From: Nakamurella flavida
Lineage (GTDB): Bacteria; Actinomycetota; Actinomycetes; Mycobacteriales; Nakamurellaceae
Direction of reading: 5' to 3'
NCBI RefSeq assembly: GCF_030811475.1
Contig: NZ_JAUSQV010000001.1
Span: 558,001 to 622,000 of the forward strand
Length of the DNA: 64,000 nucleotides
Every line of letters starts with the position of its first letter. The stretch's first letter is position 1. A program made the position numbers and the translations under genes. The notes under the pieces are model-generated. The model did no database searches. It was not told the origin of the DNA and was given only the letters and a program-made list of their open reading frames with translations. This document shows positions 1 through 64,000 of the stretch, piece after piece.

Positions 1-562
1 GGCGCAGGGGACTGTCGTCGTCAGCGGTGACCCAGTCCGTCACCGACCGCCGCAGGATCGCGAGCGCCACGGCCGACACCGTGCGGCACGCGGCGTCGGC
101 CGCGGGCAGGCTGCGCCGCTCCGCGATCAGACCGGCGATCCGGTCCTCCTGGGCCATCGCGTGGGCGAGCTGCCGGGCCAGCACCCGGGGCTCTCGCAGG
201 ACGACCGCGTGCGCCAGGTGCAGCTCGGCGCGGTCCACGTCCTGCACGGTTGCGCTCGGGTCCATCAGCTCCAGCAGGTCGGGCAGCAGGGCGCCGGTCG
301 GGCCGCCGGCGACGAACCGGCGGGCGGCCGCCTCGTCACCGAAGGTGGGCTGGTCACCGGCCAGGGCGTCGTCCTTGGTGGGGAAGTAGTTGTGGAAGGT
401 ACGGACCGAGACCCCGACCTCCAGGCAGATCATCTCGACGGTCACCGCGTCGAGTCCGTGCTCCAGGGTGAGTCGACGGGCGGCGGAGGTGAGTTGCTCG
501 CGGGTGGCCTTCTTCTTGGCCTCTCGTAGCCCTCCGGGGGCGACAACATGCATGAACTGCAT
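1..562 (-). CDS. TetR-family transcriptional repressor (3' end off window)
   Basis: The protein opens MQFMHVVAPGGLREAKKKAT, followed by an N-terminal TetR helix-turn-helix around residues 25-65 (VTVEMICLEVGVSVRTFHNY). The C-terminal ligand-binding region is cut off by the window edge after about 187 residues. The ATG at 562 abuts a perfect dyad (565-579); an in-frame ATG lies at 553, so the exact start is uncertain. It is divergent from a DrrAB-type exporter, the usual layout of a drug-sensing repressor that controls itself and an efflux pump. The HTH is seen; regulation of the exporter is inferred. Confidence 0.9.
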   Translation of the reverse strand, partial: MQFMHVVAPGGLREAKKKATREQLTSAARRLTLEHGLDAVTVEMICLEVGVSVRTFHNYFPTKDDALAGDQPTFGDEAAARRFVAGGPTGALLPDLLELMDPSATVQDVDRAELHLAHAVVLREPRVLARQLAHAMAQEDRIAGLIAERRSLPAADAACRTVSAVALAILRRSVTDWVTADDDSPLR

Positions 563-564
563 GA

Positions 565-579
565 TTGCAGACTCTGCAA
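565..579. promoter_or_regulatory. Probable TetR operator
   Basis: A perfect inverted repeat, TTGCAGA-C-TCTGCAA, with 7-bp arms around one central base. It sits two bases upstream of the tetR start, in the divergent region facing the ABC exporter. Size and symmetry fit a TetR-dimer operator; binding is inferred. Confidence 0.6.
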
Positions 580-792
580 GTTCTCACCAGCCCCGGGCGG
601 GTGACAGGCGTCGCCACGGTCCGCCACCGGTGCGGGCCGGGTCGGTCTCGCGGGAAACGGGGTACCGGCACGGCGACTCCGAACCGCCGACCACCCGGCC
701 GTGTCGGCGGACCGATGAGTTCCCGGCCCCCGGGCCGTCCACCCCCCGAACGACCGGCGGCGGCGCCGGCGGCTGACGGAGGGGAGGCACCG

Positions 793-1803
793 GTGACACC
801 TGCCATCGAGGCCGTGGGCCTGGTCAAGGTCTTCGGCGACAACCGGGCGGTCGACGGGCTGGACCTGACGGTCGCGGCCGGGTCCGTGTACGGGGTGCTC
901 GGACCGAACGGGGCCGGCAAGACGACGGCGGTGCGGATGCTGGCCACCCTGCTCCGCCCGGACGGCGGACAGGCCTCGGTGTTCGGGCACGACGTGGTGC
1001 GCGAGGCCGATGCGGTCCGCGGTCTGATCAGCCTGACCGGGCAGTACGCGTCGGTCGACGAGGACCTGACCGGGGTGGAGAACCTGGTGCTGCTCGGCCG
1101 GCTGCTCGGGTCACCCCGCCGGTCGGCCCGGATCCGCGCGACCGAGCTGCTGGAGGCGTTCGGGTTGACCGAGGCCGCCGACCGGCAGGTCAAGCAGTAC
1201 TCGGGCGGGATGCGGCGACGGATCGACATCGCGGCGAGCATCCTGTCCACGCCGCAGCTGCTCTTCCTGGACGAACCCACCACCGGTCTGGATCCGCGCA
1301 GCCGCAGCCAGGTGTGGGACATCGTCCGGGCCGTGGTCGCCCAGGGCACCACCGTGCTGCTGACCACCCAGTACCTCGACGAGGCCGACCAGCTGGCCTC
1401 CCGGATCGCCGTCATCGATCACGGGGCCGTCATCGCCGAGGGCACCAAGGGAGAGCTCAAGGCCTCGGTCGGGGTGGGCTCGGTGCACGTGCGGCTGCGG
1501 TCGCCCGAGCGGCGCGCCGAGGCGGCCGGGATGCTGGGCCGGGCGCTGGGGTCCGAGGTGGCGCTGGACGCCGATCCGGTCGCGCTGACCGCCCGCATCG
1601 GCGAGCGCACCGACCACGTGGCCACCCCGGTCACCGAGCTCGCTGCCGAGCAGGCGGCCCGCGCGCTGGCCGAGCTCGCCCGCGCCGGCATCGTCGTGGA
1701 CACCTTCTCGCTGGGCCAGCCGAGCCTGGACGAGGTGTTCCTCGCCCTGACCGACGGCGCCCACCCCCACAGCCCCGCCACCACCGGAAGGGAAGCGGCA
1801 TGA
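793..1803 (+). CDS. DrrA-family daunorubicin-type ABC exporter ATPase
   Basis: ATP-hydrolysing subunit of a multidrug exporter, 336 aa. Walker A GPNGAGKT is at about residues 37-44, the signature YSGGMRRR at 136-143, and Walker B LLFLDEP at 156-162. The switch segment reads TTQYLDEAD, with Gln replacing the usual H-loop His, as is typical of the DrrA branch. A conserved C-terminal extension ends [10 protein letters not shown]. The GTG at 793 follows a GGAGGGGAGG ribosome site at 778-787; an upstream in-frame ATG at 715 would add only a Pro/Arg-rich tail. The stop overlaps the start of the permease gene. The compound exported cannot be read from sequence. Confidence 0.93.
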
Positions 1804-2648
1804 CCGCCGACACCAGCGTCAGCACCCCGGTCGACCGCGAGGTCGACACCCGCGGGCTGGGCACCGTCCTGGCTACCGGTCAGCGTCCGCCGCGGCCCAG
1901 CGGACTGTCCGCGTCGGTCACCTTCGGGTGGCGCGCCGTGCTGAAGATCAAGCACGTCCCCGAGCAGCTGTTCGACGTCACCCTCTTCCCGATCATGATG
2001 ACGTTGATGTTCACGTACCTGTTCGGGGGTGCGCTGGCCGGCTCGACCACCGACTACCTGCAGTACTTCCTGCCCGGCATCCTGGTCGCCAGCATCGCGA
2101 TGATCACCATGTACACCGGGGTGTCGGTCAACACCGACATCGCCAAGGGGGTCTTCGACCGCTTCCGCACCCTGCCGATCTGGCGGCCCGCCCCGATGGT
2201 CGGCTATCTGCTCGGCGATCTGTTCCGGTACGTCATCGCCTCGGTGGTGATCGTCGTCCTCGGGTTGATCCTCGGGTTCCGCCCCGCCGGGGGAGCGGCC
2301 GGGGTGATCGCCGGAGTGCTGGTGCTGTTGGTGTTCTGCTTCGCCTTCTCCTGGGTGTGGACGATGTTCGGCCTGCTGCTCCGCTCGGAGAAGTCGGTGA
2401 TGGGCGTGAGCATGATGGTGCTGATGCCGCTGACCTTCCTGTCCAGCGTCTACGTCGACCCGCTGACCATGCCCGGGTGGCTGCAGGCGTTCGTCGCCGT
2501 CAACCCGGTCACCCACGTCGCGGATGCGGTGCGCGCCACCATGTCCGGCACGTTCGACGCCGCCCAGCTCGGCTGGGTGGCCCTGTGGTCGGTGGGCCTC
2601 ACGGCGGTGTTCGGCACGGTGACCATGCGCCTGTACAACCGGAAGTGA
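1800..2648 (+). CDS. DrrB-family ABC-2 exporter permease
   Basis: Membrane subunit (282 aa) partnering the upstream ATPase, with the ATG overlapping its stop (ATGA). A cytoplasmic N-terminus of about 55 residues precedes roughly six hydrophobic segments (for example [15 protein letters not shown] and [12 protein letters not shown]). The ABC-2 hallmark [15 protein letters not shown] occurs near residues 235-250. Length and order match DrrB. It ends 4 bp before the convergent antiporter gene, with no room for a separate terminator. Confidence 0.92.
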
Positions 2649-2652
2649 CCGG

Positions 2653-3793
2653 TCAGGCGACGGGGGTGCGAGCCGCGAGCCGGGTGGCCAGGAGGGGGAA
2701 CACGGCCACCGAGAGCACTCCGGCGCCGACGAGGGCCGCCGCGTTCTCCGGCAGCATGATGCCCGAGCTGACGCCGATCTCGGCCAGGGCGACCAGCAGC
2801 GGGAGCGCCGTCGCGGTCAGCAGCATCAGGGCCGTCCGCTCCCGCAGATCCAGGGTGCGGCGGTAGATCAGCAGCGCCGGCACCCCGCGGACGACGACCA
2901 GCAGGACGAGGAACACCAGGAGGCGCAACGGGTTCTCGACGATGGACACCACGTCCAGGGCCATCCCGGAGCTGACGAAGAAGACCGGGATGAAGATGCC
3001 GTACCCGACGGCGTCGAGCTTCTCGTCCAGTTCGGGGTTGGCGCCGGTGGTCCAGCGCAGTACCATGCCGGCGAAGAACGCCCCCAGCGCCGCCTCGATG
3101 CCGAACTGCTGGGTCACCAGCAGCAGGCCGACCAGCAGCACCACGGTGATCCGCAGGGTGAGTTGCGAGGTGGCGTGCTGGTTCTCCCCGACGACGGTGG
3201 CCAGCCGGGTGCGGGCCAGCACCCTGGCGACCAGGGCGAGCACGTAGGCCAGGGCGGCGATGGACGCGATGACCAGCGCCTCCCACCAGGTCTGCTCGGA
3301 TCCGAGGAACAGGGAGATGGCCAGGATGGGCAGGATCTCGCCGATGGCGCCGGCGGCGAACACCGTCCGCCCGAACACCCCGCCGAGGATCCCGTTCTCC
3401 CGCATGATCGGCAGCAGCGTGCCCAGCGCGGTGGTGGTCAGCGCGATGGCGACGGGGACGAAGGCGCGGACGAAGCCGGTGGCGGCCAGCAGCCCCACCA
3501 CCGAACGGCCAGCACCGCACTGACCACCCACGAGGCGACCGCCTGACCCCCGGCCCGCTGCCGCAGCAACCGCGGATCCAGCTCGTACCCGGCCAGCAGG
3601 AACAGGAATCTCAGGCCCAGTCCGGAGATGAGCTGGATGCTGGACGACTCGGTGGTCCCGAGGACGTGCGGACCGATGAGCACCCCGCCCAGGATGAGGA
3701 AGAGCACCTGCGGCGGCCGGCCCGGGACAGGAGCGGCGCCAGGGTCGCCACCACCATGACGAGCAGCAGCGCCCAGAGCGGGTTCGTCGTCAC
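2653..3793 (-). pseudogene. CPA2 cation/proton antiporter, interrupted by two frameshifts
   Basis: Three frames must be joined to give one KefB/NhaP2-like Na+/H+ exchanger of about 380 residues. Frame 1 from GTG 3793 gives MTTNPLWALLLVMVVATLAP. Near 3715-3730 the homology moves to a frame giving VLFLILGGVLIGPHVLG and LFLLAGYELDPRLL. Near 3495-3505 it moves again to SVVGLLAATGFVRAF, continuing through multiple membrane segments to VAVFPLLATRLAART. The second break is explained by one missing base (GCCGTCTCG read as GCCGTTCG); the first lies in a GC-rich stretch. This is either a decayed gene or two sequencing errors. Confidence 0.8.
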
Positions 3794-3913
3794 GGGCGGG
3801 CCCTTCGCGGGGATCGACGGTGGGGGTCGAGGGCATCCTGTCAGCGGTGGGGGTAGCGGGGCGGTGTGCCTGTCCGGCAGTGGCCGGCTTCGGTCGGCGG
3901 GGCGGGGCCCGGG

Positions 3914-4921
3914 TCAGCGGGTGAGCGACGGTTCGTCGGGCGCGGACAGACTGAGCACGGCCCCGACCACCGCGGGCGTCCGCACGAGCCGGGCCTCCAG
4001 ATCGCGCAGGCGTACCGCCAGGTGCGACTCCCGGTCGTCGCCGGTGAGGTCGACATCGGCGACCAGGTTGATCTGTCGCGGTCCGACGATCTCCAGCCGC
4101 AGGTAGGTGACCCGGGCGATCTCCGGCAGCGCGAGGATCGCCTGGACGGACGCCGCGCGGACCCGCGGGTCGACCACCTCGCCGACGAGGAAGCGCCGGT
4201 TGCGGTTGATCAGCACCAGGGCGACGACGCCGAGCAGCAGGCCGATGACGATGGACGCGATCGCGTCCGGCACGGCTGACCCGGTGATCTGGTGGGCGGC
4301 CAAGCCGGCCGCGGCGACCAGCAGACCGATGAGCGCGGCCGCGTCCTCGAAGAACACGGCGCGCAGGGTGGGGTCGGAGGTGGCCAGCACGTGCTCGAGC
4401 AGGTCACGTTCCAGGGTGCCGGCCTCGCGCCGGGCCTGCCGGGTGGACTGCAGGAACGACACCCCCTCCAGGACGAAGGCCACCGCCAGCACCACGTACC
4501 CGACGACGAAGTTCTCCGCGGGCGACGGATCCATCAGTTCCGTGATGCCGTGGGTGAGGGACACCGCCGAGCCGGCCGCGAACAGCCCCAGCGCGGCGAA
4601 CATCGACCAGACGTACGCCTCGCGACCGAAGCCGAGCGGGTGGTCCTCGTCGGCCGGCCGCCGGGAACGCCGGTCGGCGATGAGCAGGAAGATCTCGTTG
4701 CCGGCGTCGGCCCAGGAGTGCGCCGCCTCGGCGAGCAGGGAGGACGAGCCGGTGACCGTCGCGGCCACCGTCTTGGCCACGGCGATGAGCACGTTGGCCG
4801 CGAAGGCGACGATCACCGTCACCAGGCTCTCGCTCTTCTCGGGCGCTGCGCTCCCGGTCGGCGTGCGGGAGGTGGGGCGGGCCGGGGAGGGCGGGGCACC
4901 GGCGGGGAGGGGAGAGCTCAC
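3914..4921 (-). CDS. Cation diffusion facilitator (CDF) family metal transporter
   Basis: Integral membrane efflux protein for divalent metals (335 aa). After a Pro/Ser-rich N-terminus of about 30 residues it has six hydrophobic segments. The second carries the CDF signature LLAEAAHSWADAGNE (HSxxD) and the fifth carries FFEDAAALIGLL with an acidic pair, supplying the metal site. The C-terminal cytoplasmic domain (about 245-335) has the usual ferredoxin-like pattern, ending in VVGAVLSLSAPDEP. The start is GTG with only a weak ribosome site, so a slightly later start is possible. The metal (Zn, Fe, Mn or Co) cannot be assigned. Confidence 0.9.
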   Translation of the reverse strand: MSSPLPAGAPPSPARPTSRTPTGSAAPEKSESLVTVIVAFAANVLIAVAKTVAATVTGSSSLLAEAAHSWADAGNEIFLLIADRRSRRPADEDHPLGFGREAYVWSMFAALGLFAAGSAVSLTHGITELMDPSPAENFVVGYVVLAVAFVLEGVSFLQSTRQARREAGTLERDLLEHVLATSDPTLRAVFFEDAAALIGLLVAAAGLAAHQITGSAVPDAIASIVIGLLLGVVALVLINRNRRFLVGEVVDPRVRAASVQAILALPEIARVTYLRLEIVGPRQINLVADVDLTGDDRESHLAVRLRDLEARLVRTPAVVGAVLSLSAPDEPSLTR

Positions 4922-5038
4922 CGGTCGGTTCTACGCCTGTACGGTTCCGCCCCGCCATCGAGGTGGCCACGGGCGGCCCGCGGTCCGTCCCGTCCCGTCC
5001 CGTCCCGGGCAGACCCGTTCCACCGCATCGACGTCCGG
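4922..5038. other. Intergenic spacer with short CCCGT tandem repeat
   Basis: 117 bp between two minus-strand genes. It holds about four tandem GTCCC/CCCGT units around 4984-5008, a simple-sequence repeat with no evident function. No gene or convincing promoter was seen. Confidence 0.4.
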
Positions 5039-5710
5039 TCAGTCACGCCCGCGGAGCGCCCGCACCCGCTCGTTCCAGCTGCGCAGTCCGCGCGCCATCG
5101 GGACGAACCCGGGCAGTGGACGGGTGGGATCGCTCGCGGCCAGCTCCGCGTCCAGAGCGGCCAACCGGGTCCGGAGCTCGGTGTCCAGCGACGCCCCGGG
5201 CGGCAGGGGCGGCCCGATGTCCAGGTACGCCTCGGCGGACTGCTGGCCGCGGAGCAGTACCCGGGTGGCCACCGGGTGCAGGGCCGCGCCGGCGCGATCG
5301 GCCAGCCAGGTGGCGCCGCGCCGCGTCGGTCCGAGCGGGCCCGGGTTGCGCATCTCCCCCTCGGGGAAGACGACGAGCACCATCCCGGCCTCCACCAGTC
5401 CGACCGCGGTCCGGAGGTGATCGGTCCCGACCGCCCCGACCCGGCCGAACAGTCCCTGCCGGCCGATGTTCATCGGGTCCATCAGGACCCCGACGTCCTT
5501 CCGGCCGGCCGCGCGCAGGGCAGCGGCCGCGGCGAAGAAGTCCCACCAGCTGTGGTGGTTCGCCGCCCAGACGACGGGGCCGGTGGGGACGACACCCCGC
5601 ACCCAGACCCCCCGCAGGCTCAGCTTGACCAGCCGGTCGATCCCGAAGCGCAGGGCGGCACCGCCGGCGTTCCACCGGGTCGCGTCGAACGGCTCCCGTG
5701 CTCCGGCCAT
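5039..5710 (-). CDS. PlsC-like 1-acylglycerol-3-phosphate acyltransferase family protein
   Basis: Phospholipid-type acyltransferase (223 aa) with the LPLAT motifs in order: catalytic NHHSWWD (block I, about residue 50), the glycerol-phosphate-binding segment around PMNIGRQGLFGRVGAVG, and VVFPEGEMRN (block III). Transfer of an acyl group to a lysophospholipid or related acceptor at the membrane is inferred from the family. The frame runs open upstream, but ATG 5710 is preferred because the domain begins soon after and AGGGTGA precedes it. Confidence 0.85.
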   Translation of the reverse strand: MAGAREPFDATRWNAGGAALRFGIDRLVKLSLRGVWVRGVVPTGPVVWAANHHSWWDFFAAAAALRAAGRKDVGVLMDPMNIGRQGLFGRVGAVGTDHLRTAVGLVEAGMVLVVFPEGEMRNPGPLGPTRRGATWLADRAGAALHPVATRVLLRGQQSAEAYLDIGPPLPPGASLDTELRTRLAALDAELAASDPTRPLPGFVPMARGLRSWNERVRALRGRD

Positions 5711-6071
5711 GCTCGTCACCCTGCCGGTCCCGGTCGGCCACGCCGCCCCGTTCCCTCCGGCACGGCCCGGCGGTCCGGCTCGGTGGCAGGCGGTCCGGGA
5801 TGCATCCGCCCATCCTGCCCGGTGGGAGTGGTCGGCGACCCGGGGGCCCGGTGGAGCCGGACACCGGCGGGTGCGCGGGCATCGCGGTACGGTGTGCACC
5901 TGCGTCGCCGCACCCCGCTCGTTCACCTGCCAGGTGCGCCTGTCGTCCCGGTCAGGGTTGAACCCACCAGCTCGCGCAGCCCCTGCCCCGCTCCCCGCGG
6001 TGGCGGGGCCTTCCCTGCTGAGTGACCCGTGACCCGCGGAGCTCCGCCCCTTCGGGCTCGAGGAGCTCTCC
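5711..6071. other. Intergenic region, divergent promoters expected
   Basis: 361 bp between the divergent acyltransferase and GAF-ANTAR genes. It contains the inverted repeat CCCCGC/GCGGGG around 5986-6008 and the 10-bp palindrome CGGAGCTCCG near 6037-6046. I found no protein-coding gene with a ribosome site and no RNA gene. Confidence 0.4.
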
Positions 6072-6863
6072 ATGTCGCATCCCCCCCCTGGCCGCCCATC
6101 GCCCGTCCCGCGTCCGGCCGCCCCCGCATCCCGGCCGGACCCCGGCCACCCGGATCGGCAGGTTCCCCCCGTCATGGACCCCCAGCAGGCCTTCGCCGAG
6201 CTGGGCACGATCGTGGTCGGCACGGCTCCGCTGGTCGAGGTGCTGACCCGGACGGCCGAACTGGCCCTGGCCTGCGTGCCGGGCACCGAGGAGGTGTCGG
6301 TGACGCTGGTGGAGAACGACCGCCCCTGGACCATCGCGTTCAGCGGTGGGTTGGCCGCGAGCCTCGACGAACGTCAGTACGAGGACGGTTTCGGCCCGTG
6401 CATCCATGCCGCGCAGACCGAACAGATCGTCCGGATCGACGACACCGGGAACGAGGACGTCTACCGCGACCTGGCTGCGGCAGCCGCTCGCCAGGGGGTG
6501 CGCAGCATCGTCTCGGTGGGCATGCCCATGCCGCAGAAGATCGCCGGCGGGATGAACGTCTACCGCTTCGACGAGGGCACGCTCGACGACGACGCGGTCG
6601 GCCTGCTCCGGGTCTTCGCCGGTTATGCCGCCGTCGCCCTGGCCAATCACGCCCTGTACGCCTCCGCCGTCGCGTTGAGCGAGAACCTCGTGGTGGCGAT
6701 GCAGTCGCGGGAGATCATCGACATGGCCAAGGGCGTCCTGATCGGGGTGCTGCGGTGCACTCCCGACGAGGCGTTCGCCCACATGGTCCGGCAGTCCCAG
6801 GACACGAACCGCAAGGTCCGGGACATCGCCGCCGAGGTCGTCGAACGGGCCGCGCAGGCCTGA
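6072..6863 (+). CDS. GAF and ANTAR domain-containing protein
   Basis: A soluble sensor/RNA-binding regulator of 263 aa. The GAF domain spans about 40-185 (GTAPLVEVLTRTAELALACV to HALYASAV). The ANTAR domain spans about 200-260, with the typical SREIIDMAKGVLIGVLRCTPDEAF pattern ending in an IAAEVVE helix. Family members bind two-hexaloop hairpins and act by antitermination; the ligand and RNA targets here are unknown. ATG 6072 has a GAGGAG site; a second possible start is ATG 6174, after a Pro-rich stretch. It is convergent with another GAF-ANTAR gene. Confidence 0.9.
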   Translation: MSHPPPGRPSPVPRPAAPASRPDPGHPDRQVPPVMDPQQAFAELGTIVVGTAPLVEVLTRTAELALACVPGTEEVSVTLVENDRPWTIAFSGGLAASLDERQYEDGFGPCIHAAQTEQIVRIDDTGNEDVYRDLAAAAARQGVRSIVSVGMPMPQKIAGGMNVYRFDEGTLDDDAVGLLRVFAGYAAVALANHALYASAVALSENLVVAMQSREIIDMAKGVLIGVLRCTPDEAFAHMVRQSQDTNRKVRDIAAEVVERAAQA

Positions 6864-6896
6864 CGCATCGGGGGGCACCTGGCGCCCGCCGGCTCG

Positions 6897-7601
6897 TCAC
6901 CGACCCAGGTCGTCCGGGGTGAGGAGTCCGTCGACGAGGTCCCCGGCGACCTCGTCCACCGACCGCCCCGCACCGAAGGCGTGGGACCGCAGCACGGCCA
7001 ACGCATCGGCCTGTCCGAGCTCCAGGGCCACGTTGAGCATCCCGATGGCCACCGACACCCTGCTGCGCTCTGACCACGGGGCCGCGGCGGTCGGGTCGGA
7101 CTGCAACGAGGCGACGACGTCGTCGGCCAGGAGAGACACCAGGATCTCCTCGGCGACCATCCGTACCGCCAGGAGATCGACGGCCCCGGCGCCCGTGGCT
7201 TCCACGGAGTAGACGTCCAGCGCGCCCAACCGGTGTCGGAGCGGAACGGCGAGCACCGACCGGAACGGCGTCCGGATCAGCAGGTGGTCCGCGAAGGCGG
7301 GCCAGTCCCGGGCGATGCCCGTCTCGTCCGCGACGACCGCCACCTGCCGCGCATAGGCGGTCAGGCAGGGCCCCTCGCCGGCGGTGAACTGGGCCCGCTC
7401 CGCGGCCGCGGAACCCTCGCTGCTCGCTCCCCACGGCCAGCGCAGGTACGACCCCGCTGCGATGCTCAGGCCCGCGCCCTGTCCGCCGAGGACTTGGGCG
7501 GCGGCCCAGGCCAGCCGGGACCCGATCAGATAGGACCCGGAAGTGGCGGGTGCGCGTTGCGCGATCTCGACGAAACCGCGGAAGCTGTCGATGATGGCCA
7601 T
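6897..7601 (-). CDS. GAF and ANTAR domain-containing protein
   Basis: Second GAF-ANTAR regulator (234 aa), convergent with the first and diverged from it. The GAF region (about 10-150) includes FTAGEGPCLTAYA and FRSVLAVPLRHRLGALDVYS. The C-terminal ANTAR (about 165-225) has SRVSVAIGMLNVALELGQADALAVLRSHAF. ATG 7601 (MAIIDSFRGF) is chosen because the 19 residues before it, from an alternative start at 7658, are unlike a domain. No histidine kinase is adjacent. The ligand is unknown. Confidence 0.85.
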   Translation of the reverse strand: MAIIDSFRGFVEIAQRAPATSGSYLIGSRLAWAAAQVLGGQGAGLSIAAGSYLRWPWGASSEGSAAAERAQFTAGEGPCLTAYARQVAVVADETGIARDWPAFADHLLIRTPFRSVLAVPLRHRLGALDVYSVEATGAGAVDLLAVRMVAEEILVSLLADDVVASLQSDPTAAAPWSERSRVSVAIGMLNVALELGQADALAVLRSHAFGAGRSVDEVAGDLVDGLLTPDDLGR

Positions 7602-7822
7602 GGTCCGTCGGTCCGTCCCGCCCGCGGGAGCGGCGCACTCGGCGCGACTCGACCGCATGATTCAGGCGGCTGGACCTTCAACCTGACCGAAGGGTAACCC
7701 GCGCACCCTGTCGCCAAACGCCGGCACGGTCACATGCCGCCGGAGAACGCCGAGCGCCGGATCGGCGTGACCGCTGGGCCACTCGCCGTGCCGCCGGACG
7801 ACGGAGCGGCGGGAAGGTGCGG

Positions 7823-8383
7823 TCAGACCGGCTGTTCCGCGTCCGGCCAGAACGGCTGGACGCGCTCCCGCGCCTCCTGCAGGGCCGCACCGTCCAAGGT
7901 GGTCACCTCGCGGATCTGCCGGGACGGGATGGCCACCACCACGACGACGGGTCCGGCGGGCGGGACGGGGGAGAGCAGCACGGTGGTCGACACCGCTCCC
8001 GGCAAGCCGCCGCCGGGCAGACAGTCCAGGGTGATCGCCGGTCCCGCGGACTGCGCGGTCCCGTGTTCGCCACGACCCCACCCGGCGCTCATCGCCGATC
8101 TCCCGTCGGCGAGCTTGACCCCGATCCGGATGTCGCTGCGGTCGAGGAAGGACGGGGACCGCCGCCGACCGGACACCTTCCGGACCCTGGGCACAGGTCC
8201 GTCCGGCCCCGCTGCCACTGGGTTCGACACCGCCCTGACCACCAGGCGGACGGAGAACATGATCGTCCCGCTGAACACCAGCACGTCGCTCAGCAGGAGG
8301 ACGAGATCGGGTGTGCGCAGCAGCACCTGGTGAACGGGCACCGTCACGCTAATGTCGCCGAACAGGGCATGCTGCCGGATCAT
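7823..8383 (-). CDS. Actinobacterial conserved protein of unknown function
   Basis: About 186 aa, with a pattern I recognise from uncharacterised actinobacterial proteins. The N-terminal half has HQVLLRTPDLVLLLSDVLVF then FSVRLVVRAV. The C-terminal half has LLSPVPPAGPVVVVVAIPSR, ending in a helix and WPD (RERVQPFWPDAEQ). These read as two beta-sandwich-like halves with no enzyme motif. The start is unsure: ATG 8383 fits the family, while an in-frame GTG at 8458 or ATG at 8443 would lengthen it. No operon partner. Confidence 0.6.
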   Translation of the reverse strand: MIRQHALFGDISVTVPVHQVLLRTPDLVLLLSDVLVFSGTIMFSVRLVVRAVSNPVAAGPDGPVPRVRKVSGRRRSPSFLDRSDIRIGVKLADGRSAMSAGWGRGEHGTAQSAGPAITLDCLPGGGLPGAVSTTVLLSPVPPAGPVVVVVAIPSRQIREVTTLDGAALQEARERVQPFWPDAEQPV

Positions 8384-8495
8384 CGCCCGGCGCAGGCCTT
8401 CGGTCTGCCGCTGCGTTTCGCCGTAAGCCGGCACCGGGTGCATCCGCCCAGGGAACACGCCGGAGACACCGGCCGCAATGCCCCGGGACAGCCGA

Positions 8496-8526
8496 ACGGC
8501 CGGTGGGCGCGCTGCCCACCGGCCGT
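8496..8526 (-). terminator. Strong hairpin downstream of the stress protein gene
   Basis: A perfect 13-bp stem (arms 8496-8508 and 8514-8526, ACGGCCGGTGGGC and its complement) with a 5-base loop, 30 bp after the stop at 8557. There is no T-tract, so it is a GC-type terminator or mRNA-stabilising hairpin. Confidence 0.55.
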
Positions 8527-8556
8527 CCGATCACCACCATCGCAGCGTTCGGCTGC

Positions 8557-9042
8557 TCAGAGGTCGACGCGTTCGTTCTCGCCGCCGTCGTAGGGCTTGC
8601 CGGTCACCTTGGCCTTGACGAAGCTGATCACCGTGGCGATGCGGCCACCGGGGCTGTCCCAGTACTCCGCGCCGTGCGCCTCGATCTTGATCAGGACGAC
8701 GTTCGGGTCCTCGGGACCGTCGGTGAACCAGGCGCCGACGAAGGCGTTCCACAGTTCCTTCTTCTTGGCCAGGTCGTCGACGACGACGGCTTCGCCCTCG
8801 AGGGAGATCCAGGTGTCGTTCGAACTGAGCGTGACGCCGACCTCGGAGTTGGCGGTGATGTGCTGGACCTTGCGCGAGGTGCGCTCGGCGAAGAACCAGA
8901 GGTCGCCGTCGAACTCGACCTCCTGCTGGGCCATGGGCCGGGAGATGTGGTGCCCCTCGGCATCCATCGTGGTGAGCATGGCAATGCGGATGTCCTTCGC
9001 CAGTTCGGCGACCTTGGCGGCGCCGGTCTTGTCGTCAGCCAT
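8557..9042 (-). CDS. General stress protein 26-like pyridoxamine 5'-phosphate oxidase family protein
   Basis: A split-barrel flavin-binding protein (161 aa from MADDKTGAAK). Segments seen include ARDIRIAMLTTMD-like IRIAMLTTMDAEGHHISRPM, then GDLWFFAERTSRKVQHI, GVTLSSNDTWISLEGEA and EYWDSPGGRIATVISFVKA, matching the general-stress FMN/F420-binding group. ATG 9042 has an AAAGGGAC ribosome site. The frame is open upstream for a further 126 codons encoding a second recognisable protein, so it may also be made as a fusion. A hairpin terminator follows. Confidence 0.88.
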   Translation of the reverse strand: MADDKTGAAKVAELAKDIRIAMLTTMDAEGHHISRPMAQQEVEFDGDLWFFAERTSRKVQHITANSEVGVTLSSNDTWISLEGEAVVVDDLAKKKELWNAFVGAWFTDGPEDPNVVLIKIEAHGAEYWDSPGGRIATVISFVKAKVTGKPYDGGENERVDL

Positions 9043-9420
9043 GACGTGTCCCTTTCCGGGATCGGGATCGTGGACCACCGGACTCGATCGTCCGGTGGTG
9101 TCCGACGGCTGGGGGCCGGAAGGCCGCTCTGCCGTCGCCGACGACGCTACCCGCGCGGTTCCCCGGTCCTCCGGCGCGGTCACCGACTCCAGGAAGGCGA
9201 CGACCTTGGCGGCCGGCATCTCGCAGGGCCGGAACACCCCACCCGCGTAGAGGTTTGCACTGATCACGTCGGTGCCACCGAGTTCCTCGGCGTACACCTT
9301 CTGGATCCGCCCGCCGGCCGACACGGTGCGGGTGAGGCCGTACCGGCGACCGTCGACGATCACGGACGACCACCCTGGCGGGACCCGGTCGAACAGGCTC
9401 GCGATGTCCGGCTCGGTCAT
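9043..9420 (-). CDS. Small conserved actinobacterial protein, in frame with and open into the stress protein
   Basis: From ATG 9420 the first 85 or so residues (PPGWSSVIVDGRRYGLTRTV, KVYAEELGGTDVISANLY, FRPCEMPAAKVVAFLE) match a small actinobacterial family that databases often label peptide methionine sulfoxide reductase without clear support. A 40-residue Ser/Thr/Pro-rich linker then leads without a stop into the stress protein at 9042. Either a natural 287-residue fusion is made, or the small gene has lost its stop and two starts are used. Function unknown. Confidence 0.6.
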
Positions 9421-9465
9421 GTCCCCAGAATGCCGGACGCATGAGGGGACGCGGCCGTCCTCGGG

Positions 9466-11352
9466 TCAGTGCAGACGCGATCGCCGTCGGGTCCGGCCCA
9501 GCAGGACGAGCCCCGCGCCGCCGATCAGCACCCCGAATCCCAGCCAGGTCGTGCGCGCCGCGGGTACGCCGGTCGCGGCCAGCTGCCCGGTGACGGGATC
9601 ACCGTGGTCCTCCGCATGGCCGAACCCGTTCGATCCGTACCCGACCGGGCCGCGGGAGGTCCAGATCGTCACCACGGACACCGTCACCACGGACTCCGTC
9701 TCCGTCTCCGTCTCCGTCTTCGGTGTCGGTGTCGGTGTCGGTGTCGTGGTGGTCTCGCTCGTGCCCGGCGTGTCGGTACTGGTCGGCGTGGTGGTGTCGG
9801 TGCTGGCCGGGGTGGTGGTGGTGTCGGTCTGCGTGGTGGGCACCGGCGGCGTGGTGGGCGTCGGGGCGGGGAGCACCTGTGCGGTGCCGCCGGTGCCGGT
9901 CACGGTGACCGACCCGTCGGCGTCCAGCTGGACGGTGGCGCTCATCGCCGCCGCGAGGTCGAGCCGCTGCCAGGACCCTTCGCCGGTCATGGTGCGGTCC
10001 AGTGCGTAGCCGGCGGGGATCTGCGTCTGGGCCAGGACAGCGTCGCGCTGCGCGTCGGTCAACGTGGGGAAGGTGGTGAGCAGCAGGTTCTCCGCCCCGG
10101 CGGGGACGGCCGGAGCGGCCCCGGAGGCGGTCACCGACGGGAAGCCGTAGGTGAGCCGTTCGGTGTAGGCCGCCACCGCGGACGCCCGGTCGGTGACGAT
10201 CTGGGCGGTCCCACCCGGCATCGCGCTCCCGCCGTACGGATCGGCCTGGTAAGGGGTGGAGCGGGCGATGCACGCCGTCAGCACGTCCCCGCACTGCGCC
10301 TGCAGATAGGCCACCAGCTCCGCGCGTGCCGGCAGCAGCACGCTGCTGACGTACTGCGCGTCGGACCACTGCGCGGCGATCCCGGCCTCCCCACTGATCC
10401 GCCCGCCCATGAGGTCCAACGGGTAGTGCACCCCGAGGACGAGCCGGTTGTTGGCCTGTTCCGAGGCGCGGGAGAGGATCTCCGGTGCGAGTTCGGGCAG
10501 CAGTGTGGCCAGGGTGATCCCCGACTGGTAGGCCGTGGCGGTGTGGCCGCTGGGGAACGACCCGGCCGTGCACAGACCCGCGTAGCCGGGATCCAGGACG
10601 ACGTCGTGGTCGGCGTAGGTGTGCGTGGTGTCGACGGCGGTGCCGACCCGGGTGACCAGGAGGTTGCCGGTCGCGTCCGCATACGGCTTGCCGACCCGGT
10701 TGGCCTGCAGTGATTCTCCGTTGTCACTCTCGCTGCACGGCTCGCCGGCCGGGGGAGCCGCGGTGTCCGAGGCCAGGAACGGGCGGGGGTAGCTGTAGGC
10801 GTCCTTGGCGGCCCCGATGCCGGTCAGGAAGTCCCCGCTCGAGCCGCCCGTGCTGGCCAGCAGGGCGTCGGTGAGGGGGAGGGCGTCGGTCTGCCGGCCC
10901 TGGACGTAGATCGGGGCCAGGACGGAGCCGAGCCCGGGAGCGACGGTGATCGACTCGTCGTAGGTGTCGTCCTTCTTGTTCTCGTACGCGGAGGTCTGCA
11001 GGGCCGAGAACTGTTGCGCAGCGGTGGCATTGCCGTTCACCCAGGTGACGACCTGATCGTTGCGGGCCAGGGTTGCGGCGTCCAGGACGGTGCCGTGCAG
11101 GTCGTTCGTCCCGTCGGAGGTCCACAGGGCGGCGAATCCGTCGAGCAGGGTCACCAGGTCGGGCTGGGCGGCACTCGGTGCCGATGCAGCTGTCGACCCG
11201 GGTGACGACACAGGTGTCGTTGGGGCTGTCGTGGCGGCGGGTTCGGCGTGGGCGGGGGCGGACAGCACCACCAGGCCGACCATCGCGACGGCTGCGCTGA
11301 CGCCGAGGTGTCGTCGGGAGCTGGGTCGCCGGAGGGCCGGGGAAGGAGACAT
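9466..11352 (-). CDS. Secreted, probably sortase-anchored PAP2-family phosphatase
   Basis: An exported protein (628 aa) with a signal peptide (basic n-region, VAMVGLVVLSAPAHA, cleavage after AHA). The acid-phosphatase/PAP2 motifs are present in order: KDAYSYPRPF, SFPSGHTATAYQ and NNRLVLGVHYPLDLMGG with the catalytic His. A region of about 90 residues rich in Thr/Pro, with TETETE and PTPTPT runs, works as a wall-spanning linker. It is followed by QLAATG, a hydrophobic stretch and a basic tail RTRRRSRLH: the LAxTG signal of class E sortases. ATG 11352 is preferred over GTG 11409, whose ribosome site is too close. The substrate is unknown. Confidence 0.88.
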   Translation of the reverse strand: MSPSPALRRPSSRRHLGVSAAVAMVGLVVLSAPAHAEPAATTAPTTPVSSPGSTAASAPSAAQPDLVTLLDGFAALWTSDGTNDLHGTVLDAATLARNDQVVTWVNGNATAAQQFSALQTSAYENKKDDTYDESITVAPGLGSVLAPIYVQGRQTDALPLTDALLASTGGSSGDFLTGIGAAKDAYSYPRPFLASDTAAPPAGEPCSESDNGESLQANRVGKPYADATGNLLVTRVGTAVDTTHTYADHDVVLDPGYAGLCTAGSFPSGHTATAYQSGITLATLLPELAPEILSRASEQANNRLVLGVHYPLDLMGGRISGEAGIAAQWSDAQYVSSVLLPARAELVAYLQAQCGDVLTACIARSTPYQADPYGGSAMPGGTAQIVTDRASAVAAYTERLTYGFPSVTASGAAPAVPAGAENLLLTTFPTLTDAQRDAVLAQTQIPAGYALDRTMTGEGSWQRLDLAAAMSATVQLDADGSVTVTGTGGTAQVLPAPTPTTPPVPTTQTDTTTTPASTDTTTPTSTDTPGTSETTTTPTPTPTPKTETETETESVVTVSVVTIWTSRGPVGYGSNGFGHAEDHGDPVTGQLAATGVPAARTTWLGFGVLIGGAGLVLLGRTRRRSRLH

Positions 11353-11464
11353 CCGTGGTGGCCGCCGGGCACCGGGTCCCCCACGGACCTGCGATCGCGC
11401 CGGTGGCACTCCTCTCTCTTGCCGCGGAATTCTCCGGCCACTCTCACCCAGGGTGCAAGAAAGG

Positions 11465-12760
11465 TCACTCCTTGTGATGAGAGGTGGCTGAATCCTCCGA
11501 TCCTGTGACCAGCGCGCTCACCATCCCGCCGGCGAAGGAATCACCGAGCCCCACGGTGTGCGGGTGGTCCACCTCCAGCAGCAGCCCGGGCTCGCACCAC
11601 AGATCGCCGGCCCCGTCTGCGTTCAGCTCGCAAGCGAAGGCCGCGCCGTCGGGGTGGGGCGGGCCCGCGCCCACCCGACGGTGGTCGGCGGGGGTGAAGG
11701 TGTCCCCGTGGCAGAACCGGGTACTGGCCATGGTGATGCCGCCGCGCAGCACAGGTGCCCAGCGGGCGGCGTCCGCCCCGATGGCGACGGACCAGAACTT
11801 GGTGTGCACCACGAGGGTCCGGGCGGGGACCAGAGCCTGCAGCTCCTGAAGGCCACGCCGCGCGTCGAGCGGATCGAGCAGGTCGACGGTCCGGCCGAGG
11901 TGGTTCTGCCATTCGTCCTCGTTCATGCTGAACAGCTCGACCAGTTCGGCGACACCCGCCCGGACCTGTGTGCCGATGGCCCGGTCGTGGAAACCGCCGT
12001 CCTCGTAGAGCACCACCCCGCCCGCGGGCATCCGCGCGACCACCCGGCGGAGCCGGTCCAGCCGATCGGCGACCAGCGCCGGGTCCTTCATCGTGTTGAA
12101 GCCCGACAGGAGCAGGACGGGAGCATCCATGACCAGCGTGTCCAGCTGCTCGCTGAGGACCATCAGCTCGTTGGGGACGTCGTTGGCCAGGATCACCCGG
12201 TTGGGATGTGCCGCGGTGATGCGGGTGCCGGCCAGGACGACGCTCGACCCGGCGGCGAACTGCACGATCAGGTGCGGATCGGTGCTGTCGGCCGCGGCAC
12301 TGCAGACGTGCGCGACGCCGGCCGGCAGCAGCCGGCGGACGTCGTCGTCGATGCTGACCAGGTGCACCACGCTCGGCAGCCCCAACCGGTCCATGGCCAG
12401 GGCGGCGCGCACACAGGTGCCGCCGAGGTCGACCCGGGTGGGGAAGTGCGCGGCGAAGGTCGTCACCACCCGGGGCGAGGCGACGAACCGTTCGCCCCCG
12501 GTGCCCGTCGCGACGAAGGCGAGCAGGCACACCAGCAGGGATCGCTCGTCGTCGATGGGGGCGTAGCGGTGCAGCTCGTCCACTGTGATGCCGTACCGGT
12601 CGACCAGGGTCTGCACCGACGCCGGGTCCCAGTCGACGACGTAGTCGACCGTGCCACCCAACCCCAGGACGGGCAGACCTGACGGGAGACCTGATGTGCC
12701 GGAACGCTTTCCAGGTTCTCCCTGGGAAGGCTCAGTAGAGGTCGGCACGGCCGGCAGCAC
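11465..12760 (-). CDS. ADP-dependent phosphofructokinase/glucokinase-family sugar kinase
   Basis: A 431-aa ribokinase-fold protein of the ADP-dependent sugar kinase family, otherwise best known in archaea. Landmarks are VDLGGTCVRAALAMDRLG (substrate site), LLLSGFNTMKDP, LYEDGGFHDRAI, ELFSMNEDEW and the C-terminal HTVGLGDSFAGGM carrying the catalytic GxGD. It overlaps the upstream aldolase gene by 29 bp (GTG 12760), so the two are co-translated. With the aldolase it would phosphorylate a sugar or sugar phosphate and cleave the bisphosphate. Substrate and phosphoryl donor are inferred from the family only. Confidence 0.85.
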   Translation of the reverse strand: MLPAVPTSTEPSQGEPGKRSGTSGLPSGLPVLGLGGTVDYVVDWDPASVQTLVDRYGITVDELHRYAPIDDERSLLVCLLAFVATGTGGERFVASPRVVTTFAAHFPTRVDLGGTCVRAALAMDRLGLPSVVHLVSIDDDVRRLLPAGVAHVCSAAADSTDPHLIVQFAAGSSVVLAGTRITAAHPNRVILANDVPNELMVLSEQLDTLVMDAPVLLLSGFNTMKDPALVADRLDRLRRVVARMPAGGVVLYEDGGFHDRAIGTQVRAGVAELVELFSMNEDEWQNHLGRTVDLLDPLDARRGLQELQALVPARTLVVHTKFWSVAIGADAARWAPVLRGGITMASTRFCHGDTFTPADHRRVGAGPPHPDGAAFACELNADGAGDLWCEPGLLLEVDHPHTVGLGDSFAGGMVSALVTGSEDSATSHHKE

Positions 12761-13592
12761 CGAACAGCTCGATCTTCTGGGCGGCGACGACCTGTATGGC
12801 GGCGATGCACCGCGGCTGGATCGAGTTGGGCTCGCGCAGGCCGCGATCGGTCAGCACCTCGCGCATCGCGTCGTGGTACGCGACCTTGATGTCGCTGGAG
12901 ATGTTGATCTTGTTGACGCCGGACCGGGCGGCGCGCCCGATCTCGTCGTCGGGGTTGTTCGACCCGCCGTGCAGCACCAGCGGGATGTCGACCGCGGCCC
13001 GGATCTCGTCGAGCAGATCCAGGCGCAGCGCGGGCTTCATCGAGGCCGGGTAGATGCCGTGACAGGTCCCGATCGCGATGGCCAGGCTGTCCACCCCGGT
13101 CCGCTCCACGAAGGAGACCGCGTCCGCCGGCTCGGTGTAGATGATCGTCGCGGTGCCGTCCTCGGCCTCGTCGTCGGTCTTGCCGATGGTGCCGAGCTCG
13201 CCCTCCACCGAGACGCCGACCGCGTGGGCGATCTCGACGACCCGGCGGGTGAGCGCCACGTTCTCCTCGAACGGCAGGAGCGAGCCGTCGATCATCACCG
13301 AGGTGAAGCCGGCCTGGATGGCGGTGAGCACCTGCTCGACGGAGGCGCCGTGGTCCAGGTGGACGGTGATCGGCACGGATGCACGGTGGGCCTTGGCCAG
13401 CACGGACGGCAACACGTCGGTGCCGATGTGGCTGAGCTCGTCGGGGTGAATGGCCAGGATCACCGGGGAGCGCAGCTCCTCGCAGGTCCGGACGACACCG
13501 TTGAGCATCGCGTAGTCGCTGATGTTGAAGGCGGGCACCGCGAAGTCGTTCCGGTGGGCGACGCCGAGCAGATCCGTGCCGTTCAGCAACAT
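12732..13592 (-). CDS. Class II fructose/tagatose-bisphosphate aldolase family protein
   Basis: A zinc-dependent aldolase (286 aa) that splits ketose 1,6-bisphosphates into DHAP and glyceraldehyde 3-phosphate. Motifs: VPAFNISDY near the N-terminus, metal-binding TVHLDHGAS (about residue 78), VEGELGTIGK, AIGTCHGIY and LVLHGGSN. The ATG has an AAGGAGAGC site. Its length suits GatY/KbaY-type enzymes. It is divergent from a DeoR regulator, with clear repeat operators between them. Confidence 0.92.
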   Translation of the reverse strand: MLLNGTDLLGVAHRNDFAVPAFNISDYAMLNGVVRTCEELRSPVILAIHPDELSHIGTDVLPSVLAKAHRASVPITVHLDHGASVEQVLTAIQAGFTSVMIDGSLLPFEENVALTRRVVEIAHAVGVSVEGELGTIGKTDDEAEDGTATIIYTEPADAVSFVERTGVDSLAIAIGTCHGIYPASMKPALRLDLLDEIRAAVDIPLVLHGGSNNPDDEIGRAARSGVNKINISSDIKVAYHDAMREVLTDRGLREPNSIQPRCIAAIQVVAAQKIELFGAAGRADLY

Positions 13593-13630
13593 GCGGGGAG
13601 CTCTCCTTGGGGATCGACCGGGTGGACCGG

Positions 13631-13680
13631 CCTGCGGGTTCCTGCAGAGTCTTGCGACTTTGTGCGGATTCGTGCGACGG
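13631..13680. promoter_or_regulatory. Five tandem 10-bp repeats, probable DeoR operator
   Basis: Five consecutive 10-bp units carrying TGC(G/A) at positions 3-6: CCTGCGGGTT, CCTGCAGAGT, CTTGCGACTT, TGTGCGGATT, CGTGCGACGG. One unit per helical turn puts them on one face of the DNA, as in DeoR-family operators with repeated half-sites. They lie 39 bp upstream of the aldolase start and 55 bp upstream of deoR. Confidence 0.6.
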
Positions 13681-13734
13681 TAATGGCAAGGCCGGCACGG
13701 GTCAACCCGAGCGGTCGCCGGCGGAGGAGGCAGC

Positions 13735-14571
13735 GTGGAGGACGCATCCCGGGCGGCACGAGCACGCCCGGACGAGGACGACCGCCGACTGCCCGCGGGG
13801 CGCAAGGCCGACCTGGCCGCCTTCGTCGTCGAGCGGGGGCAGGTCACCGTGGCCGCCCTGGCCCAGCACTTCGGGGTCTCCGCGGACACCGTGCGGCGCG
13901 ATCTCGACCAGCTGGACGCGGACGGGGTGCTCATCCGCACCCACGGTGGCGCGCTGGCCCCGCAGGCGCTGCCCCGCCCCGACACCACCGTCGACGTGCG
14001 CACCCGGCTCCGCTCCGACGCCAAGGAGATCATCGGCGCGCTGGCCGCCGGCCTGGTCCAGGACGGTCAGGTGGTGATGATGAACGCCGGTACCACCGTG
14101 CTGTCGGTGGTCCGCCATCTCGAGCACCACCACGACCTGATCCTGGCCACGAACAACCTGCGGATCCCGGCCGAGGTGCCACCCGGGGTCTTCCACGAGC
14201 TGTACGTGTTCGGTGGCACGGTGCGGCTCTCCGCCCAGGACACCACCGGTCCGGTCAGCTTCCCCGTCGCGGCCGGGGGTGAACCGATGGCGGTGCGCGC
14301 CGATCTCGCGTTCGTCGCCGTCGGCGGGGTCTCGGCCGGGAACGGGTGGAGCACCAGCCATCTCGCCGAGGCCACCATGATGCGGGAGATGGCGGAGCGG
14401 GCCCGGTCGGTCGTCGTGCTGGCCGACTCGTCGAAGTTCGGGCGCGACCTGTTCGCCCGGGTCGGCGATCTCGCCGTGGCCGACGTGTTCGTCACCGACA
14501 CCGCGCCCACCGGCGACCTGGCCCGGGCGCTCGCCGATGCCGGGGTGCGGGTGGTCAGCCCGTCGGGGTGA
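13735..14571 (+). CDS. DeoR/GlpR-family transcriptional regulator
   Basis: 278 aa. An N-terminal DeoR helix-turn-helix (about 25-80: VTVAALAQHFGVSADTVRRD, then IRTHGGAL) is followed by the sugar-phosphate-sensing domain (about 95-270), with GQVVMMNAGTTV, FVAVGGVSAGNGW and VVVLADSSKFGRDLF. GTG 13735 follows GGAGGAGG. Divergent placement to the aldolase/kinase operon and the phased repeats between them suggest it represses that operon until its sugar phosphate accumulates. Confidence 0.92.
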   Translation: MEDASRAARARPDEDDRRLPAGRKADLAAFVVERGQVTVAALAQHFGVSADTVRRDLDQLDADGVLIRTHGGALAPQALPRPDTTVDVRTRLRSDAKEIIGALAAGLVQDGQVVMMNAGTTVLSVVRHLEHHHDLILATNNLRIPAEVPPGVFHELYVFGGTVRLSAQDTTGPVSFPVAAGGEPMAVRADLAFVAVGGVSAGNGWSTSHLAEATMMREMAERARSVVVLADSSKFGRDLFARVGDLAVADVFVTDTAPTGDLARALADAGVRVVSPSG

Positions 14572-14598
14572 GCCGACCACCCGGGCATGCGCAGGGGC

Positions 14599-16017
14599 TC
14601 AGCGGGTGAACTCCGTGGCCGGCCGGGCCGGATCGGGAAGGCGGAGATCCCGCAGGGGCGGGTTGTGCAGCGGCACGGTCTGCCACCGGGCGGTGAACGT
14701 CCCGTCGCCGGGGTGGCAGAACAGCGAGAGCCGGTGCGGGGTCTCCACGAGGACCACGTCGACCTGCAGGTCGGATCCGCTTCCCGCGACGGCGGTGGCC
14801 ATCGCGTCGGTGACGGTCCAGGCCCCTTCCCGTGCCGTCATCGTCAGCGTGTCCGCCCCCTCGACCAGTCCGACGGTCCACCCGCCGCCCGCGGGGTGCA
14901 GACGGACCGCGGTGAGACCGGGTTGGTCGTTGCCGTCCCGGGCGCTGAAGGACCCGGTGATCGCCGGATCGATGGGCCCGTCGGAGGTAGGCAACGGGAG
15001 CACCAACGCCTCGAGGTGGGCCGCGAGATCCGTGTCCGTGGCCGGGGATCCGGCAGCACCCAGCGCGGGCAGCAGGTACTCCCACACCAGGTCCAGCACC
15101 GATTGCATCTGCGGGGTCTGCGAGGTGATGGCCAGCACGGTGTCCTGCTCGGGCAGCACGATGCAGTACTGCCCGAAGGCACCGTCGCCCCGGTAGCCGT
15201 GACGCGCCATCCAGAACTGGAAGCCGTACCCCTGCTCCCAGTCCTGGTGCCCCTCCGGGTGCTGCCCGGTGGAGATGTGGCTGCGGGTGGCCTCGGCGAC
15301 CCAGCCGGCCGGGAGCACGCGGCGGCCCTCCCACACCCCGTCCTGCAGGTACAGCTGGCCGAGCGCCGCGACGGTCTCGGTGGTGGCGTGCAGACCCGAC
15401 CAGCCGATCTCCCGTCCGCCCCGGTCGGTCAGCCAGCCGGTCGGTGCGGCGGCGAACGGCGGGAACCGGTCGGCGAGCAGGGCGGACAGGCTGCCACCGG
15501 TGACCCGTTGGACGACGGCGCCGACCGTGAAGGTACACGGCTGGTTGTAGGCCCACAACGAGCCCGGGTCCGCGTCGGGCGGGACGGACAGGAACCCGTG
15601 GACGAGATCGTCCGGGTCCGCCGCCAGGGCCCGGGTCACCACGTCGTCGCGGTGCCCGCTGGCCATGGCGGCCACGTGCCGCACCAGCATCCGTCGACTG
15701 CGCGGGTCGGCGATCCGGGCGTCGAGCTCGGGGAAGTGGCCGAGCACGGTGCCATCCAGGTCGACCAGCCCGTCACCGACGGCCAGGGCCAGTGCCGTCG
15801 AGGTGAAGCTCTTGCTCAGCGAGTAGAGGAGGTGGGCCCGGTCCGCGGCGTACGGCGCCCACCAGCCCTCGGCGACCACCCGGCCGCCGCGCAGCAGCAT
15901 GAGGCTGTGCGGGTCGATGCCGGGGGTGGCTTCCAGAGCGCGGACGAAGGCCAGCACGCCGGCGGCGTCGACCCCGGCCGCGCTCGGGGTGGCGCGGGGG
16001 AGCGGGGTTGCGGTCAC
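14599..16017 (-). CDS. Serine hydrolase of the class C beta-lactamase/penicillin-binding family
   Basis: 472 aa with the AmpC/EstB-type fold. The nucleophile motif YSLSKSFTS (SxxK) is near residue 85, YNQPC (YxN) near 158, and HGYRGDGAFGQYCIVLP is in the place of the KTG-like box. A C-terminal beta domain of about 110 residues follows. No signal peptide is evident, so it is probably a cytoplasmic esterase or peptidase rather than a resistance enzyme. GTG 16017 has a GAGAGGAC site; the frame is open for 52 codons upstream. It is convergent with deoR, 27 bp away. Confidence 0.85.
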   Translation of the reverse strand: MTATPLPRATPSAAGVDAAGVLAFVRALEATPGIDPHSLMLLRGGRVVAEGWWAPYAADRAHLLYSLSKSFTSTALALAVGDGLVDLDGTVLGHFPELDARIADPRSRRMLVRHVAAMASGHRDDVVTRALAADPDDLVHGFLSVPPDADPGSLWAYNQPCTFTVGAVVQRVTGGSLSALLADRFPPFAAAPTGWLTDRGGREIGWSGLHATTETVAALGQLYLQDGVWEGRRVLPAGWVAEATRSHISTGQHPEGHQDWEQGYGFQFWMARHGYRGDGAFGQYCIVLPEQDTVLAITSQTPQMQSVLDLVWEYLLPALGAAGSPATDTDLAAHLEALVLPLPTSDGPIDPAITGSFSARDGNDQPGLTAVRLHPAGGGWTVGLVEGADTLTMTAREGAWTVTDAMATAVAGSGSDLQVDVVLVETPHRLSLFCHPGDGTFTARWQTVPLHNPPLRDLRLPDPARPATEFTR

Positions 16018-16236
16018 GGCCGTCCTCTCGGGATGACATGGGCCCCCGCGGTGGCGACGGCGGCCCGGCGCCGACCAGCGTCGCACAGCGGGCCCGGCCA
16101 CCCGGTGCACGAGGTCCGCCGGCGTCGGCGCGGGTGGGGCGGGGGAGGCTGGGTATGGAACGGACCGGTACATTGGTTGACACGTCTACAAGCCGGGTCC
16201 GCATCGGGATTCCCGGGATCGACAGGGGAGAACACC
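16018..16236. other. Divergent intergenic region
   Basis: 219 bp between the serine hydrolase and the LLM oxidoreductase. A TTGACA hexamer lies at 16177-16182 on the plus strand, but no good -10 element follows at 16-18 bp. No gene was seen. Confidence 0.35.
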
Positions 16237-17265
16237 ATGCACGTCGGAATCGACAGCTTCGTCTCGGCGGTCACGGACCCGGCCACCGGACACCTGGTGG
16301 GCCCGGCGGAACGCCTCGAGCACCTGCTGGAGGAGATCGCCCTGGCCGACACGTCCGGTCTGTACTCGTTCGGCATCGGCGAGCACCACCGGGAGGAGTA
16401 CTACGACTCGGCCCCGCCGGTGATCCTCGGTGCTGCCGCGGCCCGCACCTCGCGCATCCGCCTGGGCAGCGCGGTCACCGTGCTGAGCGCGGCGGACCCG
16501 GTCCGGGTGTTCCAGCAGTTCGCGACCCTGGACCTGATCGCCAAGGGCCGCATCGACCTGGTCGTCGGGCGCGGGTCGTTCACCGAGGCGTTCCCGCTCT
16601 TCGGCCTGCCGCTGCAGGACTACGACAGCCTCTTCGCCGAGAAGCTCGAATTGCTGCTGAAGATCCGCGACTCCGCCCACGTGACGTGGAGCGGCCGGCA
16701 CCGTCCGCCGTTGACCGGGCAGGGCGTCTACCCCCGCCCGATGCAGGATCCGCTGCCCATCTGGGTGGGGGTCGGTGGTTCCCCGGAGTCGTTCGTCCGG
16801 GCCGGACTGCTGGGCCTGCCGCTGATGGTGGCCATCATCGGTGGCGAGCCACGTCGGTTCGCCCCGTTGGTCGACCTGTACCGCCGGGCCGGCGCCGAGG
16901 CCGGGCACGCCCCGGAGAAGCTGCAGGTCGGCCTGCACGTGTTCGGGTACGTCGGGGAGAGCGTCAAGGCCGCGGCCGACACCATCTACCCGGGCTGGCA
17001 CCAGATGTTCTCGTCCATCTCGCGTGAACGCGGGTTCGCCGCTCCGTCCCGCGCCCAGTTCGACGCGACGAGCGGACCGAACGGCGCCTTCTTCATGGGT
17101 GATCCGGACACCATCGTCGACAAGCTGACCCGGACCAGCGAGCAGCTCGGCGGGGTCGACCGGGTGTCCATCCAGATGACCAACCCCCGCCTGGCCCACG
17201 CGGATCTGCTGCGGGGCATCGAGCTGCTGGGCACCGAGGTCGCGCCGCGGGTCGCCACGGTCTGA
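16237..17265 (+). CDS. LLM class flavin-dependent oxidoreductase (luciferase-like)
   Basis: A TIM-barrel monooxygenase (342 aa) of the bacterial luciferase family, using reduced FMN or F420. Seen are FGIGEHHREEYY at residues 48-59, LGSAVTVLSAADPVRVFQQFATLDLIAKGRIDLVVGRG (read in two parts, 80-118), and PIWVGVGGSPES with a C-terminal cofactor-binding segment. ATG 16237 has an AGGGGAG site. It stands alone, so the substrate cannot be inferred. A bidirectional terminator follows. Confidence 0.88.
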   Translation: MHVGIDSFVSAVTDPATGHLVGPAERLEHLLEEIALADTSGLYSFGIGEHHREEYYDSAPPVILGAAAARTSRIRLGSAVTVLSAADPVRVFQQFATLDLIAKGRIDLVVGRGSFTEAFPLFGLPLQDYDSLFAEKLELLLKIRDSAHVTWSGRHRPPLTGQGVYPRPMQDPLPIWVGVGGSPESFVRAGLLGLPLMVAIIGGEPRRFAPLVDLYRRAGAEAGHAPEKLQVGLHVFGYVGESVKAAADTIYPGWHQMFSSISRERGFAAPSRAQFDATSGPNGAFFMGDPDTIVDKLTRTSEQLGGVDRVSIQMTNPRLAHADLLRGIELLGTEVAPRVATV

Positions 17266-17286
17266 GCTCGCGCCTCGCGTGACAGC

Positions 17287-17321
17287 AGGAAGGGCCGGCC
17301 CCGATGGGGCCGGCCCTTCCT
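17287..17321. terminator. Bidirectional hairpin terminator
   Basis: A perfect 16-bp stem (AGGAAGGGCCGGCCCC, 17287-17302, and its complement, 17306-17321) with a GAT loop, set between the convergent LLM and ohr genes. Ends of the stem are A/T-flanked by TTCCT and AGGAA on the two strands. Confidence 0.85.
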
Positions 17322-17335
17322 GTCGTTCGGCGGGA

Positions 17336-17773
17336 TCAGGCGCCGGCCACGTCCACCGAGAGGTCGACCTGGATGTTGCCGCGGGTCGCACGGGAGTACG
17401 GGCACATCTGGTGGGCCTTCTCGACCAGGTCGCGGGCGACCGTCTCGTCGAGGCCGGGGATCTCGACGTGCAGTGCGACGGCGAGGTTCGGGCCGCCCTC
17501 ACCACCGAGGAACGACACGTCGGCCACGACGGCGGTGTCGGTCAGCGTCTGCTTCTCGATGCGGGCCACGGCCTTGAGCGCTCCGTGGAAGCACGCGGCG
17601 TACCCGGCGGCGAAGAGCTGCTCGGGGTTGGTCAGCGCGCCGCCCGGGCCACCCATCTCCTTCGGCACGGCCAGGTCGAACCCGAGGACGGAGTCCGAGC
17701 TCTCGACGTGTCCGTTGCGCCCGTCGCCCGATGCGGTGGCGGAGGCGGTGTACAGGGGAGTTGCGGTGGTCAC
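17336..17773 (-). CDS. ohr: Ohr-type organic hydroperoxide resistance protein
   Basis: A thiol peroxidase of the OsmC/Ohr superfamily (145 aa) that reduces organic hydroperoxides. It opens TTATPLYTASATASGDGRNG, the typical Ohr N-terminus. The two redox cysteines are in GYAACFHGAL (about residue 60) and HQMCPYSRATRGN (about 124). GTG 17773 has a GAGGAG site; the frame is open 21 codons further up without support. No OhrR-type MarR gene is adjacent. Confidence 0.93.
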   Translation of the reverse strand: MTTATPLYTASATASGDGRNGHVESSDSVLGFDLAVPKEMGGPGGALTNPEQLFAAGYAACFHGALKAVARIEKQTLTDTAVVADVSFLGGEGGPNLAVALHVEIPGLDETVARDLVEKAHQMCPYSRATRGNIQVDLSVDVAGA

Positions 17774-17931
17774 GATGGGCTCCTCGAGGTCGGCGGCATC
17801 CAGGGACGGATGCCAGCAGGGACAAGGTCGCCGCACGCCGAACCATTCCCGTCCGGGCGAATCGACCGCCCGGGGGTGTCCCGCCTTACCCCGGCCACCG
17901 CCGGCCCGGTGGGTGCAGCAGGATCGGAGAC

Positions 17932-18867
17932 ATGTCCGAGGAGAACCAGTCGTCGCAGCCGTCCCCGCGGCGCCGGCCGCCGCGTCGTCCCGTCCGCCCG
18001 GTCTTCTGGGTGCTGGCCCAGGTGGGATCGCGGGTCCGGGTCAAGGCGCCCGCCGCCCTGCGGCCGGGCCCGGCGGCACCGCCCCCGGAGACGATCCGCA
18101 TCCCCACCCGGCACGGGGCCCTGCGGGCCCTGGTGCACCGCCCGGCCGGGGCCGGCCGGGCGACGCCGGTCGTCGTGCACCTGCACGGCGGCGGTTTCGT
18201 GAACCGGTACCCCGAGCAGGACAGCCACATCGCCGGGCACCTCGTCACCGAGCTCGGGGTGACCGTGGTGCTGCCGGACTACGACACCGCCCCCCGGGTC
18301 CGGTACCCGGTCGCCGAGGAGGAGGTGTTCGACGTCGTGCGGTGGGTCCAGCAGGCGGACGGATGGGACGGTGCGCGCCTGCTGCTGTCCGGCGTGAGCG
18401 CCGGGGCCAAGCTCGCCGTCAACGCCTGCCAGCACCTGCGCGACACCGGTGGGCCCGGGGCATTGGGCGTCGGGCTCTTCGTGCCCGTCCTGGACGTCAC
18501 CCGCACAGATCGCACCTCGGTCATCCCCCGTCCGGCGATCGGCCCGTTCGTGCAGCGGTTCGTCGGCTGGAGCTACTTCCCGGAGGTCGCCCGCCAGCGG
18601 GAACCGCTGGCCTCCCCCTGCCGGGACCCCCACCTGGCCCGGGCCATGCCGCCCACCGTGATCCTGACCGGGGAGCAGGACACGCTGGCGCCGGAGGGCG
18701 CCGAACTCGCCCGTACGTTGCGGGCCGGCGGCGTGCACGTGGTGCACCGGGAGTACCCCGGGGTCGACCACGATTTCATGGCCACGGCCCGGGTGGACAC
18801 CGCCCGCGCGGCACTCGCGGAGCTGGCCGCGTTCTTCGCCGCCCGACTGGACGCGGCGACCGGCTGA
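17932..18867 (+). CDS. Alpha/beta hydrolase (HSL-type esterase)
   Basis: 311 aa. The hormone-sensitive-lipase hallmark VHLHGGGFVNRYP forms the oxyanion hole (about 81-93). The nucleophile elbow is GVSAGA (about 162-167), the acid is in LTGEQDTLAPE and the catalytic His in GVDHDFM. The N-terminal 30 residues are Arg/Pro-rich. ATG has a GGAG site. It is probably a short-chain ester hydrolase or small-lactone/ester detoxifier; the true substrate is unknown. Confidence 0.88.
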   Translation: MSEENQSSQPSPRRRPPRRPVRPVFWVLAQVGSRVRVKAPAALRPGPAAPPPETIRIPTRHGALRALVHRPAGAGRATPVVVHLHGGGFVNRYPEQDSHIAGHLVTELGVTVVLPDYDTAPRVRYPVAEEEVFDVVRWVQQADGWDGARLLLSGVSAGAKLAVNACQHLRDTGGPGALGVGLFVPVLDVTRTDRTSVIPRPAIGPFVQRFVGWSYFPEVARQREPLASPCRDPHLARAMPPTVILTGEQDTLAPEGAELARTLRAGGVHVVHREYPGVDHDFMATARVDTARAALAELAAFFAARLDAATG

Positions 18868-18903
18868 CCGGGGAGGCCGGTCGACCCATGCGGCGGCAGC
18901 CGG

Positions 18904-19494
18904 TCAGGCGCGCCGCAGCACCACCGTCGTCCAGTCGTTGTGTCCGCGGATGTCGATGACCGGGCCGCCCGGACCCGCCGGGGCGCCCGCCTTGTCCTTC
19001 AGTGCCGACATCGACCCGCCCTCGAAGTCCTGCGTCCGCACGGACATGGTGTCGCCCAGGCGGATCTTGACCGTGCTCCACGACGTCAGCACGGTGATCA
19101 CGCAGCCGGTGGCCGGGACGGTGGCCTCGCGGAGATCGAGATCGGCGGTGCCCATCGCTCCCCGGATGATCAGGTGGGCCGGGACCTGCCACGGTCCACG
19201 ACGCTTGCGCGTGGTCCAGTCGATCTCCATCGTCTCCGCGCCGGCGGTCGGCTCGGTGCCGGTGGCCACCATTCCGACCGGTGGCGGGGGCGGGAACAGT
19301 CGGGCGCCGGCGGGCAGGTCGGCCAGCGCCGAGCGCAGGTCGCCCCTCGTCCGGGCGGCGTACACCGTGCGGGAGCGTTCCTCGAACTCGGCGAGGTCGA
19401 GATAGCCGCCGCCGACCGCGTCGTGCAGGACGGTCACCGCCTGCTCCCGCTCCCGGTCACCGACGCGCAGTCCATCCGGATCGGGTCCAGTCAT
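18904..19494 (-). CDS. DUF1707 SHOCT-like domain protein
   Basis: 196 aa. The N-terminal DUF1707 domain (about 5-62) has the usual RVGDREREQAVTVLHDAVGG and YLDLAEFEERSRTVYAARTR. A Pro-rich joint then precedes a beta-rich C-terminal domain with GTADLDLREATVPATG and similar repeats, like the LiaF/cell-wall-active-antibiotic-response type of fold. No membrane segment. Function unknown. Divergent from the DIP1984 gene. Confidence 0.85.
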   Translation of the reverse strand: MTGPDPDGLRVGDREREQAVTVLHDAVGGGYLDLAEFEERSRTVYAARTRGDLRSALADLPAGARLFPPPPPVGMVATGTEPTAGAETMEIDWTTRKRRGPWQVPAHLIIRGAMGTADLDLREATVPATGCVITVLTSWSTVKIRLGDTMSVRTQDFEGGSMSALKDKAGAPAGPGGPVIDIRGHNDWTTVVLRRA

Positions 19495-19578
19495 CGGCCG
19501 ATGCTATCCAGACCCCGCCCACGGCGGCCCGTCCGACGGCGCCGACCCGGCGAGCCCGGTCGTGGCAGGATCGCCGGC

Positions 19579-20043
19579 GTGAAGCTTGCCGAAGCGCTGA
19601 TGACCCGGGCCGATCTGCAGCGCCGGGTGGAGCAGTTGCGGTCCCGGATCATCGCCAACGCCCGCTTCCAGGAGGGCGAGGAACCGGCCGAGGACGCCGG
19701 CGCCCTGGTCACCGAGGCGTCCGCGGTGCTCGACCAGGTGGCGGACCTGGTGGTGGCGATCAACCTTTCCAACGCCACGACACGGCTGGCCGACGGACGG
19801 ACGATGACCGCGGCCCTGGCCCGCCGGGAGACCCTGCGGTCCCGGCACTCCCTGCTGACCACCGCGGCGGCCGCCGCCCAGGGCTCCGACGCCGGCTACC
19901 GGCAGATGCGGTCCGAGCTGCGGCACTTCGCGGCCCTGCCCGTGGTGGACCTCCGGCGTCAGGCCGATGTCGTCGCCCGCGAACTGCGCGAGTTGGACGT
20001 CGAGATCCAGCGCACCAACTGGGAGGTCGACCTGCAGGTCTGA
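19579..20043 (+). CDS. DIP1984 family (septicolysin-like) protein
   Basis: 154 aa, strongly helical, with the DIP1984 family pattern: MKLAEALMTRADLQRRVEQL at the start, then ADLVVAINLSNATTRLADGRTMTAALARRE and the ending DVEIQRTNWEVDLQV. The family has no proven role; the septicolysin name comes from one Gram-positive homologue. GTG 19579 is chosen, with CAGGA upstream. Confidence 0.88.
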   Translation: MKLAEALMTRADLQRRVEQLRSRIIANARFQEGEEPAEDAGALVTEASAVLDQVADLVVAINLSNATTRLADGRTMTAALARRETLRSRHSLLTTAAAAAQGSDAGYRQMRSELRHFAALPVVDLRRQADVVARELRELDVEIQRTNWEVDLQV

Positions 20044-20345
20044 GCAGGCAGCGAGTCGGTAGACGAGACCGGAGCGAGCACGAACCCGCGGTCGGCGGGC
20101 AACCCGACCTCCTGTCGGCGCGCGGGCGGCGCCATCCTTCGCACGATGCACGCCCAGCACGACGTACAGGTGACGCCTCATCGAGGACGTCGCATCACCG
20201 TGTGCTGGCCGGTCGCGTCGAGGGTGGGTTCGGGGACCTCGCTGTCCGGCATCACGCTGCTGTCGTGGCGCCAGGCACACTGCCCGCGGGGCGCTCTGTG
20301 ATCGAGGATGACTGTGCGTCACACTATGGGTATGAGGGACTGGGC
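20044..20345. other. Leader region upstream of kup
   Basis: 302 bp without a gene. I looked for a ydaO/c-di-AMP riboswitch, common before potassium importers, but did not find its conserved core. CACTAT at 20322-20327 could be a -10 element for kup. Nothing else could be supported. Confidence 0.35.
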
Positions 20346-22259
20346 ATGACGGACACCGTGGCGGTCGGTACGACCGGACGGCGCGCGGGCAGGGCGGCGC
20401 CGGTGGGCGGAGCCGCCGCCATCGGCGCCCTGGGCATCGTGTTCGGGGACATCGGCACCAGCGGCCTCTACACCTACCAGCAGGTGGTCACCACACCGGA
20501 CAGTCGGCTGGACAAGGTCATGGTGCTCGGCACCGTGTCGATGTTGATCTGGTCGCTTTTCCTGGTGGTGACCGTGCTGTACGTCCGGCTGCTCATGCGC
20601 ACCGACAACGCCGGCGAGGGCGGGCTGCTCGCCCTGTTCGGTCTGCTGCGACTCAGCGGTGGCGGGCCCCGGATCACCCAGGTGTGCGCGGTTCTCGCGA
20701 TGATCGGGGCCGCGACCTTCCTGGGTGATTCGGTGATCACCCCGGCGGTGTCGGTGCTCTCGGCGGTGGAGGGGATCGAGACCTTCGACACCGATCTGGC
20801 CGGTGTCGTGGTGCCCATCGCCGTGGTCATCCTGACGGGGCTGTTCCTGCTCCAGCGGTTCGGCACCGAACGGATCGGCGGGTTGTTCGGCCCGGTCATG
20901 GTGGTCTGGTTCTCGATCATCCTGGTCGTCGGCCTGCTCTCCCTCGTCCGTAGTCCCGAGGTGCTGGCCGCGCTCTCGCCGCACTGGATCGCGCTGCTGG
21001 TCGCCGAGCAGCCGTGGGTCGCGTTCGTCGCGCTCGGCGGTGTGGTGCTGGCGATCACCGGGGCGGAGGCGTTGTACGCCGACATGGGCCACTTCGGGCG
21101 CCGGCCCATCGCGCTGGCCTGGCTGGCCGTCGTCTTCCCGGCCCTGGTGTGCAACTACCTCGGGCAGGGGGCGGAGGTGCTGCGCAACCCGGACGCGGTG
21201 AACGACCCGTTCTGGGGCCTGATCCCGCACTGGGCGACCATCCCCACGGTCGTCATCGCCACCCTGGCCACGGTCATCGCCTCCCAGGCGGTGATCTCCG
21301 GCAGCTTCAGCGTCGTGCACCAGGCCGGCCGGCTGGGGCTGCTGCCCCGGCTGCGGGTCACCCACACCTCCGACGAGAACTCCCGCCAGATCTATCTCCC
21401 CGCGGTCAACCTGCTGCTGGCCGCCGGGGTGCTGACCCTGGTGCTCACGTTCCGCAGCTCCGAGGCGCTGACCGACGCCTACGGGCTGGCCGTGACGATG
21501 ACGATCGTCATCACCACCACCATCTACCTGGTGCTGCGGCACGTCACGCGGCAGTGGAGCTGGGAGTTCGCCGTCGGCGCGTTCATCTGGGTGATCATGC
21601 TGTTCTTCCTGGCCTCCAACGCGCTGAAGATCCCGACCGGCGGATGGCTGCCACTGTCCATCGGCTTCGTCGTGGCCTCCCTGATGGGCATCTGGTCGTG
21701 GGGGACCCACCGGTTGCGCCGCCGTCTGCAGGACGACGCGGGCACCGCCGACTACAGCATCGACACCGAGATCGCCCAGCACATCGGGGCGGCCCGCGTC
21801 CCCGGCACCGCGGTCTACCTGGGCCGCGCGGCGGACATCGCCCCGCTGGCCATGCGGTCCATGCTGGACTTCACCCACGCCCTGCACGAACACGTGCTGA
21901 TCGTGCACTCCACGGTCGCCGACCTGGCCGTGGTGCCCGCGCAGGAGCGCATCCGGGTCGTCGACCACGGCAGCGGGGTGTACGAGATCGCCTTCCACAT
22001 CGGCTACTACGAGCGGTTCTCCGTCCCGGAGCTCGTCCGGCTGGCCTGCGACGAGGCGCCGGAACTGGCCCGCGTCGACGTCGCCGCGGCCATCTACTTC
22101 CTGTCCGACGTCACCCCGCACTACCGGGCCCGCACCGTGGTGGCGACCTGGCGGCAACGGGTCTTCATCGGGCTCGACCGACTGGCTCCCGAACGCATCG
22201 ATTCACTCGGCCTGCCCAACGGCCGGACCGTCGTGGTCGGACGGGATGTCGACATCTGA
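20346..22259 (+). CDS. kup: Kup-family potassium uptake protein
   Basis: A K+/H+ symporter of 637 aa. The N-terminal signature GALGIVFGDIGTSGLYTYQQ is at about 28-47, with twelve hydrophobic segments to about residue 455. Conserved loops include GDSVITPAVSVLSAVEG, ALYADMGHFGRRPI and SVVHQAGRLGLLPRLRV. A cytoplasmic C-terminal domain of about 180 residues ends in YFLSDVTPHYRARTVVATW. ATG 20346 has GAGGGAC before it. The reading frame is open far upstream, which I discount. Confidence 0.95.
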   Translation: MTDTVAVGTTGRRAGRAAPVGGAAAIGALGIVFGDIGTSGLYTYQQVVTTPDSRLDKVMVLGTVSMLIWSLFLVVTVLYVRLLMRTDNAGEGGLLALFGLLRLSGGGPRITQVCAVLAMIGAATFLGDSVITPAVSVLSAVEGIETFDTDLAGVVVPIAVVILTGLFLLQRFGTERIGGLFGPVMVVWFSIILVVGLLSLVRSPEVLAALSPHWIALLVAEQPWVAFVALGGVVLAITGAEALYADMGHFGRRPIALAWLAVVFPALVCNYLGQGAEVLRNPDAVNDPFWGLIPHWATIPTVVIATLATVIASQAVISGSFSVVHQAGRLGLLPRLRVTHTSDENSRQIYLPAVNLLLAAGVLTLVLTFRSSEALTDAYGLAVTMTIVITTTIYLVLRHVTRQWSWEFAVGAFIWVIMLFFLASNALKIPTGGWLPLSIGFVVASLMGIWSWGTHRLRRRLQDDAGTADYSIDTEIAQHIGAARVPGTAVYLGRAADIAPLAMRSMLDFTHALHEHVLIVHSTVADLAVVPAQERIRVVDHGSGVYEIAFHIGYYERFSVPELVRLACDEAPELARVDVAAAIYFLSDVTPHYRARTVVATWRQRVFIGLDRLAPERIDSLGLPNGRTVVVGRDVDI

Positions 22260-22314
22260 GCGGGCGGGCGACATCCGGTCGTCGCTGGGATCTGCGGACT
22301 CCTACGGTGGACCG

Positions 22315-22884
22315 GTGACGGATCGACAGCAGGGCGCCGGGCCGGTGGTGCGGGACGCGACCGCGGCGGACGCGGCGGCGTGCGCGGACATCTACGCCCC
22401 CTACGTCACCGACACGGCGATCACCTTCGAGACCGACCCGCCCACGGTGGCCGAGATGGCCGCCCGTATCGCCGCCGCCCAGCTCGCCCACGCCTGGTTG
22501 GTGCTCGACGCGGGCGGCGACCCGGACGGCGACAAGAGCACGGTGATCGGGTACGCGTACGCCGTGCCGCACAAGGCCCGGCCCGCCTACCGCTGGGCGG
22601 CCGAGGTGAGTGTCTACCTGGCGCCGGGCGCCACCGGTCGCGGCGGCGGACGAGCGCTGTACACGGCGCTGCTCGAGCGCCTCACCGCCCGCGGGTTCCG
22701 CACCGTCACCGCCGGGATGACCCTGCCCAATCCGGCCAGCGCCGGCCTGCACGCGGCGCTGGGTTTCGAGCCGGTCGGCACCTACCGGCGCATCGGTCAC
22801 AAGCTGGGTGCCTGGCGTGATGTCGCGGTGGTGCAGATGCAGCTCAGCGCACCGGATGTCGAGCCGCCCGGCGAGCCACGGTGA
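22315..22884 (+). CDS. GNAT acetyltransferase, phosphinothricin N-acetyltransferase-like
   Basis: 189 aa. The Pat/MddA pattern is clear: RDATAADAAACADIYAPYV, ITFETDPPTVAEMAARI, YAYAVPHKARPAYRWAAEVS, then the acetyl-CoA loop GATGRGGGRALY and AGLHAALGFEPVGTYRRIGHKLG. It would acetylate an amino-acid-like amine such as methionine sulfone or phosphinothricin. GTG 22315 is chosen; an ATG at 22246 inside the end of kup would add 23 unlikely residues. Confidence 0.88.
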   Translation: MTDRQQGAGPVVRDATAADAAACADIYAPYVTDTAITFETDPPTVAEMAARIAAAQLAHAWLVLDAGGDPDGDKSTVIGYAYAVPHKARPAYRWAAEVSVYLAPGATGRGGGRALYTALLERLTARGFRTVTAGMTLPNPASAGLHAALGFEPVGTYRRIGHKLGAWRDVAVVQMQLSAPDVEPPGEPR

Positions 22885-23013
22885 GGCACGGCTGTCACGG
22901 GCGCTCCACGACGTGGCAGACCGGTCGCGATGGCCCCCGTCTCCGGAGGCCGGTGACCCACCCTCCCGACAGAGTGACGCGGGGGTGGGATCAGACCACC
23001 ACGGCTCGCCCTG

Positions 23014-23547
23014 CTACCCGCGGGTCTGAGGTGCCGGCGTGATCCGGTACTTGAAGCCGCGGTGGGAGCCGACGAAGCCCAGCTGTTCGTAGAACCGGTG
23101 GGCGTCCGTCCGTGCCTCGTCGGACGTCAGCTGGACGAGCGAGGCCCCGACCGCCGGGGCGGCGGTGTCGACGACCCATCGCATGAGCGCGCCGCCGATG
23201 CCGCCGGAGCGGTGGGTGCTGCTCACGCGGACCGCTTCGACGAGCAGGCGCCGCGTGCCCCGGCGGGCCATCCCGGGGATACGGGTGAGCTGGAACGTGG
23301 CGACCACCTCGCCGGAGGACGCGGTGGCCACCAGGATCTCGTTGGCCGGGTCGTCGATGATCTCCTGCAGGGCGGACCGGTACGCCTCGGTGTCGGCGTC
23401 CCGGGCGCGGTCCCCGCGGCCGGCGCTCACCGGGTCGTCGGAGAGCAGGTGGACGAGCGCGGTCAGGTCGTCGCCGGTGGCGCGGCGCAGCAGGAGGTCC
23501 CGGCTCCCGGCCGACACGGTGGCGGGGAGCGGCAGGGCGGCGATCAC
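23014..23547 (-). CDS. GNAT family N-acetyltransferase
   Basis: 177 aa. An N-terminal LLLRRATGDDLTALVHLL strand-helix, a central VATFQLTRIP, the acetyl-CoA binding HRSGGIGGALMRWVV loop and the C-terminal AHRFYEQLGFVGSHRGFKYRI are the GNAT hallmarks. GTG 23547 has CAGGA 9 bases upstream; an upstream start at 23604 lacks a ribosome site. Substrate unknown. Next to another GNAT on the opposite strand but not closely similar to it. Confidence 0.85.
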   Translation of the reverse strand: MIAALPLPATVSAGSRDLLLRRATGDDLTALVHLLSDDPVSAGRGDRARDADTEAYRSALQEIIDDPANEILVATASSGEVVATFQLTRIPGMARRGTRRLLVEAVRVSSTHRSGGIGGALMRWVVDTAAPAVGASLVQLTSDEARTDAHRFYEQLGFVGSHRGFKYRITPAPQTRG

Positions 23548-23626
23548 GGGGTCGATCCTGCCCTGGCCGGCTGTCCACGGGGCAGCGCGGGTCGCTCCCA
23601 CCACTGGTGGTTCGGCCCGCGGACAG

Positions 23627-24013
23627 TCAGTGGCCGGCCGGGCTCAGCCGCAGGGTGGTGGCCACGGCCTGCTCGGTGCACATCCGGTCCGCCGACGCCG
23701 CCCCGAAGGACCCGTACTTCGCCCGGTAGGCGTCGTCGACCGCCGACCGGGCCTCGCTCGAACCGACGTGCGCGAGGAAGACGTCGATCTCGAGGCCGGG
23801 CACACGCACGCGGGCCCGCCCGGAACGGAGCGCGGCACCGAACCAGCCGGTCTCGCGCTGGAACCAGGTGCGCACGAAGACGTCCGGGCCGGCCACCACC
23901 ACCCAGATCGGGGTCCACGGGCGCAGCGTCGCGTCGAGACGCGTCACCGCGATCTCCAGCTCACCGGCGGCGCCGATCGTCTCGAGCTCGGCGGCGGTCC
24001 AGGAGGAGGTCAC
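23627..24013 (-). CDS. DUF2255 family protein
   Basis: 128 aa. It shows the split-barrel-like DUF2255 pattern: WTAAELETIGAAGELEIAV, PIWVVVAGPDVFVRTW, GWFGAALRSGRARVRVPG and DDAYRAKYG. The fold is related to deazaflavin-dependent nitroreductases, but no catalytic assignment can be made. GTG 24013 is used; a long open frame upstream is not coding. It lies 26 bp downstream of the FAD oxidoreductase, so they may be co-transcribed. Confidence 0.85.
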   Translation of the reverse strand: MTSSWTAAELETIGAAGELEIAVTRLDATLRPWTPIWVVVAGPDVFVRTWFQRETGWFGAALRSGRARVRVPGLEIDVFLAHVGSSEARSAVDDAYRAKYGSFGAASADRMCTEQAVATTLRLSPAGH

Positions 24014-24039
24014 CAGCCCAGTCTGCGCGCGGTGGTGGC

Positions 24040-25461
24040 TCACCCCTCCGGTCGGAGGGGGCCGACGGCCTGCGGGGACGAGAACACGTCGTGCGGATCC
24101 CAGCAGGTCTTGACCCGGCGCAGTCGGTCGACGTTCGCGCCCCAGTAGGCCCGCTCCGCGTCCGCCATCTCCGGGTTGGGGACGTTGATGTACGCCCCGT
24201 CCACGTACGGGGCGAGCGCCGCCGAGAACTCCGCCACCCAGGTCAGACACGCTGTCGTCTCGCGGGCGTCCGCATCGCAGTCGCCGGCGCCGGGACCCCG
24301 CCGACCCCAGCCGGCACCGGGCTCGGCGTAGAACAGGGCGTCCCGGTGGGCGAAGGCGGCGCCGCCGGACGGCTCCGCGGTGGGCAGCGCTCCACCGAAC
24401 GCGTTGGCGAACCAGTTGCACGCGGCGGTGGGTGCGGCGGCCATGAACTCGCCGACGACGGCGATCGCCGTGGGAGGCAACGGGGTGCGGACGATCTGGG
24501 AGGCGAACTTCCAGTTCGCGGGTTCGGCGTCCAGCGGGATCTGCAGGTCTGCGTAGAGATCGGCCCATGAGCCCTGCGTGGTGGTGACCTCCGGGTCGCC
24601 GAGGGCGACCAGGTCGGCGAGCAGGCCGATGGCCTCCGCCGCCGTTCCGTCGACGAGCGCGGCGATGAGCACGACCTCGTCGCGACGGACCTCCAGCTGG
24701 CTGGTCAGGCGCGGATCGCCCGCCGGTGCGGACCCTTGCCACACCTCGAGCACCTCGGACAGGTGCGCCAGACCGGGCCAGCGAGCCACCAGGGTGGCGG
24801 CCTGCGACACGGGATGCACCCGGTAGGTCAGCGCGGTGACGACACCCAGGCTCCCGTTGCCCGCCCCGCGCAACGCCCACAGCAGGTCGGGGGAGTGCGA
24901 CTCGTCGACGTGCACGGTCCGGGCGCCGCCGCGGTCGTCGGCGACGACGATCTCGACAGCCAGGAGGTTGTCACAGGCCATCCCGAAGGCGCGGGTGAGG
25001 AGTCCGAACCCGCCGCCCAGGGTGGCGCCGGCCAGCCCCACGCTGCCTTCCGTCCCGGTGGGCGCGGCCAGTCCGTGGGCGCCGAGCGCGGCCACCGCCT
25101 CGAGCTGGGTGAGGCCGGCGCCGAGCGTCGCGGTCCCGGCCACGGGGTCGATGTCCACCGACTTCAGCCGGCTCACGTCGATGACCAGCCCGCCGTCCAG
25201 GGACGACCACCCCTCCAGGCTGTGCCGGCCGCTGCGGATCCGGAAGGCGGTCCCGGTCCGGCGGGCCCAGTCCACGGCATGCACGACGTCGGCGGTCGAC
25301 CCGGCGAACACGACGGCAGCCGGCCGGCGGGTGACGAGCAGGTTCCACGGGGTCCGCGCCCGCCCCCAGGCCTCGTCGCCGGGCCGGACGACCTCTCCCG
25401 TCAGTCGCGGGGGCGAGGCGGCTCCGGTGGGGCGACCCAGCGTCGAGCCCCCCGCGGTCAC
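24040..25461 (-). CDS. FAD-binding oxidoreductase with berberine-bridge (BBE) C-terminus
   Basis: A flavoprotein of 473 aa (p-cresol methylhydroxylase/BBE superfamily). The FAD-binding half has AVVFAGSTADVVHAVDWAR, FRIRSGRHSLEG (flavinylation-type His in GRHS), GLVIDVSRLK, GLAGATLGGGFGLLTRAFG and GNGSLGVVTALTYRV. The C-terminal BBE tail is YINVPNPE to YWGANVDRLRRVKTCWDPHDVF. GTG 25461 has GGGAG before it. An in-frame ATG at 25608 lies inside a dyad element and would prepend a Cys-rich run, so it is disfavoured. Substrate unknown. Confidence 0.9.
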   Translation of the reverse strand: MTAGGSTLGRPTGAASPPRLTGEVVRPGDEAWGRARTPWNLLVTRRPAAVVFAGSTADVVHAVDWARRTGTAFRIRSGRHSLEGWSSLDGGLVIDVSRLKSVDIDPVAGTATLGAGLTQLEAVAALGAHGLAAPTGTEGSVGLAGATLGGGFGLLTRAFGMACDNLLAVEIVVADDRGGARTVHVDESHSPDLLWALRGAGNGSLGVVTALTYRVHPVSQAATLVARWPGLAHLSEVLEVWQGSAPAGDPRLTSQLEVRRDEVVLIAALVDGTAAEAIGLLADLVALGDPEVTTTQGSWADLYADLQIPLDAEPANWKFASQIVRTPLPPTAIAVVGEFMAAAPTAACNWFANAFGGALPTAEPSGGAAFAHRDALFYAEPGAGWGRRGPGAGDCDADARETTACLTWVAEFSAALAPYVDGAYINVPNPEMADAERAYWGANVDRLRRVKTCWDPHDVFSSPQAVGPLRPEG

Positions 25462-25583
25462 CGACGCGCTCCCGCGACCCCGCCGGACGGTGTCGGCCGC
25501 ACGACCATCTCCAGGACCCCCGCGCGCCTCGGTGCCGCAGCAACCCCCCGGTGCCGTGACCAGCGTCCGGAAAGCGAAGTGTG

Positions 25584-25614
25584 CCGGACAAGATCCGCTA
25601 GCGGACATGTCCGG
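25584..25614. promoter_or_regulatory. Nested inverted repeat in divergent promoter region
   Basis: An outer pair CCGGACA (25584-25590) and TGTCCGG (25608-25614) flanks a perfect 12-bp palindrome TCCGCTAGCGGA (25594-25605). It lies between the divergent FAD oxidoreductase and cupin genes and looks like a two-layer operator. The regulator is not in the window. Confidence 0.5.
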
Positions 25615-25799
25615 TTCCGGGCGGACGGGCGGGGCGGCGCCACGGCGTCGTGGGGGGTTGTGACAGGGCACCGTTCGGCAGTGGTGCGACCACCGGGCCG
25701 GACCTAGCGTGGAACCGGTACGTCGCCCGTTGCCCACGTCGTCGCGGTCCCACCCGGGGCTAGCCCGTCGGAGCGGTTCCGAGATCCGAGGAGACACCC

Positions 25800-26204
25800 G
25801 TGAAGATCACCGCCAGCACCACCGACACCCAGCGCGGCCCGGAGGGCTGGTTCACCGGTGCGGTGTTCATCGACGGGATCCGCAACCCCGACGACCAGTC
25901 GGCGATCGGCTGCGCCCACGTGCGGTTCACCCCCGGAGCGCGCACCGCCTGGCACCACCACCCGCTGGGCCAGACCCTCTACGTCACCGACGGGGTCGGC
26001 CTGGTCGCACGCCGGGGTGGTGACCCCGTCGTCATCCGGCCCGGTGACGTCGTTGTCATCGAGCCCGGTGAGGAGCACTGGCACGGCGCCACCTCCACCC
26101 GGTTCATGGCCCATGTGGCCATGCAGGAGGCCGACGACCAGGGCCAGGTCGTCACCTGGCTCGACCCCGTCTCCGACGAGGAGTACACCGCCCCCGCGGA
26201 GTGA
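25800..26204 (+). CDS. Cupin domain protein (small single-domain)
   Basis: 134 aa. Cupin motif 1 GARTAWHHHPLGQTLYVTDG gives three clustered His and a later polar ligand. Motif 2 is PGDVVVIEPGEEHWHGATS. It resembles the small metal-binding cupins annotated as (R)-mandelonitrile lyase or quercetinase-like. GTG 25800 follows GAGGAGA. Sharing a divergent promoter with the FAD oxidoreductase hints at one pathway, but its reaction is not known. Confidence 0.88.
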   Translation: MKITASTTDTQRGPEGWFTGAVFIDGIRNPDDQSAIGCAHVRFTPGARTAWHHHPLGQTLYVTDGVGLVARRGGDPVVIRPGDVVVIEPGEEHWHGATSTRFMAHVAMQEADDQGQVVTWLDPVSDEEYTAPAE

Positions 26205-26311
26205 TCCGCCCGTCCACCGAGGTGCGGCGCTGACGTGCCGGAGCCGTGCTCGTGTGGTGGGATCCCGCCCGGCGGGGGCACCCGGCCGGTGTGGACGGAC
26301 GCGGGGGAGCG

Positions 26312-26655
26312 ATGGCGAAGAAGGTCAGGTTGGCGTGGCGGACCCATCGGCCGCTCGCCGAGGTCGACGCGTTCCTGACCAGCACGGTCTTCGACGCCCT
26401 GCGCTCCTACGACTACCTGTTCGAGCCGCCCACCGACATGCCTCGGGACGGCCTCCCGGGGACGGAATGGGTGGCGATCCGCAGGGCGGCCCGGCCGGGG
26501 TGTGGCTGTTCAGCCTCCTGTTGTGGTGGCTCACGCCGAACACCCACCGTGCCGTCTTCTGGGTGGGCAGCCTGGCCGACGGCCGGACCGAACTCCTGGC
26601 GGCCGGTGACCTGCCTGGTGCCGTCGCCCGCACCCTGCAGGACCTGGCCGACTGA
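26312..26655 (+). pseudogene. Small protein of unknown function, apparent frameshift
   Basis: From ATG 26312 (GGGGGAG site) one frame gives MAKKVRLAWRTHRPLAEVDA to GTEWVAIRR. After 26480 the sense passes to another frame giving GVWLFSLLLWWLTPNTHRAV to TLQDLAD and the stop at 26655. One G lost from the run at about 26482-26487 would explain it. The rejoined protein is about 114 residues with one hydrophobic stretch. The family is not recognised. Either a real mutation or a homopolymer read error. Confidence 0.6.
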
Positions 26656-26742
26656 CCCGTCCGGCCCGGTCCGCCGCGCTGCACATCGGGGTCGGACCCG
26701 TTACGGTCATCGGCACCCGGACCATCACCGGAGGGGGTATCG

Positions 26743-27096
26743 ATGACCGGCCACCGCATCTTCACCACCCCGTATTCCGCCATCCGCCCGCACTACGTGG
26801 CCAAGGCGGAACGGAAGGGGCACACAGCCGCCGAGGTGGACCAGGTGGTCTCCTGGCTGACCGGATACGACGAGGCCGGTCTGACCAGGGCCGTGGCCGA
26901 GGACATCACCCTGGAGGAGTTCTTCGCCGGTGCCCCGGCGCTCCATCCGAACGCCACGCAGATCACCGGCCTGATCTGCGGGATCCGCGTCGAGGACATC
27001 GAGGACCCGCTGATGCAGCAGATCCGGTGGATGGACAAGCTCGTCGACGAGGTCGCTCGCGGGAAGAAGATGTCGTCGATCCTGCGCGGGTCGTGA
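26743..27096 (+). CDS. DUF2200 family protein
   Basis: 117 aa, matching the DUF2200 pattern closely: HRIFTTPYSAIRPHYVAKAE, GRTKAEVD-like GHTAAEVDQVVSWLTGY, TLEEFFAGAPALHPNATQIT, then EDIEDPLMQQIRWMDKLVDE. Small soluble helical protein, function unknown. ATG has GGAGGGGG upstream. It stands alone. Confidence 0.9.
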   Translation: MTGHRIFTTPYSAIRPHYVAKAERKGHTAAEVDQVVSWLTGYDEAGLTRAVAEDITLEEFFAGAPALHPNATQITGLICGIRVEDIEDPLMQQIRWMDKLVDEVARGKKMSSILRGS

Positions 27097-27182
27097 AGCA
27101 CGGGCTCGCCGCCCGGGTCCGCGGCGCGGTCCGGCCGGTGGCAGCCTCGTCGCCGTCGACCAGGAGGCGCGGGCAGGTGACC

Positions 27183-27200
27183 GCGGGCAGCGGTGCCCGC
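27183..27200. terminator. Hairpin between convergent genes
   Basis: A 7-bp stem GCGGGCA/TGCCCGC with a GCGG loop, in the 137 bp between the convergent DUF2200 and lacI genes. No T-tract. Probably a shared terminator; otherwise this spacer shows nothing. Confidence 0.4.
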
Positions 27201-27233
27201 AGGTGAGTCCCCTCCGGCATCGGAGATCCCGGT

Positions 27234-28280
27234 TCAGGCTGTCGGCGGCCCGGGCGGCGGCGCGGTGGAGTCCCGGACGATGAGGCTGGTGACCAGCTCG
27301 TAGTGATGCGCTTCCGGTGCCTGCCCGCGGGACTGGGCGAGCACGGTGCGCAGGGCCAGGCGCCCCATCTCGCGCAGCGGTTGGTGGATGGTGGTCAGGC
27401 GAGGGGAGGCGGACTCCGCGGCGTAGGTGTCGTCGAAACCGATGATGCTGAGTTCCTGCGGCAGGCGCAGCTGCCGGTCCCGGGCGGCCGCGATGACCCC
27501 GAGCGCCCCGGCGTCGCAGCTGGCCACGATGGCCGTCGGCGGTGACGGCAGGTCGAGGAACGCCGCCGCCATGTCCCGGCCGTCCTCGTACCGGAAACCG
27601 TCCTGCTTGGTCAGCGCCGGGTCGTTCGCCAGCCCGGCCGCGCTCAGCGCCGCCACGTGCCCGTGCAGCCGCTGCCGGGCGGGTTGGGACTCCGCGGGTC
27701 CACCGGCGAACCCGATCCGCCGGTGGCCGAGGGCGATCAGGTGCTCGGTGGCCTGGTAGCCGCCGGTCCAATTGGTGGCGCTGACGCTGACCAGCCCGTC
27801 GTCGTCCACGTCACGGGCGGTGACCGGATCGACCAGCACCAGACCCAGGCCGGCGCCCGTCGAATCACCGGCGACCTCGGGGCTGACCTCGGTGGTGACG
27901 ACGATGACCCCGACGTGGCCCTTGTCGGCAACCCGATGGAACCACTCGGCGCTCAGCGGGTCGTGCCGGTGGGCGCCGGTGGGATTGGTGGTCACCACGT
28001 CGATGTCCAGCTCGAGTCCGGCGGCGACCACGCCGGCGAGAACCTGTGCTGCGTAGAGGCTCTCGTAGGCATCGAACAGGACGGTGACGACGGGGTGCAG
28101 GGAGCCGGCGGCCCGGGCCGTGCTGGGCTCGTACCGGAGCCGCTTCATCGCCGCGAGCACCCGTTGCCGGGTCGCGTCCGACACCCCGTCCCGATCGTTG
28201 AGGACCTTGGAGGCGGTGGCCTTGGAGACGCCGGCGGCGGCGGCCACCGCATCCAGCGTCGTGCGTTCGGGTCTGCCCAC
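27234..28280 (-). CDS. LacI-family sugar-responsive repressor
   Basis: 348 aa. The N-terminal LacI helix-turn-helix is TLDAVAAAAGVSKATASKVL with hinge RLRYEPSTAR (about 8-60). The periplasmic-binding-like sensor domain has VVTVLFDAYESLYAAQVLAG, IGFAGGPAESQPAR, IVASCDAGALGVIAAARD and LSIIGFDDTYAAESASPRLT. GTG 28280 has CGGAG 8 bases before. Divergent to a sugar-binding lipoprotein; a dyad in its own leader and a longer one before the target suggest auto- and target regulation. Confidence 0.93.
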   Translation of the reverse strand: MGRPERTTLDAVAAAAGVSKATASKVLNDRDGVSDATRQRVLAAMKRLRYEPSTARAAGSLHPVVTVLFDAYESLYAAQVLAGVVAAGLELDIDVVTTNPTGAHRHDPLSAEWFHRVADKGHVGVIVVTTEVSPEVAGDSTGAGLGLVLVDPVTARDVDDDGLVSVSATNWTGGYQATEHLIALGHRRIGFAGGPAESQPARQRLHGHVAALSAAGLANDPALTKQDGFRYEDGRDMAAAFLDLPSPPTAIVASCDAGALGVIAAARDRQLRLPQELSIIGFDDTYAAESASPRLTTIHQPLREMGRLALRTVLAQSRGQAPEAHHYELVTSLIVRDSTAPPPGPPTA

Positions 28281-28327
28281 AGCGTCACTCCGTCCGTCCT
28301 GGTCCGGCGATGATCTTCCTCCCGGTA

Positions 28328-28340
28328 CGAAATAGTTTCG
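28328..28340. promoter_or_regulatory. Probable LacI auto-operator
   Basis: CGAAA-TAG-TTTCG, an inverted repeat 48 bp upstream of lacI. The same CGAAA...TTTCG ends appear in the longer dyad at 28441-28465, so both are likely sites for the same regulator. Confidence 0.55.
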
Positions 28341-28399
28341 CACACCCCGCAATCACCCGTTCGCCGGGTACATCCGGCCAAGACAGGGCCGTGAGGTGG

Positions 28400-28427
28400 T
28401 TGTCAGCGAGCGTGAGCTCTCTGTACG
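28400..28427 (+). promoter_or_regulatory. Possible promoter for the sugar-binding protein gene
   Basis: TTGTCA (28400-28405) and TGTACG (28422-28427) with a 16-bp spacer. Transcription would begin around 28434, just before the operator dyad. The -10 is weak. Confidence 0.4.
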
Positions 28428-28440
28428 GTCGGCTCATCCC

Positions 28441-28465
28441 CGAAACAATTAGTGAAATTGTTTCG
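28441..28465. promoter_or_regulatory. LacI-type operator
   Basis: Perfect 10-bp arms CGAAACAATT and AATTGTTTCG separated by AGTGA, 28 bp before the start of the sugar-binding protein gene. It is A/T-rich against a very GC-rich background, which makes it stand out. Binding by the adjacent LacI protein would block the start of transcription. Confidence 0.75.
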
Positions 28466-28492
28466 CGGCCCGGAGTCCCCCTCGGAAAGGCA

Positions 28493-29551
28493 ATGACGCC
28501 CTTGACCAGAATTTCCCGACGGCCCCTCGTGGCGCTGACCCTGCTGGCCGGCCTCACGCTCGCCGCCTGTGGCGGGGCTACCCCGGGCGGTGCCTCCGGT
28601 GCGGGCGGTGCGGCCCCGGCCGCGGCCGGTGAGGCCAACGCCTGGGTGCTGACCGGTGGCGGCTGGCCCGTCATCGAGCAGACGTTCCAGACCTGGAACG
28701 CCGCCCACGCGGACCAGAAGATCGGCGTGGAGGCGTTCGCGAACGACGCCTACAAGGAGAAGATCCGCACCTCGGTCGGCTCCGGGCAGGCCCCCACGCT
28801 CATCATGAACTGGACCGGTGGCGCCCTCAACGACTACGTCTCCAACCAGCAGGTCGACGACATCACCGACGCCACCGCCGATCTCGTGAAGCGTGTGACG
28901 CCTTCGGTGGCCCAGAACGGCGTGGTGGACGGCAAGACGTTCGCCGTGCCGCTCAACGACGTCCAGCCCGTGGTCATGTACTACAACAAGGCGGTGTTCG
29001 ACCAGGTCGGCCTGTCCGTCCCGACCACCTACGACGAGCTGCTCGCGTCCATCCCGACGTTCAAGGCCGCCGGCATCGCGCCGCTGTCCATCGCCGGGCA
29101 GTCCGTCTGGCCCGAACTGATGTGGCTGCAGTACCTCACCGACCGGATCGGCGGCCCCGAGGTCTTCGAGAACATCCTGGCCGGCAAGCCCGACGCCTGG
29201 TCCGACCCGGCCGTCACCGAGGCCCTGACCAATATCCAGGAGCTGGTGAACGCCGGTGCCTTCGTCGACGGCTTCGCCTCCGTGACCGCCGACGCGGGTT
29301 CGGACTTCGCGCTCGTGCACACCGGCAAGGCCGCGATGATCCTGCAGGGCAGCTGGGGCTACCCGACGTTCAAGACCGACAACCCGGAGTTCGCCGCCAG
29401 TTCCCTGGGCTTCTCAGGACCAGGATCCCCACCAGGCCGACGACGGCGCCCTGTCAGCCCTGGGCGGTCGCGCTGGTCGCGGTGGAGGACGGAAGCGAGA
29501 TCGACGCGGGAGGTGATGCGTCGGTGGAGAATGCAGGAGTCGGCGTGGTGA
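28493..29551 (+). pseudogene. Sugar ABC transporter substrate-binding lipoprotein, 3'-truncated
   Basis: Start ATG with GGAAAGG. The signal and lipobox LTLAAC are followed by a good family 1 solute-binding domain: AYKEKIRTSVGSGQAPTLIM, VPLNDVQPVVMYYNKAVFDQ, WPELMWLQYLTDRIGG and KAAMILQGSWGYPTFK. The match stops at about 29413 (AASSLGFS); the next 46 residues are an Arg-rich run reading antisense through the GH76 gene. About 100 C-terminal residues and both expected permease genes are missing. The intact LacI control suggests the loss is recent. Confidence 0.85.
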
Positions 29552-30686
29552 TCTGCGTCCCGGGAACGGTCGGGGCGGGCGTCTCCTCCGTGGAAGGAGC
29601 GACCGAGGAGGTGGGGTCGTCGGGGACGGGCTGCGCGGCGACGAGGAGGTCCACCGCGCTCTGCTGGCTCGCCGCGCTCACGTGGTCGAGCGGACCCGCC
29701 CAGTGCAGTCCGTACTGGTCATCGGGGGTGCGGTCGTTCTCGTAGGCGACAGCCGCCAGACCGGCGAGGTAGTCCTGGTACGGATGGTCGTCCAATGCCC
29801 GGTTCAGCTCGCCGACGTTCCTGACGTAGATGCCCTTGAAGCTGGGCCCGTTGACGTCGCAACCGGTCGCTTCGCAGGGCTCGGTGAGGACGCCGTCGAC
29901 GTGCAGGCCACCGGCGGCCGTGGACGCATCGGCCAACGTCCGGGCGCGCTCCAGGTACCGCGAATCCCCGGTCGCCTGAGCCAGCGCCACCAGCGCGCCC
30001 AGCACCACTCCCTGGTTGTACGTCCAGGTGATGCCCCTGTTGTTGCGGCAGGTCGAGGTGTTGAGCCCGTCGTTGACCAGCCCGTCGGCGTTGATCATCC
30101 CGGAGGCCCGGAACCACTGCCAGACGTCCACCGCCCGCTCCAGTTGAACGGCACCGGCCGGCTGGTCGGTACCCAGTCGCACCGCCAACTGCGCCGCCGC
30201 CTTCACGTAAAGCTCGTTGGAGATGGCGTTCTTGTAGCGGCGGTCGTCCTTCCACCACAGGCCTCCACCGCAGGTCTCGTCGCGAGCGGTCCACATGTGG
30301 TCCACCCCGCGCTGCGCGGTCTGCAGGTAGCGACGGTCCCCGGTCAGGTCGTAGGCCTTGATCCAGGCCAGCGCCCACCAGCCGGTGTCGTCGGTGAACT
30401 CGTTGATGAAGTCCCCCCGCGCTGCATCCCGCTTCTGCGTGTAGGTGTTCTGCACGACCCAGACGTACCGCCGGTCGCCGGACTCGAGCATGGAGTCGAT
30501 CAATGCGGTCAGGGCGTTGGCGCTGTTCCACCACCCGGTCGTCGGCCAGACACCGCTGCGTTGGTCGTACAGGCGCACCAGCGCGTCCACGGCCGGTAAT
30601 TCGGACGGCACTCGCGCACCACAGCCGACGACGGCCAGCAGGATCAGAGCCAGGGTGGCAAGCCGCGAGCGCCGCAGGGAGGACAA
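29454..30686 (-). CDS. Glycoside hydrolase family 76 lipoprotein (alpha-1,6-mannanase-like)
   Basis: 410 aa. A signal sequence ends in the lipobox LLAVVGC. The (alpha/alpha)6-barrel carries the GH76 catalytic pair in NEFTDDTGWWALAWIKAYDL (about 100), plus CGGGLWWKDDRRYKNAISNEL and ITWTYNQGVVLGALVALAQA. A Ser/Thr/Pro-rich tail of about 60 residues ends the protein. The start seems to be TTG 30686, with GAGG 8 bases upstream; no ATG or GTG is available. It would cut alpha-1,6-mannose chains outside the cell. Its 3' end overlaps the broken sugar-binding gene. Confidence 0.88.
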   Translation of the reverse strand: MSSLRRSRLATLALILLAVVGCGARVPSELPAVDALVRLYDQRSGVWPTTGWWNSANALTALIDSMLESGDRRYVWVVQNTYTQKRDAARGDFINEFTDDTGWWALAWIKAYDLTGDRRYLQTAQRGVDHMWTARDETCGGGLWWKDDRRYKNAISNELYVKAAAQLAVRLGTDQPAGAVQLERAVDVWQWFRASGMINADGLVNDGLNTSTCRNNRGITWTYNQGVVLGALVALAQATGDSRYLERARTLADASTAAGGLHVDGVLTEPCEATGCDVNGPSFKGIYVRNVGELNRALDDHPYQDYLAGLAAVAYENDRTPDDQYGLHWAGPLDHVSAASQQSAVDLLVAAQPVPDDPTSSVAPSTEETPAPTVPGTQITTPTPAFSTDASPPASISLPSSTATSATAQG

Positions 30687-30758
30687 ACCGCAGGCCTCGA
30701 TTCTGGTTGGGTGGGGACGGACTCCGCCGTGGCGGATCGGGCGGACGTCGGGAGAATC

Positions 30759-32003
30759 ATGTCAGCAGTTCCACCACGCGAGGCGCCGGGAAGGCCGGCG
30801 CACGGGGTTCGGGCGAGGGTTCGGCGTTCTCTGCTCCGCGCCTGGACGGCCCTGATCCTCGGTGTCGTGCTGTCGGCCTGCGCCACCACCGGTCCGGTTC
30901 CGTCCGACGCCGTCGGAACCTCCAGGCCCGTGGCGACCTCGACCCTGCCGCCGCCGGCGTCACCGGCCCCCATCACGTCCACCGTGACGCCGGTGGCCGG
31001 CACCGAGACGACCTCCGTCGACACGGGGCGGTCCGAGGTGGCTTCCGATCACACCGTCCTGCCGTCGAGTTCGGTGGACCCTGACGCCGGCACGGGCCTG
31101 CGGATCGGTCTGATCGCGGCCGCCGGATCGGACGCCTTCAGCCGGGCGGTGACCGATTCCGTGGCCGCGCAGGCCACGCTGTCCGGGGCCGAGCTCATCC
31201 GATGCGACCCCGGCGACGACCCGGCGCTGGTCCTGGACTGCGCGCGGCGCCTGGCCACGCAGGACGTCGACGGATGGATCGTCCACCGCGCTGCCGGTAT
31301 CGCGGTGTCCCTCTGCGAACTGGGGCCCGTCGGGGTCCCCCTGGTCACCATCGATGCGGACCCTGTGCCCTGTCGCACCGTCGCGGTGGGATCGGACGAC
31401 ACGCGGGCGGGACACCTGGTCGGAGCAACCCTGGGTCGCGCTGCGCGACAGCGCGACTCCTGTCCGGACGCCCGGCTCGTCGTGGTCGGCGCAGCCGCCC
31501 CCGCCACCGAGGATGCCGCCGCGGACCCGGCGGACGCGGGAACCACGGAAAGGCGCGTGGCGGGCATCCGCGCCGGCTTCGCGGACGAGTGTCCGGGCCG
31601 GTCGGATGCCGAGGTCTTCGTCGATCCCGGTGACCCGAGCGCCCTGGGAGCCATCCTGGGCGAGCTGCCCCCCGACGCCGATGTCCTGATCGCCGCGATC
31701 GACGATGTGCGTGCCCAGCAGGTCGCGGCCGCCATCGCCCTGCTGCCGCCCGGGGGCGGCGACGTGGCGGCGGTCGCCGCGGTGGGCGCCGGAGAGTTCG
31801 AGCGCTGTCAGCTCCGGACCGATCGGCGGTGGGTGGGAGCGGCGGCTCTCTTCCCGGACCGCTACGGCCAGCTCGTCCTCCCGACCCTGCTCGCCGCGAT
31901 GGCGGGGGAGGCGGTACCGGAGTTCCTCCACGTCCAGACCGTTCTCCTCACGGCATCCACGGTCGAGGAGTACTACGACACCACCGGGTGCACGGGCCGA
32001 TGA
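30759..32003 (+). CDS. Periplasmic sugar-binding-type lipoprotein (ribose/LacI sensor fold)
   Basis: 414 aa. A basic N-terminus, hydrophobic run and lipobox GVVLSAC, then a Thr/Pro-rich linker of about 60 residues, then a type I periplasmic binding fold: LRIGLIAAAGSDAFSRAVTD, GWIVHRAAG, VPLVTIDADPVPCRTVAVGS, GHLVGATLGRAA, LIAAIDDVRAQQVAAAI and VAAVGAGEF. It contains more cysteines than usual (for example PCRTV and DECPG). ATG has GGGAG. The stop overlaps the permease start, so they form a transporter pair. Ligand unknown; divergence from GH76 suggests a mannose-type sugar. Confidence 0.8.
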   Translation: MSAVPPREAPGRPAHGVRARVRRSLLRAWTALILGVVLSACATTGPVPSDAVGTSRPVATSTLPPPASPAPITSTVTPVAGTETTSVDTGRSEVASDHTVLPSSSVDPDAGTGLRIGLIAAAGSDAFSRAVTDSVAAQATLSGAELIRCDPGDDPALVLDCARRLATQDVDGWIVHRAAGIAVSLCELGPVGVPLVTIDADPVPCRTVAVGSDDTRAGHLVGATLGRAARQRDSCPDARLVVVGAAAPATEDAAADPADAGTTERRVAGIRAGFADECPGRSDAEVFVDPGDPSALGAILGELPPDADVLIAAIDDVRAQQVAAAIALLPPGGGDVAAVAAVGAGEFERCQLRTDRRWVGAAALFPDRYGQLVLPTLLAAMAGEAVPEFLHVQTVLLTASTVEEYYDTTGCTGR

Positions 32004-32983
32004 CGCGGGGGAACTCCTGGGCCGTCCACTGGCCGACGGTGACCGAGGTTCTCCTCGTGATCACCGGTGTGCTCGCCTGCATCGTCTTCGCCGTGTCCAG
32101 CCCGTACTTCCTGTCCTCTGGCAATCTCGTCAACGTCCTGCAGGACCTCGCCGTGGTCGGAGTTCTCGCCGTCCCGGCCACCTTTCTGATCATGACCGGC
32201 AACGTGGACCTGTCCGTCGGGGCGGCAGCGGCTTTCGCCGGCATCGTCCTGGCGGCCACCGCACCCAGCATCGGTCTGATGCCGGCGGTTCTGCTCGCGG
32301 TCGGCACCGGCCTGCTCACCGGCCTGACCAACGGTCTGCTGGTCACCCTCGGTGGTATCAACAGCATCGCCATGACCTTCGCCGCGATGGCCCTGCTCCG
32401 GGCCCTGTCCTACCTGGTGCCCAGCGGCCTGGCCCTGGGCCTGACCGGGTTTCGCACCCTGGGCACCGCGGAACCCCTGTGGGGGCTGCCGCTCCCGGCC
32501 CTGATCTTGCTGGGTGTCGCCGTCCTGGGTGGGGTCGCCTCCCGATCCCGTCCCGGGCACCGGTTCAGGGAGATCGGTCGTCTCCCGGCCCCGACCCGCC
32601 TCGACAGTGGCCGGGAGCGCCGCACCGTCCTCGCTCTCTTCGTGCTGTCCGGTCTGGCCGCCGCCGTCGTCGGCCTGATGCGCACCTCCCAGCTGGGCAC
32701 CGGGCTCCCGTCGGCCGGCACCGGAGCCGAGGTCGTCGTCATCGCGTCGGTGATCCTCGGAGGTGGCCGCCTGGCCGGCGGGCGCGGCTCGATCCGGGGG
32801 ACCGTGCTGGCCCTGCTGGTGATCACCGTCCTGGACAACGGCCTCTCCCTGGCCAACGTGACCGCCTACGCCTCGCAGGTCCTGCACGCCACCCTGCTGG
32901 TCGTGGCCCTGGTGGTGAACAGCGCCCATCCCGCCCGACGCAGCGACGAGCGCGCGCACGGCACGACGGCCGGCGAGCGTTGA
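32000..32983 (+). CDS. RbsC-type sugar ABC transporter permease
   Basis: 327 aa with about nine to ten hydrophobic segments of the BPD_transp_2 family. The conserved EAA-like loop region reads FLIMTGNVDLSVGAAAAFAG near the first third, and AEVVVIASVILGGGRLAGGRGSIRGTVLALLVI near the end (in two parts). ATGA overlap with the binding protein. No ATPase gene (RbsA type) follows within the operon or nearby, so it must borrow one or be inactive. Some charge-rich inserts such as GRLPAPTRLDSGRERR replace a normal loop. Confidence 0.85.
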   Translation: MTRGNSWAVHWPTVTEVLLVITGVLACIVFAVSSPYFLSSGNLVNVLQDLAVVGVLAVPATFLIMTGNVDLSVGAAAAFAGIVLAATAPSIGLMPAVLLAVGTGLLTGLTNGLLVTLGGINSIAMTFAAMALLRALSYLVPSGLALGLTGFRTLGTAEPLWGLPLPALILLGVAVLGGVASRSRPGHRFREIGRLPAPTRLDSGRERRTVLALFVLSGLAAAVVGLMRTSQLGTGLPSAGTGAEVVVIASVILGGGRLAGGRGSIRGTVLALLVITVLDNGLSLANVTAYASQVLHATLLVVALVVNSAHPARRSDERAHGTTAGER

Positions 32984-32999
32984 GCTGTGTGGGGCCCGT

Positions 33000-33031
33000 G
33001 CCGGTGGGTTCGAACCGGCGGCGTTCGCCGG
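33000..33031. terminator. Alternative hairpins between convergent genes
   Basis: Two mutually exclusive stems: GCCGGT/ACCGGC (33000-33019) and CCGGCG/CGCCGG (33015-33031), between the permease and a convergent acetyltransferase. No T-tract; a terminator role is likely by position only. Confidence 0.4.
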
Positions 33032-33089
33032 AGGACCTCTCCTGACGGCGGGGGCTGGACCCTCGTCATCCCCGGGCAGTGCCGATCTG

Positions 33090-33494
33090 TCACAGGCGGA
33101 GGAGCCCGGCGGTGGTGGGGGTGAACCCGCAGGCGTCGAAATAGAACGGACGGAGGCGGTCCTCGAAGTCAACATGCAGCCATTCGCATCCGGCCTCGCG
33201 TGCCCCGCGGCCGGCCCGCTCCACCAGCCGACGACCGATGCCCTGGGACTGGTGGGTGGTGGACACCATGGTGTCCTGCAGCCACGCGTGAGCGCCGCCG
33301 TCCCAGACCACGTTGACGAACCCCACGAGCTCACCGTTCTGGCGGGCGGTGACCCATCCCAGACTGTGGTTCAGGACCAGCTGCTCCCAGTCCCATTCCT
33401 GCGCGGTATGGACGCGGGTACCGAAGGCGTCGGCGTGCAGTCGGTGCGCCTCGTCGTTGGCGAACGGGCCTCTCCAGGCCAGGGCTGCGGTCAT
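33090..33494 (-). CDS. GNAT family N-acetyltransferase
   Basis: 134 aa. GWVTARQNGELVGFVNVVWD (central strands), HQSQGIGRRLVERAGRGARE (acetyl-CoA loop) and LHVDFEDRLRPFYFDACGF show the GNAT fold. ATG 33494 is preferred: the 83 open codons upstream run through the promoter of the neighbouring cluster. Substrate unknown. Confidence 0.88.
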   Translation of the reverse strand: MTAALAWRGPFANDEAHRLHADAFGTRVHTAQEWDWEQLVLNHSLGWVTARQNGELVGFVNVVWDGGAHAWLQDTMVSTTHQSQGIGRRLVERAGRGAREAGCEWLHVDFEDRLRPFYFDACGFTPTTAGLLRL

Positions 33495-33629
33495 CGGACG
33501 AAACCTAGCCGGAGGGCGTGCACCGAGCCGGCCTGCCCACGTCCGTGTGCGGGGGCGCGCCGGGAACCCGGTTCTCGGATTTCCGCCGTGTGACGGGTCG
33601 TGAACATCGCGCGACATCTCCGCGAACCC

Positions 33630-33658
33630 TTGTCGAGCGAACGTTCGCGCAATACGGT
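33630..33658 (+). promoter_or_regulatory. Sigma-A-like promoter of the amide-catabolic cluster
   Basis: TTGTCG (33630-33635), a 17-bp spacer, then TACGGT (33653-33658). Transcription would start near 33665 and read into the asparaginase-like gene at 33709. The first GCGAACGTTCGC palindrome fills the spacer. Confidence 0.6.
33637..33648. promoter_or_regulatory. Operator palindrome 1
   Basis: GCGAACGTTCGC, a perfect 12-bp palindrome with a central CG, lying between the -35 and -10 elements. The central CG symmetry is typical of LacI-family sites; the lacI gene at the far end of the cluster is the likely binder (inference). Confidence 0.65.
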
Positions 33659-33660
33659 GA

Positions 33661-33672
33661 GCGAACGTTCGC
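33661..33672. promoter_or_regulatory. Operator palindrome 2
   Basis: A second identical GCGAACGTTCGC, inside a 17-bp direct repeat shared with the first (33635-33651 and 33659-33675). The two centres are 24 bp apart. It overlaps the expected transcription start. Confidence 0.65.
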
Positions 33673-33708
33673 GCACCTGCGTGGGCGGCAAGCTCAGAAG
33701 GGTTCCGC

Positions 33709-34692
33709 ATGCGGGTGTCGCTGGTGTCGACCGGGGGAACCATCGCGTCCCGGCGGGGAGAGCTCGGGCTGGAGGTGGCGGACGACGTCCACGACCTGGT
33801 GGCGAGCCTGCCGACGACGACCGGGATCCAGATCGTTCCGGTCGATTTCAGTGGTCGACCCAGCTATGGCCTGAGCATCGCGGACATGCTCGCCGCGGTC
33901 CGCTGCGTCCAAGCCGAGTTCGACAGTGGTTCGTACGCCGTCGTTCTCACGCACGGCACGGACACGCTGGAGGAGATGGCCTTCCTCTGTGGCCAGTACT
34001 TTCCACGCGACGCCCGGTTGGTGCTCACCGGCGCGCAGCGTGCCGCCGACGTGCCCGACGGTGACGGAGCCCGCAATCTCGCCGATGCGGTCGCGGTGGC
34101 GACGGCCGACGTCCCGGTCGGCCCGGCGATCGTCATGGGCGGTACGGCTGTCGCGGCGATCGAGGGTCGCAAGGTGCACACCTCCTCGCTGGTCGCCTTC
34201 TCCGGCGGCGCGGCTGGTGCCTCCGCGCTGGTGGAGGCGGGTGTGCTGCTTCCCCTGTCGACACCGAGCCGTGGTGGCCTGCTGGCCGACCTCCCGGTGC
34301 CCGACGATCTGCCCCGTGTCGACCTGGTGACCCTCTCCGCCGGGGTGGACGGCACCCATCTCCTGGCTTCCGTCGAGGCCGGCGCCCGGGGCATCGTCGT
34401 CGAGGCCTTCGGGAGTGGCAATGCGAACACGGCCACCCTCGAGGCCGTCCAGACGGCTGTCGGCAAGGGCATCCCGGTACTCATCACCAGCCGGACCCGG
34501 AACGGCGTGGTGCGGCCGGTGTACGGCGACGGCGGGGGAGCCGACCTGGAGCGCGCCGGGGCGATCTTCGCCGGTGACCTCACCGGGTCGCGGGCCCGGA
34601 TCGCCCTCGCTCTCGCCCTCGCGCACAGCTCCGCGGACGACGGCGTCGCCCCGCTCGTGCACCGCATGATCACGGCGGGTGCGCCGTGCTGA
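33709..34692 (+). CDS. Asparaginase/glutaminase-family amidohydrolase
   Basis: 327 aa. Both active-site threonine motifs are intact: VSLVSTGGTIASRRG at the N-terminus and VVLTHGTDTLEEMAFL near residue 90. GARNLADAVAVA, GGTAVAAIEGRKVHTSSLVA and the C-terminal TRTRNGVVRPVYG follow the family. It hydrolyses an asparagine-like primary amide to acid plus ammonia. ATG with AGAAGGG. First gene of a ten-gene catabolic cluster behind an operator-controlled promoter; in this setting it may act on a pathway amide rather than asparagine. Confidence 0.88.
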   Translation: MRVSLVSTGGTIASRRGELGLEVADDVHDLVASLPTTTGIQIVPVDFSGRPSYGLSIADMLAAVRCVQAEFDSGSYAVVLTHGTDTLEEMAFLCGQYFPRDARLVLTGAQRAADVPDGDGARNLADAVAVATADVPVGPAIVMGGTAVAAIEGRKVHTSSLVAFSGGAAGASALVEAGVLLPLSTPSRGGLLADLPVPDDLPRVDLVTLSAGVDGTHLLASVEAGARGIVVEAFGSGNANTATLEAVQTAVGKGIPVLITSRTRNGVVRPVYGDGGGADLERAGAIFAGDLTGSRARIALALALAHSSADDGVAPLVHRMITAGAPC

Positions 34693-35717
34693 CCGACGCC
34701 GTGGTGATGGACGGTCTGGGTGACGTCGACGTGCTGCGCTATCGACGGACGGAGATCCGCGAGCCGGCTTCCGGAGAGGTCGTGCTGCGCGTCTTGGCCA
34801 CGGCCGTCAACCATCTCGATCTCGAGCTCAGGTCCGGCGCCTCCCGGATGCCGCTGACCTTCCCGCACGTGCTGGGTCGCGAGGTCGTCGGCGAGATCAT
34901 CGAGCTGGGCCAGGATGTGACCGGCTGGGCCGTGGGTGATCGCGTCGTGGTCCTGCCCAACACACCCTGCGGAACCTGCCTGGAGTGCACCACCGGCCGG
35001 TCGAACCTCTGCCTGCGCGGGTTCATGCCCGGGATCACCGGGTGGGGCGGGTACGCCGCCCACATGACGGTGTCCGCACGCGGCCTGCTCCGCGCTCCGG
35101 ATGTCGATCCCGTGCTGGCCGCGGCCACGCCGATCTCCTTCGGTACCGCCTGGCGGATGCTGTACTCCATCGCGAACCTCGTCCCGGGCGAGACCGTCGT
35201 CGTCGCGGGGGCGGCCGGTGGCCTGGGCCATGCGGTGGTGCAGGTCGCCCGGTTCGGTGGGGCCCGGGTGATCGGCCTGGTCAGTTCACCGGCCAAGACC
35301 GACTTCGTCCTCGCGTGCGGGGCGAGCGCCGTGCTGGACACCACCGACGAGCACTGGCCCGACCAGGTCCGCGAGCTCACCGACGGGTGTGGAGCGGACG
35401 TCGTCGTCGAGCACATCGGCGGCACGGTGTTCGAGCAGGCGCTGACCTCCCTGGCCCGGTCCGGGCGGATGGTCGTCGGCGGGGGGCATGGCGGGGAGCA
35501 CCCACGCTTCGACGTGATCGAGGCGTTCCGCAACGAGTACCGGGTGTTCGGGAGCCGCAGTCAGCAGCCGCACGAGGTCGCCCGGGTCCTGCAGCTGCTC
35601 GCCGACGGACACATCCGCCCTGCGGTGGACGACGTCCTGCCGGTGGCCGAGGCGGCCCGGGCCCACGAGTTGATCGCTGCCCGCGGTGTCCGCGGGAAGC
35701 TGGTGTTGACGCCATGA
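34686..35717 (+). CDS. Zinc-type medium-chain dehydrogenase/reductase (MDR family)
   Basis: 343 aa. The GroES-like N-terminal half has the structural zinc lobe CGTCLECTTGRSNLC (four Cys near 97-111). The usual catalytic Cys is replaced in AVNHLDLELRSG, as in quinone oxidoreductase-like members. The Rossmann half has VVVAGAAGGLGHAVVQVARF. GTG 34686 overlaps the preceding stop. NAD(P)-dependent oxidation or reduction of a pathway alcohol/aldehyde or enone is expected. Confidence 0.88.
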   Translation: MLTDAVVMDGLGDVDVLRYRRTEIREPASGEVVLRVLATAVNHLDLELRSGASRMPLTFPHVLGREVVGEIIELGQDVTGWAVGDRVVVLPNTPCGTCLECTTGRSNLCLRGFMPGITGWGGYAAHMTVSARGLLRAPDVDPVLAAATPISFGTAWRMLYSIANLVPGETVVVAGAAGGLGHAVVQVARFGGARVIGLVSSPAKTDFVLACGASAVLDTTDEHWPDQVRELTDGCGADVVVEHIGGTVFEQALTSLARSGRMVVGGGHGGEHPRFDVIEAFRNEYRVFGSRSQQPHEVARVLQLLADGHIRPAVDDVLPVAEAARAHELIAARGVRGKLVLTP

Positions 35718-37054
35718 CGACCGTCCTGGACGAGGTCCTGCCGACCCTGGTCACCACGGCGGCCGACGTGGGGGAGCGCTCCCGGAGCGACGCCGCCCTG
35801 GGTGAGATCTCCCGACGACTGCTGGCGCGCTCGGTGGCCGGTGCGATCGCCGGTGGCGCCGATCCGGCCGTGTCCGCGTTGACCACCATCGCCGGCGCGG
35901 GTGATCACCCCCTGCTCACCGGGGGAGCCCCGGTGGCCACCCCCGCGGCAGCGGCCGGCATCCACGCCGCCGCCGTCACCGTCGGCCAGTGCGACGACGG
36001 GCTCCGCGAGGCCGCCGGTCATCCCGGGCTGCACGCGTTCGGCGCGGCCTGGTCGGTCGGGCTGACCGTCGACGCCGCACTCGGCGACGTGCTGGCCGCC
36101 TTCGCCACGGGCTGGGAAGCCGGCGCCCGGCTCGGCCTGCTGCTCGGCCGTCCGCGAACCGGCATCCACCCCCACGGCGGCTGGGGCACGGCGGCCGCGG
36201 CCGTCGCCACCGCGACCATCCTCGGCGGGGACCTCCAGGCGCAGGAAGCGGCAGCGCGCGCGGCGCTGTCCGTGGCCCTCACCGGGCCGGATTCCACCCT
36301 CGTCGCCGGGGCGTCGACGCACTACCTGTTGCCCGCGCTGGGCACGGCCAACGGGGTCACCGTCGGACTCCTGGGGCTCGACCTGGCCGACACCCCGGTC
36401 GATGCCGTGTCCCACTTCGCCTCGGTGGCCCACCCGAGGGCGGCAGCGGCCGGCGGTCCCGACACCCCGTTGCTCCTGCAGGCCTACCTCAAGCCGCTCG
36501 GCCTGTGCGCCCACACCCTGACCGCCTGGCAGGTCGCCGACGACCTCCGCCGGGAGGGCGGCGCGGACCGGGTCGTCGGGACACACGTCCGGACCTACCG
36601 CGCCGCGGCGGCCCTGGCCGGTTCCCACGGCCGAACCGTGCTGGCCCGGCGGTTCAGCGTTCCCTGGGCCGTGGCCTACGGCCTGAGCGGTCGCCGTCCC
36701 GGGCCGGACGACGGGGATCTGGCGGCGCTGGCCGCGTCGGTCCTCATCGACCACGCGCCGGAGCTCGACGACGGCTACCCGCGCGGCCGGCCCACCCGGG
36801 TCGACTTCCACTTCGACGACGGGCGAACCGTCGCGCGGCAGGCGGTCGTCCACCTCGGCGATCGGGAACGACCCCTGAGCGACCGGGCCGAGATCGACGT
36901 CTGCGCGGCGCTTCTCGCCGACGGCGGCCGGGCCGATCTGCGGGCCTGGCTGGACGAGCTCCGCCGGGCGCCGGGTGACACCCCGATCCGCACCCTCGCC
37001 TCGCGTGTCAGCGGCGACCGCACCACCACCCCCGACCTGGAAGGCAGACGATGA
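35714..37054 (+). CDS. MmgE/PrpD family protein
   Basis: 446 aa. The helical MmgE/PrpD domain includes ARSVAGAIAGGADP, AAAVTVGQCDDGLREAAGHP, FATGWEAGARLGLLLG, HPHGGWGTAAAAVATATILG and YLKPLGLCAHTLTAW. Family members are 2-methylcitrate dehydratase, cis-aconitate decarboxylase and iminodisuccinate epimerase; here a dehydration, isomerisation or decarboxylation of a carboxylic acid intermediate is inferred. ATGA overlap with the MDR gene and with the next gene. Confidence 0.85.
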   Translation: MTTVLDEVLPTLVTTAADVGERSRSDAALGEISRRLLARSVAGAIAGGADPAVSALTTIAGAGDHPLLTGGAPVATPAAAAGIHAAAVTVGQCDDGLREAAGHPGLHAFGAAWSVGLTVDAALGDVLAAFATGWEAGARLGLLLGRPRTGIHPHGGWGTAAAAVATATILGGDLQAQEAAARAALSVALTGPDSTLVAGASTHYLLPALGTANGVTVGLLGLDLADTPVDAVSHFASVAHPRAAAAGGPDTPLLLQAYLKPLGLCAHTLTAWQVADDLRREGGADRVVGTHVRTYRAAAALAGSHGRTVLARRFSVPWAVAYGLSGRRPGPDDGDLAALAASVLIDHAPELDDGYPRGRPTRVDFHFDDGRTVARQAVVHLGDRERPLSDRAEIDVCAALLADGGRADLRAWLDELRRAPGDTPIRTLASRVSGDRTTTPDLEGRR

Positions 37055-37998
37055 CCCGCTCCGAGACGGTGCCCGCCGTGGGAACCGAACGCGATTTCGT
37101 GGGCTACGGACGCGACATACCGGTGATCCGATGGCCGAACGACGCCAAGGTCGCCGTGAGCCTGTGCCTGAACTACGAGGAGGGCGCCGAGCACAACCTG
37201 CTCGACGGCGACCCGCACAACGAGACCATCGGCGAGATCTCCTACGTGCCCTCCCGTCCCGGGGAGCGGGACCTGAGCCAGGAGTCGGTGTACGAGTACG
37301 GCAGTCGGGCCGGCATCTGGCGGCTGATGCGCCTGTTCGAGAGCACCGGGACGCCCGTCACCGTGTACGCCTGCGCCCTGGCCCTGCAGCGCAACCCGGA
37401 GTTCGCCGCGGCCATCCTGCCGGCCGGGCACGAGGTCTGCTCGCACGGTCTGCGCTGGACCGAGCCGTCGGAGATGACCGAGGACGAGGAACGTGCCGAG
37501 ATCGCCCGAACGGTCGAGATGATCACCGAGCTGTGCGGGGAACGGCCGGTCGGCTGGTACTCCCGTTACGCGCCCTCGGTGAACACCCGCCGACTGCTGG
37601 TCGAGGAGGGCGGGTTCACCTACGACTCCAACTCCTACAACGACGACCTCCCGTTCTTCACCCCGGTCGGCGAGGCCATCCAGCTGGTGGTCCCGTACAC
37701 CCACACCTACAACGACGGCCGGTTCGCGTTCAGCCCCGGGTACGGCCATCCCGGCGACTTCTTCGAGAACTGCCGCCGGGGGATCGAGTACCTGCTCCGC
37801 GAGGGCGCCACCCATCCCAAGATGATCTCGATCGGGCTGCACGCCCGGCTGGTGGGCCAGGCGGGCCGGGCCGGTGCGCTGGCCGATCTCATCGACTGGT
37901 GCAACGCCCAGGACGGCGTCTGGTTCGCCCGGCGCCGGGACATCGCGGACTGGTTCCACGAGCACTACCGCGACCTCGCACCGACGACGGGACGCTGA
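37051..37998 (+). CDS. PuuE-like polysaccharide deacetylase-family amidohydrolase
   Basis: 315 aa. The protein follows the PuuE allantoinase branch of the NodB-fold family closely: DFVGYGRDIPVIRWPNDAKV, LCLNYEEGAEHNLLDGD, ESVYEYGSRAGIWRLMRLFE, VCSHGLRWTEPSEMTEDEE, RPVGWYSRYAPSVNTRRLLV and FTYDSNSYNDDLPFF. Metal-dependent hydrolysis of a C-N bond in a small cyclic ureide, imide or amide is expected. No urate genes are adjacent, so allantoin is not the obvious substrate. ATGA overlap with the MmgE/PrpD gene. Confidence 0.85.
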   Translation: MTRSETVPAVGTERDFVGYGRDIPVIRWPNDAKVAVSLCLNYEEGAEHNLLDGDPHNETIGEISYVPSRPGERDLSQESVYEYGSRAGIWRLMRLFESTGTPVTVYACALALQRNPEFAAAILPAGHEVCSHGLRWTEPSEMTEDEERAEIARTVEMITELCGERPVGWYSRYAPSVNTRRLLVEEGGFTYDSNSYNDDLPFFTPVGEAIQLVVPYTHTYNDGRFAFSPGYGHPGDFFENCRRGIEYLLREGATHPKMISIGLHARLVGQAGRAGALADLIDWCNAQDGVWFARRRDIADWFHEHYRDLAPTTGR

Positions 37999-37999
37999 C

Positions 38000-38791
38000 A
38001 TGCGCATCGAGATCGACTCCGTCAGCAAGGGCTACCGCACACCCACCGGTGAGCCCCTCCCGGTCATCGCCGACCTGCAGGCCACCGTGCACGAGCAGGA
38101 GTTCATCTGCATCATCGGGCCGAGCGGGTGCGGCAAGAGCACCCTGCTCGGTCTGCTGGGCGGCCTGCACCAACCGGATTCCGGCTCCGTGCGTTTCGTC
38201 GGCACCCGGACCGCCACCGGCCCGATGACGTCGATCGTCTGGCAGGACTACGCGCTGATCCCGTGGCGCAGTGTCGTCGACAACGTCGCGTTCGGTCTGG
38301 AACTGCGTGGGGTGCCCCGCAAGGAACGTCGGGAGATCGCGATGGGGCATCTCGCGACGATGAATATCGACGCGTTCGCCGACTCCAAGCCCCACCAGCT
38401 GTCCGGCGGGATGCGCCAGCGGGCCGGGATCGCCCGGGCCCTGGCCAACGACCCAGAGGTCCTGCTGATGGACGAACCGTTCGCGGCCGTCGACGCGCAG
38501 ACGCGCACCCTGCTGCAGGAACAGCTCCTCCAGGTCTGGAGCGCGGACAAGAAGATCGTCCTGTTCATCACCCACAGCATCGAGGAGGCCCTGCTCCTCG
38601 GCGACCGGGTGATCGTCCTCGGCCAACGGCCCACCCGGGTGGTGGAGGAGATCGTCGTCCCCTTCCCGCGGCCGAGAGGGCTGAGCACCGAACGCGATCC
38701 ACGGTTCGCGGAACTGAAGGAGCACCTGTGGAACCGACTGAAGGGCGCGACCATGGCCGCCGAGTGGGCCGAAGCGGAGGGACGGAAGTGA
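38000..38791 (+). CDS. NitT/TauT-type ABC transporter ATPase
   Basis: 263 aa. Walker A GPSGCGKST (about 40-48), Q-loop SIVWQDYALIPWRSV, signature HQLSGGMRQRAGIARAL, Walker B VLLMDEPFAAVD and H-loop FITHSIEEALLLGD are all intact. The WQDYALIPW Q-loop is characteristic of the nitrate/taurine/pyrimidine-precursor importers. One base separates it from the previous gene; the permease start overlaps its stop (GTGA). Confidence 0.93.
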   Translation: MRIEIDSVSKGYRTPTGEPLPVIADLQATVHEQEFICIIGPSGCGKSTLLGLLGGLHQPDSGSVRFVGTRTATGPMTSIVWQDYALIPWRSVVDNVAFGLELRGVPRKERREIAMGHLATMNIDAFADSKPHQLSGGMRQRAGIARALANDPEVLLMDEPFAAVDAQTRTLLQEQLLQVWSADKKIVLFITHSIEEALLLGDRVIVLGQRPTRVVEEIVVPFPRPRGLSTERDPRFAELKEHLWNRLKGATMAAEWAEAEGRK

Positions 38792-39687
38792 CCGCCGATC
38801 CGCACACGACCCCTGGCTCCAGTGCGACGACGCCCCGTCTCCCGGAGCGCACGACGGACGCCGAGCCGGTGGTCGTCGAGTACCGCAGCGGGGGCCGGGT
38901 TGCCCGTGGGCCGTCCCGGGCGTTCCGCATCATCTCCTCGCCGCTGGGCACGCTCATCCCCGTGCTGGGGGTGTTGCTGCTGTGGGAGATCGGCAGCCGG
39001 TCCGGCATCATCGACGACACCTTCTTCCCGGCCCCGTCCGACAGCCTGGCCGCCCTGTTCACGCTCAGCTCCAACGGCGACCTGTGGCCCAACATCGGTG
39101 TCTCGATCCGCCGCATCACGCTGGGCTTCCTGCTCGGAGTCATCCCGGGCATCGCCGTCGGGATCGCCATGGCCCGCCTCAAGTGGGCGCGGGTCATCCT
39201 GGATCCGTTGATCGCGGTCGCCTACCCCATTCCGGTGGTGGCGATCCTGCCGATGCTGCTGGTCATCTTCGGCATCGGCAGCACCCCGATCATCGTGCTG
39301 GCCGGCATCATCTCGTTCTTCCCCGCCGTGGTGAACTCCATGGCCGGGGTCCGCCAGGGTGACGAGCGGCTGATCCTGATGGCGCAGAACATGGGCGCCG
39401 ATCGCCGACAGGTGTTGCTGCGCATCGTGCTTCCCGGGGCCCTGCCCTCCATCTTCGCCGGCATCCGGCTCGCCGCGGGCCTGGCCCTGCTGGGCGTCAT
39501 CGCCGGTGAGTTCCTCGCCGCCTCGGACGGCATCGGGTCGTTGACCTGGCGGTACTGGCAGATCTACCAGATCGACAACATGTACGCGACTCTCGCCGTG
39601 ATCGCGGCGATGGGGTTCCTGCTCACCACGGCGTTGCTGCGCGTGCAGCGGCGCTTCTTCGGATGGACGGAAGGTACGACGCGATGA
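38788..39687 (+). CDS. NitT/TauT-type ABC transporter permease
   Basis: 299 aa. About 55 cytoplasmic residues, then six membrane segments (LIPVLGVLLLWEIGS to AMGFLLTTALLRV). The ATPase-contact loop is GVRQGDERLILMAQNMGADRRQ followed by IVLPGALPSIFAGIRLAAGLALLG. Start GTG, overlapped with the ATPase stop; its own stop overlaps the binding protein start. Confidence 0.93.
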   Translation: MTADPHTTPGSSATTPRLPERTTDAEPVVVEYRSGGRVARGPSRAFRIISSPLGTLIPVLGVLLLWEIGSRSGIIDDTFFPAPSDSLAALFTLSSNGDLWPNIGVSIRRITLGFLLGVIPGIAVGIAMARLKWARVILDPLIAVAYPIPVVAILPMLLVIFGIGSTPIIVLAGIISFFPAVVNSMAGVRQGDERLILMAQNMGADRRQVLLRIVLPGALPSIFAGIRLAAGLALLGVIAGEFLAASDGIGSLTWRYWQIYQIDNMYATLAVIAAMGFLLTTALLRVQRRFFGWTEGTTR

Positions 39688-40832
39688 ACTTCACCCGCAC
39701 CCGGCGCTCGGCGCTGACGGCAGTGCTCCTGGCCGCGACCCTGATCGGGGTCAGCGCCTGTGGATCGTCCGACCCCGCGCCGGCCGCCGGCGGTGGCACG
39801 GCCTCCGGCGGTGCCGCCGGGGGAGACACCGTCACCGTCAACGCCCTGAACATCGTCTCGCTGGCGCCACTGTTCGTCGCCCAGGACAAGGGTTTCTTCG
39901 CCGATCACGGCATCTCCAACGAGTACAGCACCAACGACATCTACTCCACGCTCAGCGTGCAGAGCCAGGGCAGCATCGACGTCAACATCCCGGGCCTGGG
40001 CGGTGCGTTCTTCAACGCCGTCAACCAGGGCCTCAAGATGAAGGCCGTCGCCGACCGCAACCAGTACCGGTGCACGTCCGACTCCATGCTGGTGTCCTCG
40101 ACCGCGGCCGGCATCACCGATGCGGAAGGCTTGCGCGGCAAGAAGGTCGCGATCCTGGCCAAGGGCTCGTCCACCGAGTACTGGCTGGACCTGTTCCTGC
40201 AGAGCGCCGGGATGAGCCAGGCCGACCTCGGCGGGGTGGTCAACCTGACCTACCCGGACACCGTCAACGCCCTGAAGACCGGCGCCGTCGACGCGGGCTT
40301 CCTGACCCAGCCGCTGGCGTACCAGTCCATCGCGGACGGCACCGCGCAACGGGTGAAGGCCACCTACGAGATCGCGCCCGACGAGCAGCAGGGCCTGATC
40401 ACCATGTCGCAGAACTTCCTCGACGGATCGCCCGACGTCGCGACCCGCTGGCTGGCCGGCTGGCTGGAAGGCGTGCGCTACTACCAGGACCCGGCGAACA
40501 AGGACGACGTGGTGGCCATCGTCGCCGCCCACACCTCCGTCCCCGCCGAGACCGTCGCCGCGCTCTACGGCACCGACCAGTGGCCCTACATGGACCCGAA
40601 CGGCGCCGTCGACACCGCCACCGCGATGAGCGACGACGGCCAGTGGCTCCTGGACAACAAGATCGTCGAGACCCTGCCCGAGCCGTCGGTCTGGTACGAC
40701 GCCACCCCGGTGACCAAGGCCGTGGAACTCATCGGCTCCGCGCCCGCCGGGAACTCCTGTGGCGACGCGTCGGCGACCACCGGCTCGTCCGGTGCGTCCG
40801 CTTCCGCCTCGACCACCGCCACGAGCTCCTGA
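39684..40832 (+). CDS. NMT1/THI5-like ABC substrate-binding lipoprotein
   Basis: 382 aa. Signal and lipobox IGVSACGSS, a short Gly/Ala linker, then a family 9/12-type solute-binding domain: VNALNIVSLAPLFVAQDKGF, DVNIPGLGGAFFNAVNQGLK, LRGKKVAILAKGSSTEYWLD and TGAVDAGFLTQPLAYQSIAD. The C-terminus has a Ser/Thr/Ala-rich tail. This family binds flat heterocycles and sulfonates such as pyrimidine precursors and taurine, which fits import of a cyclic amide or imide (inference). Confidence 0.9.
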   Translation: MNFTRTRRSALTAVLLAATLIGVSACGSSDPAPAAGGGTASGGAAGGDTVTVNALNIVSLAPLFVAQDKGFFADHGISNEYSTNDIYSTLSVQSQGSIDVNIPGLGGAFFNAVNQGLKMKAVADRNQYRCTSDSMLVSSTAAGITDAEGLRGKKVAILAKGSSTEYWLDLFLQSAGMSQADLGGVVNLTYPDTVNALKTGAVDAGFLTQPLAYQSIADGTAQRVKATYEIAPDEQQGLITMSQNFLDGSPDVATRWLAGWLEGVRYYQDPANKDDVVAIVAAHTSVPAETVAALYGTDQWPYMDPNGAVDTATAMSDDGQWLLDNKIVETLPEPSVWYDATPVTKAVELIGSAPAGNSCGDASATTGSSGASASASTTATSS

Positions 40833-41611
40833 TGTACCCACAGCCCAATCGCGTTCTGCAGGCACTCGGCGAGGACCGGGTCAGTCTCGGCAGTCTCACC
40901 CTGCTGCAGGAACCGGCCATCGCGGAGATCCTCGGTAGCCTCGGCTACGACTTCCTGATCATCGACACCGAGCACGCCGCCGCCGACGAACAGACCGTGC
41001 TCGCCATGGTGCGGGCCGCCGAGGCCACCGGTGCGACCCCGCTCATCCGGGTGCGTCACGCGGAGGAGAAGGAACTGCTCTGGGCCCTGGACACCGGCGC
41101 GGGCGGGGTCGTCATCCCCGTCGTCGAGACCGCCGAGCAGGCGTCCCGCGCGGTGGACTCGGCGAAGTACCCGCCGGTCGGCCACCGGACGCTGTGCTCG
41201 GCGGCCCGCGCCGCCGCCCACGGCACCCGCCGCCACGACTTCCCGGCCTACCTCGAGTGGAGCATCGCCAACACGGTGGTGATCGGGCTCGTCGAATCCG
41301 TGAAGGGACTGGACAACCTCCCCGAGATCCTCGCCACCGGTATCGATGTCGTGTTCCCGGGGCGGGCGGATCTGTCCATGGACATGGGTCTGGGGTACGC
41401 CCCGCACCACCCCGACGTGATCCAGGCGGCCGAGTCGGTGGTCAAGCAGGCGGTGGCGGCGGGGAAGCACGCCGGGGTGCTGGCGTACTCCGTCGAGGAC
41501 GCCCACCGCTGGATCGATCTCGGAGCCCGGTTCATCGTCTACAACCAGCCGGAGATGATGCTGTCCGACGCCTACCGGGAGGCGCACCAGGCGATCCTGG
41601 GGCCGCGATGA
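40832..41611 (+). CDS. HpcH/HpaI-family class II pyruvate aldolase
   Basis: 259 aa. The metal-dependent aldolase barrel shows YDFLIIDTEHAAADEQTVLA, PLIRVRHAEEKELLWALDTG, GGVVIPVVETAEQASRAVDS, IGLVESVKGLDNLPEILA and DVVFPGRADLSMDMG. It splits 4-hydroxy-2-oxoacids into pyruvate (or an analogue) and an aldehyde, the likely last step of the route. TGATG overlap with the binding protein gene. Confidence 0.9.
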   Translation: MYPQPNRVLQALGEDRVSLGSLTLLQEPAIAEILGSLGYDFLIIDTEHAAADEQTVLAMVRAAEATGATPLIRVRHAEEKELLWALDTGAGGVVIPVVETAEQASRAVDSAKYPPVGHRTLCSAARAAAHGTRRHDFPAYLEWSIANTVVIGLVESVKGLDNLPEILATGIDVVFPGRADLSMDMGLGYAPHHPDVIQAAESVVKQAVAAGKHAGVLAYSVEDAHRWIDLGARFIVYNQPEMMLSDAYREAHQAILGPR

Positions 41612-42273
41612 GCTCGCTGCTGGTGACCGGGGGCAGCGGCGGGATCGGGGGAGCGGTCGCCGATCTCGCCCGTGCCCAGGGCCGGCGGGTCGACGTCCTC
41701 GACCTGTCGGTCGGGGTGGACTGCAGCGACCCCGATGCGGTCGAGGCCTACCTGGACTCGATCCCGACGCCCACCCACGTTGTCCATGTCGCGGGGGTGG
41801 TCGGCGCCGGCGGCATCGAGTCGATCGACCTGCTGGAGTGGGAGCGGGTGATGCGGCACAACCTGACCTCGGCGTACGTGGTCAGCCGCGCCGTGCTGCC
41901 CCGGATGGTGACGGCCGGCGGCGGGGCGATGGTGCTGATGAGCAGCCTGAACGCGCGGGACGGCGGCACCGAACTGTCCGGGGCCGCGTACGCCGCGGCC
42001 AAGGCGGGGGTGCTCGGCCTGATGCGGCATCTGGCCGTCCACTACGGGCCGCGGGGGGTGCGGGTGAACGCCGTCGCGCCGGGGCCGGTCCGCACCGCCA
42101 TGCACGACCGGCTTAACGCCGAGCAACGCGCGTGGCTGCTGTCCCGGATGCCGCTGCCGCGGGTCAGCGAGGCCACGGAGGTCGCAGAGGTCATGCTGTT
42201 CCTGTTGTCCGACGCCTGCGCATCGGTGACGGGCATGACCTTCGACATCAACGGCGGCAGCCACCTCAGCTGA
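41608..42273 (+). CDS. Short-chain dehydrogenase/reductase (SDR)
   Basis: 221 aa. Cofactor motif VTGGSGGIGGA, an active-site Ser in VLMSSLNARDG, YAAAKAG (YxxxK) and the C-terminal DINGGSHLS are all in place. At 221 residues it is on the short side for the classical family, trimmed after the Rossmann strand 2 region (VDCSDPDAVEAYL). Likely NAD(P)-dependent oxidation of a hydroxy-acid intermediate of the cluster. ATGA overlap with the aldolase gene. Confidence 0.92.
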   Translation: MSSLLVTGGSGGIGGAVADLARAQGRRVDVLDLSVGVDCSDPDAVEAYLDSIPTPTHVVHVAGVVGAGGIESIDLLEWERVMRHNLTSAYVVSRAVLPRMVTAGGGAMVLMSSLNARDGGTELSGAAYAAAKAGVLGLMRHLAVHYGPRGVRVNAVAPGPVRTAMHDRLNAEQRAWLLSRMPLPRVSEATEVAEVMLFLLSDACASVTGMTFDINGGSHLS

Positions 42274-42302
42274 CCGCGGCCACACCCATGCTGGAGCGTC
42301 CG

Positions 42303-43310
42303 ATGACCGCACGACAGGCCACGCTGCGCGACGTCGCGCAGCTGACCGGTTTCCACGTGTCGACGGTGTCCCGGGTGTTGCGGGGCGACGCGGCGCGGAT
42401 CAGCCCGGAGACCATCGCCTCGGTGGAGGCCGCCGCCGCCGATGTCGGGTACCGGGTGAACCGGTGGGCGGCCAGCCTGCGTAGCGGGCGGACCGGCATC
42501 GTCGGCGTCCTCGTGCCCCGGATCACCGACATCGTGCTGGCCACCGTGTTCGAGGCCATCCAGCGGGAGGCCGCGGGTCACGGCATCCAGGCCGTGGTGA
42601 ACAGCACCTGGGACGTCATCGACGATCGCAACGCCCGGATCGAGAACTACCGCGCCGAACGGGTCGACGGGCTGATCGTGGCCGATGCGCGCCTGGTCGA
42701 CCCCTATCTGCGGGGGCTGTACGACGAGGGCTTCCCCTTGGTGCTGGTCAGCCGGGGGAGCCGCGGGCTGCCGTCGGTCACCGGGGACGACCGCACCGGG
42801 GGAGCGCTGGCCGCGGCGCACCTGGTCGACCGCGGCTGCCGGCGACTCGCCGTCCTCGCCGGCCCCAGCTACGCGACCACCGCCGCCCACCGCTCGGCCG
42901 GGTTCCGCGCCGAGGCCGCCCGCCGCGGCGTCCCCGTGGACACGACCTTCGTCGTCCACTCCGGCTTCGACGTCGCCGGCGGGCGACAGGGGATGACCGA
43001 GCTGCTCACCCGGGGACGGCCCGATGGGGTCTTCGCCGTCAACGACTTCTCCGCCATCGGCGCGATGGGCGTACTCCGCGAGCGCGGCCTGGCGGTGGGG
43101 GAGGACATCGCGGTCGTCGGCTACAACGACATGCCCATCTCCGCTGAACTGAGCGTGCCGTTGAGCTCGGTGCGGGTCGACCTGGAGCAGATGGGGGTGG
43201 CGGCGTTCGCGGCACTCAACGAGGTGCTGGGTGGGCGGCAGGCGAGCTCGACACGGTTGCGTCCGGTGCTGATGCCGCGGGCATCGTCGGGGTCCACTGC
43301 AACGTCGTGA
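42303..43310 (+). CDS. LacI-family regulator of the catabolic cluster
   Basis: 335 aa. Helix-turn-helix TLRDVAQLTGFHVSTVSRVL with hinge YRVNRWAASLRSGRT, then the sensor domain: IVGVLVPRITDIVLATVFEA, YRAERVDGLIVADA, LVLVSRGSRGLPSVTGDD, GVFAVNDFSAIGAMGVLRER and VVGYNDMPISAELSVPLSSV. ATG 42303 has GGAG; ATG 42288 is an in-frame alternative. It closes the cluster 29 bp after the SDR gene and is the best candidate for the two GCGAACGTTCGC sites in front of the first gene. Confidence 0.93.
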   Translation: MTARQATLRDVAQLTGFHVSTVSRVLRGDAARISPETIASVEAAAADVGYRVNRWAASLRSGRTGIVGVLVPRITDIVLATVFEAIQREAAGHGIQAVVNSTWDVIDDRNARIENYRAERVDGLIVADARLVDPYLRGLYDEGFPLVLVSRGSRGLPSVTGDDRTGGALAAAHLVDRGCRRLAVLAGPSYATTAAHRSAGFRAEAARRGVPVDTTFVVHSGFDVAGGRQGMTELLTRGRPDGVFAVNDFSAIGAMGVLRERGLAVGEDIAVVGYNDMPISAELSVPLSSVRVDLEQMGVAAFAALNEVLGGRQASSTRLRPVLMPRASSGSTATS

Positions 43311-43508
43311 CGGGTGCCTGGCAGGTGAGTTGCCACTATCGGCCACAACACCTCGCAAGCGCTGGGCCGGCGGACTTGAGTAGAGGCTGGCGACCACAAC
43401 CTCTGTCGTCCCTGCCGCGGGGCAGCAACGATCCCATCGGCGTCACCGGGCCCGGCATCCGCGCTCGACACCGACCAGAAAGCGGGCGCCGGCACAGTCG
43501 GCGCTGCG

Positions 43509-43526
43509 GTTGTCGACGCCGACAAC
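43509..43526 (+). promoter_or_regulatory. Hairpin just before a small ORF
   Basis: GTTGTCG-ACGC-CGACAAC, a 7-bp stem with a 4-base loop. It ends next to the GAGGA ribosome site of the 20-codon ORF at 43540, so it could affect its translation. Confidence 0.35.
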
Positions 43527-43539
43527 GAGGAATTTTCAT

Positions 43540-43602
43540 ATGCAGGTGTTTGAGGGCCTTTCGAAAAAGGTGGGCTACCACCGCGTCAACACCGCCACCT
43601 GA
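43540..43602 (+). CDS. Small ORF, 20 aa, unknown
   Basis: ATG with GAGGA 8 bases upstream; the peptide starts MQVFEGLSKK and ends HRVNTAT. Charged and unlike any family I know. It is flanked by hairpins on both sides. It could be a leader peptide, a small regulatory peptide or a chance ORF. Confidence 0.3.
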   Translation: MQVFEGLSKKVGYHRVNTAT

Positions 43603-43611
43603 ACGACGCCG

Positions 43612-43643
43612 TCGTGAAGATGCGAGCTGCATCGCCTTCACGA
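43612..43643 (+). other. Long imperfect hairpin
   Basis: TCGTGAAG (43612-43619) pairs with CTTCACGA (43636-43643), and inner ATGC/GCAT arms extend the stem around a GAGCT loop. It begins 9 bases after the stop of the 20-codon ORF. No T-tract follows, so either a terminator variant or a structured RNA element. Confidence 0.4.
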
Positions 43644-43838
43644 GCGCAATTCCTCTCCCGATGCACGTCACTTCGGAAAGTAATTAGGCGATTTTCGATA
43701 GAACCGTATGTTGGCCAGAGAATTTTGTCATCACCCTGCACTAGGGCAAGACATTGGTACAAGCCGGTGGACGAGTTGCCCAACGATCGAAAATGGTGAG
43801 CGGTGACTCACGCACGTGGAACGACTGTAAGGGGACCT

Positions 43839-43922
43839 ATGTTGTTGAGCGCGGAAGAGTTTTACACTAAGGCTCGGATCGGGATCATAAATATTTATAT
43901 TGGCGCCTTGCAAAAAAGATGA
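43839..43922 (+). CDS. Small ORF, 27 aa, AT-rich, unknown
   Basis: ATG preceded by AAGGGGA, one of the better ribosome sites in the island. The peptide MLLSAEEFYTKARIGIINIY has a mixed amphipathic character and uses ATA, ATT and TAT codons foreign to this genome. It could be the start of a truncated transferred gene. No match recognised. Confidence 0.3.
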   Translation: MLLSAEEFYTKARIGIINIYIGALQKR

Positions 43923-44249
43923 GCACAGGTCTCGTTGGGGATGTCTGGTAATCAACCTTCAAACACATATCCCCATCTCTGAAATTTCGGGACCTGCGGG
44001 CTCTGAGCTGCTTGTCACGGGGCGTCCAACAGCCCCGGGCGGTTGCCGTAGGCCAGCTCGTGGTCCTCGACAGCGAGACGCAGCCAGACGTCGGCAGTGA
44101 CGCGCCGCCTGTATCGCGGAGCTCTCGCTACCAACCGACATCCGCGCGGCCGTCGCGTGAGAGGGGATCGTGCAGCGGGACAGGCTGGCGCCGCGTTCTC
44201 GTGCGCCCGGCGCCGCTTGAGCCAGTCCCGCCCGGGGTACCACTGCGTA

Positions 44250-45032
44250 GTGACGTTGAATCATGTGAGGCGCGGAAGCGGAAGCCCCCTGTTGCTCGTG
44301 CACGGCCTAGGCGCTGGGTGGCGATCTTGGGCGCCGATCCTCGACGAACTCGCCGAACATCGTGAGGTCGTCGCTGTCGACCTGCCGGGTTTCGGTGAGA
44401 CCCCACCCTTGGCCGGGGAGGTGTCGATCGCCACCCTGACCGACGCCGTGGCGGAGTTCATCCGGGAACAGGGGCTGGACGGGGTCAGCACCGTCGGCCA
44501 GTCGTTGGGCGGACGCATAGTGCTCGAGCTCGCGAGGCGGGGAGTCGGCGGCGACACCGTGGCGCTGGACCCGGGCGGCTTCTGGAGCGACCGTGAACTC
44601 CTTGTCTTCAGCGCCACCCTGCGGCCGTCGGTCGCTCTGGTCCGAGTTCTGCGAAAGTGGCTGCCTCTGCTGCTGGGGAGCGCAATTGGAAGGACCCTGC
44701 TGCTGGTGCAGTTCTCGGCGCGACCCTGGGCGCTCTCGCTGGAGACGGTGCTGCCGGACGTGCGTGGCCTGGTCGAGTCCCCATCGAACGGAGCCGCCCT
44801 GGACGCCCTCACCAAGGGCCCGAAACAGCAAGGCGCCCCAGCAGGAACCGCGCCCGGCAGGGTGACGATCGGTTGGGGACGTCGTGACCGGGTGACCGTG
44901 CGGAGCCAGGCCGCACGGGCCACGAGTCTGTTCCCCGATGCGATCCTGCACTGGTTCGACCGTTGCGGCCACTTCCCGCAATGGGATGCACCGAAGGAAG
45001 CGATACGACTTATCCTCGACAGGACCCTTTGA
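44250..45032 (+). CDS. Alpha/beta hydrolase
   Basis: 260 aa. An N-terminal strand and oxyanion region SPLLLVHGLGAGWRSWAPIL, the nucleophile elbow TVGQSLGGRIV (Ser near 86), an acid in GWGRRDRVT and the catalytic His in FDRCGHFPQWDAP define the fold. The start is GTG 44250 with only a weak site. It stands between the AT-rich zone and the mobile-element remnants. Substrate unknown. Confidence 0.82.
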   Translation: MTLNHVRRGSGSPLLLVHGLGAGWRSWAPILDELAEHREVVAVDLPGFGETPPLAGEVSIATLTDAVAEFIREQGLDGVSTVGQSLGGRIVLELARRGVGGDTVALDPGGFWSDRELLVFSATLRPSVALVRVLRKWLPLLLGSAIGRTLLLVQFSARPWALSLETVLPDVRGLVESPSNGAALDALTKGPKQQGAPAGTAPGRVTIGWGRRDRVTVRSQAARATSLFPDAILHWFDRCGHFPQWDAPKEAIRLILDRTL

Positions 45033-45100
45033 GATCCGTCGCCCTACTGAGCCGACGACCGTCCACGAGCCAATCCGCTCAAAGGCGCGCCGATCGCGGA

Positions 45101-45540
45101 CTACAGGGCGGCGGCCAGCGTACGGGTGCGGTAGTCGCTGGAGACGCAGGTGTAGAGGGCCGTGGTGGAAGCGTGCTCGTGCCCGACCTGCAGCTGGACG
45201 AACAGCAGGTCGATGTCATCCTCGATCAAGTGCGTGACGTAGGACCGTCAGAACGAGTGGAAGTCCAAACCAGGGGACAGGTTCGGCTCGTCTCGGTAGC
45301 GGCTGAACCGCTCGTTGATCGTGCCGAGGCCGACCATGGAGCCGCGCTCGGACGGGAACCGGTCGGTTCTGCCGCCCGCCGAGGGGAGTCCGACCGACAG
45401 CCACTGCTCGACGACCTCGTCGGACTAGTCAAAGACGGTCAGGACACTGCGTCGCTTGGGTGCCGAGCCGGTTAGTTGCGTTTCGGACGCTCGCACATCG
45501 ACGACACGGTCCAACTAGCCGCCCTCCTCTCGCCCTCAGG
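45101..45540 (-). pseudogene. Tyrosine recombinase (phage/ICE integrase), C-terminal remnant
   Basis: One continuous frame reads like an actinobacterial integrase: REEGG, SAPKRRSVLTVFD, SDEVVEQWL, TINERFSRYRDEP, LDFHSF, RSYVTHLIEDDIDLLFVQ, QVGHEHASTTALYTCVSSDY and RTLAAAL, including the HxxR-region, second His and catalytic Tyr. It is cut by three in-frame stops: TAG 45515-45517, TAG 45425-45427 and TGA 45248-45250, the last replacing an Arg after HSF. The N-terminal half is gone. It is a dead remnant of an integrated element. Confidence 0.88.
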
Positions 45541-45562
45541 GCCCCGGAGGAGTGTCCGGATC

Positions 45563-45856
45563 CTAATTCGTGAGGGAAGCTAGCTCCCTGCGGTCTGCTT
45601 CTATCTCTGCGCTCAGCCCCTCGGCTCGTTGACTGGTCAGCCCGACCCATTGCTGGAACAGGACAGCGTGTGCCTGGATCTTCTCGAGTCCGAGGAGGTC
45701 CTGCACCGCACGGGTTGCCTCGTCCTGGTCCCGGCACCCCTTGATCACGGCCAGGACCTCGTCCGACCGTGCGAGAGAGGTCAGCAGGGCAGTGCGTATG
45801 TGAAGCTGCCGTCTGATCGTCTCGGCGGCGATTTCAACCTCATCCGGATTCAGCAT
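45563..45856 (-). CDS. Stand-alone GyrA-like coiled-coil domain protein
   Basis: 97 aa from ATG 45856. The sequence follows the coiled-coil/tower part of type IIA topoisomerase A subunits: IRTALLTSLARSDEVLAVIK, then DEATRAVQDLLGLEKIQAHA, and QRAEGLSAEIEADRRELASL. No catalytic Tyr, winged helix or beta-pinwheel domain is present. It follows a two-TM protein by 5 bp and is likely co-transcribed. A decoy or partner of gyrase, or a reused helical hairpin, are both possible; function unknown. The ribosome site is weak. Confidence 0.6.
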   Translation of the reverse strand: MLNPDEVEIAAETIRRQLHIRTALLTSLARSDEVLAVIKGCRDQDEATRAVQDLLGLEKIQAHAVLFQQWVGLTSQRAEGLSAEIEADRRELASLTN

Positions 45857-45861
45857 GGAGG

Positions 45862-46110
45862 TCAGCTGTTCCGAGCGCGGCGCCGAGCCTGGAACAGCTG
45901 CCAGGCGGACCAAGTCGCGAATCCGACGACGACTACAGACAGGGACCGGAAGATGATCTTCCCGGGGGAGGATTCGCCATCGGTGATCATGGATATCAGG
46001 GTCCATACCGTTGCGACGAAGGCGAGGCTGATGACCACGAGAACGACCGGGTGGCCGAGCAGGCGAGACGCGGGCAAGTCCGACAACGGCTGGCGGGGCT
46101 GGTCAGGCAT
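45862..46110 (-). CDS. Small membrane protein with two transmembrane segments
   Basis: 82 aa from ATG 46110. TM1 is VVLVVISLAFVATVWTLISM and TM2 is IIFRSLSVVVVGFATWSAWQ, with a short polar loop between and an Arg-rich C-terminus (ARRRARN). No family recognised. It sits in a mobile-element remnant directly upstream of the GyrA-like small gene. Confidence 0.6.
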   Translation of the reverse strand: MPDQPRQPLSDLPASRLLGHPVVLVVISLAFVATVWTLISMITDGESSPGKIIFRSLSVVVVGFATWSAWQLFQARRRARNS

Positions 46111-46123
46111 GACGGGACTGTAG

Positions 46124-46395
46124 TCACAACCCCTTTGGGTCCGCGTCGTCCAGCTCAAGGTAGCGGTAGATAGTGGGTCGGCTGACGCCAAATTCGGCGG
46201 CGATCTGGGCAACGGTGAACCTGGCCTTGCCGTCATCACCGGTCTGGTCGTACATGGAGCGGGCGGTTCGGCCTGCCGGGGTCGAAGCTTGGGTTTGGGT
46301 CCGCCGACCCGGCCGCGAGCCCGGGCCGCGGCGAGGCCGTCGCGGGTGCGCTCGGACATCAGGGCGTGTTCGAACTCCCACCGCACCATGCTGGC
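46124..46395 (-). pseudogene. Serine recombinase (resolvase/invertase) C-terminal remnant
   Basis: Two frames combine to give the end of a Tn3/Hin-type recombinase: WEFEHALMSERTRDGLAAAR and ARGRVGGPKPK in one, then MYDQTGDDGKARFTVAQIAA and EFGVSRPTIYRYL (the HTH) in the other, ending at 46124. One indel near 46270-46290 separates them. The catalytic N-terminal domain is absent, replaced at about 46390 by a TraG fragment on the other strand. Confidence 0.8.
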
Positions 46396-46996
46396 CGGGG
46401 GTACAAAGATCGTCTCGTTGATCGTCGCCGACATCCTCGACGCAGCACGGGATCTGGCGTCGGCCTCGGAAGGGGCGCAGTTGGACCCGCCGTTGCCGAT
46501 CATCGCCGACGAGTCGGTGAACACGTGCCGCCTGCCGGACTGGGAGACGGTGCTGTCGGACTCGCGCCGCTGGGGGATCAGCGCCCACATGGTGGTGCAG
46601 ACCCGGTCATTGCTGCGCGGCGCCTACGGCCGGGACCAGGGCGAGGCGATCCGGAGCGCGGCCGGCATGCGGATGACGGTCGGCGGTGGAGAGGGCGCCT
46701 CGGACAGCAAGGAGCTGGCCGAGGCGTTCGGTGACGTCGAGGTGGCCACCTACTCCCGGGACGCCTCCGGTTCGGTCAACTCCCTGTCCAGCCGTCGTCA
46801 GGCCACCCGCACCGTCGCCGACACCCGCAACATCCCACCGGGCCGGGCGATCGTGCTGCCCTCCCAGATGCCGCCGGTCGAGATCGAGCTGACCCCGTGG
46901 TGGCGTCGCACAGACGCCGAACAGATCCAGCGCGCCGCCCGCGACTTCGACGACCCCCGCGCCCACGACCTGCCGCTGGCCGGGCGGCGACCGTGA
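46391..46996 (+). pseudogene. TraG/TraD-type conjugation coupling protein, C-terminal remnant
   Basis: About 200 residues of the TraM-recognition domain: TKIVSLIVADILDAARDLAS, PLPIIADESVNTCRLPDWET, DSRRWGISAHMVVQTRSLLR, MRMTVGGGEGASDSKELAEA, DTRNIPPGRAIVLPSQMPPV. The Walker-containing N-terminal part is missing; no start codon belongs to it. It shows that the island once held a conjugative element. Confidence 0.85.
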
Positions 46997-47100
46997 GCGA
47001 CCAGCCGCCCTGGGACCCCGACCATGACCCGTACGACGACGACGAGGACCCGGACACCGACGGCTACTCCACTCCTCTGCCATCCAGGCTTTCAATCTGA
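46993..47100 (+). CDS. Short acidic ORF coupled to the TraG remnant
   Basis: 35 aa from GTG 46993, whose GTGA overlaps the TraG stop. It is very acidic (DHDPYDDDEDPDTDGY) and appears to be the 5' end of a downstream conjugation gene cut at about 47076. The 120 bp that follow hold no supported gene before the RHS gene end. Confidence 0.4.
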   Translation: MSDQPPWDPDHDPYDDDEDPDTDGYSTPLPSRLSI

Positions 47101-47219
47101 TGATTATGGTGACCGACCAAGACGTGCTGGTGCCGGAGAGAACGGACGTCGAGCACGATGACGTGGACGCAGGTTTGAGCCACGGCTGATTCCGGCGGGC
47201 CGGGGAGGCATCTTGGAAT

Positions 47220-50200
47220 TTAGCCCTGGCGCGCGTCGTAGAAGACATCTCCGTCCTCGTCTGGCTGTGCCGCCAGGACGGCGTTGCGAACGGGCGCCGC
47301 CTGAGGGTTGACGACCGCCACCGGCGGGAGTGGATTGACGACCTGCCCGCCGCCCGGGGCCCCCAAGGGCTGCAGGCGAGCCTGGAAATCGTTCTGGGCG
47401 CGGATTTCAGCTCGAGCACTCACTGCCCCTTCGGTGTAGCTGACCATCGCCGCGCCGTTGGCCACTGCTCCTTCCAGCACGGCGGTGCCGAACTTCCCAG
47501 TGTCGAAGGCGGTGGCCTGGCCGGTGGCGAGGTCGAGTCCCTGGCCGATCGCGTGAGCCTCCGTAGCCCCGACCGCTCCCTCGACAAAGCCCAGGGCGAA
47601 TGATCCGGCCGCCCGAACGAGCAACGACCGGGAGGAAGCGATGGCCAGGAACGCCCCGTCTGTCGCGGCGGCCAACGCGACATCGATCATGAATTCCAGG
47701 CCGATCGCGAGCCAGTCTCCCCACGTGGATTCGCCGTCGCTCGTCCCGCGGGGGTCATCGCGGTTGATCGGGTCTTGTGAGGCGTAGTCGTAGGCGTTGA
47801 GGCCGCCGCCGATGACGGGGTCGGGCTGGGTAAACCGGCCGAGCACGGGCAGGTAGACCCGAGCGCCCATCAGGAGGTAGGCGGTCGACAGGCCGATCGT
47901 GTCAAGCCCGTTCTTCTGCTGCCAGGCCGGTGTGGCCGCTGACGGGTCGAGAGCGACTTGCCCGTTCAGCGCGTTCCCGAAGGGGTCGTACAAATGGGGC
48001 GGCGTAGTGGCAGGCGCGCCGTCGGCGCCGGTGTCGAACCAGCGGTCACCCCGCAGATCCGGATAGCCCCAGGTAGCGAGCGGGGCCGCGGGGTCGGCTG
48101 CCGCCACGTCCTGTCGGAGCATCGTCGAGGTGCCGACGGCCCCAGCGGCCGGAGCCGCCGGAGTGGTCCGTGTCCCCGCGGCGGGGGAGGCCGTCCCGAC
48201 GATCTCGCTCGAAGAATCGGCAGACGGAGACTGCGTACCAGCCGAAGTCTGAGGCACCGCGTCGGGCGTAGCGATGGGACCGGGTGTGGGGGTCGGGGGA
48301 TTCGGGAAGGTCATCAGCGGTGACGGTGCCGGCGTAGTCGGCGGCACCGCTGCGCTGCTGACGGCCGGGGGCGGTGTCGTGGTGGGGGGCGTCGGCTGCG
48401 TCGGCGCTGCGCTCAGTGAGGTGGGCGGGGCGGTGGAGGTGGTTTGCACGGTGACACCGCCGGCCAGGGTCAGCGTCCGGGAGAGCACGTGGTTGGCCTC
48501 GTCCAGCAGGTACCCGCCTTGGCTGTACCGGGCGGTCACCGCCGGCGCGCCTGCGGCAGTCATGGTGCGGGCGATCACCTGCCCGCCGCCGTCCCGGTGG
48601 TAGTCCACCGTGGTGGTGGCGTCGGCGGCGCGGACGAGCGCCCCGGTGTGGTCGTAGGCCAGAGCCAGTGCGCCCACCCCGACGAGGTCGGCCCCGGTGA
48701 GCTGGTCGTAGGTGAGGGCGCCGACCGTCGGGTCGGTGGTGGACAGCAACCGGCTCCCGACGGCGTCGTAGGTCCAGGTGGAGGTGGCGCCGTCGACGGT
48801 CTGGCTGGTGCGGTTGCCGTTCGCGTCGTAGGTCCATGCCCAGGCGCGGTGATCGACCTGGGCCGTGGTGTCCAGGGCTGCCTGGACCAGACGGCCGGAA
48901 CGGTCGTAGCCGTAGCGGAAGGTGGCACGGGTGTCCGGGGTCGTCCGCTCGTCGACCAGGATCCGGCCCGTCGCGCTGATCCGGTGCTTGTCGGAAAAGG
49001 TGCGGCCGTCGGCGGTGGTGTACGTGACCGCGGTGGCCCGTTCGTTGGCGTCGTAGGCCAGGGTCGCCTTCACCCCGTTGCCGAAGGCGACCGAATCCGG
49101 CCGGCCGTCGGCGAGGTACCGGGTGGTGGACAGCAGGGCCCCGTCGAGGGTGACGGCCAGCGGGCTGCCGTCCGGGGTGTGACTGGTGGTGGTGGTGCTG
49201 CTGACCGGGGCAGTCCCATCGGTCGGCGCGGTGGTGATCGTGGTGCTGACGGCCAGTCCCGAAGCCGGATCAAAGGTGGTTCGGGCGGTGGTCCCCCAGC
49301 TGTCGATGCTGGCGGTCAGCCTGCCGGTGATGTCCACCACCGACGTCGTCGTGGTGACCGTTCCGTCGGCCGCGGTGGCCGTGACCCGGGTCTGCAGAGG
49401 GTTGTTCTGGTAGCGATGGTCGGTGTCGGTGCTGGAGGAGGCAGTCTGGTCCCGTGCCTCGTGGTGCACCACCCGGCCCGCGGCGTCGAACTCCGTGCAG
49501 CTCGTGCGATGCCCGTCGGAAGTGGCCGACGTGCGTCCTGCGTTGTCGTACCAGGTCGAGTAGACGGCCGACGGGTCACCTGTGCCCGTGCGGTTCGGGT
49601 CGGTGGTGGCGCGCGGGTGGCCGGCCTGGTTCGCCGGGACGCTTCCCGGGCACGGTGCCGTGGCCTGTTCGTCCACCCCCCAGTAGGTGAGGGTGGTGGT
49701 GTCCCCGGCCGGTGACTGGGCAGTCAGCTGTCGACCCCAGGCTCCGGCGGCCGTGTCCAGCGACTCGTAGGTCTGCCGGGTGGTCAGTCCGCCGTCGTCG
49801 GTCCGGCTGGTGAGTTGTCCGGTCGACGGGTCCTGGAACACCGCCGTCGCGGTGGACGTGACGGGCTCGTCGGCGTTCAGGTTGTCCGCGGTCTTCTTGG
49901 CCGTCTTGAGCTGGTAGTCCGGGCTGAGCTGGTCCATCGGGATGGGCGACGGTGACAGGCCGGCGGGGCCGGCACTTAGGGTCAGGGTGCCGGCGCTGTC
50001 GGCGACGGGCGTCGCGACGGAGGTGTCGATGCGGATGCGGTGCGGGCCGGCCTCGAGATCGAGGGAATCGCACGCCGACTGCACGCAGGCCACGTTGTCG
50101 ACCCACAACCGGCTGGTCGAATCCGGCTCGACGGTCACGGCGTAGGTGCCCTTGGCGCCCACGGTCCAGAGACCGGTGAGGCGGGCGCTCCAGGGTTGTT

Positions 50201-52190
50201 GTTCCCCCCCGACCGGGCTGCGCGGCCAGTTCAGGGCCAGCGACTGGATCGGTTGCCCGGCCAGGGTGGGGCCGGTCTCCGTCCGGGCCGGTGCGCCGGT
50301 GTAACTCGGGTTGGCCCAGTAGGTGGTGGCCAGTCCGGTCAGCGGCTTCCCGTTCACAGGGTCGTCGGTGAAGGTGCGGTCCAGTAGGTAGGTGGTGGAC
50401 GGCGACGAGTCACCGACCCCTCCGATGGTGGGTCCGGTCGTCCGCGTGCGCACGCCGTCGGTGTAGTCGAAGGTGGACACCCCGCCGGCGGCGTCCGTGA
50501 CCGACTTCTGGTGGTCGGCCGCGTTGTCCCAGGACTGGGTGGATGTGCGGGCCGAGGCGTCGCGCCAGGTGGTCGGGGTCAGATACGCAGGGTCGAAGTC
50601 CACCTCGCCGAGGTAGCCGGCCGGGGTCGAGACGCCCGGCGTGCTGATCGTCGTGGTACCTGACCGGTAGGCGTAGGTGCGCGTCATCCGCACCGACGGG
50701 TCCCCCGTGGCCGGGGCGTCGATGGCCACGACGCGGCCCTGGTCGTCGTAGTGCAGCAGGGTCGTGGTCCCTGCCGCGTCCACGCCGGGTACGGCAGCCG
50801 CGACGGCGGCGGCGGCGAGGGGGGTGCGCAGGGCGGACATGCGACCGGCCGCGTCATAGGCCGCATCGGTCACCTGGGCATCCACCCCGGCCCCCGACAT
50901 GTCGACCGCCCGCCCCAGCTGAACACCGGATCCGCTGGCGACGTAGTGCATCTCGCTGCGTGAGCCGTCCCAGAAGTCGACGGCGCACAGGGCCCCCGCG
51001 GGCGCCGGGACGAACCCCGTCGGTTCGACGGTCGGGCACCCGGGGCCCCCGCCGTACCGGAGCTGGATCTGCTGCCCGGAGATCGGATCCGACAGGGACT
51101 GCAGCCGGTCATCGGCCCAGACCTGCTGCACGGAACGGACTCCGCTGTGGCTCACATCGGTGACGAAGGCGGTCGCATCCTGCGCGGGGGCGTCCGGCGT
51201 GGCCGAGAACACGGTGGTGACCTGGTCCTGTCCGGTGGTCGTCCAGGTTCCGTCGGCGTTGCGGGAGACCCAGGTGAAGGCGCCGGTGGGTTGCTGGCCG
51301 GACCCCCAGACCGGCGCGTAGAGGCCGGGGGAGGCCTCCACGAAGCTGACGGCGCTCCCGGAGGTGCCGGTGAGGGTGATGGAACCGTCGACCCGGGCGA
51401 TGAGCCCCGTCCACGACGAGCCGGAGGGGACCTCGAGCCGCCAACCACTGGGGACACCCTCCTGAGCGCGACTGTTCGGCGCGTAGGCCAGGGTGACGCC
51501 CAGGGCGCCGCTTCCACCGCTGACCGTGTGCGAGCTCCACGACGTGGCGGGTTCGCCGGTGGCCAGGCCGACCGTGATGGAGGAGAAGGAGTCGGTGGGT
51601 TGTCGTTGGGCGCGTTGGGCGTCGACCCTGAAGTAGTAGGGACCCTGCGTGCTTCCGTCGGGTCGGACGGCGACCCACTGGTACGCCGCTCCCTGCTGAA
51701 GGCGGCCGGACGGGTACCGCAGGGTCGGACTGGAGATGGTGTCCGACCACGACACCGTGCCGGCCGCGGCGGACAGGCCCCGGACCGTGAACGTGTACTG
51801 ACCCTGCTGCGGATCGGGCGGCTGCAGCGTCGGGGTCAGCGAGCTGGCGATACCGATCTTGTCGGACACCACGGCACTGCCGTAGTCGGGGGCGAAGGGC
51901 TGCCCGGCTCCGACGGACGAAGTCGGAAGTGCCGCGAGATCCGCAGCAGCCCCAGAACCGCCGGCCGACAGGACATCGACGCCGGCGGAGCTCGCCGGCG
52001 CCGCTGCGGCGACAGCGGACCGCACCGGATCTGTCGTGGCGGCCCGGGGCACGGGCACCTGCCCCGTGCATGCAGCGACCGTGAGGGCGGCGGTGACCGC
52101 GAGCGCGACGAGGCGGCAGGGCCGGGAGCGACGGGTCATCAGCGGGCCGGCACCGGCAGCTGGGTGGTCGGCAGCGGGGGTCGTCGGCAC
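47220..52190 (-). CDS. RHS repeat lipoprotein with PA14 insert, polymorphic-toxin-like
   Basis: 1656 aa. GTG 52190 has GAGGAGA; a lipoprotein signal follows (LVALAVTAALTVAAC). After a beta-rich 450-residue front, YD-type repeats appear (YDAAGRMSALRTP, YDDQGRVVAID). A PA14-like unit is present at about 600-730 (TTYWANPSYTGAPARTETGP, GTYAVTVEPDSTSRLWVDNV), then more YD repeats (FDAAGRVVHHEA, YDRSGRLVQAAL, YDANGNRTSQ). A disordered Pro/Thr linker of about 110 residues precedes the core LGRFTQPDPVIGGG and NAYDYASQDPINRDDPRG. The roughly 160-residue tail has alanine-rich hydrophobic helices and no known toxin motif. RHS shells enclose C-terminal effectors; that role is inferred. Confidence 0.88.
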   Translation of the reverse strand: MPTTPAADHPAAGAGPLMTRRSRPCRLVALAVTAALTVAACTGQVPVPRAATTDPVRSAVAAAAPASSAGVDVLSAGGSGAAADLAALPTSSVGAGQPFAPDYGSAVVSDKIGIASSLTPTLQPPDPQQGQYTFTVRGLSAAAGTVSWSDTISSPTLRYPSGRLQQGAAYQWVAVRPDGSTQGPYYFRVDAQRAQRQPTDSFSSITVGLATGEPATSWSSHTVSGGSGALGVTLAYAPNSRAQEGVPSGWRLEVPSGSSWTGLIARVDGSITLTGTSGSAVSFVEASPGLYAPVWGSGQQPTGAFTWVSRNADGTWTTTGQDQVTTVFSATPDAPAQDATAFVTDVSHSGVRSVQQVWADDRLQSLSDPISGQQIQLRYGGGPGCPTVEPTGFVPAPAGALCAVDFWDGSRSEMHYVASGSGVQLGRAVDMSGAGVDAQVTDAAYDAAGRMSALRTPLAAAAVAAAVPGVDAAGTTTLLHYDDQGRVVAIDAPATGDPSVRMTRTYAYRSGTTTISTPGVSTPAGYLGEVDFDPAYLTPTTWRDASARTSTQSWDNAADHQKSVTDAAGGVSTFDYTDGVRTRTTGPTIGGVGDSSPSTTYLLDRTFTDDPVNGKPLTGLATTYWANPSYTGAPARTETGPTLAGQPIQSLALNWPRSPVGGEQQPWSARLTGLWTVGAKGTYAVTVEPDSTSRLWVDNVACVQSACDSLDLEAGPHRIRIDTSVATPVADSAGTLTLSAGPAGLSPSPIPMDQLSPDYQLKTAKKTADNLNADEPVTSTATAVFQDPSTGQLTSRTDDGGLTTRQTYESLDTAAGAWGRQLTAQSPAGDTTTLTYWGVDEQATAPCPGSVPANQAGHPRATTDPNRTGTGDPSAVYSTWYDNAGRTSATSDGHRTSCTEFDAAGRVVHHEARDQTASSSTDTDHRYQNNPLQTRVTATAADGTVTTTTSVVDITGRLTASIDSWGTTARTTFDPASGLAVSTTITTAPTDGTAPVSSTTTTSHTPDGSPLAVTLDGALLSTTRYLADGRPDSVAFGNGVKATLAYDANERATAVTYTTADGRTFSDKHRISATGRILVDERTTPDTRATFRYGYDRSGRLVQAALDTTAQVDHRAWAWTYDANGNRTSQTVDGATSTWTYDAVGSRLLSTTDPTVGALTYDQLTGADLVGVGALALAYDHTGALVRAADATTTVDYHRDGGGQVIARTMTAAGAPAVTARYSQGGYLLDEANHVLSRTLTLAGGVTVQTTSTAPPTSLSAAPTQPTPPTTTPPPAVSSAAVPPTTPAPSPLMTFPNPPTPTPGPIATPDAVPQTSAGTQSPSADSSSEIVGTASPAAGTRTTPAAPAAGAVGTSTMLRQDVAAADPAAPLATWGYPDLRGDRWFDTGADGAPATTPPHLYDPFGNALNGQVALDPSAATPAWQQKNGLDTIGLSTAYLLMGARVYLPVLGRFTQPDPVIGGGLNAYDYASQDPINRDDPRGTSDGESTWGDWLAIGLEFMIDVALAAATDGAFLAIASSRSLLVRAAGSFALGFVEGAVGATEAHAIGQGLDLATGQATAFDTGKFGTAVLEGAVANGAAMVSYTEGAVSARAEIRAQNDFQARLQPLGAPGGGQVVNPLPPVAVVNPQAAPVRNAVLAAQPDEDGDVFYDARQG

Positions 52191-52253
52191 GGGTCTCCTC
52201 GGAGTCGGGCGAAATCCCGGGCGAACGTCCCGGGCAGTGGGGAGGTCGGAAGG

Positions 52254-53153
52254 TCAGACCTGGCGGTACTGCTGCAGGACGGCGACCCAGGAGTCGTGGG
52301 CCTCGGTGAAATCCGCGACGCAGAAGGGTCGATCAGCGGCCGGGAGGTCCGCGGCGAGGTCTGCGTGCCCGCCCGGGTCGTTGCCGTAGACCAGACACCG
52401 CAGGCGTGCGGCCCGCAGCTGAGCCGGCAGATGGTCGTCGAACAGATCCACCGTGGTGGTGCGATCGCCATAGCCCTGGAGGAAGTCCGCGTAGGCCAGT
52501 ACGTCCTGGTCCAGGCCCTGCACCCGGTCACCGACCAAGCGCACAGCGGCGGCGGCGAACGTGTCGGCGACGACCTCCTCCCCGCCGAGTACCGGCAGGC
52601 GGTAGGCCTCGACCAGCACGTGACCGATCTCGTGGAGCATCACCCCGGACGTCGCCTGCACGGTGGCGATGTCCAGCTCGGCCACAGTGGCGGTCGGCCG
52701 CTGGGACGACAGGGCGGCCCGGACCTGCGCGACAAAGGCGTAGGGCACCACGAGTTCGTGGCGGGCAGCGTCATAGGCGGCCCCACCGCCGCCCGCGGAG
52801 AACCGGACCCGGACATCGTGGGGAAGCGAGAGCTGCTCGGTCATCTCCGTCGTCAGGGCAGGAAACACCTCAGCCCGGCGCACCAGGTCCGCGGGCCCCT
52901 GCTCGGCAGGGTCGGTGGGCTCATCGAAGGCGAGGACGACCTCACCGGCCGGGGGCGCCTGCCCCTCCACGAAGGATCGACCGGCGACGAGCATGACGGC
53001 GGCTGTCACGACAGCGGCCGCCACCAGCACGACGGGCATCCACCGCCGTGCAGCGGGCGCGCGTGGGTTCCCACAGTGCGAGGCGGGTGCGGCAACGGGC
53101 GCCGACGCCGCCCGTGCCGACCGTCCGGCGGAGCCCGAGCCGGCCCCGGGCAT
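52254..53153 (-). CDS. Membrane-anchored DUF4344 zinc metallopeptidase
   Basis: 299 aa. A cytoplasmic head of about 40 residues and one TM segment (MPVVLVAAAVVTAAVMLVAG) place the catalytic domain outside. The site is SGVMLHEIGHVLVEAYRLPV (HExxH near residue 180) with GGEEVVADTFAAAAV downstream likely giving the third ligand. These are the hallmarks of DUF4344 putative metallopeptidases. Its ATG overlaps the stop of the upstream lipoprotein gene (TGATG) and it lies 64 bp before the RHS gene, so it may process the RHS product. Confidence 0.85.
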   Translation of the reverse strand: MPGAGSGSAGRSARAASAPVAAPASHCGNPRAPAARRWMPVVLVAAAVVTAAVMLVAGRSFVEGQAPPAGEVVLAFDEPTDPAEQGPADLVRRAEVFPALTTEMTEQLSLPHDVRVRFSAGGGGAAYDAARHELVVPYAFVAQVRAALSSQRPTATVAELDIATVQATSGVMLHEIGHVLVEAYRLPVLGGEEVVADTFAAAAVRLVGDRVQGLDQDVLAYADFLQGYGDRTTTVDLFDDHLPAQLRAARLRCLVYGNDPGGHADLAADLPAADRPFCVADFTEAHDSWVAVLQQYRQV

Positions 53154-54214
53154 CACTTGGAGATCTCGACCAGAACGGTGCTCGGCCCGGAGTTCGACCC
53201 CGCCACCACCACCCTGCACTTCAGGGTCGAGGTCGTGGTCGGCGAGGAGACCTCGCACTTGGTGGCCGGACTCGCCTTCGTGGGGTCGTCCTTGTTCACG
53301 GTGGCCTGGATCTCCAGCGTGACACCCACGTCAGTGGAGACGGCAGCTTCGGTCGCCTCGTATTCGACCGTCAAGGTGGCGTCGGTCTGGTTGGACCGAT
53401 AGCCCCCGTAATACGCCCGTCCGCGCCCGTCGCCGCCGTCGGCGGTCAGGGTGGCCCTGTCGTCAGCCTGATTGGTCGCCGTCGGATCGGCCAGGATCCC
53501 GGCCATGGTCGCCGGGCGCTGCTTGGTGAGCACGAGCCCGGGCACGTTGTTGTGGACCTCGACGGTGATCGGACGATTGCTGAAGGTGAAGTGGTAGTCC
53601 GCGCTGTAGGCCTTCTCGCCGGGGTCCTGCTTGCTGCAGAAGAGGAACTCCGTGGCGGTGCACCCCGACGAGTTGCTTCCGACATAGGGCATGTCGATGG
53701 AGTACCCGACCACGTCCTCGGTGCGGAACGGGTCCTCCTGCACGTGGTACTTCACGTACGCCTCGATCCCCGCCCCCTTGGACTGGTAGGAGGACCAGAC
53801 CGGATCTCCGCTCCCGGCAACGGGACTGACCGGTCCGTGGTTGTCGTAGATCTCGCCGTGGTTCTCGTACTGGTCGAAGGAGGCGAGGCTGAAGGCCCCG
53901 TTGAGCTGACCCGGCCCGGTGAACCTCTCGAGGTCGGCGTGGTAGTAGACGCACGCGGTGATCGAGTTCCCGCCCCGGTCGCAGTTCGTACCGGACATGA
54001 ACGAGATCGGCCCCTGCACGTCGGCGCGGACAGGAGCCGCGTCCGTGGACCCGGTGGACGTACCCGGGGGGGACACCCCGCCCGCGTCGGACACGGTTGC
54101 GGGAGAAGAGCTCAGTTCATCTGTGCTCGAAGCGTCCTGCGCGCCGGAGGAACACCCCGCCAAGGCGAGAAGGGCGATGACAGGCAGCACGAACCGAAGC
54201 CTGGAGTTGATCAT
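53153..54214 (-). CDS. Secreted lipoprotein of unknown function
   Basis: 353 aa. The signal peptide and lipobox (FVLPVIALLALAGCSSG) are clear, followed by a Ser/Thr-rich linker and a beta-rich domain with several Cys (GTNCDRGGNSITACVYY, SSGCTATEFLFCSKQ, KCEV, KCRVV), probably disulfide-bonded. No family recognised. ATG 54214 is chosen because it fits the signal peptide; the frame is open 45 codons further. First gene of a three-gene cassette with the metallopeptidase and RHS protein. Confidence 0.7.
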   Translation of the reverse strand: MINSRLRFVLPVIALLALAGCSSGAQDASSTDELSSSPATVSDAGGVSPPGTSTGSTDAAPVRADVQGPISFMSGTNCDRGGNSITACVYYHADLERFTGPGQLNGAFSLASFDQYENHGEIYDNHGPVSPVAGSGDPVWSSYQSKGAGIEAYVKYHVQEDPFRTEDVVGYSIDMPYVGSNSSGCTATEFLFCSKQDPGEKAYSADYHFTFSNRPITVEVHNNVPGLVLTKQRPATMAGILADPTATNQADDRATLTADGGDGRGRAYYGGYRSNQTDATLTVEYEATEAAVSTDVGVTLEIQATVNKDDPTKASPATKCEVSSPTTTSTLKCRVVVAGSNSGPSTVLVEISK

Positions 54215-55131
54215 GGGGATAAGGACCCGTCCGTCCGGAGGGATCGGCTGACCGGCGGCCGAGACGCCACGGCCGAGGAACGACCGTGCATCGGACAGTA
54301 GTCGATCAGTACTCTCTGTGGTCTTATCTGTGGAGGGACATGTCATCACGCAGCGTGACAGCGGACTCCCAGATGCAGCGACCGGGAGACGGCATGGGGG
54401 AGCACCCTCGGTGCGCTACAGCGGCCGCCAGCCACGATCACACGTAAAGACGGCCATCAGGAAGAGACCACCGGCGACGCAGTGAACAAGTGTTTGAGGG
54501 AGAGTGGCCGGCCCCTGAGCTGGCTTTCCGCTTCCTCCCGGCTTGGAACTGCATGGCCGGCGCAGGTCAAAAAGCTTTACTGACAAGACCTCGAATGGGA
54601 CGCGCGCGTTGGCCTCCTGAAGTTTCGCTCATCGGTTCCTTTGGGTCTTGTGCGCACAGGGCCAGGTTGGCGAGTCGTAAGGTGCCGAAGTGCGGGTCCT
54701 AGCCTGACATAATGCACATTATCGGCACAACGATCCGTGCTGAGCGACGGTAGGTCGCGGCGATGTCCGGGCCTGCTCACCGAGGCTGACACCATCCGGC
54801 CAATCCTCAGCCAGGCTCCTGACTGCAGCGCGGCTGGATGGTTGCTGGGCTGCTCGGCCGCGCCGTCGGTATCGGAGTTCTTGGTCCGACCGGCATGGGG
54901 AGTTGGTGGCCGGCGAACCTTTACGAGGGGCTGCTCCGGGCGCCAGCGACTCACCATCCAGCCCGACCTGCCGGCCCCGTCCGTCCCCACCCGGACCCGC
55001 GCCTATACGTCACGTGACGCAATGAGCCGAGTCCCAGGGAAGCAGTCAACTGCTACCGATCTACCTCCTATGCAACCGCTCGTCCCGCCCTTCCGTCTGT
55101 CCGGTGACGTCGCCGACCGGGAGGAACCCTC
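54215..55131. other. Gene-poor spacer around a dif-like site
   Basis: About 920 bp between divergent cassettes. Several short ORFs in it lack ribosome sites and codon bias. The notable element is the dif-like sequence at 54702-54729. Divergent promoters for the lipoprotein cassette and the SIMPL gene should be here but no strong hexamers were seen. Confidence 0.5.
54702..54729 (-). other. dif: Candidate dif site (XerC/XerD recombination site)
   Basis: Read on the minus strand: left arm TGTGCCGATAA, 6-bp centre TGTGCA, right arm TTATGTCAGGC, 28 bp in all. The inner ATAATG/CATTAT dyad and the arm-centre-arm layout match bacterial dif sites, and about 19 of 28 bases agree with the E. coli dif as I recall it. 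It is A/T-rich in a GC-rich setting. It is either the chromosomal terminus site or one carried by a XerCD-exploiting element. Confidence 0.6.
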
Positions 55132-55947
55132 ATGAGCGCCACCCAGACCAGAGTCGTGTTGGCCGGGCTGGCCGGACTCACCACCGTGCTCGTGACGGCG
55201 TGTTCTTCCGGCGCCGGGAACGACCAGGCCGTCGATACCGGCGGCGCCTCTCCACTGTCTCCGACCCAGCAGGCCGTCGAGGCCGTGGCCGCTGCTACGA
55301 CGAGCGCCGTGCCCGATGCGCCGTCCGGTGGTCTGCGATTGATCACCACGCTCGGCACCGGACAAGCCACCGGCGTACCGGACATCGTCACAGTGACGCT
55401 TGGCGTGCAGACCGCCGCCGCGACTGCGCAGGCAGCGTTGGACGACAACAACCAGCGGTCCGCCGGTCTCCTCACCGCCTTGAAGGCCCAGGGCGTCGCC
55501 GACGCCGACATCCAGACCAACCAGGTGTCGGTCCAACCGAGCTACGACCAGGCCGGCGGCATCACCGGTTACCAGGTCAGCAACATGGTCACGGCCACGA
55601 TCCGCCCGCTGGCCTCGGCCGGTGCTGTACTCGATGCGGTCACCCAGGCGACCGGCGACGCCATCCGCATCCAGTGGATCGCCCTGTCGATCGACGACGA
55701 CACCCCCGTCAGGGCGCAGGCCCGAGCCGACGCGGTCGTCAAGGCGAAGGCTCAGGCCGAGCAGTTGGCCGCGGCCGCCGGGGTGACTCTCGGACCGGTG
55801 TTCTCAGTGGTCGAGACCCCCCTGAACGGCGGCGGGGCGTACCAGAGCTACGCCGCGTCCTCTGCAGCCGCCGGATCGCCCGTCCCGATCGAGGCCGGCA
55901 CCCAGGACGTGTCCGTCCAGGTCCAGGTCGCCTTCGAGATGCGATGA
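55132..55947 (+). CDS. SIMPL (DUF541) domain lipoprotein
   Basis: 271 aa. Lipobox TVLVTACSSG, a linker of about 45 residues, then the SIMPL domain: LITTLGTGQATGVPDIVTVT, NQRSAGLLTALKAQGVADAD, IQTNQVSVQPSYDQAGGITG, and the C-terminal ARADAVVKAKAQAEQLAAAA plus VSVQVQVAFEMR. SIMPL proteins are secreted or periplasmic and mostly uncharacterised. ATG with GGGAGGAA. Confidence 0.9.
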   Translation: MSATQTRVVLAGLAGLTTVLVTACSSGAGNDQAVDTGGASPLSPTQQAVEAVAAATTSAVPDAPSGGLRLITTLGTGQATGVPDIVTVTLGVQTAAATAQAALDDNNQRSAGLLTALKAQGVADADIQTNQVSVQPSYDQAGGITGYQVSNMVTATIRPLASAGAVLDAVTQATGDAIRIQWIALSIDDDTPVRAQARADAVVKAKAQAEQLAAAAGVTLGPVFSVVETPLNGGGAYQSYAASSAAAGSPVPIEAGTQDVSVQVQVAFEMR

Positions 55948-56060
55948 GCCGGCCCGAACCCCGCCGAGGCAGGTTGACGGGTCACCGGGTCGATCCGTCA
56001 CCCTGAGGAAGCACCGAAAGCCACCCGCCGAGCGGTCACGCCAGCTGACACGATGCCGTC

Positions 56061-56441
56061 GTGAACTTCTTCCTGTCCGCCGGGTTCGGCGGCCTGTGCG
56101 CGGTGATCGGCGCGGCCATCGCCTACGCGGCCGCGACCCTGGCCACCCGCCAGAAGTCCAAGACCGACGCGGACCAGCGCAGGCAGGGCGAGGTCGCAGC
56201 TGCGTGGGACCGGTTCAAGTGGGTCATGGACCACCGCGATGAGTTCTCCCCCGCCCTCACCATCAGCCTGACCATCCAGCTCACCCAGACCGCCGACCGG
56301 CTCGGTGACCCCGACCTGGTCGCCATCGGTCGGGAGATCGGGACGGAGCTCCTCCGTCAGGGCGAACTGGCCCCGGCCGATCCGTCATCGACAACCGGGG
56401 ATGATCCGGCGGATACTGAACTGGATCAGGAAGGGACGTGA
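56061..56441 (+). CDS. Small single-TM protein of unknown function
   Basis: 126 aa. One N-terminal TM (FFLSAGFGGLCAVIGAAIAY) is followed by a basic/helical cytoplasmic part with DADQRRQGEVAAAWDRFKWV and an acidic tail. Start GTG 56061 with little ribosome site. Its stop overlaps the next gene's GTG start (GTGA). Not recognised. Confidence 0.6.
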   Translation: MNFFLSAGFGGLCAVIGAAIAYAAATLATRQKSKTDADQRRQGEVAAAWDRFKWVMDHRDEFSPALTISLTIQLTQTADRLGDPDLVAIGREIGTELLRQGELAPADPSSTTGDDPADTELDQEGT

Positions 56442-56617
56442 CCGCGATGTCTGCACCCACCACCCGTCGCAACCCGTTCGACGGCCTCACGCCGGACCAG
56501 CGCAAGGACGCCATGCGCAAGGCAGCGGAGATGGTCGACTGGCAGAGTCGCATCCTGGGCCAGCCCACGCCGGCCATCGCCAAGAAGTACCTCCCGCCGA
56601 ACCCCGCCACCCGCTGA
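56438..56617 (+). CDS. Small hydrophilic protein, 59 aa
   Basis: GTG 56438 (or ATG 56447) with AAGGGA upstream, translationally coupled to the preceding membrane protein. The product is basic (TRRNPFDGLTPDQRKDAMRK) and ends IAKKYLPPNPATR. Strong G/C third positions support coding. No family recognised. Confidence 0.6.
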   Translation: MTAMSAPTTRRNPFDGLTPDQRKDAMRKAAEMVDWQSRILGQPTPAIAKKYLPPNPATR

Positions 56618-56731
56618 CCGCTCGCGGCCCCCTGACCTCACCGCTCCTTCTGCACCTCGCCGTCGCCGATCCGTCAGACATCCTCCGCGGCCATGCGCCG
56701 GCGTCGGCTCGACGGATGCGAGGCTGACGGC

Positions 56732-58177
56732 ATGTCCGGAACCGCCGTCCCGTCACCCGATCCTCTCCCTGTCGACCGCAGTCGAGGTCCGGAGGCAAGC
56801 AGCGGGGTCGACGTCGCGCAGCGGCCGGTGAACGATCCCGATCCGGTGACGCGCACGGTCTCCCGATGGTTCGCTCGGGACGCAGTGCTCCCGACCGGCC
56901 CGGCCCGGGACGTGTCGTTCACCGCCGCGGCCGGCGTGCTGACGGACGTCGCCGTCGGGTCGGAGCCCCATCCCGACGCCACCCGCCTGCCCGGCGTCGT
57001 GCTGCCCGGTCTGGCCAACTGCCACAGCCACGCCTTCCACCGCGCGCTGCGCGGGCGCACCCACGGCGACGGCGGGACGTTCTGGACGTGGCGCGAAGGC
57101 ATGTACGAGGTGGCCGGCCGCCTGGATCCCGACCGGTACCTGGCCCTGGCCCAGGCGACCTACGCCGAGATGGCCCTGGCCGGGATCACCGCCGTCGGCG
57201 AGTTCCACTACCTGCACCACCAGCCCGACGGCCGGCCCTTTGACGACCCGAACGCCATGGGTGCAGCACTCGTCCAGGCCGCCGACGACGCCGGGATCCG
57301 CCTGACCCTGCTCGACACCTGTTACCTGGCCGGGGGTCTCACATCTCAGGGGCACCAGGAGCTCGGTGACCGGCAGCTCCGGTTCGGCGACGGCACCGCG
57401 GACCGGTGGGCCGAACGCGTCGCCCTGCTGCGCGACACGGACGCCGTGCGCATCGGCGCCGCGGTGCACTCCGTACGGGCGGTTCCCCGGGGCGCGCTCC
57501 GGGTGGTCGCGGACGCCGCGGCCGGCCGGCCGCTGCACGTGCACCTGTCCGAGCAACCAGCGGAGAACGAGGCCTGCCAGGGCTTCTACGGCCTGTCCCC
57601 CACGGCCCTGCTCGATGCCGAAGGCGTGCTGGGCCCGCGGACCAGCGCCGTCCACGCGACCCATCTGACGGGAGGAGACATCGCCACCCTGGGCCGCACC
57701 GGCACCACCTCCTGCTTCTGCCCGACCACCGAACGGGATCTCGCCGACGGGATCGGCCCGGCCCGGGCCCTTCAGCGGGCCGGGTCGCCGCTGTCCCTCG
57801 GGTCCGATCAGCACGCCGTCATCGATCTCCTCGAGGAGGCGCGGGCGCTGGAGATGCACGAACGGCTGGACAGCCGGGAACGGGGCCGCTTCTCCCCCGT
57901 CGAGTTGCTGACCGCGGCGACCCGGTACGACTCCCTGGGGTGGCCGTCGGCCGGCCGCCTGGAGGTCGGGGCGGCCGCCGACCTCGTCGCCGTCCAAACC
58001 GACTCCCCGCGGACGGCCGGATCGCTCCCGGGGCAGATCCTGCTGTGCGCCACCGCATGCGACGTCGACACCGTCGTGGTCGCGGGTCGGACCGTGGTCA
58101 GCGACGGCGCCCACGTGCTCGGTGACGTCGGGCGCCTGCTCGCCGAGGCCATCGCGCCGCTGTGGGCGAGCGACTGA
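56732..58177 (+). CDS. hutF: Formimidoylglutamate deiminase
   Basis: 481 aa amidohydrolase of histidine breakdown, converting N-formimidoyl-L-glutamate to N-formylglutamate and ammonia. Metal motif PGLANCHSHAFHRALRG (HxH) near residue 95, then RPLHVHLSEQPAENEACQGF, SAVHATHLTGGD and LGSDQHAVIDLLEEARALE giving the remaining His and Asp ligands. The first 35 residues are extra; GTG 56846 (VTRTVSRWFARDAVLPTG) may be the true start. No other hut gene is in the window. Confidence 0.88.
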   Translation: MSGTAVPSPDPLPVDRSRGPEASSGVDVAQRPVNDPDPVTRTVSRWFARDAVLPTGPARDVSFTAAAGVLTDVAVGSEPHPDATRLPGVVLPGLANCHSHAFHRALRGRTHGDGGTFWTWREGMYEVAGRLDPDRYLALAQATYAEMALAGITAVGEFHYLHHQPDGRPFDDPNAMGAALVQAADDAGIRLTLLDTCYLAGGLTSQGHQELGDRQLRFGDGTADRWAERVALLRDTDAVRIGAAVHSVRAVPRGALRVVADAAAGRPLHVHLSEQPAENEACQGFYGLSPTALLDAEGVLGPRTSAVHATHLTGGDIATLGRTGTTSCFCPTTERDLADGIGPARALQRAGSPLSLGSDQHAVIDLLEEARALEMHERLDSRERGRFSPVELLTAATRYDSLGWPSAGRLEVGAAADLVAVQTDSPRTAGSLPGQILLCATACDVDTVVVAGRTVVSDGAHVLGDVGRLLAEAIAPLWASD

Positions 58178-58198
58178 GCCGACCGCCCGGCCGGCCGA

Positions 58199-59029
58199 TC
58201 AGCGCGGCAGCCGACGGGTCTGCCGGACCCGGGCGACGAGGCTGCCCTGCTCGTCGTGCAGATCGGCCTCGTCCACGCACACCCCGCCGTCCTGCCAGGC
58301 CGTCCACTGGTCCACCCGCACCCAGGCACCCAGCGGGGGCGGGGTGCCGATGACATGCAGGGTCAGTTCGACCGTCGGCACGATGACGGGCGCCGACAGC
58401 ACGGCGTAGAGGCTCGGCGGCAGACAGTCCACCAGCACCCCGAGCTGGGTCGTCGCGTCCGGCAGGTGGGCGGGCTCCCGCAGCCGCACCCAGGCGGTCA
58501 ACCGGGGCTCCGCGCCGCCGGCCAGGGGCCGCCCGGTGCCCAGCGCCCGGAACTCCAGGTGCGTGGTGAACGGGACGAAGTCCGCGGGCTGCACCAGGGC
58601 CTCGCCGCCCTCCGGACCGACGAACCCGGCGGGCAGATCCCCGGCGTGCGTGGTGGAGGAACCCGGGGCCGAACCGATCGCCAGCACCTGGGTGACCGCT
58701 CGCAGCGTGCCGGCCTGCCACGTCCCGCTGCGCACGCTCGACGTCGACCCGAGCCGGTCCGGTTCGACCCGCGCCGTCACCGCGAGATCGGGGGCCACGG
58801 CCTGCAGGAAGTGCGTCGTGCTCGTCCGCACCACCGGCCGCCGACCGGCCGTCGAGGTCAGGTCGGCCAGGGCGGCGGCCACCGCGTGGCCGACGATGAG
58901 TCCGCCCTGGATGGAGGTGAACGACCGCCAGGACCGGTCCCAGGTCGTGGTCTGTCCCTGCGCGGTGTGTTCCGGCACGGCGCTCGCCGGTGTGCTGCGT
59001 TCCTGCTCCGCCTCGCTCATGACCCCCAT
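58199..59029 (-). CDS. TesB-like acyl-CoA thioesterase family protein
   Basis: 276 aa, double hot-dog. First domain: WRSFTSIQGGLIVGHAVAAA, VRTSTTHFLQAVAPDLAVTA, RVEPDRLGSTSSVRSGTWQA. Second domain: FRALGTGRPLAGGAEPRLTA, LGVLVDCLPPSLYAVLSAPV, TVELTLHVIGTPPPLGAWVR, CVDEADLHDEQGSLVARVRQ. It would hydrolyse acyl-CoA thioesters. ATG 59029 has GGAGGGCGAGG; ATG 59020 is an alternative. Confidence 0.87.
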   Translation of the reverse strand: MGVMSEAEQERSTPASAVPEHTAQGQTTTWDRSWRSFTSIQGGLIVGHAVAAALADLTSTAGRRPVVRTSTTHFLQAVAPDLAVTARVEPDRLGSTSSVRSGTWQAGTLRAVTQVLAIGSAPGSSTTHAGDLPAGFVGPEGGEALVQPADFVPFTTHLEFRALGTGRPLAGGAEPRLTAWVRLREPAHLPDATTQLGVLVDCLPPSLYAVLSAPVIVPTVELTLHVIGTPPPLGAWVRVDQWTAWQDGGVCVDEADLHDEQGSLVARVRQTRRLPR

Positions 59030-59089
59030 CCTCGCCCTCCGGTCGGAGCGGCATGCCGCCGACGTCGGCCCACCGACGGTGGCGGGACG

Positions 59090-59323
59090 TCAGGGTCGGA
59101 TGAGACCGCGTCGCGGCAGGTACTCCCGGGTGTCCTTCTCCTTGCTGCACAGGGTGCAGGCCCGGTAGCCCTGCTGTTCCAGGCCGCGGGTCTCGGGGTT
59201 GGGATCGGGGAAGTCGACGAAGTGGTGCCAGTGGATGCGGCAGCGCCAGTGTCGCCCGGTGGGCAGCGCGTCCTGGGCGCCCAGCCGGACGGGTCGGTCG
59301 TCGTCGGAACGGGCAGCCGTCAC
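59090..59323 (-). CDS. Small Cys/His-containing protein of unknown function
   Basis: 77 aa. GTG 59323 follows a strong GGGAGGAGGG site. The core RCRIHWHHFVDFPDPNPETR and YRACTLCSKEKDTREYL gives a C-x2-H and C-x2-C arrangement suggestive of a small zinc-binding knuckle. Function unknown. Divergent from the sulfur locus by 237 bp, with the riboswitch between. Confidence 0.7.
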   Translation of the reverse strand: MTAARSDDDRPVRLGAQDALPTGRHWRCRIHWHHFVDFPDPNPETRGLEQQGYRACTLCSKEKDTREYLPRRGLIRP

Positions 59324-59559
59324 GCCGGACCCTCCTCCCCTGCGAACAGACCGCGTCAGGCTGCCGGTCTCCCCACCGCGGGTCCACCGACCCCGAGACG
59401 GTGCGATGGCACCCACGCCAGTGTGCGCCGGGAGTCGGACTCCTCGGAAGACCCCACGACCGGGGACCGAGCCCGCGTTCCCCGATTCGCCTTCGGGACG
59501 GACCATCTTCCCCCACCGGTGCGGTAGGGAATTCCGACGGCGCTGTTATCGTCGTCAGC

Positions 59560-59660
59560 GGTGATGAGCGTCAGCATCGAGCCCTGGCTTGCTGACCGGC
59601 AACCCTCCCTGCGGTGGGGTGCTCCAGGTGACAACCGGGCCGTGTCGATCGACGCGGCAA
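59560..59660 (+). ncRNA. SAM-IV-type riboswitch
   Basis: The segment carries the actinobacterial SAM-IV core: GTGATGAGCGTCAGC, then CCCTGGCTTGCTGACCGGC, AACCCTCC, GCGGTGGGGTGCTCCAGGTG and the closing ACAACCGGGCC. SAM binding would lower expression of downstream sulfur genes. Boundaries are approximate. Recognised from memory of the family; not modelled. Confidence 0.8.
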
Positions 59661-59703
59661 GCGCACGGAGCGGGCGGACGCCCGCGGAAGCAGGTCGAAC
59701 GCC

Positions 59704-59793
59704 ATGAGCAACTCGCCGGCCCTGACCGCCCGGTGGGTGACGCGCCGCCACATCGATCTGCAGCGCTCGCACAGCGCACTCTGTCCGCGCTGA
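59704..59793 (+). CDS. Cysteine-type leader peptide (29 aa)
   Basis: ATG 59704 with AGGTCG upstream. The peptide begins MSNSPALTARWVT and ends RRHIDLQRSHSALCPR, matching the actinobacterial putative leader peptides (RHxDLxRVxSALC) found upstream of sulfur and cysteine genes. The near-terminal Cys codon fits attenuation or coupling by cysteine supply, as shown for related mycobacterial uORFs. It sits 80 bp before the first monooxygenase gene, just after the riboswitch. Confidence 0.8.
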   Translation: MSNSPALTARWVTRRHIDLQRSHSALCPR

Positions 59794-59872
59794 CCGCAGC
59801 CGCCCCTCCGTTCGCCCCTGCTCCCTGACGCGTCTCCGACGCCCGGGACCGCACCCATCCCCGAAGGTTTCC

Positions 59873-61090
59873 ATGACCCCCCTGCATCTCGCCATCGCCC
59901 TCGACGGCGCCGGCTGGCACCCCGCCGCCTGGCGCGAACCCACCGCCCGGCCGGCCGAGCTGTTCACCGCCGGCTACTGGGTCGACCTGGTCCGCTCCGC
60001 CGAGGCCGGCCTGCTCGACTTCGTCACGGTGGAGGACTCGTTCGACCTGCCTCCGCTGTCCCTTGACCCGCAGCACGTCCAGGGGCGACTGGACGCGGTG
60101 CTCACCGCCTGCCGCGTCGCCCCGCTCACCGAGCGGATCGGCCTGGTCCCCACCCAGGTCGCGACGCACACCGAGCCGTTCCACGCGGCCAAGGCGATCG
60201 CCACCCTGGACTTCGTGTCCCGGGGCCGGGCCGGCACCCGCATCCAGGTGTCCCACCGGGCCACCGAGTTCGCCAACGTCGGCCGGCGCACCCCACCCGA
60301 CGTCAGGGACGCCGACCAGCTGGGCGTCCTGTTCGACGAGGCCGCCGACCACGTGGAGGTCTCCCGCCGGCTCTGGGACAGCTGGGAGGACGACGCCGAG
60401 ATCCGCGACGCGGCCACCGGTCGGTTCATCGACCGGTCCAAGGTGCACTACATCGACTTCGCCGGGGACTTCTTCTCGGTGAAGGGCCCGTCGATCGTGC
60501 CCCGCCCCCCGCAGGGCCAGCCGGTCGTCACCGCCCTCGCCCACGTGGAGCACGCCTACCGGCTGGCCGCACGCAGCGCCGACATCGTGTTCGTGACGCC
60601 CCGCGACGCGGACGACGCCGCGCACATCGTGGGTCTGGTGCGCGAGGCGGAGGCCGAAGCCGGCCGTGAGCAGGGGGAGGTGCGGGTCTTCGCCGACCTG
60701 GTCGTGTTCCTCGACCGGCCCGGCGAGTCCGGCGCGGCCCGGCGGGCCCGCCTGGACGCCGCGGACGGGACGGAGGGGACCGAGTACGCCTCCGACGCCG
60801 CCATCCTCACCGGGTCGGCGGCGCTCGTCGCCGATGTGCTCGCGTCCTGGCAGCACGCCGGGATCTCCGGGTACCGACTGCGCCCGGCCGCCCTGCCCGA
60901 CGATCTGGACGCCATCACCGCCGACCTCGTTCCCGAGCTGCAGTCCCGCGGGCTGTTCCGGCGGGAGTACGCCGAGACCACCCTGCGCGAACGGCTCGGC
61001 CTGGACCGCCCGCCCAGCCGCTACGCGTCCGCCGCCGCGGCCACCGCGGCCACCGGCAGCACCGCCGTCACCACCGGAGGAGTGGCATGA
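59873..61090 (+). CDS. LLM class flavin-dependent monooxygenase (sulfur locus, first)
   Basis: 405 aa. The luciferase-like barrel shows LHLAIALDGAGWHPAAWREP, DLVRSAEAGLLDFVTVEDSF, TERIGLVPTQVATHTEPFHA, TLDFVSRGRAGTRIQVSHRA, PPQGQPVVTALAHVEHAYRL and RSADIVFVTPRD. These are the SnaA/NtaA-DszA-related group that use FMNH2 from a partner reductase. GAAGG before the ATG. SAM and cysteine control imply release of sulfur from an organosulfur compound (inference). Confidence 0.88.
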   Translation: MTPLHLAIALDGAGWHPAAWREPTARPAELFTAGYWVDLVRSAEAGLLDFVTVEDSFDLPPLSLDPQHVQGRLDAVLTACRVAPLTERIGLVPTQVATHTEPFHAAKAIATLDFVSRGRAGTRIQVSHRATEFANVGRRTPPDVRDADQLGVLFDEAADHVEVSRRLWDSWEDDAEIRDAATGRFIDRSKVHYIDFAGDFFSVKGPSIVPRPPQGQPVVTALAHVEHAYRLAARSADIVFVTPRDADDAAHIVGLVREAEAEAGREQGEVRVFADLVVFLDRPGESGAARRARLDAADGTEGTEYASDAAILTGSAALVADVLASWQHAGISGYRLRPAALPDDLDAITADLVPELQSRGLFRREYAETTLRERLGLDRPPSRYASAAAATAATGSTAVTTGGVA

Positions 61091-62463
61091 GCCGCCCACG
61101 CAAGCAGATCCATCTCGCCGCGCACTTCCCCGGCGTCAACAACACCACCGTGTGGAGCGACCCCCGCTCGGGCAGCCACATCGACTTCGACTCCTTCCGC
61201 CGGTTCGCCCAGGTCGCCGAGCGGGCGAAGTTCGACTTCCTGTTCCTGGCCGAGGGTCTACGGCTGCGGGAGCAGAACGGGCGCATCTACGACCTGGACG
61301 TCGTCGGCCGCCCGGACACCTTCGCGGTCCTGGCCGCGCTGGCCGGGGTGACCGATCGACTCGGGCTGGCCGGCACCATCAACTCCACGTTCAACGAGCC
61401 GTTCGAGGTGGCGCGGCAGTTCGCCACCCTGGACCACCTGTCCGCCGGCCGGGCCGCCTGGAACGTCGTCACCTCCTGGGACGCCTTCACCGGGGAGAAC
61501 TTCCGCCGCGGCGGCTTCCTGCCGCAGGACCAGCGCTACGAACGGGCGGAGAGCTTCCTGGACGCGGCCGGCGTGCTGTTCGACTCCTGGGCCGGGGTCG
61601 AGGTGACCGCGGACAAGGCGGCCACCTTCCTGGGCGGTGTGCCCGGCGACGGCCCCGGCCGATACGCGGTGCACGACAACCACTTCGACATCTCGGGGCA
61701 GTTCACCGTGCCGCAGAGCCCACAGGGCCGGCCGGTGATCTTCCAGGCCGGTGACTCCGAGCAGGGCCGGGAGTTCGCCGCCGCGTCCGCCGACGCGATC
61801 TTCACCCGGCACGGCACCCTGGAGGCCGGACAGGCGTTCTACGCCGACATCAAGGGCCGGCTCGGCCGGTTCGGCCGGACCCACGACCAGCTCCTCGTGC
61901 TGCCGGCGGCCACCTTCGCCCTCGGCGACACCCAGGAGCAGGCGGAGGAGAACGCCGCCGACATCCGCCGCCGACAGGTGTCCGGGCAGACGGCGATCAA
62001 GCTCGCCGAGCAGCTGTGGAACCTGGACCTGTCCGACCACGACCCGGACGGACCGGTACCCACCGTCGACCCGGTCGTCGGCGAGAACACCATCGCCCGC
62101 GGGCGGGCCAGCGTGCGCCAGCACACCGATCCGCGGGAAACCGCGCAGAAGTGGCGGGACCTGGCCGCGGAGAAGGGACTGTCGCTGCGCGGGGTCGTCA
62201 TCGAGATGAGTGCCCGGCAGACCTTCGTCGGCACCCCGGAGCGGGTCGCCGACCTGATCGACGAGTACGTGCAGGCCCACGCCAGCGACGGCTTCATCCT
62301 CGTCCCGCACATCACCCCCGACGGGTTGGCCGACTTCGCCGACTCCGTCGTCCCGATCCTGCAAGAGCGCGGGGTGTTCCGCACCGAGTACACCGGGACG
62401 ACCCTGCGGGAGCACCTCGGGCTCGCCCTCCCCGCGAACACGAAGAAGGCTGTGGCGTCATGA
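61087..62463 (+). CDS. NtaA/DmoA-family FMN-dependent monooxygenase
   Basis: 458 aa. Family pattern very clear: IHLAAHFPGVNNTTVWSDPR, FAQVAERAKFDFLFLAEGLR, TINSTFNEPFEVARQFATLD, SAGRAAWNVVTSWDAFTGEN, FRRGGFLPQDQRYERAESFL, PVIFQAGDSEQGREFAAASA. Known members include nitrilotriacetate, dibenzothiophene sulfone and dimethyl sulfide monooxygenases. ATGA overlap with the previous gene, so the two are likely paired subunits or sequential enzymes of organosulfur use. Confidence 0.9.
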   Translation: MSRPRKQIHLAAHFPGVNNTTVWSDPRSGSHIDFDSFRRFAQVAERAKFDFLFLAEGLRLREQNGRIYDLDVVGRPDTFAVLAALAGVTDRLGLAGTINSTFNEPFEVARQFATLDHLSAGRAAWNVVTSWDAFTGENFRRGGFLPQDQRYERAESFLDAAGVLFDSWAGVEVTADKAATFLGGVPGDGPGRYAVHDNHFDISGQFTVPQSPQGRPVIFQAGDSEQGREFAAASADAIFTRHGTLEAGQAFYADIKGRLGRFGRTHDQLLVLPAATFALGDTQEQAEENAADIRRRQVSGQTAIKLAEQLWNLDLSDHDPDGPVPTVDPVVGENTIARGRASVRQHTDPRETAQKWRDLAAEKGLSLRGVVIEMSARQTFVGTPERVADLIDEYVQAHASDGFILVPHITPDGLADFADSVVPILQERGVFRTEYTGTTLREHLGLALPANTKKAVAS

Positions 62464-62969
62464 GTCTGTTGACCTTCCCCAACCCGGTGAACGAGAAGGC
62501 CGCCCGGTCGGTGGCCGGCCTGGTCGTGCTGCTGTGCGCCCTGACACTGGTGACGCGCAGCCCATGGCTGCTCGCCGTGCTGGCCGCCGGGTTCCTCGCC
62601 CGGGTGGCCTCCGGGCCCCGGTTCTCGGTGTTCGGACAGCTCGCCACCCGGGTGCTGGCCCCCCGGTTCGGCGCGCTGCGTCTGGTGCCTGGGCCGCCGA
62701 AGCGGTTCGCCCAGGCCATCGGGGCCACACTGTCGGTCGCCGCGCTGATCAGCTACATGGCCGGGGCGCACGGCGCGGCATGGGTGCTCGTCGGCCTGAT
62801 CACCGTCGCCGCCTTCCTGGAGGCCGCGTTCGCGATCTGCCTGGGCTGTCTGATCTTCGGACGGCTGCAGGCGCTCGGCGTCATCCCGGCCTCGGTGTGC
62901 GAGGCGTGCAACGACATCCGGCTGCGGCACCCCGCGCGCGGGACCGGCCGTGTCGGGGGCGCCGTCTAG
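62460..62969 (+). CDS. DUF4395 membrane protein
   Basis: 169 aa, about four TM segments (VVLLCALTLVTRSPWLLAVL, TLSVAALISYMAGAHGAAWV, VAAFLEAAFAICLGCLIFG). Conserved NPVNEKAARSVAGL at the start, then ICLGCLIFGRLQ and CEACNDIRL with paired Cys. DUF4395 proteins accompany thioredoxin-like and sulfurtransferase genes, matching the sulfur context. ATGA overlap with the monooxygenase gene. Confidence 0.88.
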   Translation: MSLLTFPNPVNEKAARSVAGLVVLLCALTLVTRSPWLLAVLAAGFLARVASGPRFSVFGQLATRVLAPRFGALRLVPGPPKRFAQAIGATLSVAALISYMAGAHGAAWVLVGLITVAAFLEAAFAICLGCLIFGRLQALGVIPASVCEACNDIRLRHPARGTGRVGGAV

Positions 62970-62979
62970 CGTCCGGGCC

Positions 62980-63636
62980 ATGACCGACCGCGTGGGCCAC
63001 CGCCCGACCGACCGGTGGGGGCTCGTGCGGGCGGCCTACGACACGGTCGCCGGGAGCTACGCCGACCTGGTCAGGATCGACGAGGCCGAGGCCGATCTCG
63101 ACCTGGCAATGCTGGCCGGGTTCGTGGCCCGGACGGCCGGTCGTGGCCCCGTGCTGGACGCCGGGTGCGGACCGGGCCGGGTCACCCGCCACCTGGCCGA
63201 CCGCGGGGTGCGGGCCTTCGGTGTCGATCTCTCCCCCGAGATGGTCCGCATCGCCCGCGGTCTGCATCCGGACCTTGCGTTCGCGGCGGCGAGTATCGAC
63301 GCCCTGCCGGTGGCCTCCGGCTCGGCGGCCGGGGTACTGGCCTGGTACTCGGTGATCCACACCCCACCCGTCGACCTGCCCGTGGTCGTCGGCGAACTGC
63401 TGCGGGTGCTGGCGCCCGGCGGTTGGCTGCTGGTGGCCGGGCAGAGCGGGACGGGGAGCCGGCACATCGCTCGCGGCTACGGGCACGACCTGGACCTGAC
63501 CGCGTATCTGCACACCGCCGATGAGCTCGCCCGGGTCATCGCCGCACACGGCGGGACCGTCCGCGTCCGGATGACGCGGGGTGCGGAACGGACCGAGCGG
63601 CACGAGCAGGCCTTCGTCCTGGCCCAGCGGGACTGA
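62980..63636 (+). CDS. Class I SAM-dependent methyltransferase
   Basis: 218 aa. Motif I VLDAGCGPGRVTRHLAD (about 59-75), acid in AFGVDLSPEMVRIAR, motif AAASIDALPVASGSAAGVLA, and post-I LRVLAPGGWLLVAG. N-terminus VRAAYDTVAGSYADL is typical of small-molecule methyltransferases. Ten bp after the DUF4395 gene, so perhaps in the same operon. Substrate unknown. Confidence 0.9.
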   Translation: MTDRVGHRPTDRWGLVRAAYDTVAGSYADLVRIDEAEADLDLAMLAGFVARTAGRGPVLDAGCGPGRVTRHLADRGVRAFGVDLSPEMVRIARGLHPDLAFAAASIDALPVASGSAAGVLAWYSVIHTPPVDLPVVVGELLRVLAPGGWLLVAGQSGTGSRHIARGYGHDLDLTAYLHTADELARVIAAHGGTVRVRMTRGAERTERHEQAFVLAQRD

Positions 63637-63639
63637 CGC

Positions 63640-64000
63640 TCAGGTGCAGGATCCACTCGTCGGCACGCCGAGGGTCAGCAGGAAGTCGCCGATGGCCGCG
63701 TCCACGCAGGTGTCCGTGGCCGCGTCCGACGAGACGGTGAGCAGCAGCCCACCCCAGGCGTCGTCGGTGCTGCCCGCAGCGGTCTTCCCGACGGCGCCCG
63801 CAGCCGGGGCGACGAGCAGCACCGGCGGGATCACGCAAGTGGTCGGGGCGGCCATCAATCCGTCCGATCCACCCGGCGGAAGTGTCGCGGGGCCGGGGCT
63901 GCACGACCGGGCGGCCACCCGGATCTGCGCTGCTGCCGGCCCCGCCGCGGTGAGGGTCATGGGGTCGCCGGTGGTGTCGATGGTGCTCATCACGGGCCCG
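63640..64000 (-). CDS. C-terminal part of an unknown, probably exported protein (start off window)
   Basis: At least 120 codons, ending GDFLLTLGVPTSGSCT with the stop at 63640. It carries four to five Cys (ARSCSPG, TTCVIPP, DTCVDAA, GSCT) and Ala/Pro/Gly-rich stretches, more like an extracellular domain than a whole protein. Internal starts (63990, 63993) exist but the frame remains open to the right edge. Family not recognised. Confidence 0.5.
   Translation of the reverse strand, partial: GPVMSTIDTTGDPMTLTAAGPAAAQIRVAARSCSPGPATLPPGGSDGLMAAPTTCVIPPVLLVAPAAGAVGKTAAGSTDDAWGGLLLTVSSDAATDTCVDAAIGDFLLTLGVPTSGSCT

What the first reader, a model, noticed from the sequence alone, without database searches (positions are those of the whole stretch)
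47220..54214. Three-gene lipoprotein, metallopeptidase, RHS/PA14 cassette
A Cys-rich lipoprotein, a membrane-anchored DUF4344 HExxH protease and a giant RHS lipoprotein are in one direction, with TGATG coupling and a strong ribosome site. The RHS protein has a PA14-like insert, a 110-residue disordered segment just before the core signature and an alanine-rich hydrophobic tail not matching known toxins. The protease outside the membrane could cleave the shell or linker to release the tail. No immunity gene follows the tail in the usual place.
Basis: inference. Interest (0 to 1): 0.7.

Follow-up and report, generated by a model that had tools for sequence, protein, structure and literature searches.

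The report
RHS shell protein with dedicated partner
A bacterium carries a large barrel-shaped surface protein, probably a self-cleaving container for a membrane-disturbing tail, encoded beside the same exported partner protein as in its close relatives and, here only, also beside a protein-cutting enzyme.

Summary
The three genes are real: lipoprotein, DUF4344 metallopeptidase and RHS lipoprotein, all on the minus strand. The trio is not the conserved unit. The conserved unit is the lipoprotein family ("companion") plus RHS, seen at 4 of 4 close RHS loci found: the window, a paralogue in the same genome, one congener, one genome of another family. The peptidase is at 1 of 4, and none of 11 other DUF4344-type loci read lies near an RHS gene. 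Only the window copy has a lipobox on both RHS and companion and a ~120-residue Pro/Ser/Thr/Ala insert. The RHS core keeps the R-D-D geometry of self-cleaving RHS proteins, so the peptidase should not be needed to free the tail. The Gly/Ala-rich tail resembles the paralogue's, matches no known toxin family and has no downstream immunity gene at 4 of 4 loci; in kind it recalls the hydrophobic cargo of Tse5 and of a Bacillus teneurin-like protein. Best reading: a surface-anchored, self-cleaving container for a membrane-active fragment, with an exported partner (perhaps a lipid-binding beta-sandwich; weak evidence). A peptidase role is an untested one-off. New variant of a known kind.

The parts
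53153..54214 (-). companion: 353-aa lipoprotein, beta-rich in the (poor) model, Cys78/88/320/333 invariant in 4 members; gene partner of this RHS type
   Evidence: beside the RHS gene at 4 of 4 close loci
52254..53153 (-). DUF4344 metallopeptidase, 299 aa, N-terminal hydrophobic anchor, HEIGH active site
   Evidence: Pfam 8.6e-32; active-site alignment with 5 relatives; TGATG overlap
47220..52190 (-). RHS/YD-shell lipoprotein, 1656 aa (GTG start after gaggag; alternative ATG 17 codons in)
   Evidence: Foldseek matches to Rhs and teneurin shells
49920..50390 (-). PA14-type insert, about residues 601-757 (edges by eye from the alignment; Pfam stretch itself 661-706)
   Evidence: sub-threshold in this protein; PF07691 in 16 of 18 members of A5
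48078..48443 (-). Pro/Ser/Thr/Ala-rich disordered insert, residues 1250-1371, not seen in the 17 other RHS of A5
47745..47990 (-). RHS core (residues 1401-1482) with R1444, D1457, D1479 in the spacing of the aspartyl autoprotease
   Evidence: motif description in PMC13018210
47223..47744 (-). C-terminal tail, 174 aa, Gly/Ala-rich, one hydrophobic segment, similar to the paralogue's tail

Best explanation
This is a surface-displayed RHS/YD-shell protein with an exported companion. The shell folds around its own C-terminal ~170-residue fragment, cuts it loose by the built-in aspartyl autoprotease, and holds it until contact with another membrane, where the hydrophobic Gly/Ala-rich fragment inserts and disturbs that membrane. 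The companion is exported to the same side of the membrane and works with the RHS protein, as membrane-binding partner or as protector of the producer. At the window both have become lipoproteins tethered to the producer's own membrane, and a gene for an anchored metallopeptidase lies between them; it may trim the exposed Pro/Ser/Thr linker that this copy alone carries. Shown by sequence: operon, family membership, core/PA14-type insert/linker, autoprotease geometry, companion-RHS linkage at 4 of 4 loci, tail similarity to the paralogue, lack of a downstream immunity gene. Inferred: self-cleavage, encapsulation, membrane activity, companion function, any peptidase action.
For: Companion beside RHS at 4 of 4 close loci: window; paralogue L028 (divergent); congener L029 (same strand); L101 in another family (same strand, 6 bp apart) (hhalign of the L101 companion to A2: probability 87.7, E 3.4e-6). 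The order of identities is the same for RHS and companion (paralogue-G012 closest, then window, then G325). R-13-D-22-D core spacing in 17 of 18 aligned RHS, window included (the other has 13/21; 16 by script, 2 by eye), and in G325 (by eye). Shell: phmmer best RhsP 8.8e-5, also Tse5 9.1e-4; Foldseek ranks 1, 2, 4 Tse5, TLP, RhsA. Window tail against paralogue tail z 6.0, 0 of 500 shuffles, against at most 3.0 for 13 distant tails. Among distant relatives, the 2 hydrophobic-tail loci with a close downstream gene have multi-TM products, against 0 of 7 for other tails (post hoc p 0.028). Precedents: Tse5-CT (PMC10684867, passages) and BiTLP CTD (PMC13018210, two of three parts of Results).
Against: The tail is predicted with very low confidence. 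Window-G012 tail similarity is weak (z 2.4, 13 of 500 shuffles) and within the range for distant tails; composition alone can give high values (up to 4.9 for the paralogue's and 5.5 for G012's tail against distant tails). G325's tail is about 40 residues longer (218). The Leu at the cut of BiTLP is a Thr here (T1483). Only 4 loci. The companion profile A2 is not very sensitive: it reported just 3 loci in 298 + 394 genomes, and G325 came only through the RHS search, so its spread is unknown. The window tail has one marginal hydrophobic segment (1.73). No toxicity data exist. The companion model is poor (pLDDT 44.7).
Confidence: 0.4

Rival explanations
1. One reading: the anchored DUF4344 peptidase cuts the shell or the linker to release a toxic tail; the three genes are one cassette.
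For: Co-directional operon with TGATG overlap; active site intact; all three products with membrane anchors; the linker and the lipoboxes occur only in the copy that has the peptidase.
Against: Peptidase absent at 3 of 3 sister loci; only the window's genome has DUF4344 among the 17 of its genus searched; 0 of 11 other DUF4344-type loci read have an RHS gene in the stretch; the RHS core keeps its own autoprotease geometry.
Confidence: 0.15
2. Non-toxic surface RHS protein: an adhesin or structural shell whose tail is only a plug; no immunity gene is needed because nothing is toxic.
For: No known toxin domain, no downstream immunity gene at 4 of 4 loci, tail shared with the paralogue.
Against: Autoprotease geometry kept; the window's tail is less like its two sisters (0.22-0.37 in the two tail blocks) than the rest of the protein (0.33-0.60 in alignment blocks 101-1600); in kind close to hydrophobic cargoes that were toxic in two tested RHS proteins (PMC10684867, PMC13018210).
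Confidence: 0.25
3. The companion is the immunity protein, encoded upstream instead of downstream and exported because the fragment acts from outside.
For: The constant neighbour (4 of 4); exported like the RHS protein; less conserved than the RHS protein as a whole (0.20-0.38 against 0.34-0.54).
Against: Position is upstream or divergent, unlike the close downstream gene at 9 of 15 distant relatives; no binding evidence.
Confidence: 0.18
4. The peptidase is an unrelated passenger gene between companion and RHS, and the window locus is otherwise the ordinary pair. (Compatible with the best explanation, which leaves the peptidase's role open.)
For: Unique to this copy; DUF4344 members in 8 loci of three relatives are stand-alone genes with lipoprotein-like starts (read); a mobile-element scar abuts the RHS 3' end.
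Against: Translational coupling and membrane anchoring; catalytic residues preserved.
Confidence: 0.45

Closest known systems
Rhs pore-forming effector Tse5 (PMC10684867, passages read; PDB 8cp6)
   Same: YD shell (Foldseek rank 1), core cleavage, ~16 kDa C-terminal fragment that acts on membranes
   Different: Tse5 belongs to a T6SS; here a Sec-type lipoprotein with PA14-type insert and a companion gene; the two tails were not compared by sequence
Bacterial teneurin-like proteins, BiTLP (PMC13018210, abstract and two of three parts of Results read; PDB 9ifo)
   Same: surface YD shell, encapsulated short hydrophobic CTD, R-D-D autoprotease (Foldseek rank 2)
   Different: the paper reports an additional gene directly downstream of almost all TLPs and Sec/SPI signals in Gram-positives; here none downstream and an SPII-type lipobox
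PA14-containing RHS proteins of the same order (unnamed relatives L063-L078)
   Same: RHS plus PA14 architecture, same core spacing
   Different: 13 of 15 are 2,066-2,501 aa, varied tails, 9 of 15 followed by a close downstream gene; no lipobox in 15 and no companion match in their genomes
DUF4344 (PF14247) putative metallopeptidases
   Same: HExxH and the following EE..AD signature
   Different: the 8 loci read look like stand-alone lipoproteins; here TM-anchored, 26-29% identical to the nearest full-length matches, in an RHS operon
Aegerolysin / actinoporin-type membrane-binding beta-sandwiches
   Same: weak fold resemblance of companion residues 213-353
   Different: low-confidence model, no sequence match, additional N-terminal half and conserved Cys pairs

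Membership tests
RHS/YD-repeat shell proteins | RHS repeats and RHS-associated core | tested here: met
   PF05593 1e-8, TIGR03696 4.6e-13; Foldseek 4.3e-24 to the Tse5 shell, though TM-scores are low and the model is not a closed shell
RHS/YD-repeat shell proteins | aspartyl autoprotease geometry (R, D, D) | tested here: met
   R1444, D1457, D1479; spacing 13/22. Activity itself not tested; the Leu at the cut is not conserved
Polymorphic toxin systems | exchangeable C-terminal toxin domain | tested here: inconclusive
   no toxin family matched; tail similar to the paralogue (z 6.0) but window-G012 only z 2.4, within the range of distant tails
Polymorphic toxin systems | immunity gene directly downstream | tested here: not met
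   0 of 4 close loci; same-strand ORFs listed there run antisense to convergent genes
Bacterial teneurin-like proteins | FN-plug, NHL and teneurin-type YD shell | tested here: inconclusive
   no TEN_YD-shell or NHL Pfam match in the window protein at E<=0.1; TEN_YD-shell in 2 of 18 aligned members; PDB 9ifo is Foldseek rank 2
PA14 domain | PF07691 profile | tested here: inconclusive
   window sub-threshold (16.5 vs 24 bits); the two close sisters no match at E<=0.1; 16 of 18 members of A5 at E<=0.01, best 2.6e-25. I read it as a diverged PA14
DUF4344 metallopeptidase | PF14247 profile and HExxH | tested here: met
   8.6e-32; HEIGH plus EE..AD aligned with 5 relatives
Tse5-like pore formers | membrane insertion of the released fragment | not testable with these tools
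   one hydrophobic segment only
Aegerolysin/actinoporin fold | fold of companion C-terminal domain | tested here: inconclusive
   VIA-align Z up to 6.8; Foldseek best E 0.011, to a pilin; model pLDDT 44.7 overall; no sequence match

The most novel reading that the evidence does not exclude
A two-component weapon unlike the RHS systems I read of: an aegerolysin/actinoporin-like lipid-binding companion docks an RHS container on a target membrane, the container delivers a membrane-active fragment, and in this strain the pair is tethered to the producer by lipid anchors and set free by an operon-encoded membrane metallopeptidase that cuts a purpose-built linker.
Probability: 0.1. Interest if true: 0.8.

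Novelty: new variant of a known kind. Interest (0 to 1): 0.45.

Why it matters
If the companion is a true partner, this type of RHS container would have a second component instead of a downstream immunity gene, which would bear on how such containers dock or how their producers are spared. The window copy and its sister locus in the same genome form a natural pair, with and without peptidase, linker and lipid anchors, for testing whether proteolysis gates RHS release. In the held library no paper has both 'aegerolysin' and 'RHS repeat', and 'DUF4344' occurs in two papers, in one of them as a domain abbreviation in a figure legend on T4SS effectors (one passage read); subscription papers are mostly not held.

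Tried and rejected
The own-genome RHS search gave 13 matches at three places; the third (L030) looked like a different architecture by eye and was set aside. The genome-contig scan with the full RHS protein gave one planctomycete relative at 27% identity, not pursued. Viral-contig scan with the companion: no relative. Plasmids: companion no match; DUF4344 in two Streptomyces plasmids at 27%, of which one of two was examined and has no RHS in the stretch read. PADLOC: no match for the three proteins at E<=0.01. The companion's DUF7537 match is sub-threshold (18 vs 31.7 bits) and in 1 of 4 members: rejected. The peptidase's weak Imm49 match (14.4 vs 30.1 bits): rejected as chance. The companion model is too poor to name a fold; Foldseek nothing at E<=0.001. 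PDB sequence search with the peptidase: one chance-level match. Idea that the RHS 3' end was truncated by the mobile-element scar: unlikely, because the paralogue and G012 also end 173-195 residues after the core without an immunity gene. L066 (1 of 16 distant regions) was dropped from the tail counts because its RHS frame ends before the core. For L069 a 161-aa ORF 16 bp downstream was not counted as a gene because of its codon composition, and L072's contig ends about 530 bp behind its RHS gene. The crude RHS motif test also flagged single core-like strings without YD repeats in ORFs of 235-509 aa in L091, L096 and L098, and one in the window at 17770-18771; I dismissed these. One extra companion match (G116, 79 residues, E 8e-4) was not followed.
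Full report
Observation. The three genes exist as described, but all on the minus strand: companion lipoprotein 54214-53153, DUF4344 peptidase 53153-52254, RHS 52190-47220. The first two overlap as tgatg; the RHS GTG follows gaggag. Pfam gives DUF4344 8.6e-32 and RHS_repeat 1e-8; NCBIfam gives the RHS core 4.6e-13. The tail has no family match. The PA14 reading is plausible but not clean: the window's score is below Pfam's cut-off, the two close sisters give no PA14 match at E<=0.1, yet 16 of 18 aligned RHS members match at E<=0.01, best 2.6e-25, and the sisters align with the window through that region. Protective-antigen chains and an anti-sigma-factor domain also appear in the fold search of the shell (that these carry PA14 domains is recalled).

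What is conserved. The own genome (4.32 Mb, one contig) has one DUF4344 gene, the window's, and a second RHS of the same type at 1,066,863-1,071,626 with a companion homologue beside it, divergently transcribed, and no peptidase. A congener, G012, has the same pair on one strand, again without DUF4344. A genome of another family in the same class, G325, has the pair on one strand 6 bp apart and no peptidase in the gene list that I read; its companion matches the profile of the other three at probability 87.7, E 3.4e-6 for that one comparison. So the companion-RHS pair is present at 4 of 4 loci whose RHS N-terminal half scores over 300 bits (896, 932, 928, 309), and the peptidase at 1 of 4. For both proteins the order of identities is the same (paralogue-G012, then window, then G325).

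How far it spreads. With the RHS N-terminal profile, 20 of 298 relatives have a match at 1e-8, of which only G000 and G012 are full-length strong matches; in 202 genomes of the class, 3 match at 1e-15: G000, G325 and a partial one, G352. The companion profile matched 2 of 298 relatives (3 loci) and 1 of 394 class genomes, the own one. Since G325 came only through the RHS search, these companion counts are lower bounds; whether G325 was among the 394 is not listed. DUF4344 is in 4 of 150 relatives and in none of the other 16 genomes of the genus. In 296 genomes of the phylum the window's peptidase domain matched 4, the own one included; the nearest matches over most of its length are 26-29% identical. 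Ten genome loci and one plasmid locus with DUF4344-type matches were read in stretches of about 13-19 kb; none held an RHS gene by a crude motif test that flagged the RHS gene in 6 of 6 controls. One of these, G887, is a 53-residue match and may not be a true member; three stretches had single core-like strings in short ORFs without YD repeats, which I dismissed.

What is special at the window. Only this RHS has a lipobox (1 of 19 RHS examined by regex in the first 110 residues, start codons of the distant ones uncurated), and its companion has one too. The sister RHS and companions look like signal-peptidase-I exports; G012's companion has an ISGC string only if a start upstream of the likely ATG is used. 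Only this RHS has the ~120-residue A/P/S/T-rich insert before the core: 198 residues from the last GGV-like motif to the core against 65-94 in 17 others; the model gives it pLDDT 25-31. Lipid anchors, linker and peptidase therefore occur together, but this is a single case.

The RHS core and tail. R1444, D1457 and D1479 keep the spacing (13, 22) of the RHS aspartyl autoprotease. The script found it in 16 of 18 aligned proteins; the two others, read by eye, give 13/22 and 13/21. The description of the motif (DPxG-X18-DPxG plus an essential Arg) comes from PMC13018210, of which I read the abstract and two of three parts of the Results. The Leu at that paper's cut is a Thr here. The tail is 174 residues. 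Smith-Waterman against shuffles gives z 6.0 (0 of 500) to the paralogue, 2.4 (13 of 500) to G012, and 6.3 (0 of 500) between paralogue and G012. As a control, against 13 distant tails the window reaches at most 3.0, the paralogue 4.9 and G012 5.5, so shared composition explains part of such scores; only window-paralogue stands well above its control. Hydrophobic stretches: 1 in the window tail (1.73), 2 in the paralogue, 1 in G012, 3 in G325.

Immunity. Same-strand ORFs behind the RHS gene at the 4 close loci run antisense to convergent genes (a TraG piece, a histidine kinase, a RidA-like gene, an AMP-ligase-like gene; names by eye except TraG), so I count 0 of 4 with a downstream immunity gene, against a close downstream gene at 9 of 15 distant RHS loci (p 0.087, not significant). 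Of those 9, the two with hydrophobic tails (L065, L075) have multi-TM products; the 7 with other tails have none, one of them with a single N-terminal segment (post hoc p 0.028). This fits hydrophobic RHS tails acting on membranes, but numbers are small.

Mechanism. Two tested RHS proteins store a hydrophobic C-terminal fragment that depolarises or permeabilises bacterial membranes: Tse5 (PMC10684867, passages read) and BiTLP (PMC13018210). Tse5 and TLP are also ranks 1 and 2 in the fold search of the window shell (E 4.3e-24 and 1.5e-23), although TM-scores are low (0.21-0.30) because the model (mean pLDDT 58, pTM 0.50) is not a closed shell; by sequence the best PDB match is RhsP (8.8e-5), with Tse5 at 9.1e-4 (the name RhsP is). 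I therefore favour a self-cleaving surface container for a membrane-active fragment.

Companion. Its best-modelled part (residues about 213-353, pLDDT mostly 50-70) gives, in the second-look aligner, Cry34Ab1 (Z 6.8, 90 residues, 2.8 A), ostreolysin A (6.3, 100, 3.9 A) and several actinoporins (4.4-5.8, 89-100 residues), i.e. lipid-binding beta-sandwiches (kinship of these families recalled), mixed with a Mobiluncus adhesin (6.7, 157 residues, 6.2 A) and pilins. The tool warns that Z under 8 may mean only a common arrangement; Foldseek itself had nothing at E<=0.001 and a pilin first, and sequence searches found nothing. It is a lead, not a classification. The alternative, that the companion is the missing immunity protein, is not excluded.

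Verdict. Ordinary parts: RHS shell, PA14-type insert, DUF4344. Not ordinary: an exported companion beside one RHS type at 4 of 4 loci in two families, no downstream immunity gene, and at the window a combined gain of lipid anchors, linker and peptidase.

Noticed in passing
window 45862-46996: Mobile-element scar right behind the RHS stop: C-terminal TraD/TraG coupling-protein piece (PF12696 1.9e-16, + strand) overlapping a resolvase-type HTH remnant (PF02796 7.3e-6, - strand); GC 0.64 in the 45-46 kb block.
   Followed up: partly
L070 9508-11610, L072 1888-3438, L067 10648-11535: Three of 15 distant RHS loci have a GH25-type lysozyme gene close by; two are confirmed by Pfam with LGFP repeats, the third (L067) only by eye: possible cell-wall opener for RHS delivery.
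   Followed up: partly
L071 2190-3971 and L073 9199-10965: A divergently transcribed ~590-aa protein without Pfam match at E<=0.01 sits beside two distant RHS genes; the two share a stretch by eye.
   Followed up: no
L071 10509-11354 and L077 1511-2365: TPR-type proteins directly downstream of two distant RHS genes, candidate immunity proteins (Pfam for L071 only; L077 by eye).
   Followed up: no
L030 2789-8167 and downstream: Third RHS locus of the same genome: long non-RHS N-terminal half (lysozyme-like by eye), no core found in that frame, followed by a run of ORFs with lower GC3.
   Followed up: no
window 55132-55947: SIMPL (DUF541) lipoprotein-like gene divergent to the companion gene (PF04402 2.6e-47).
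   Followed up: no
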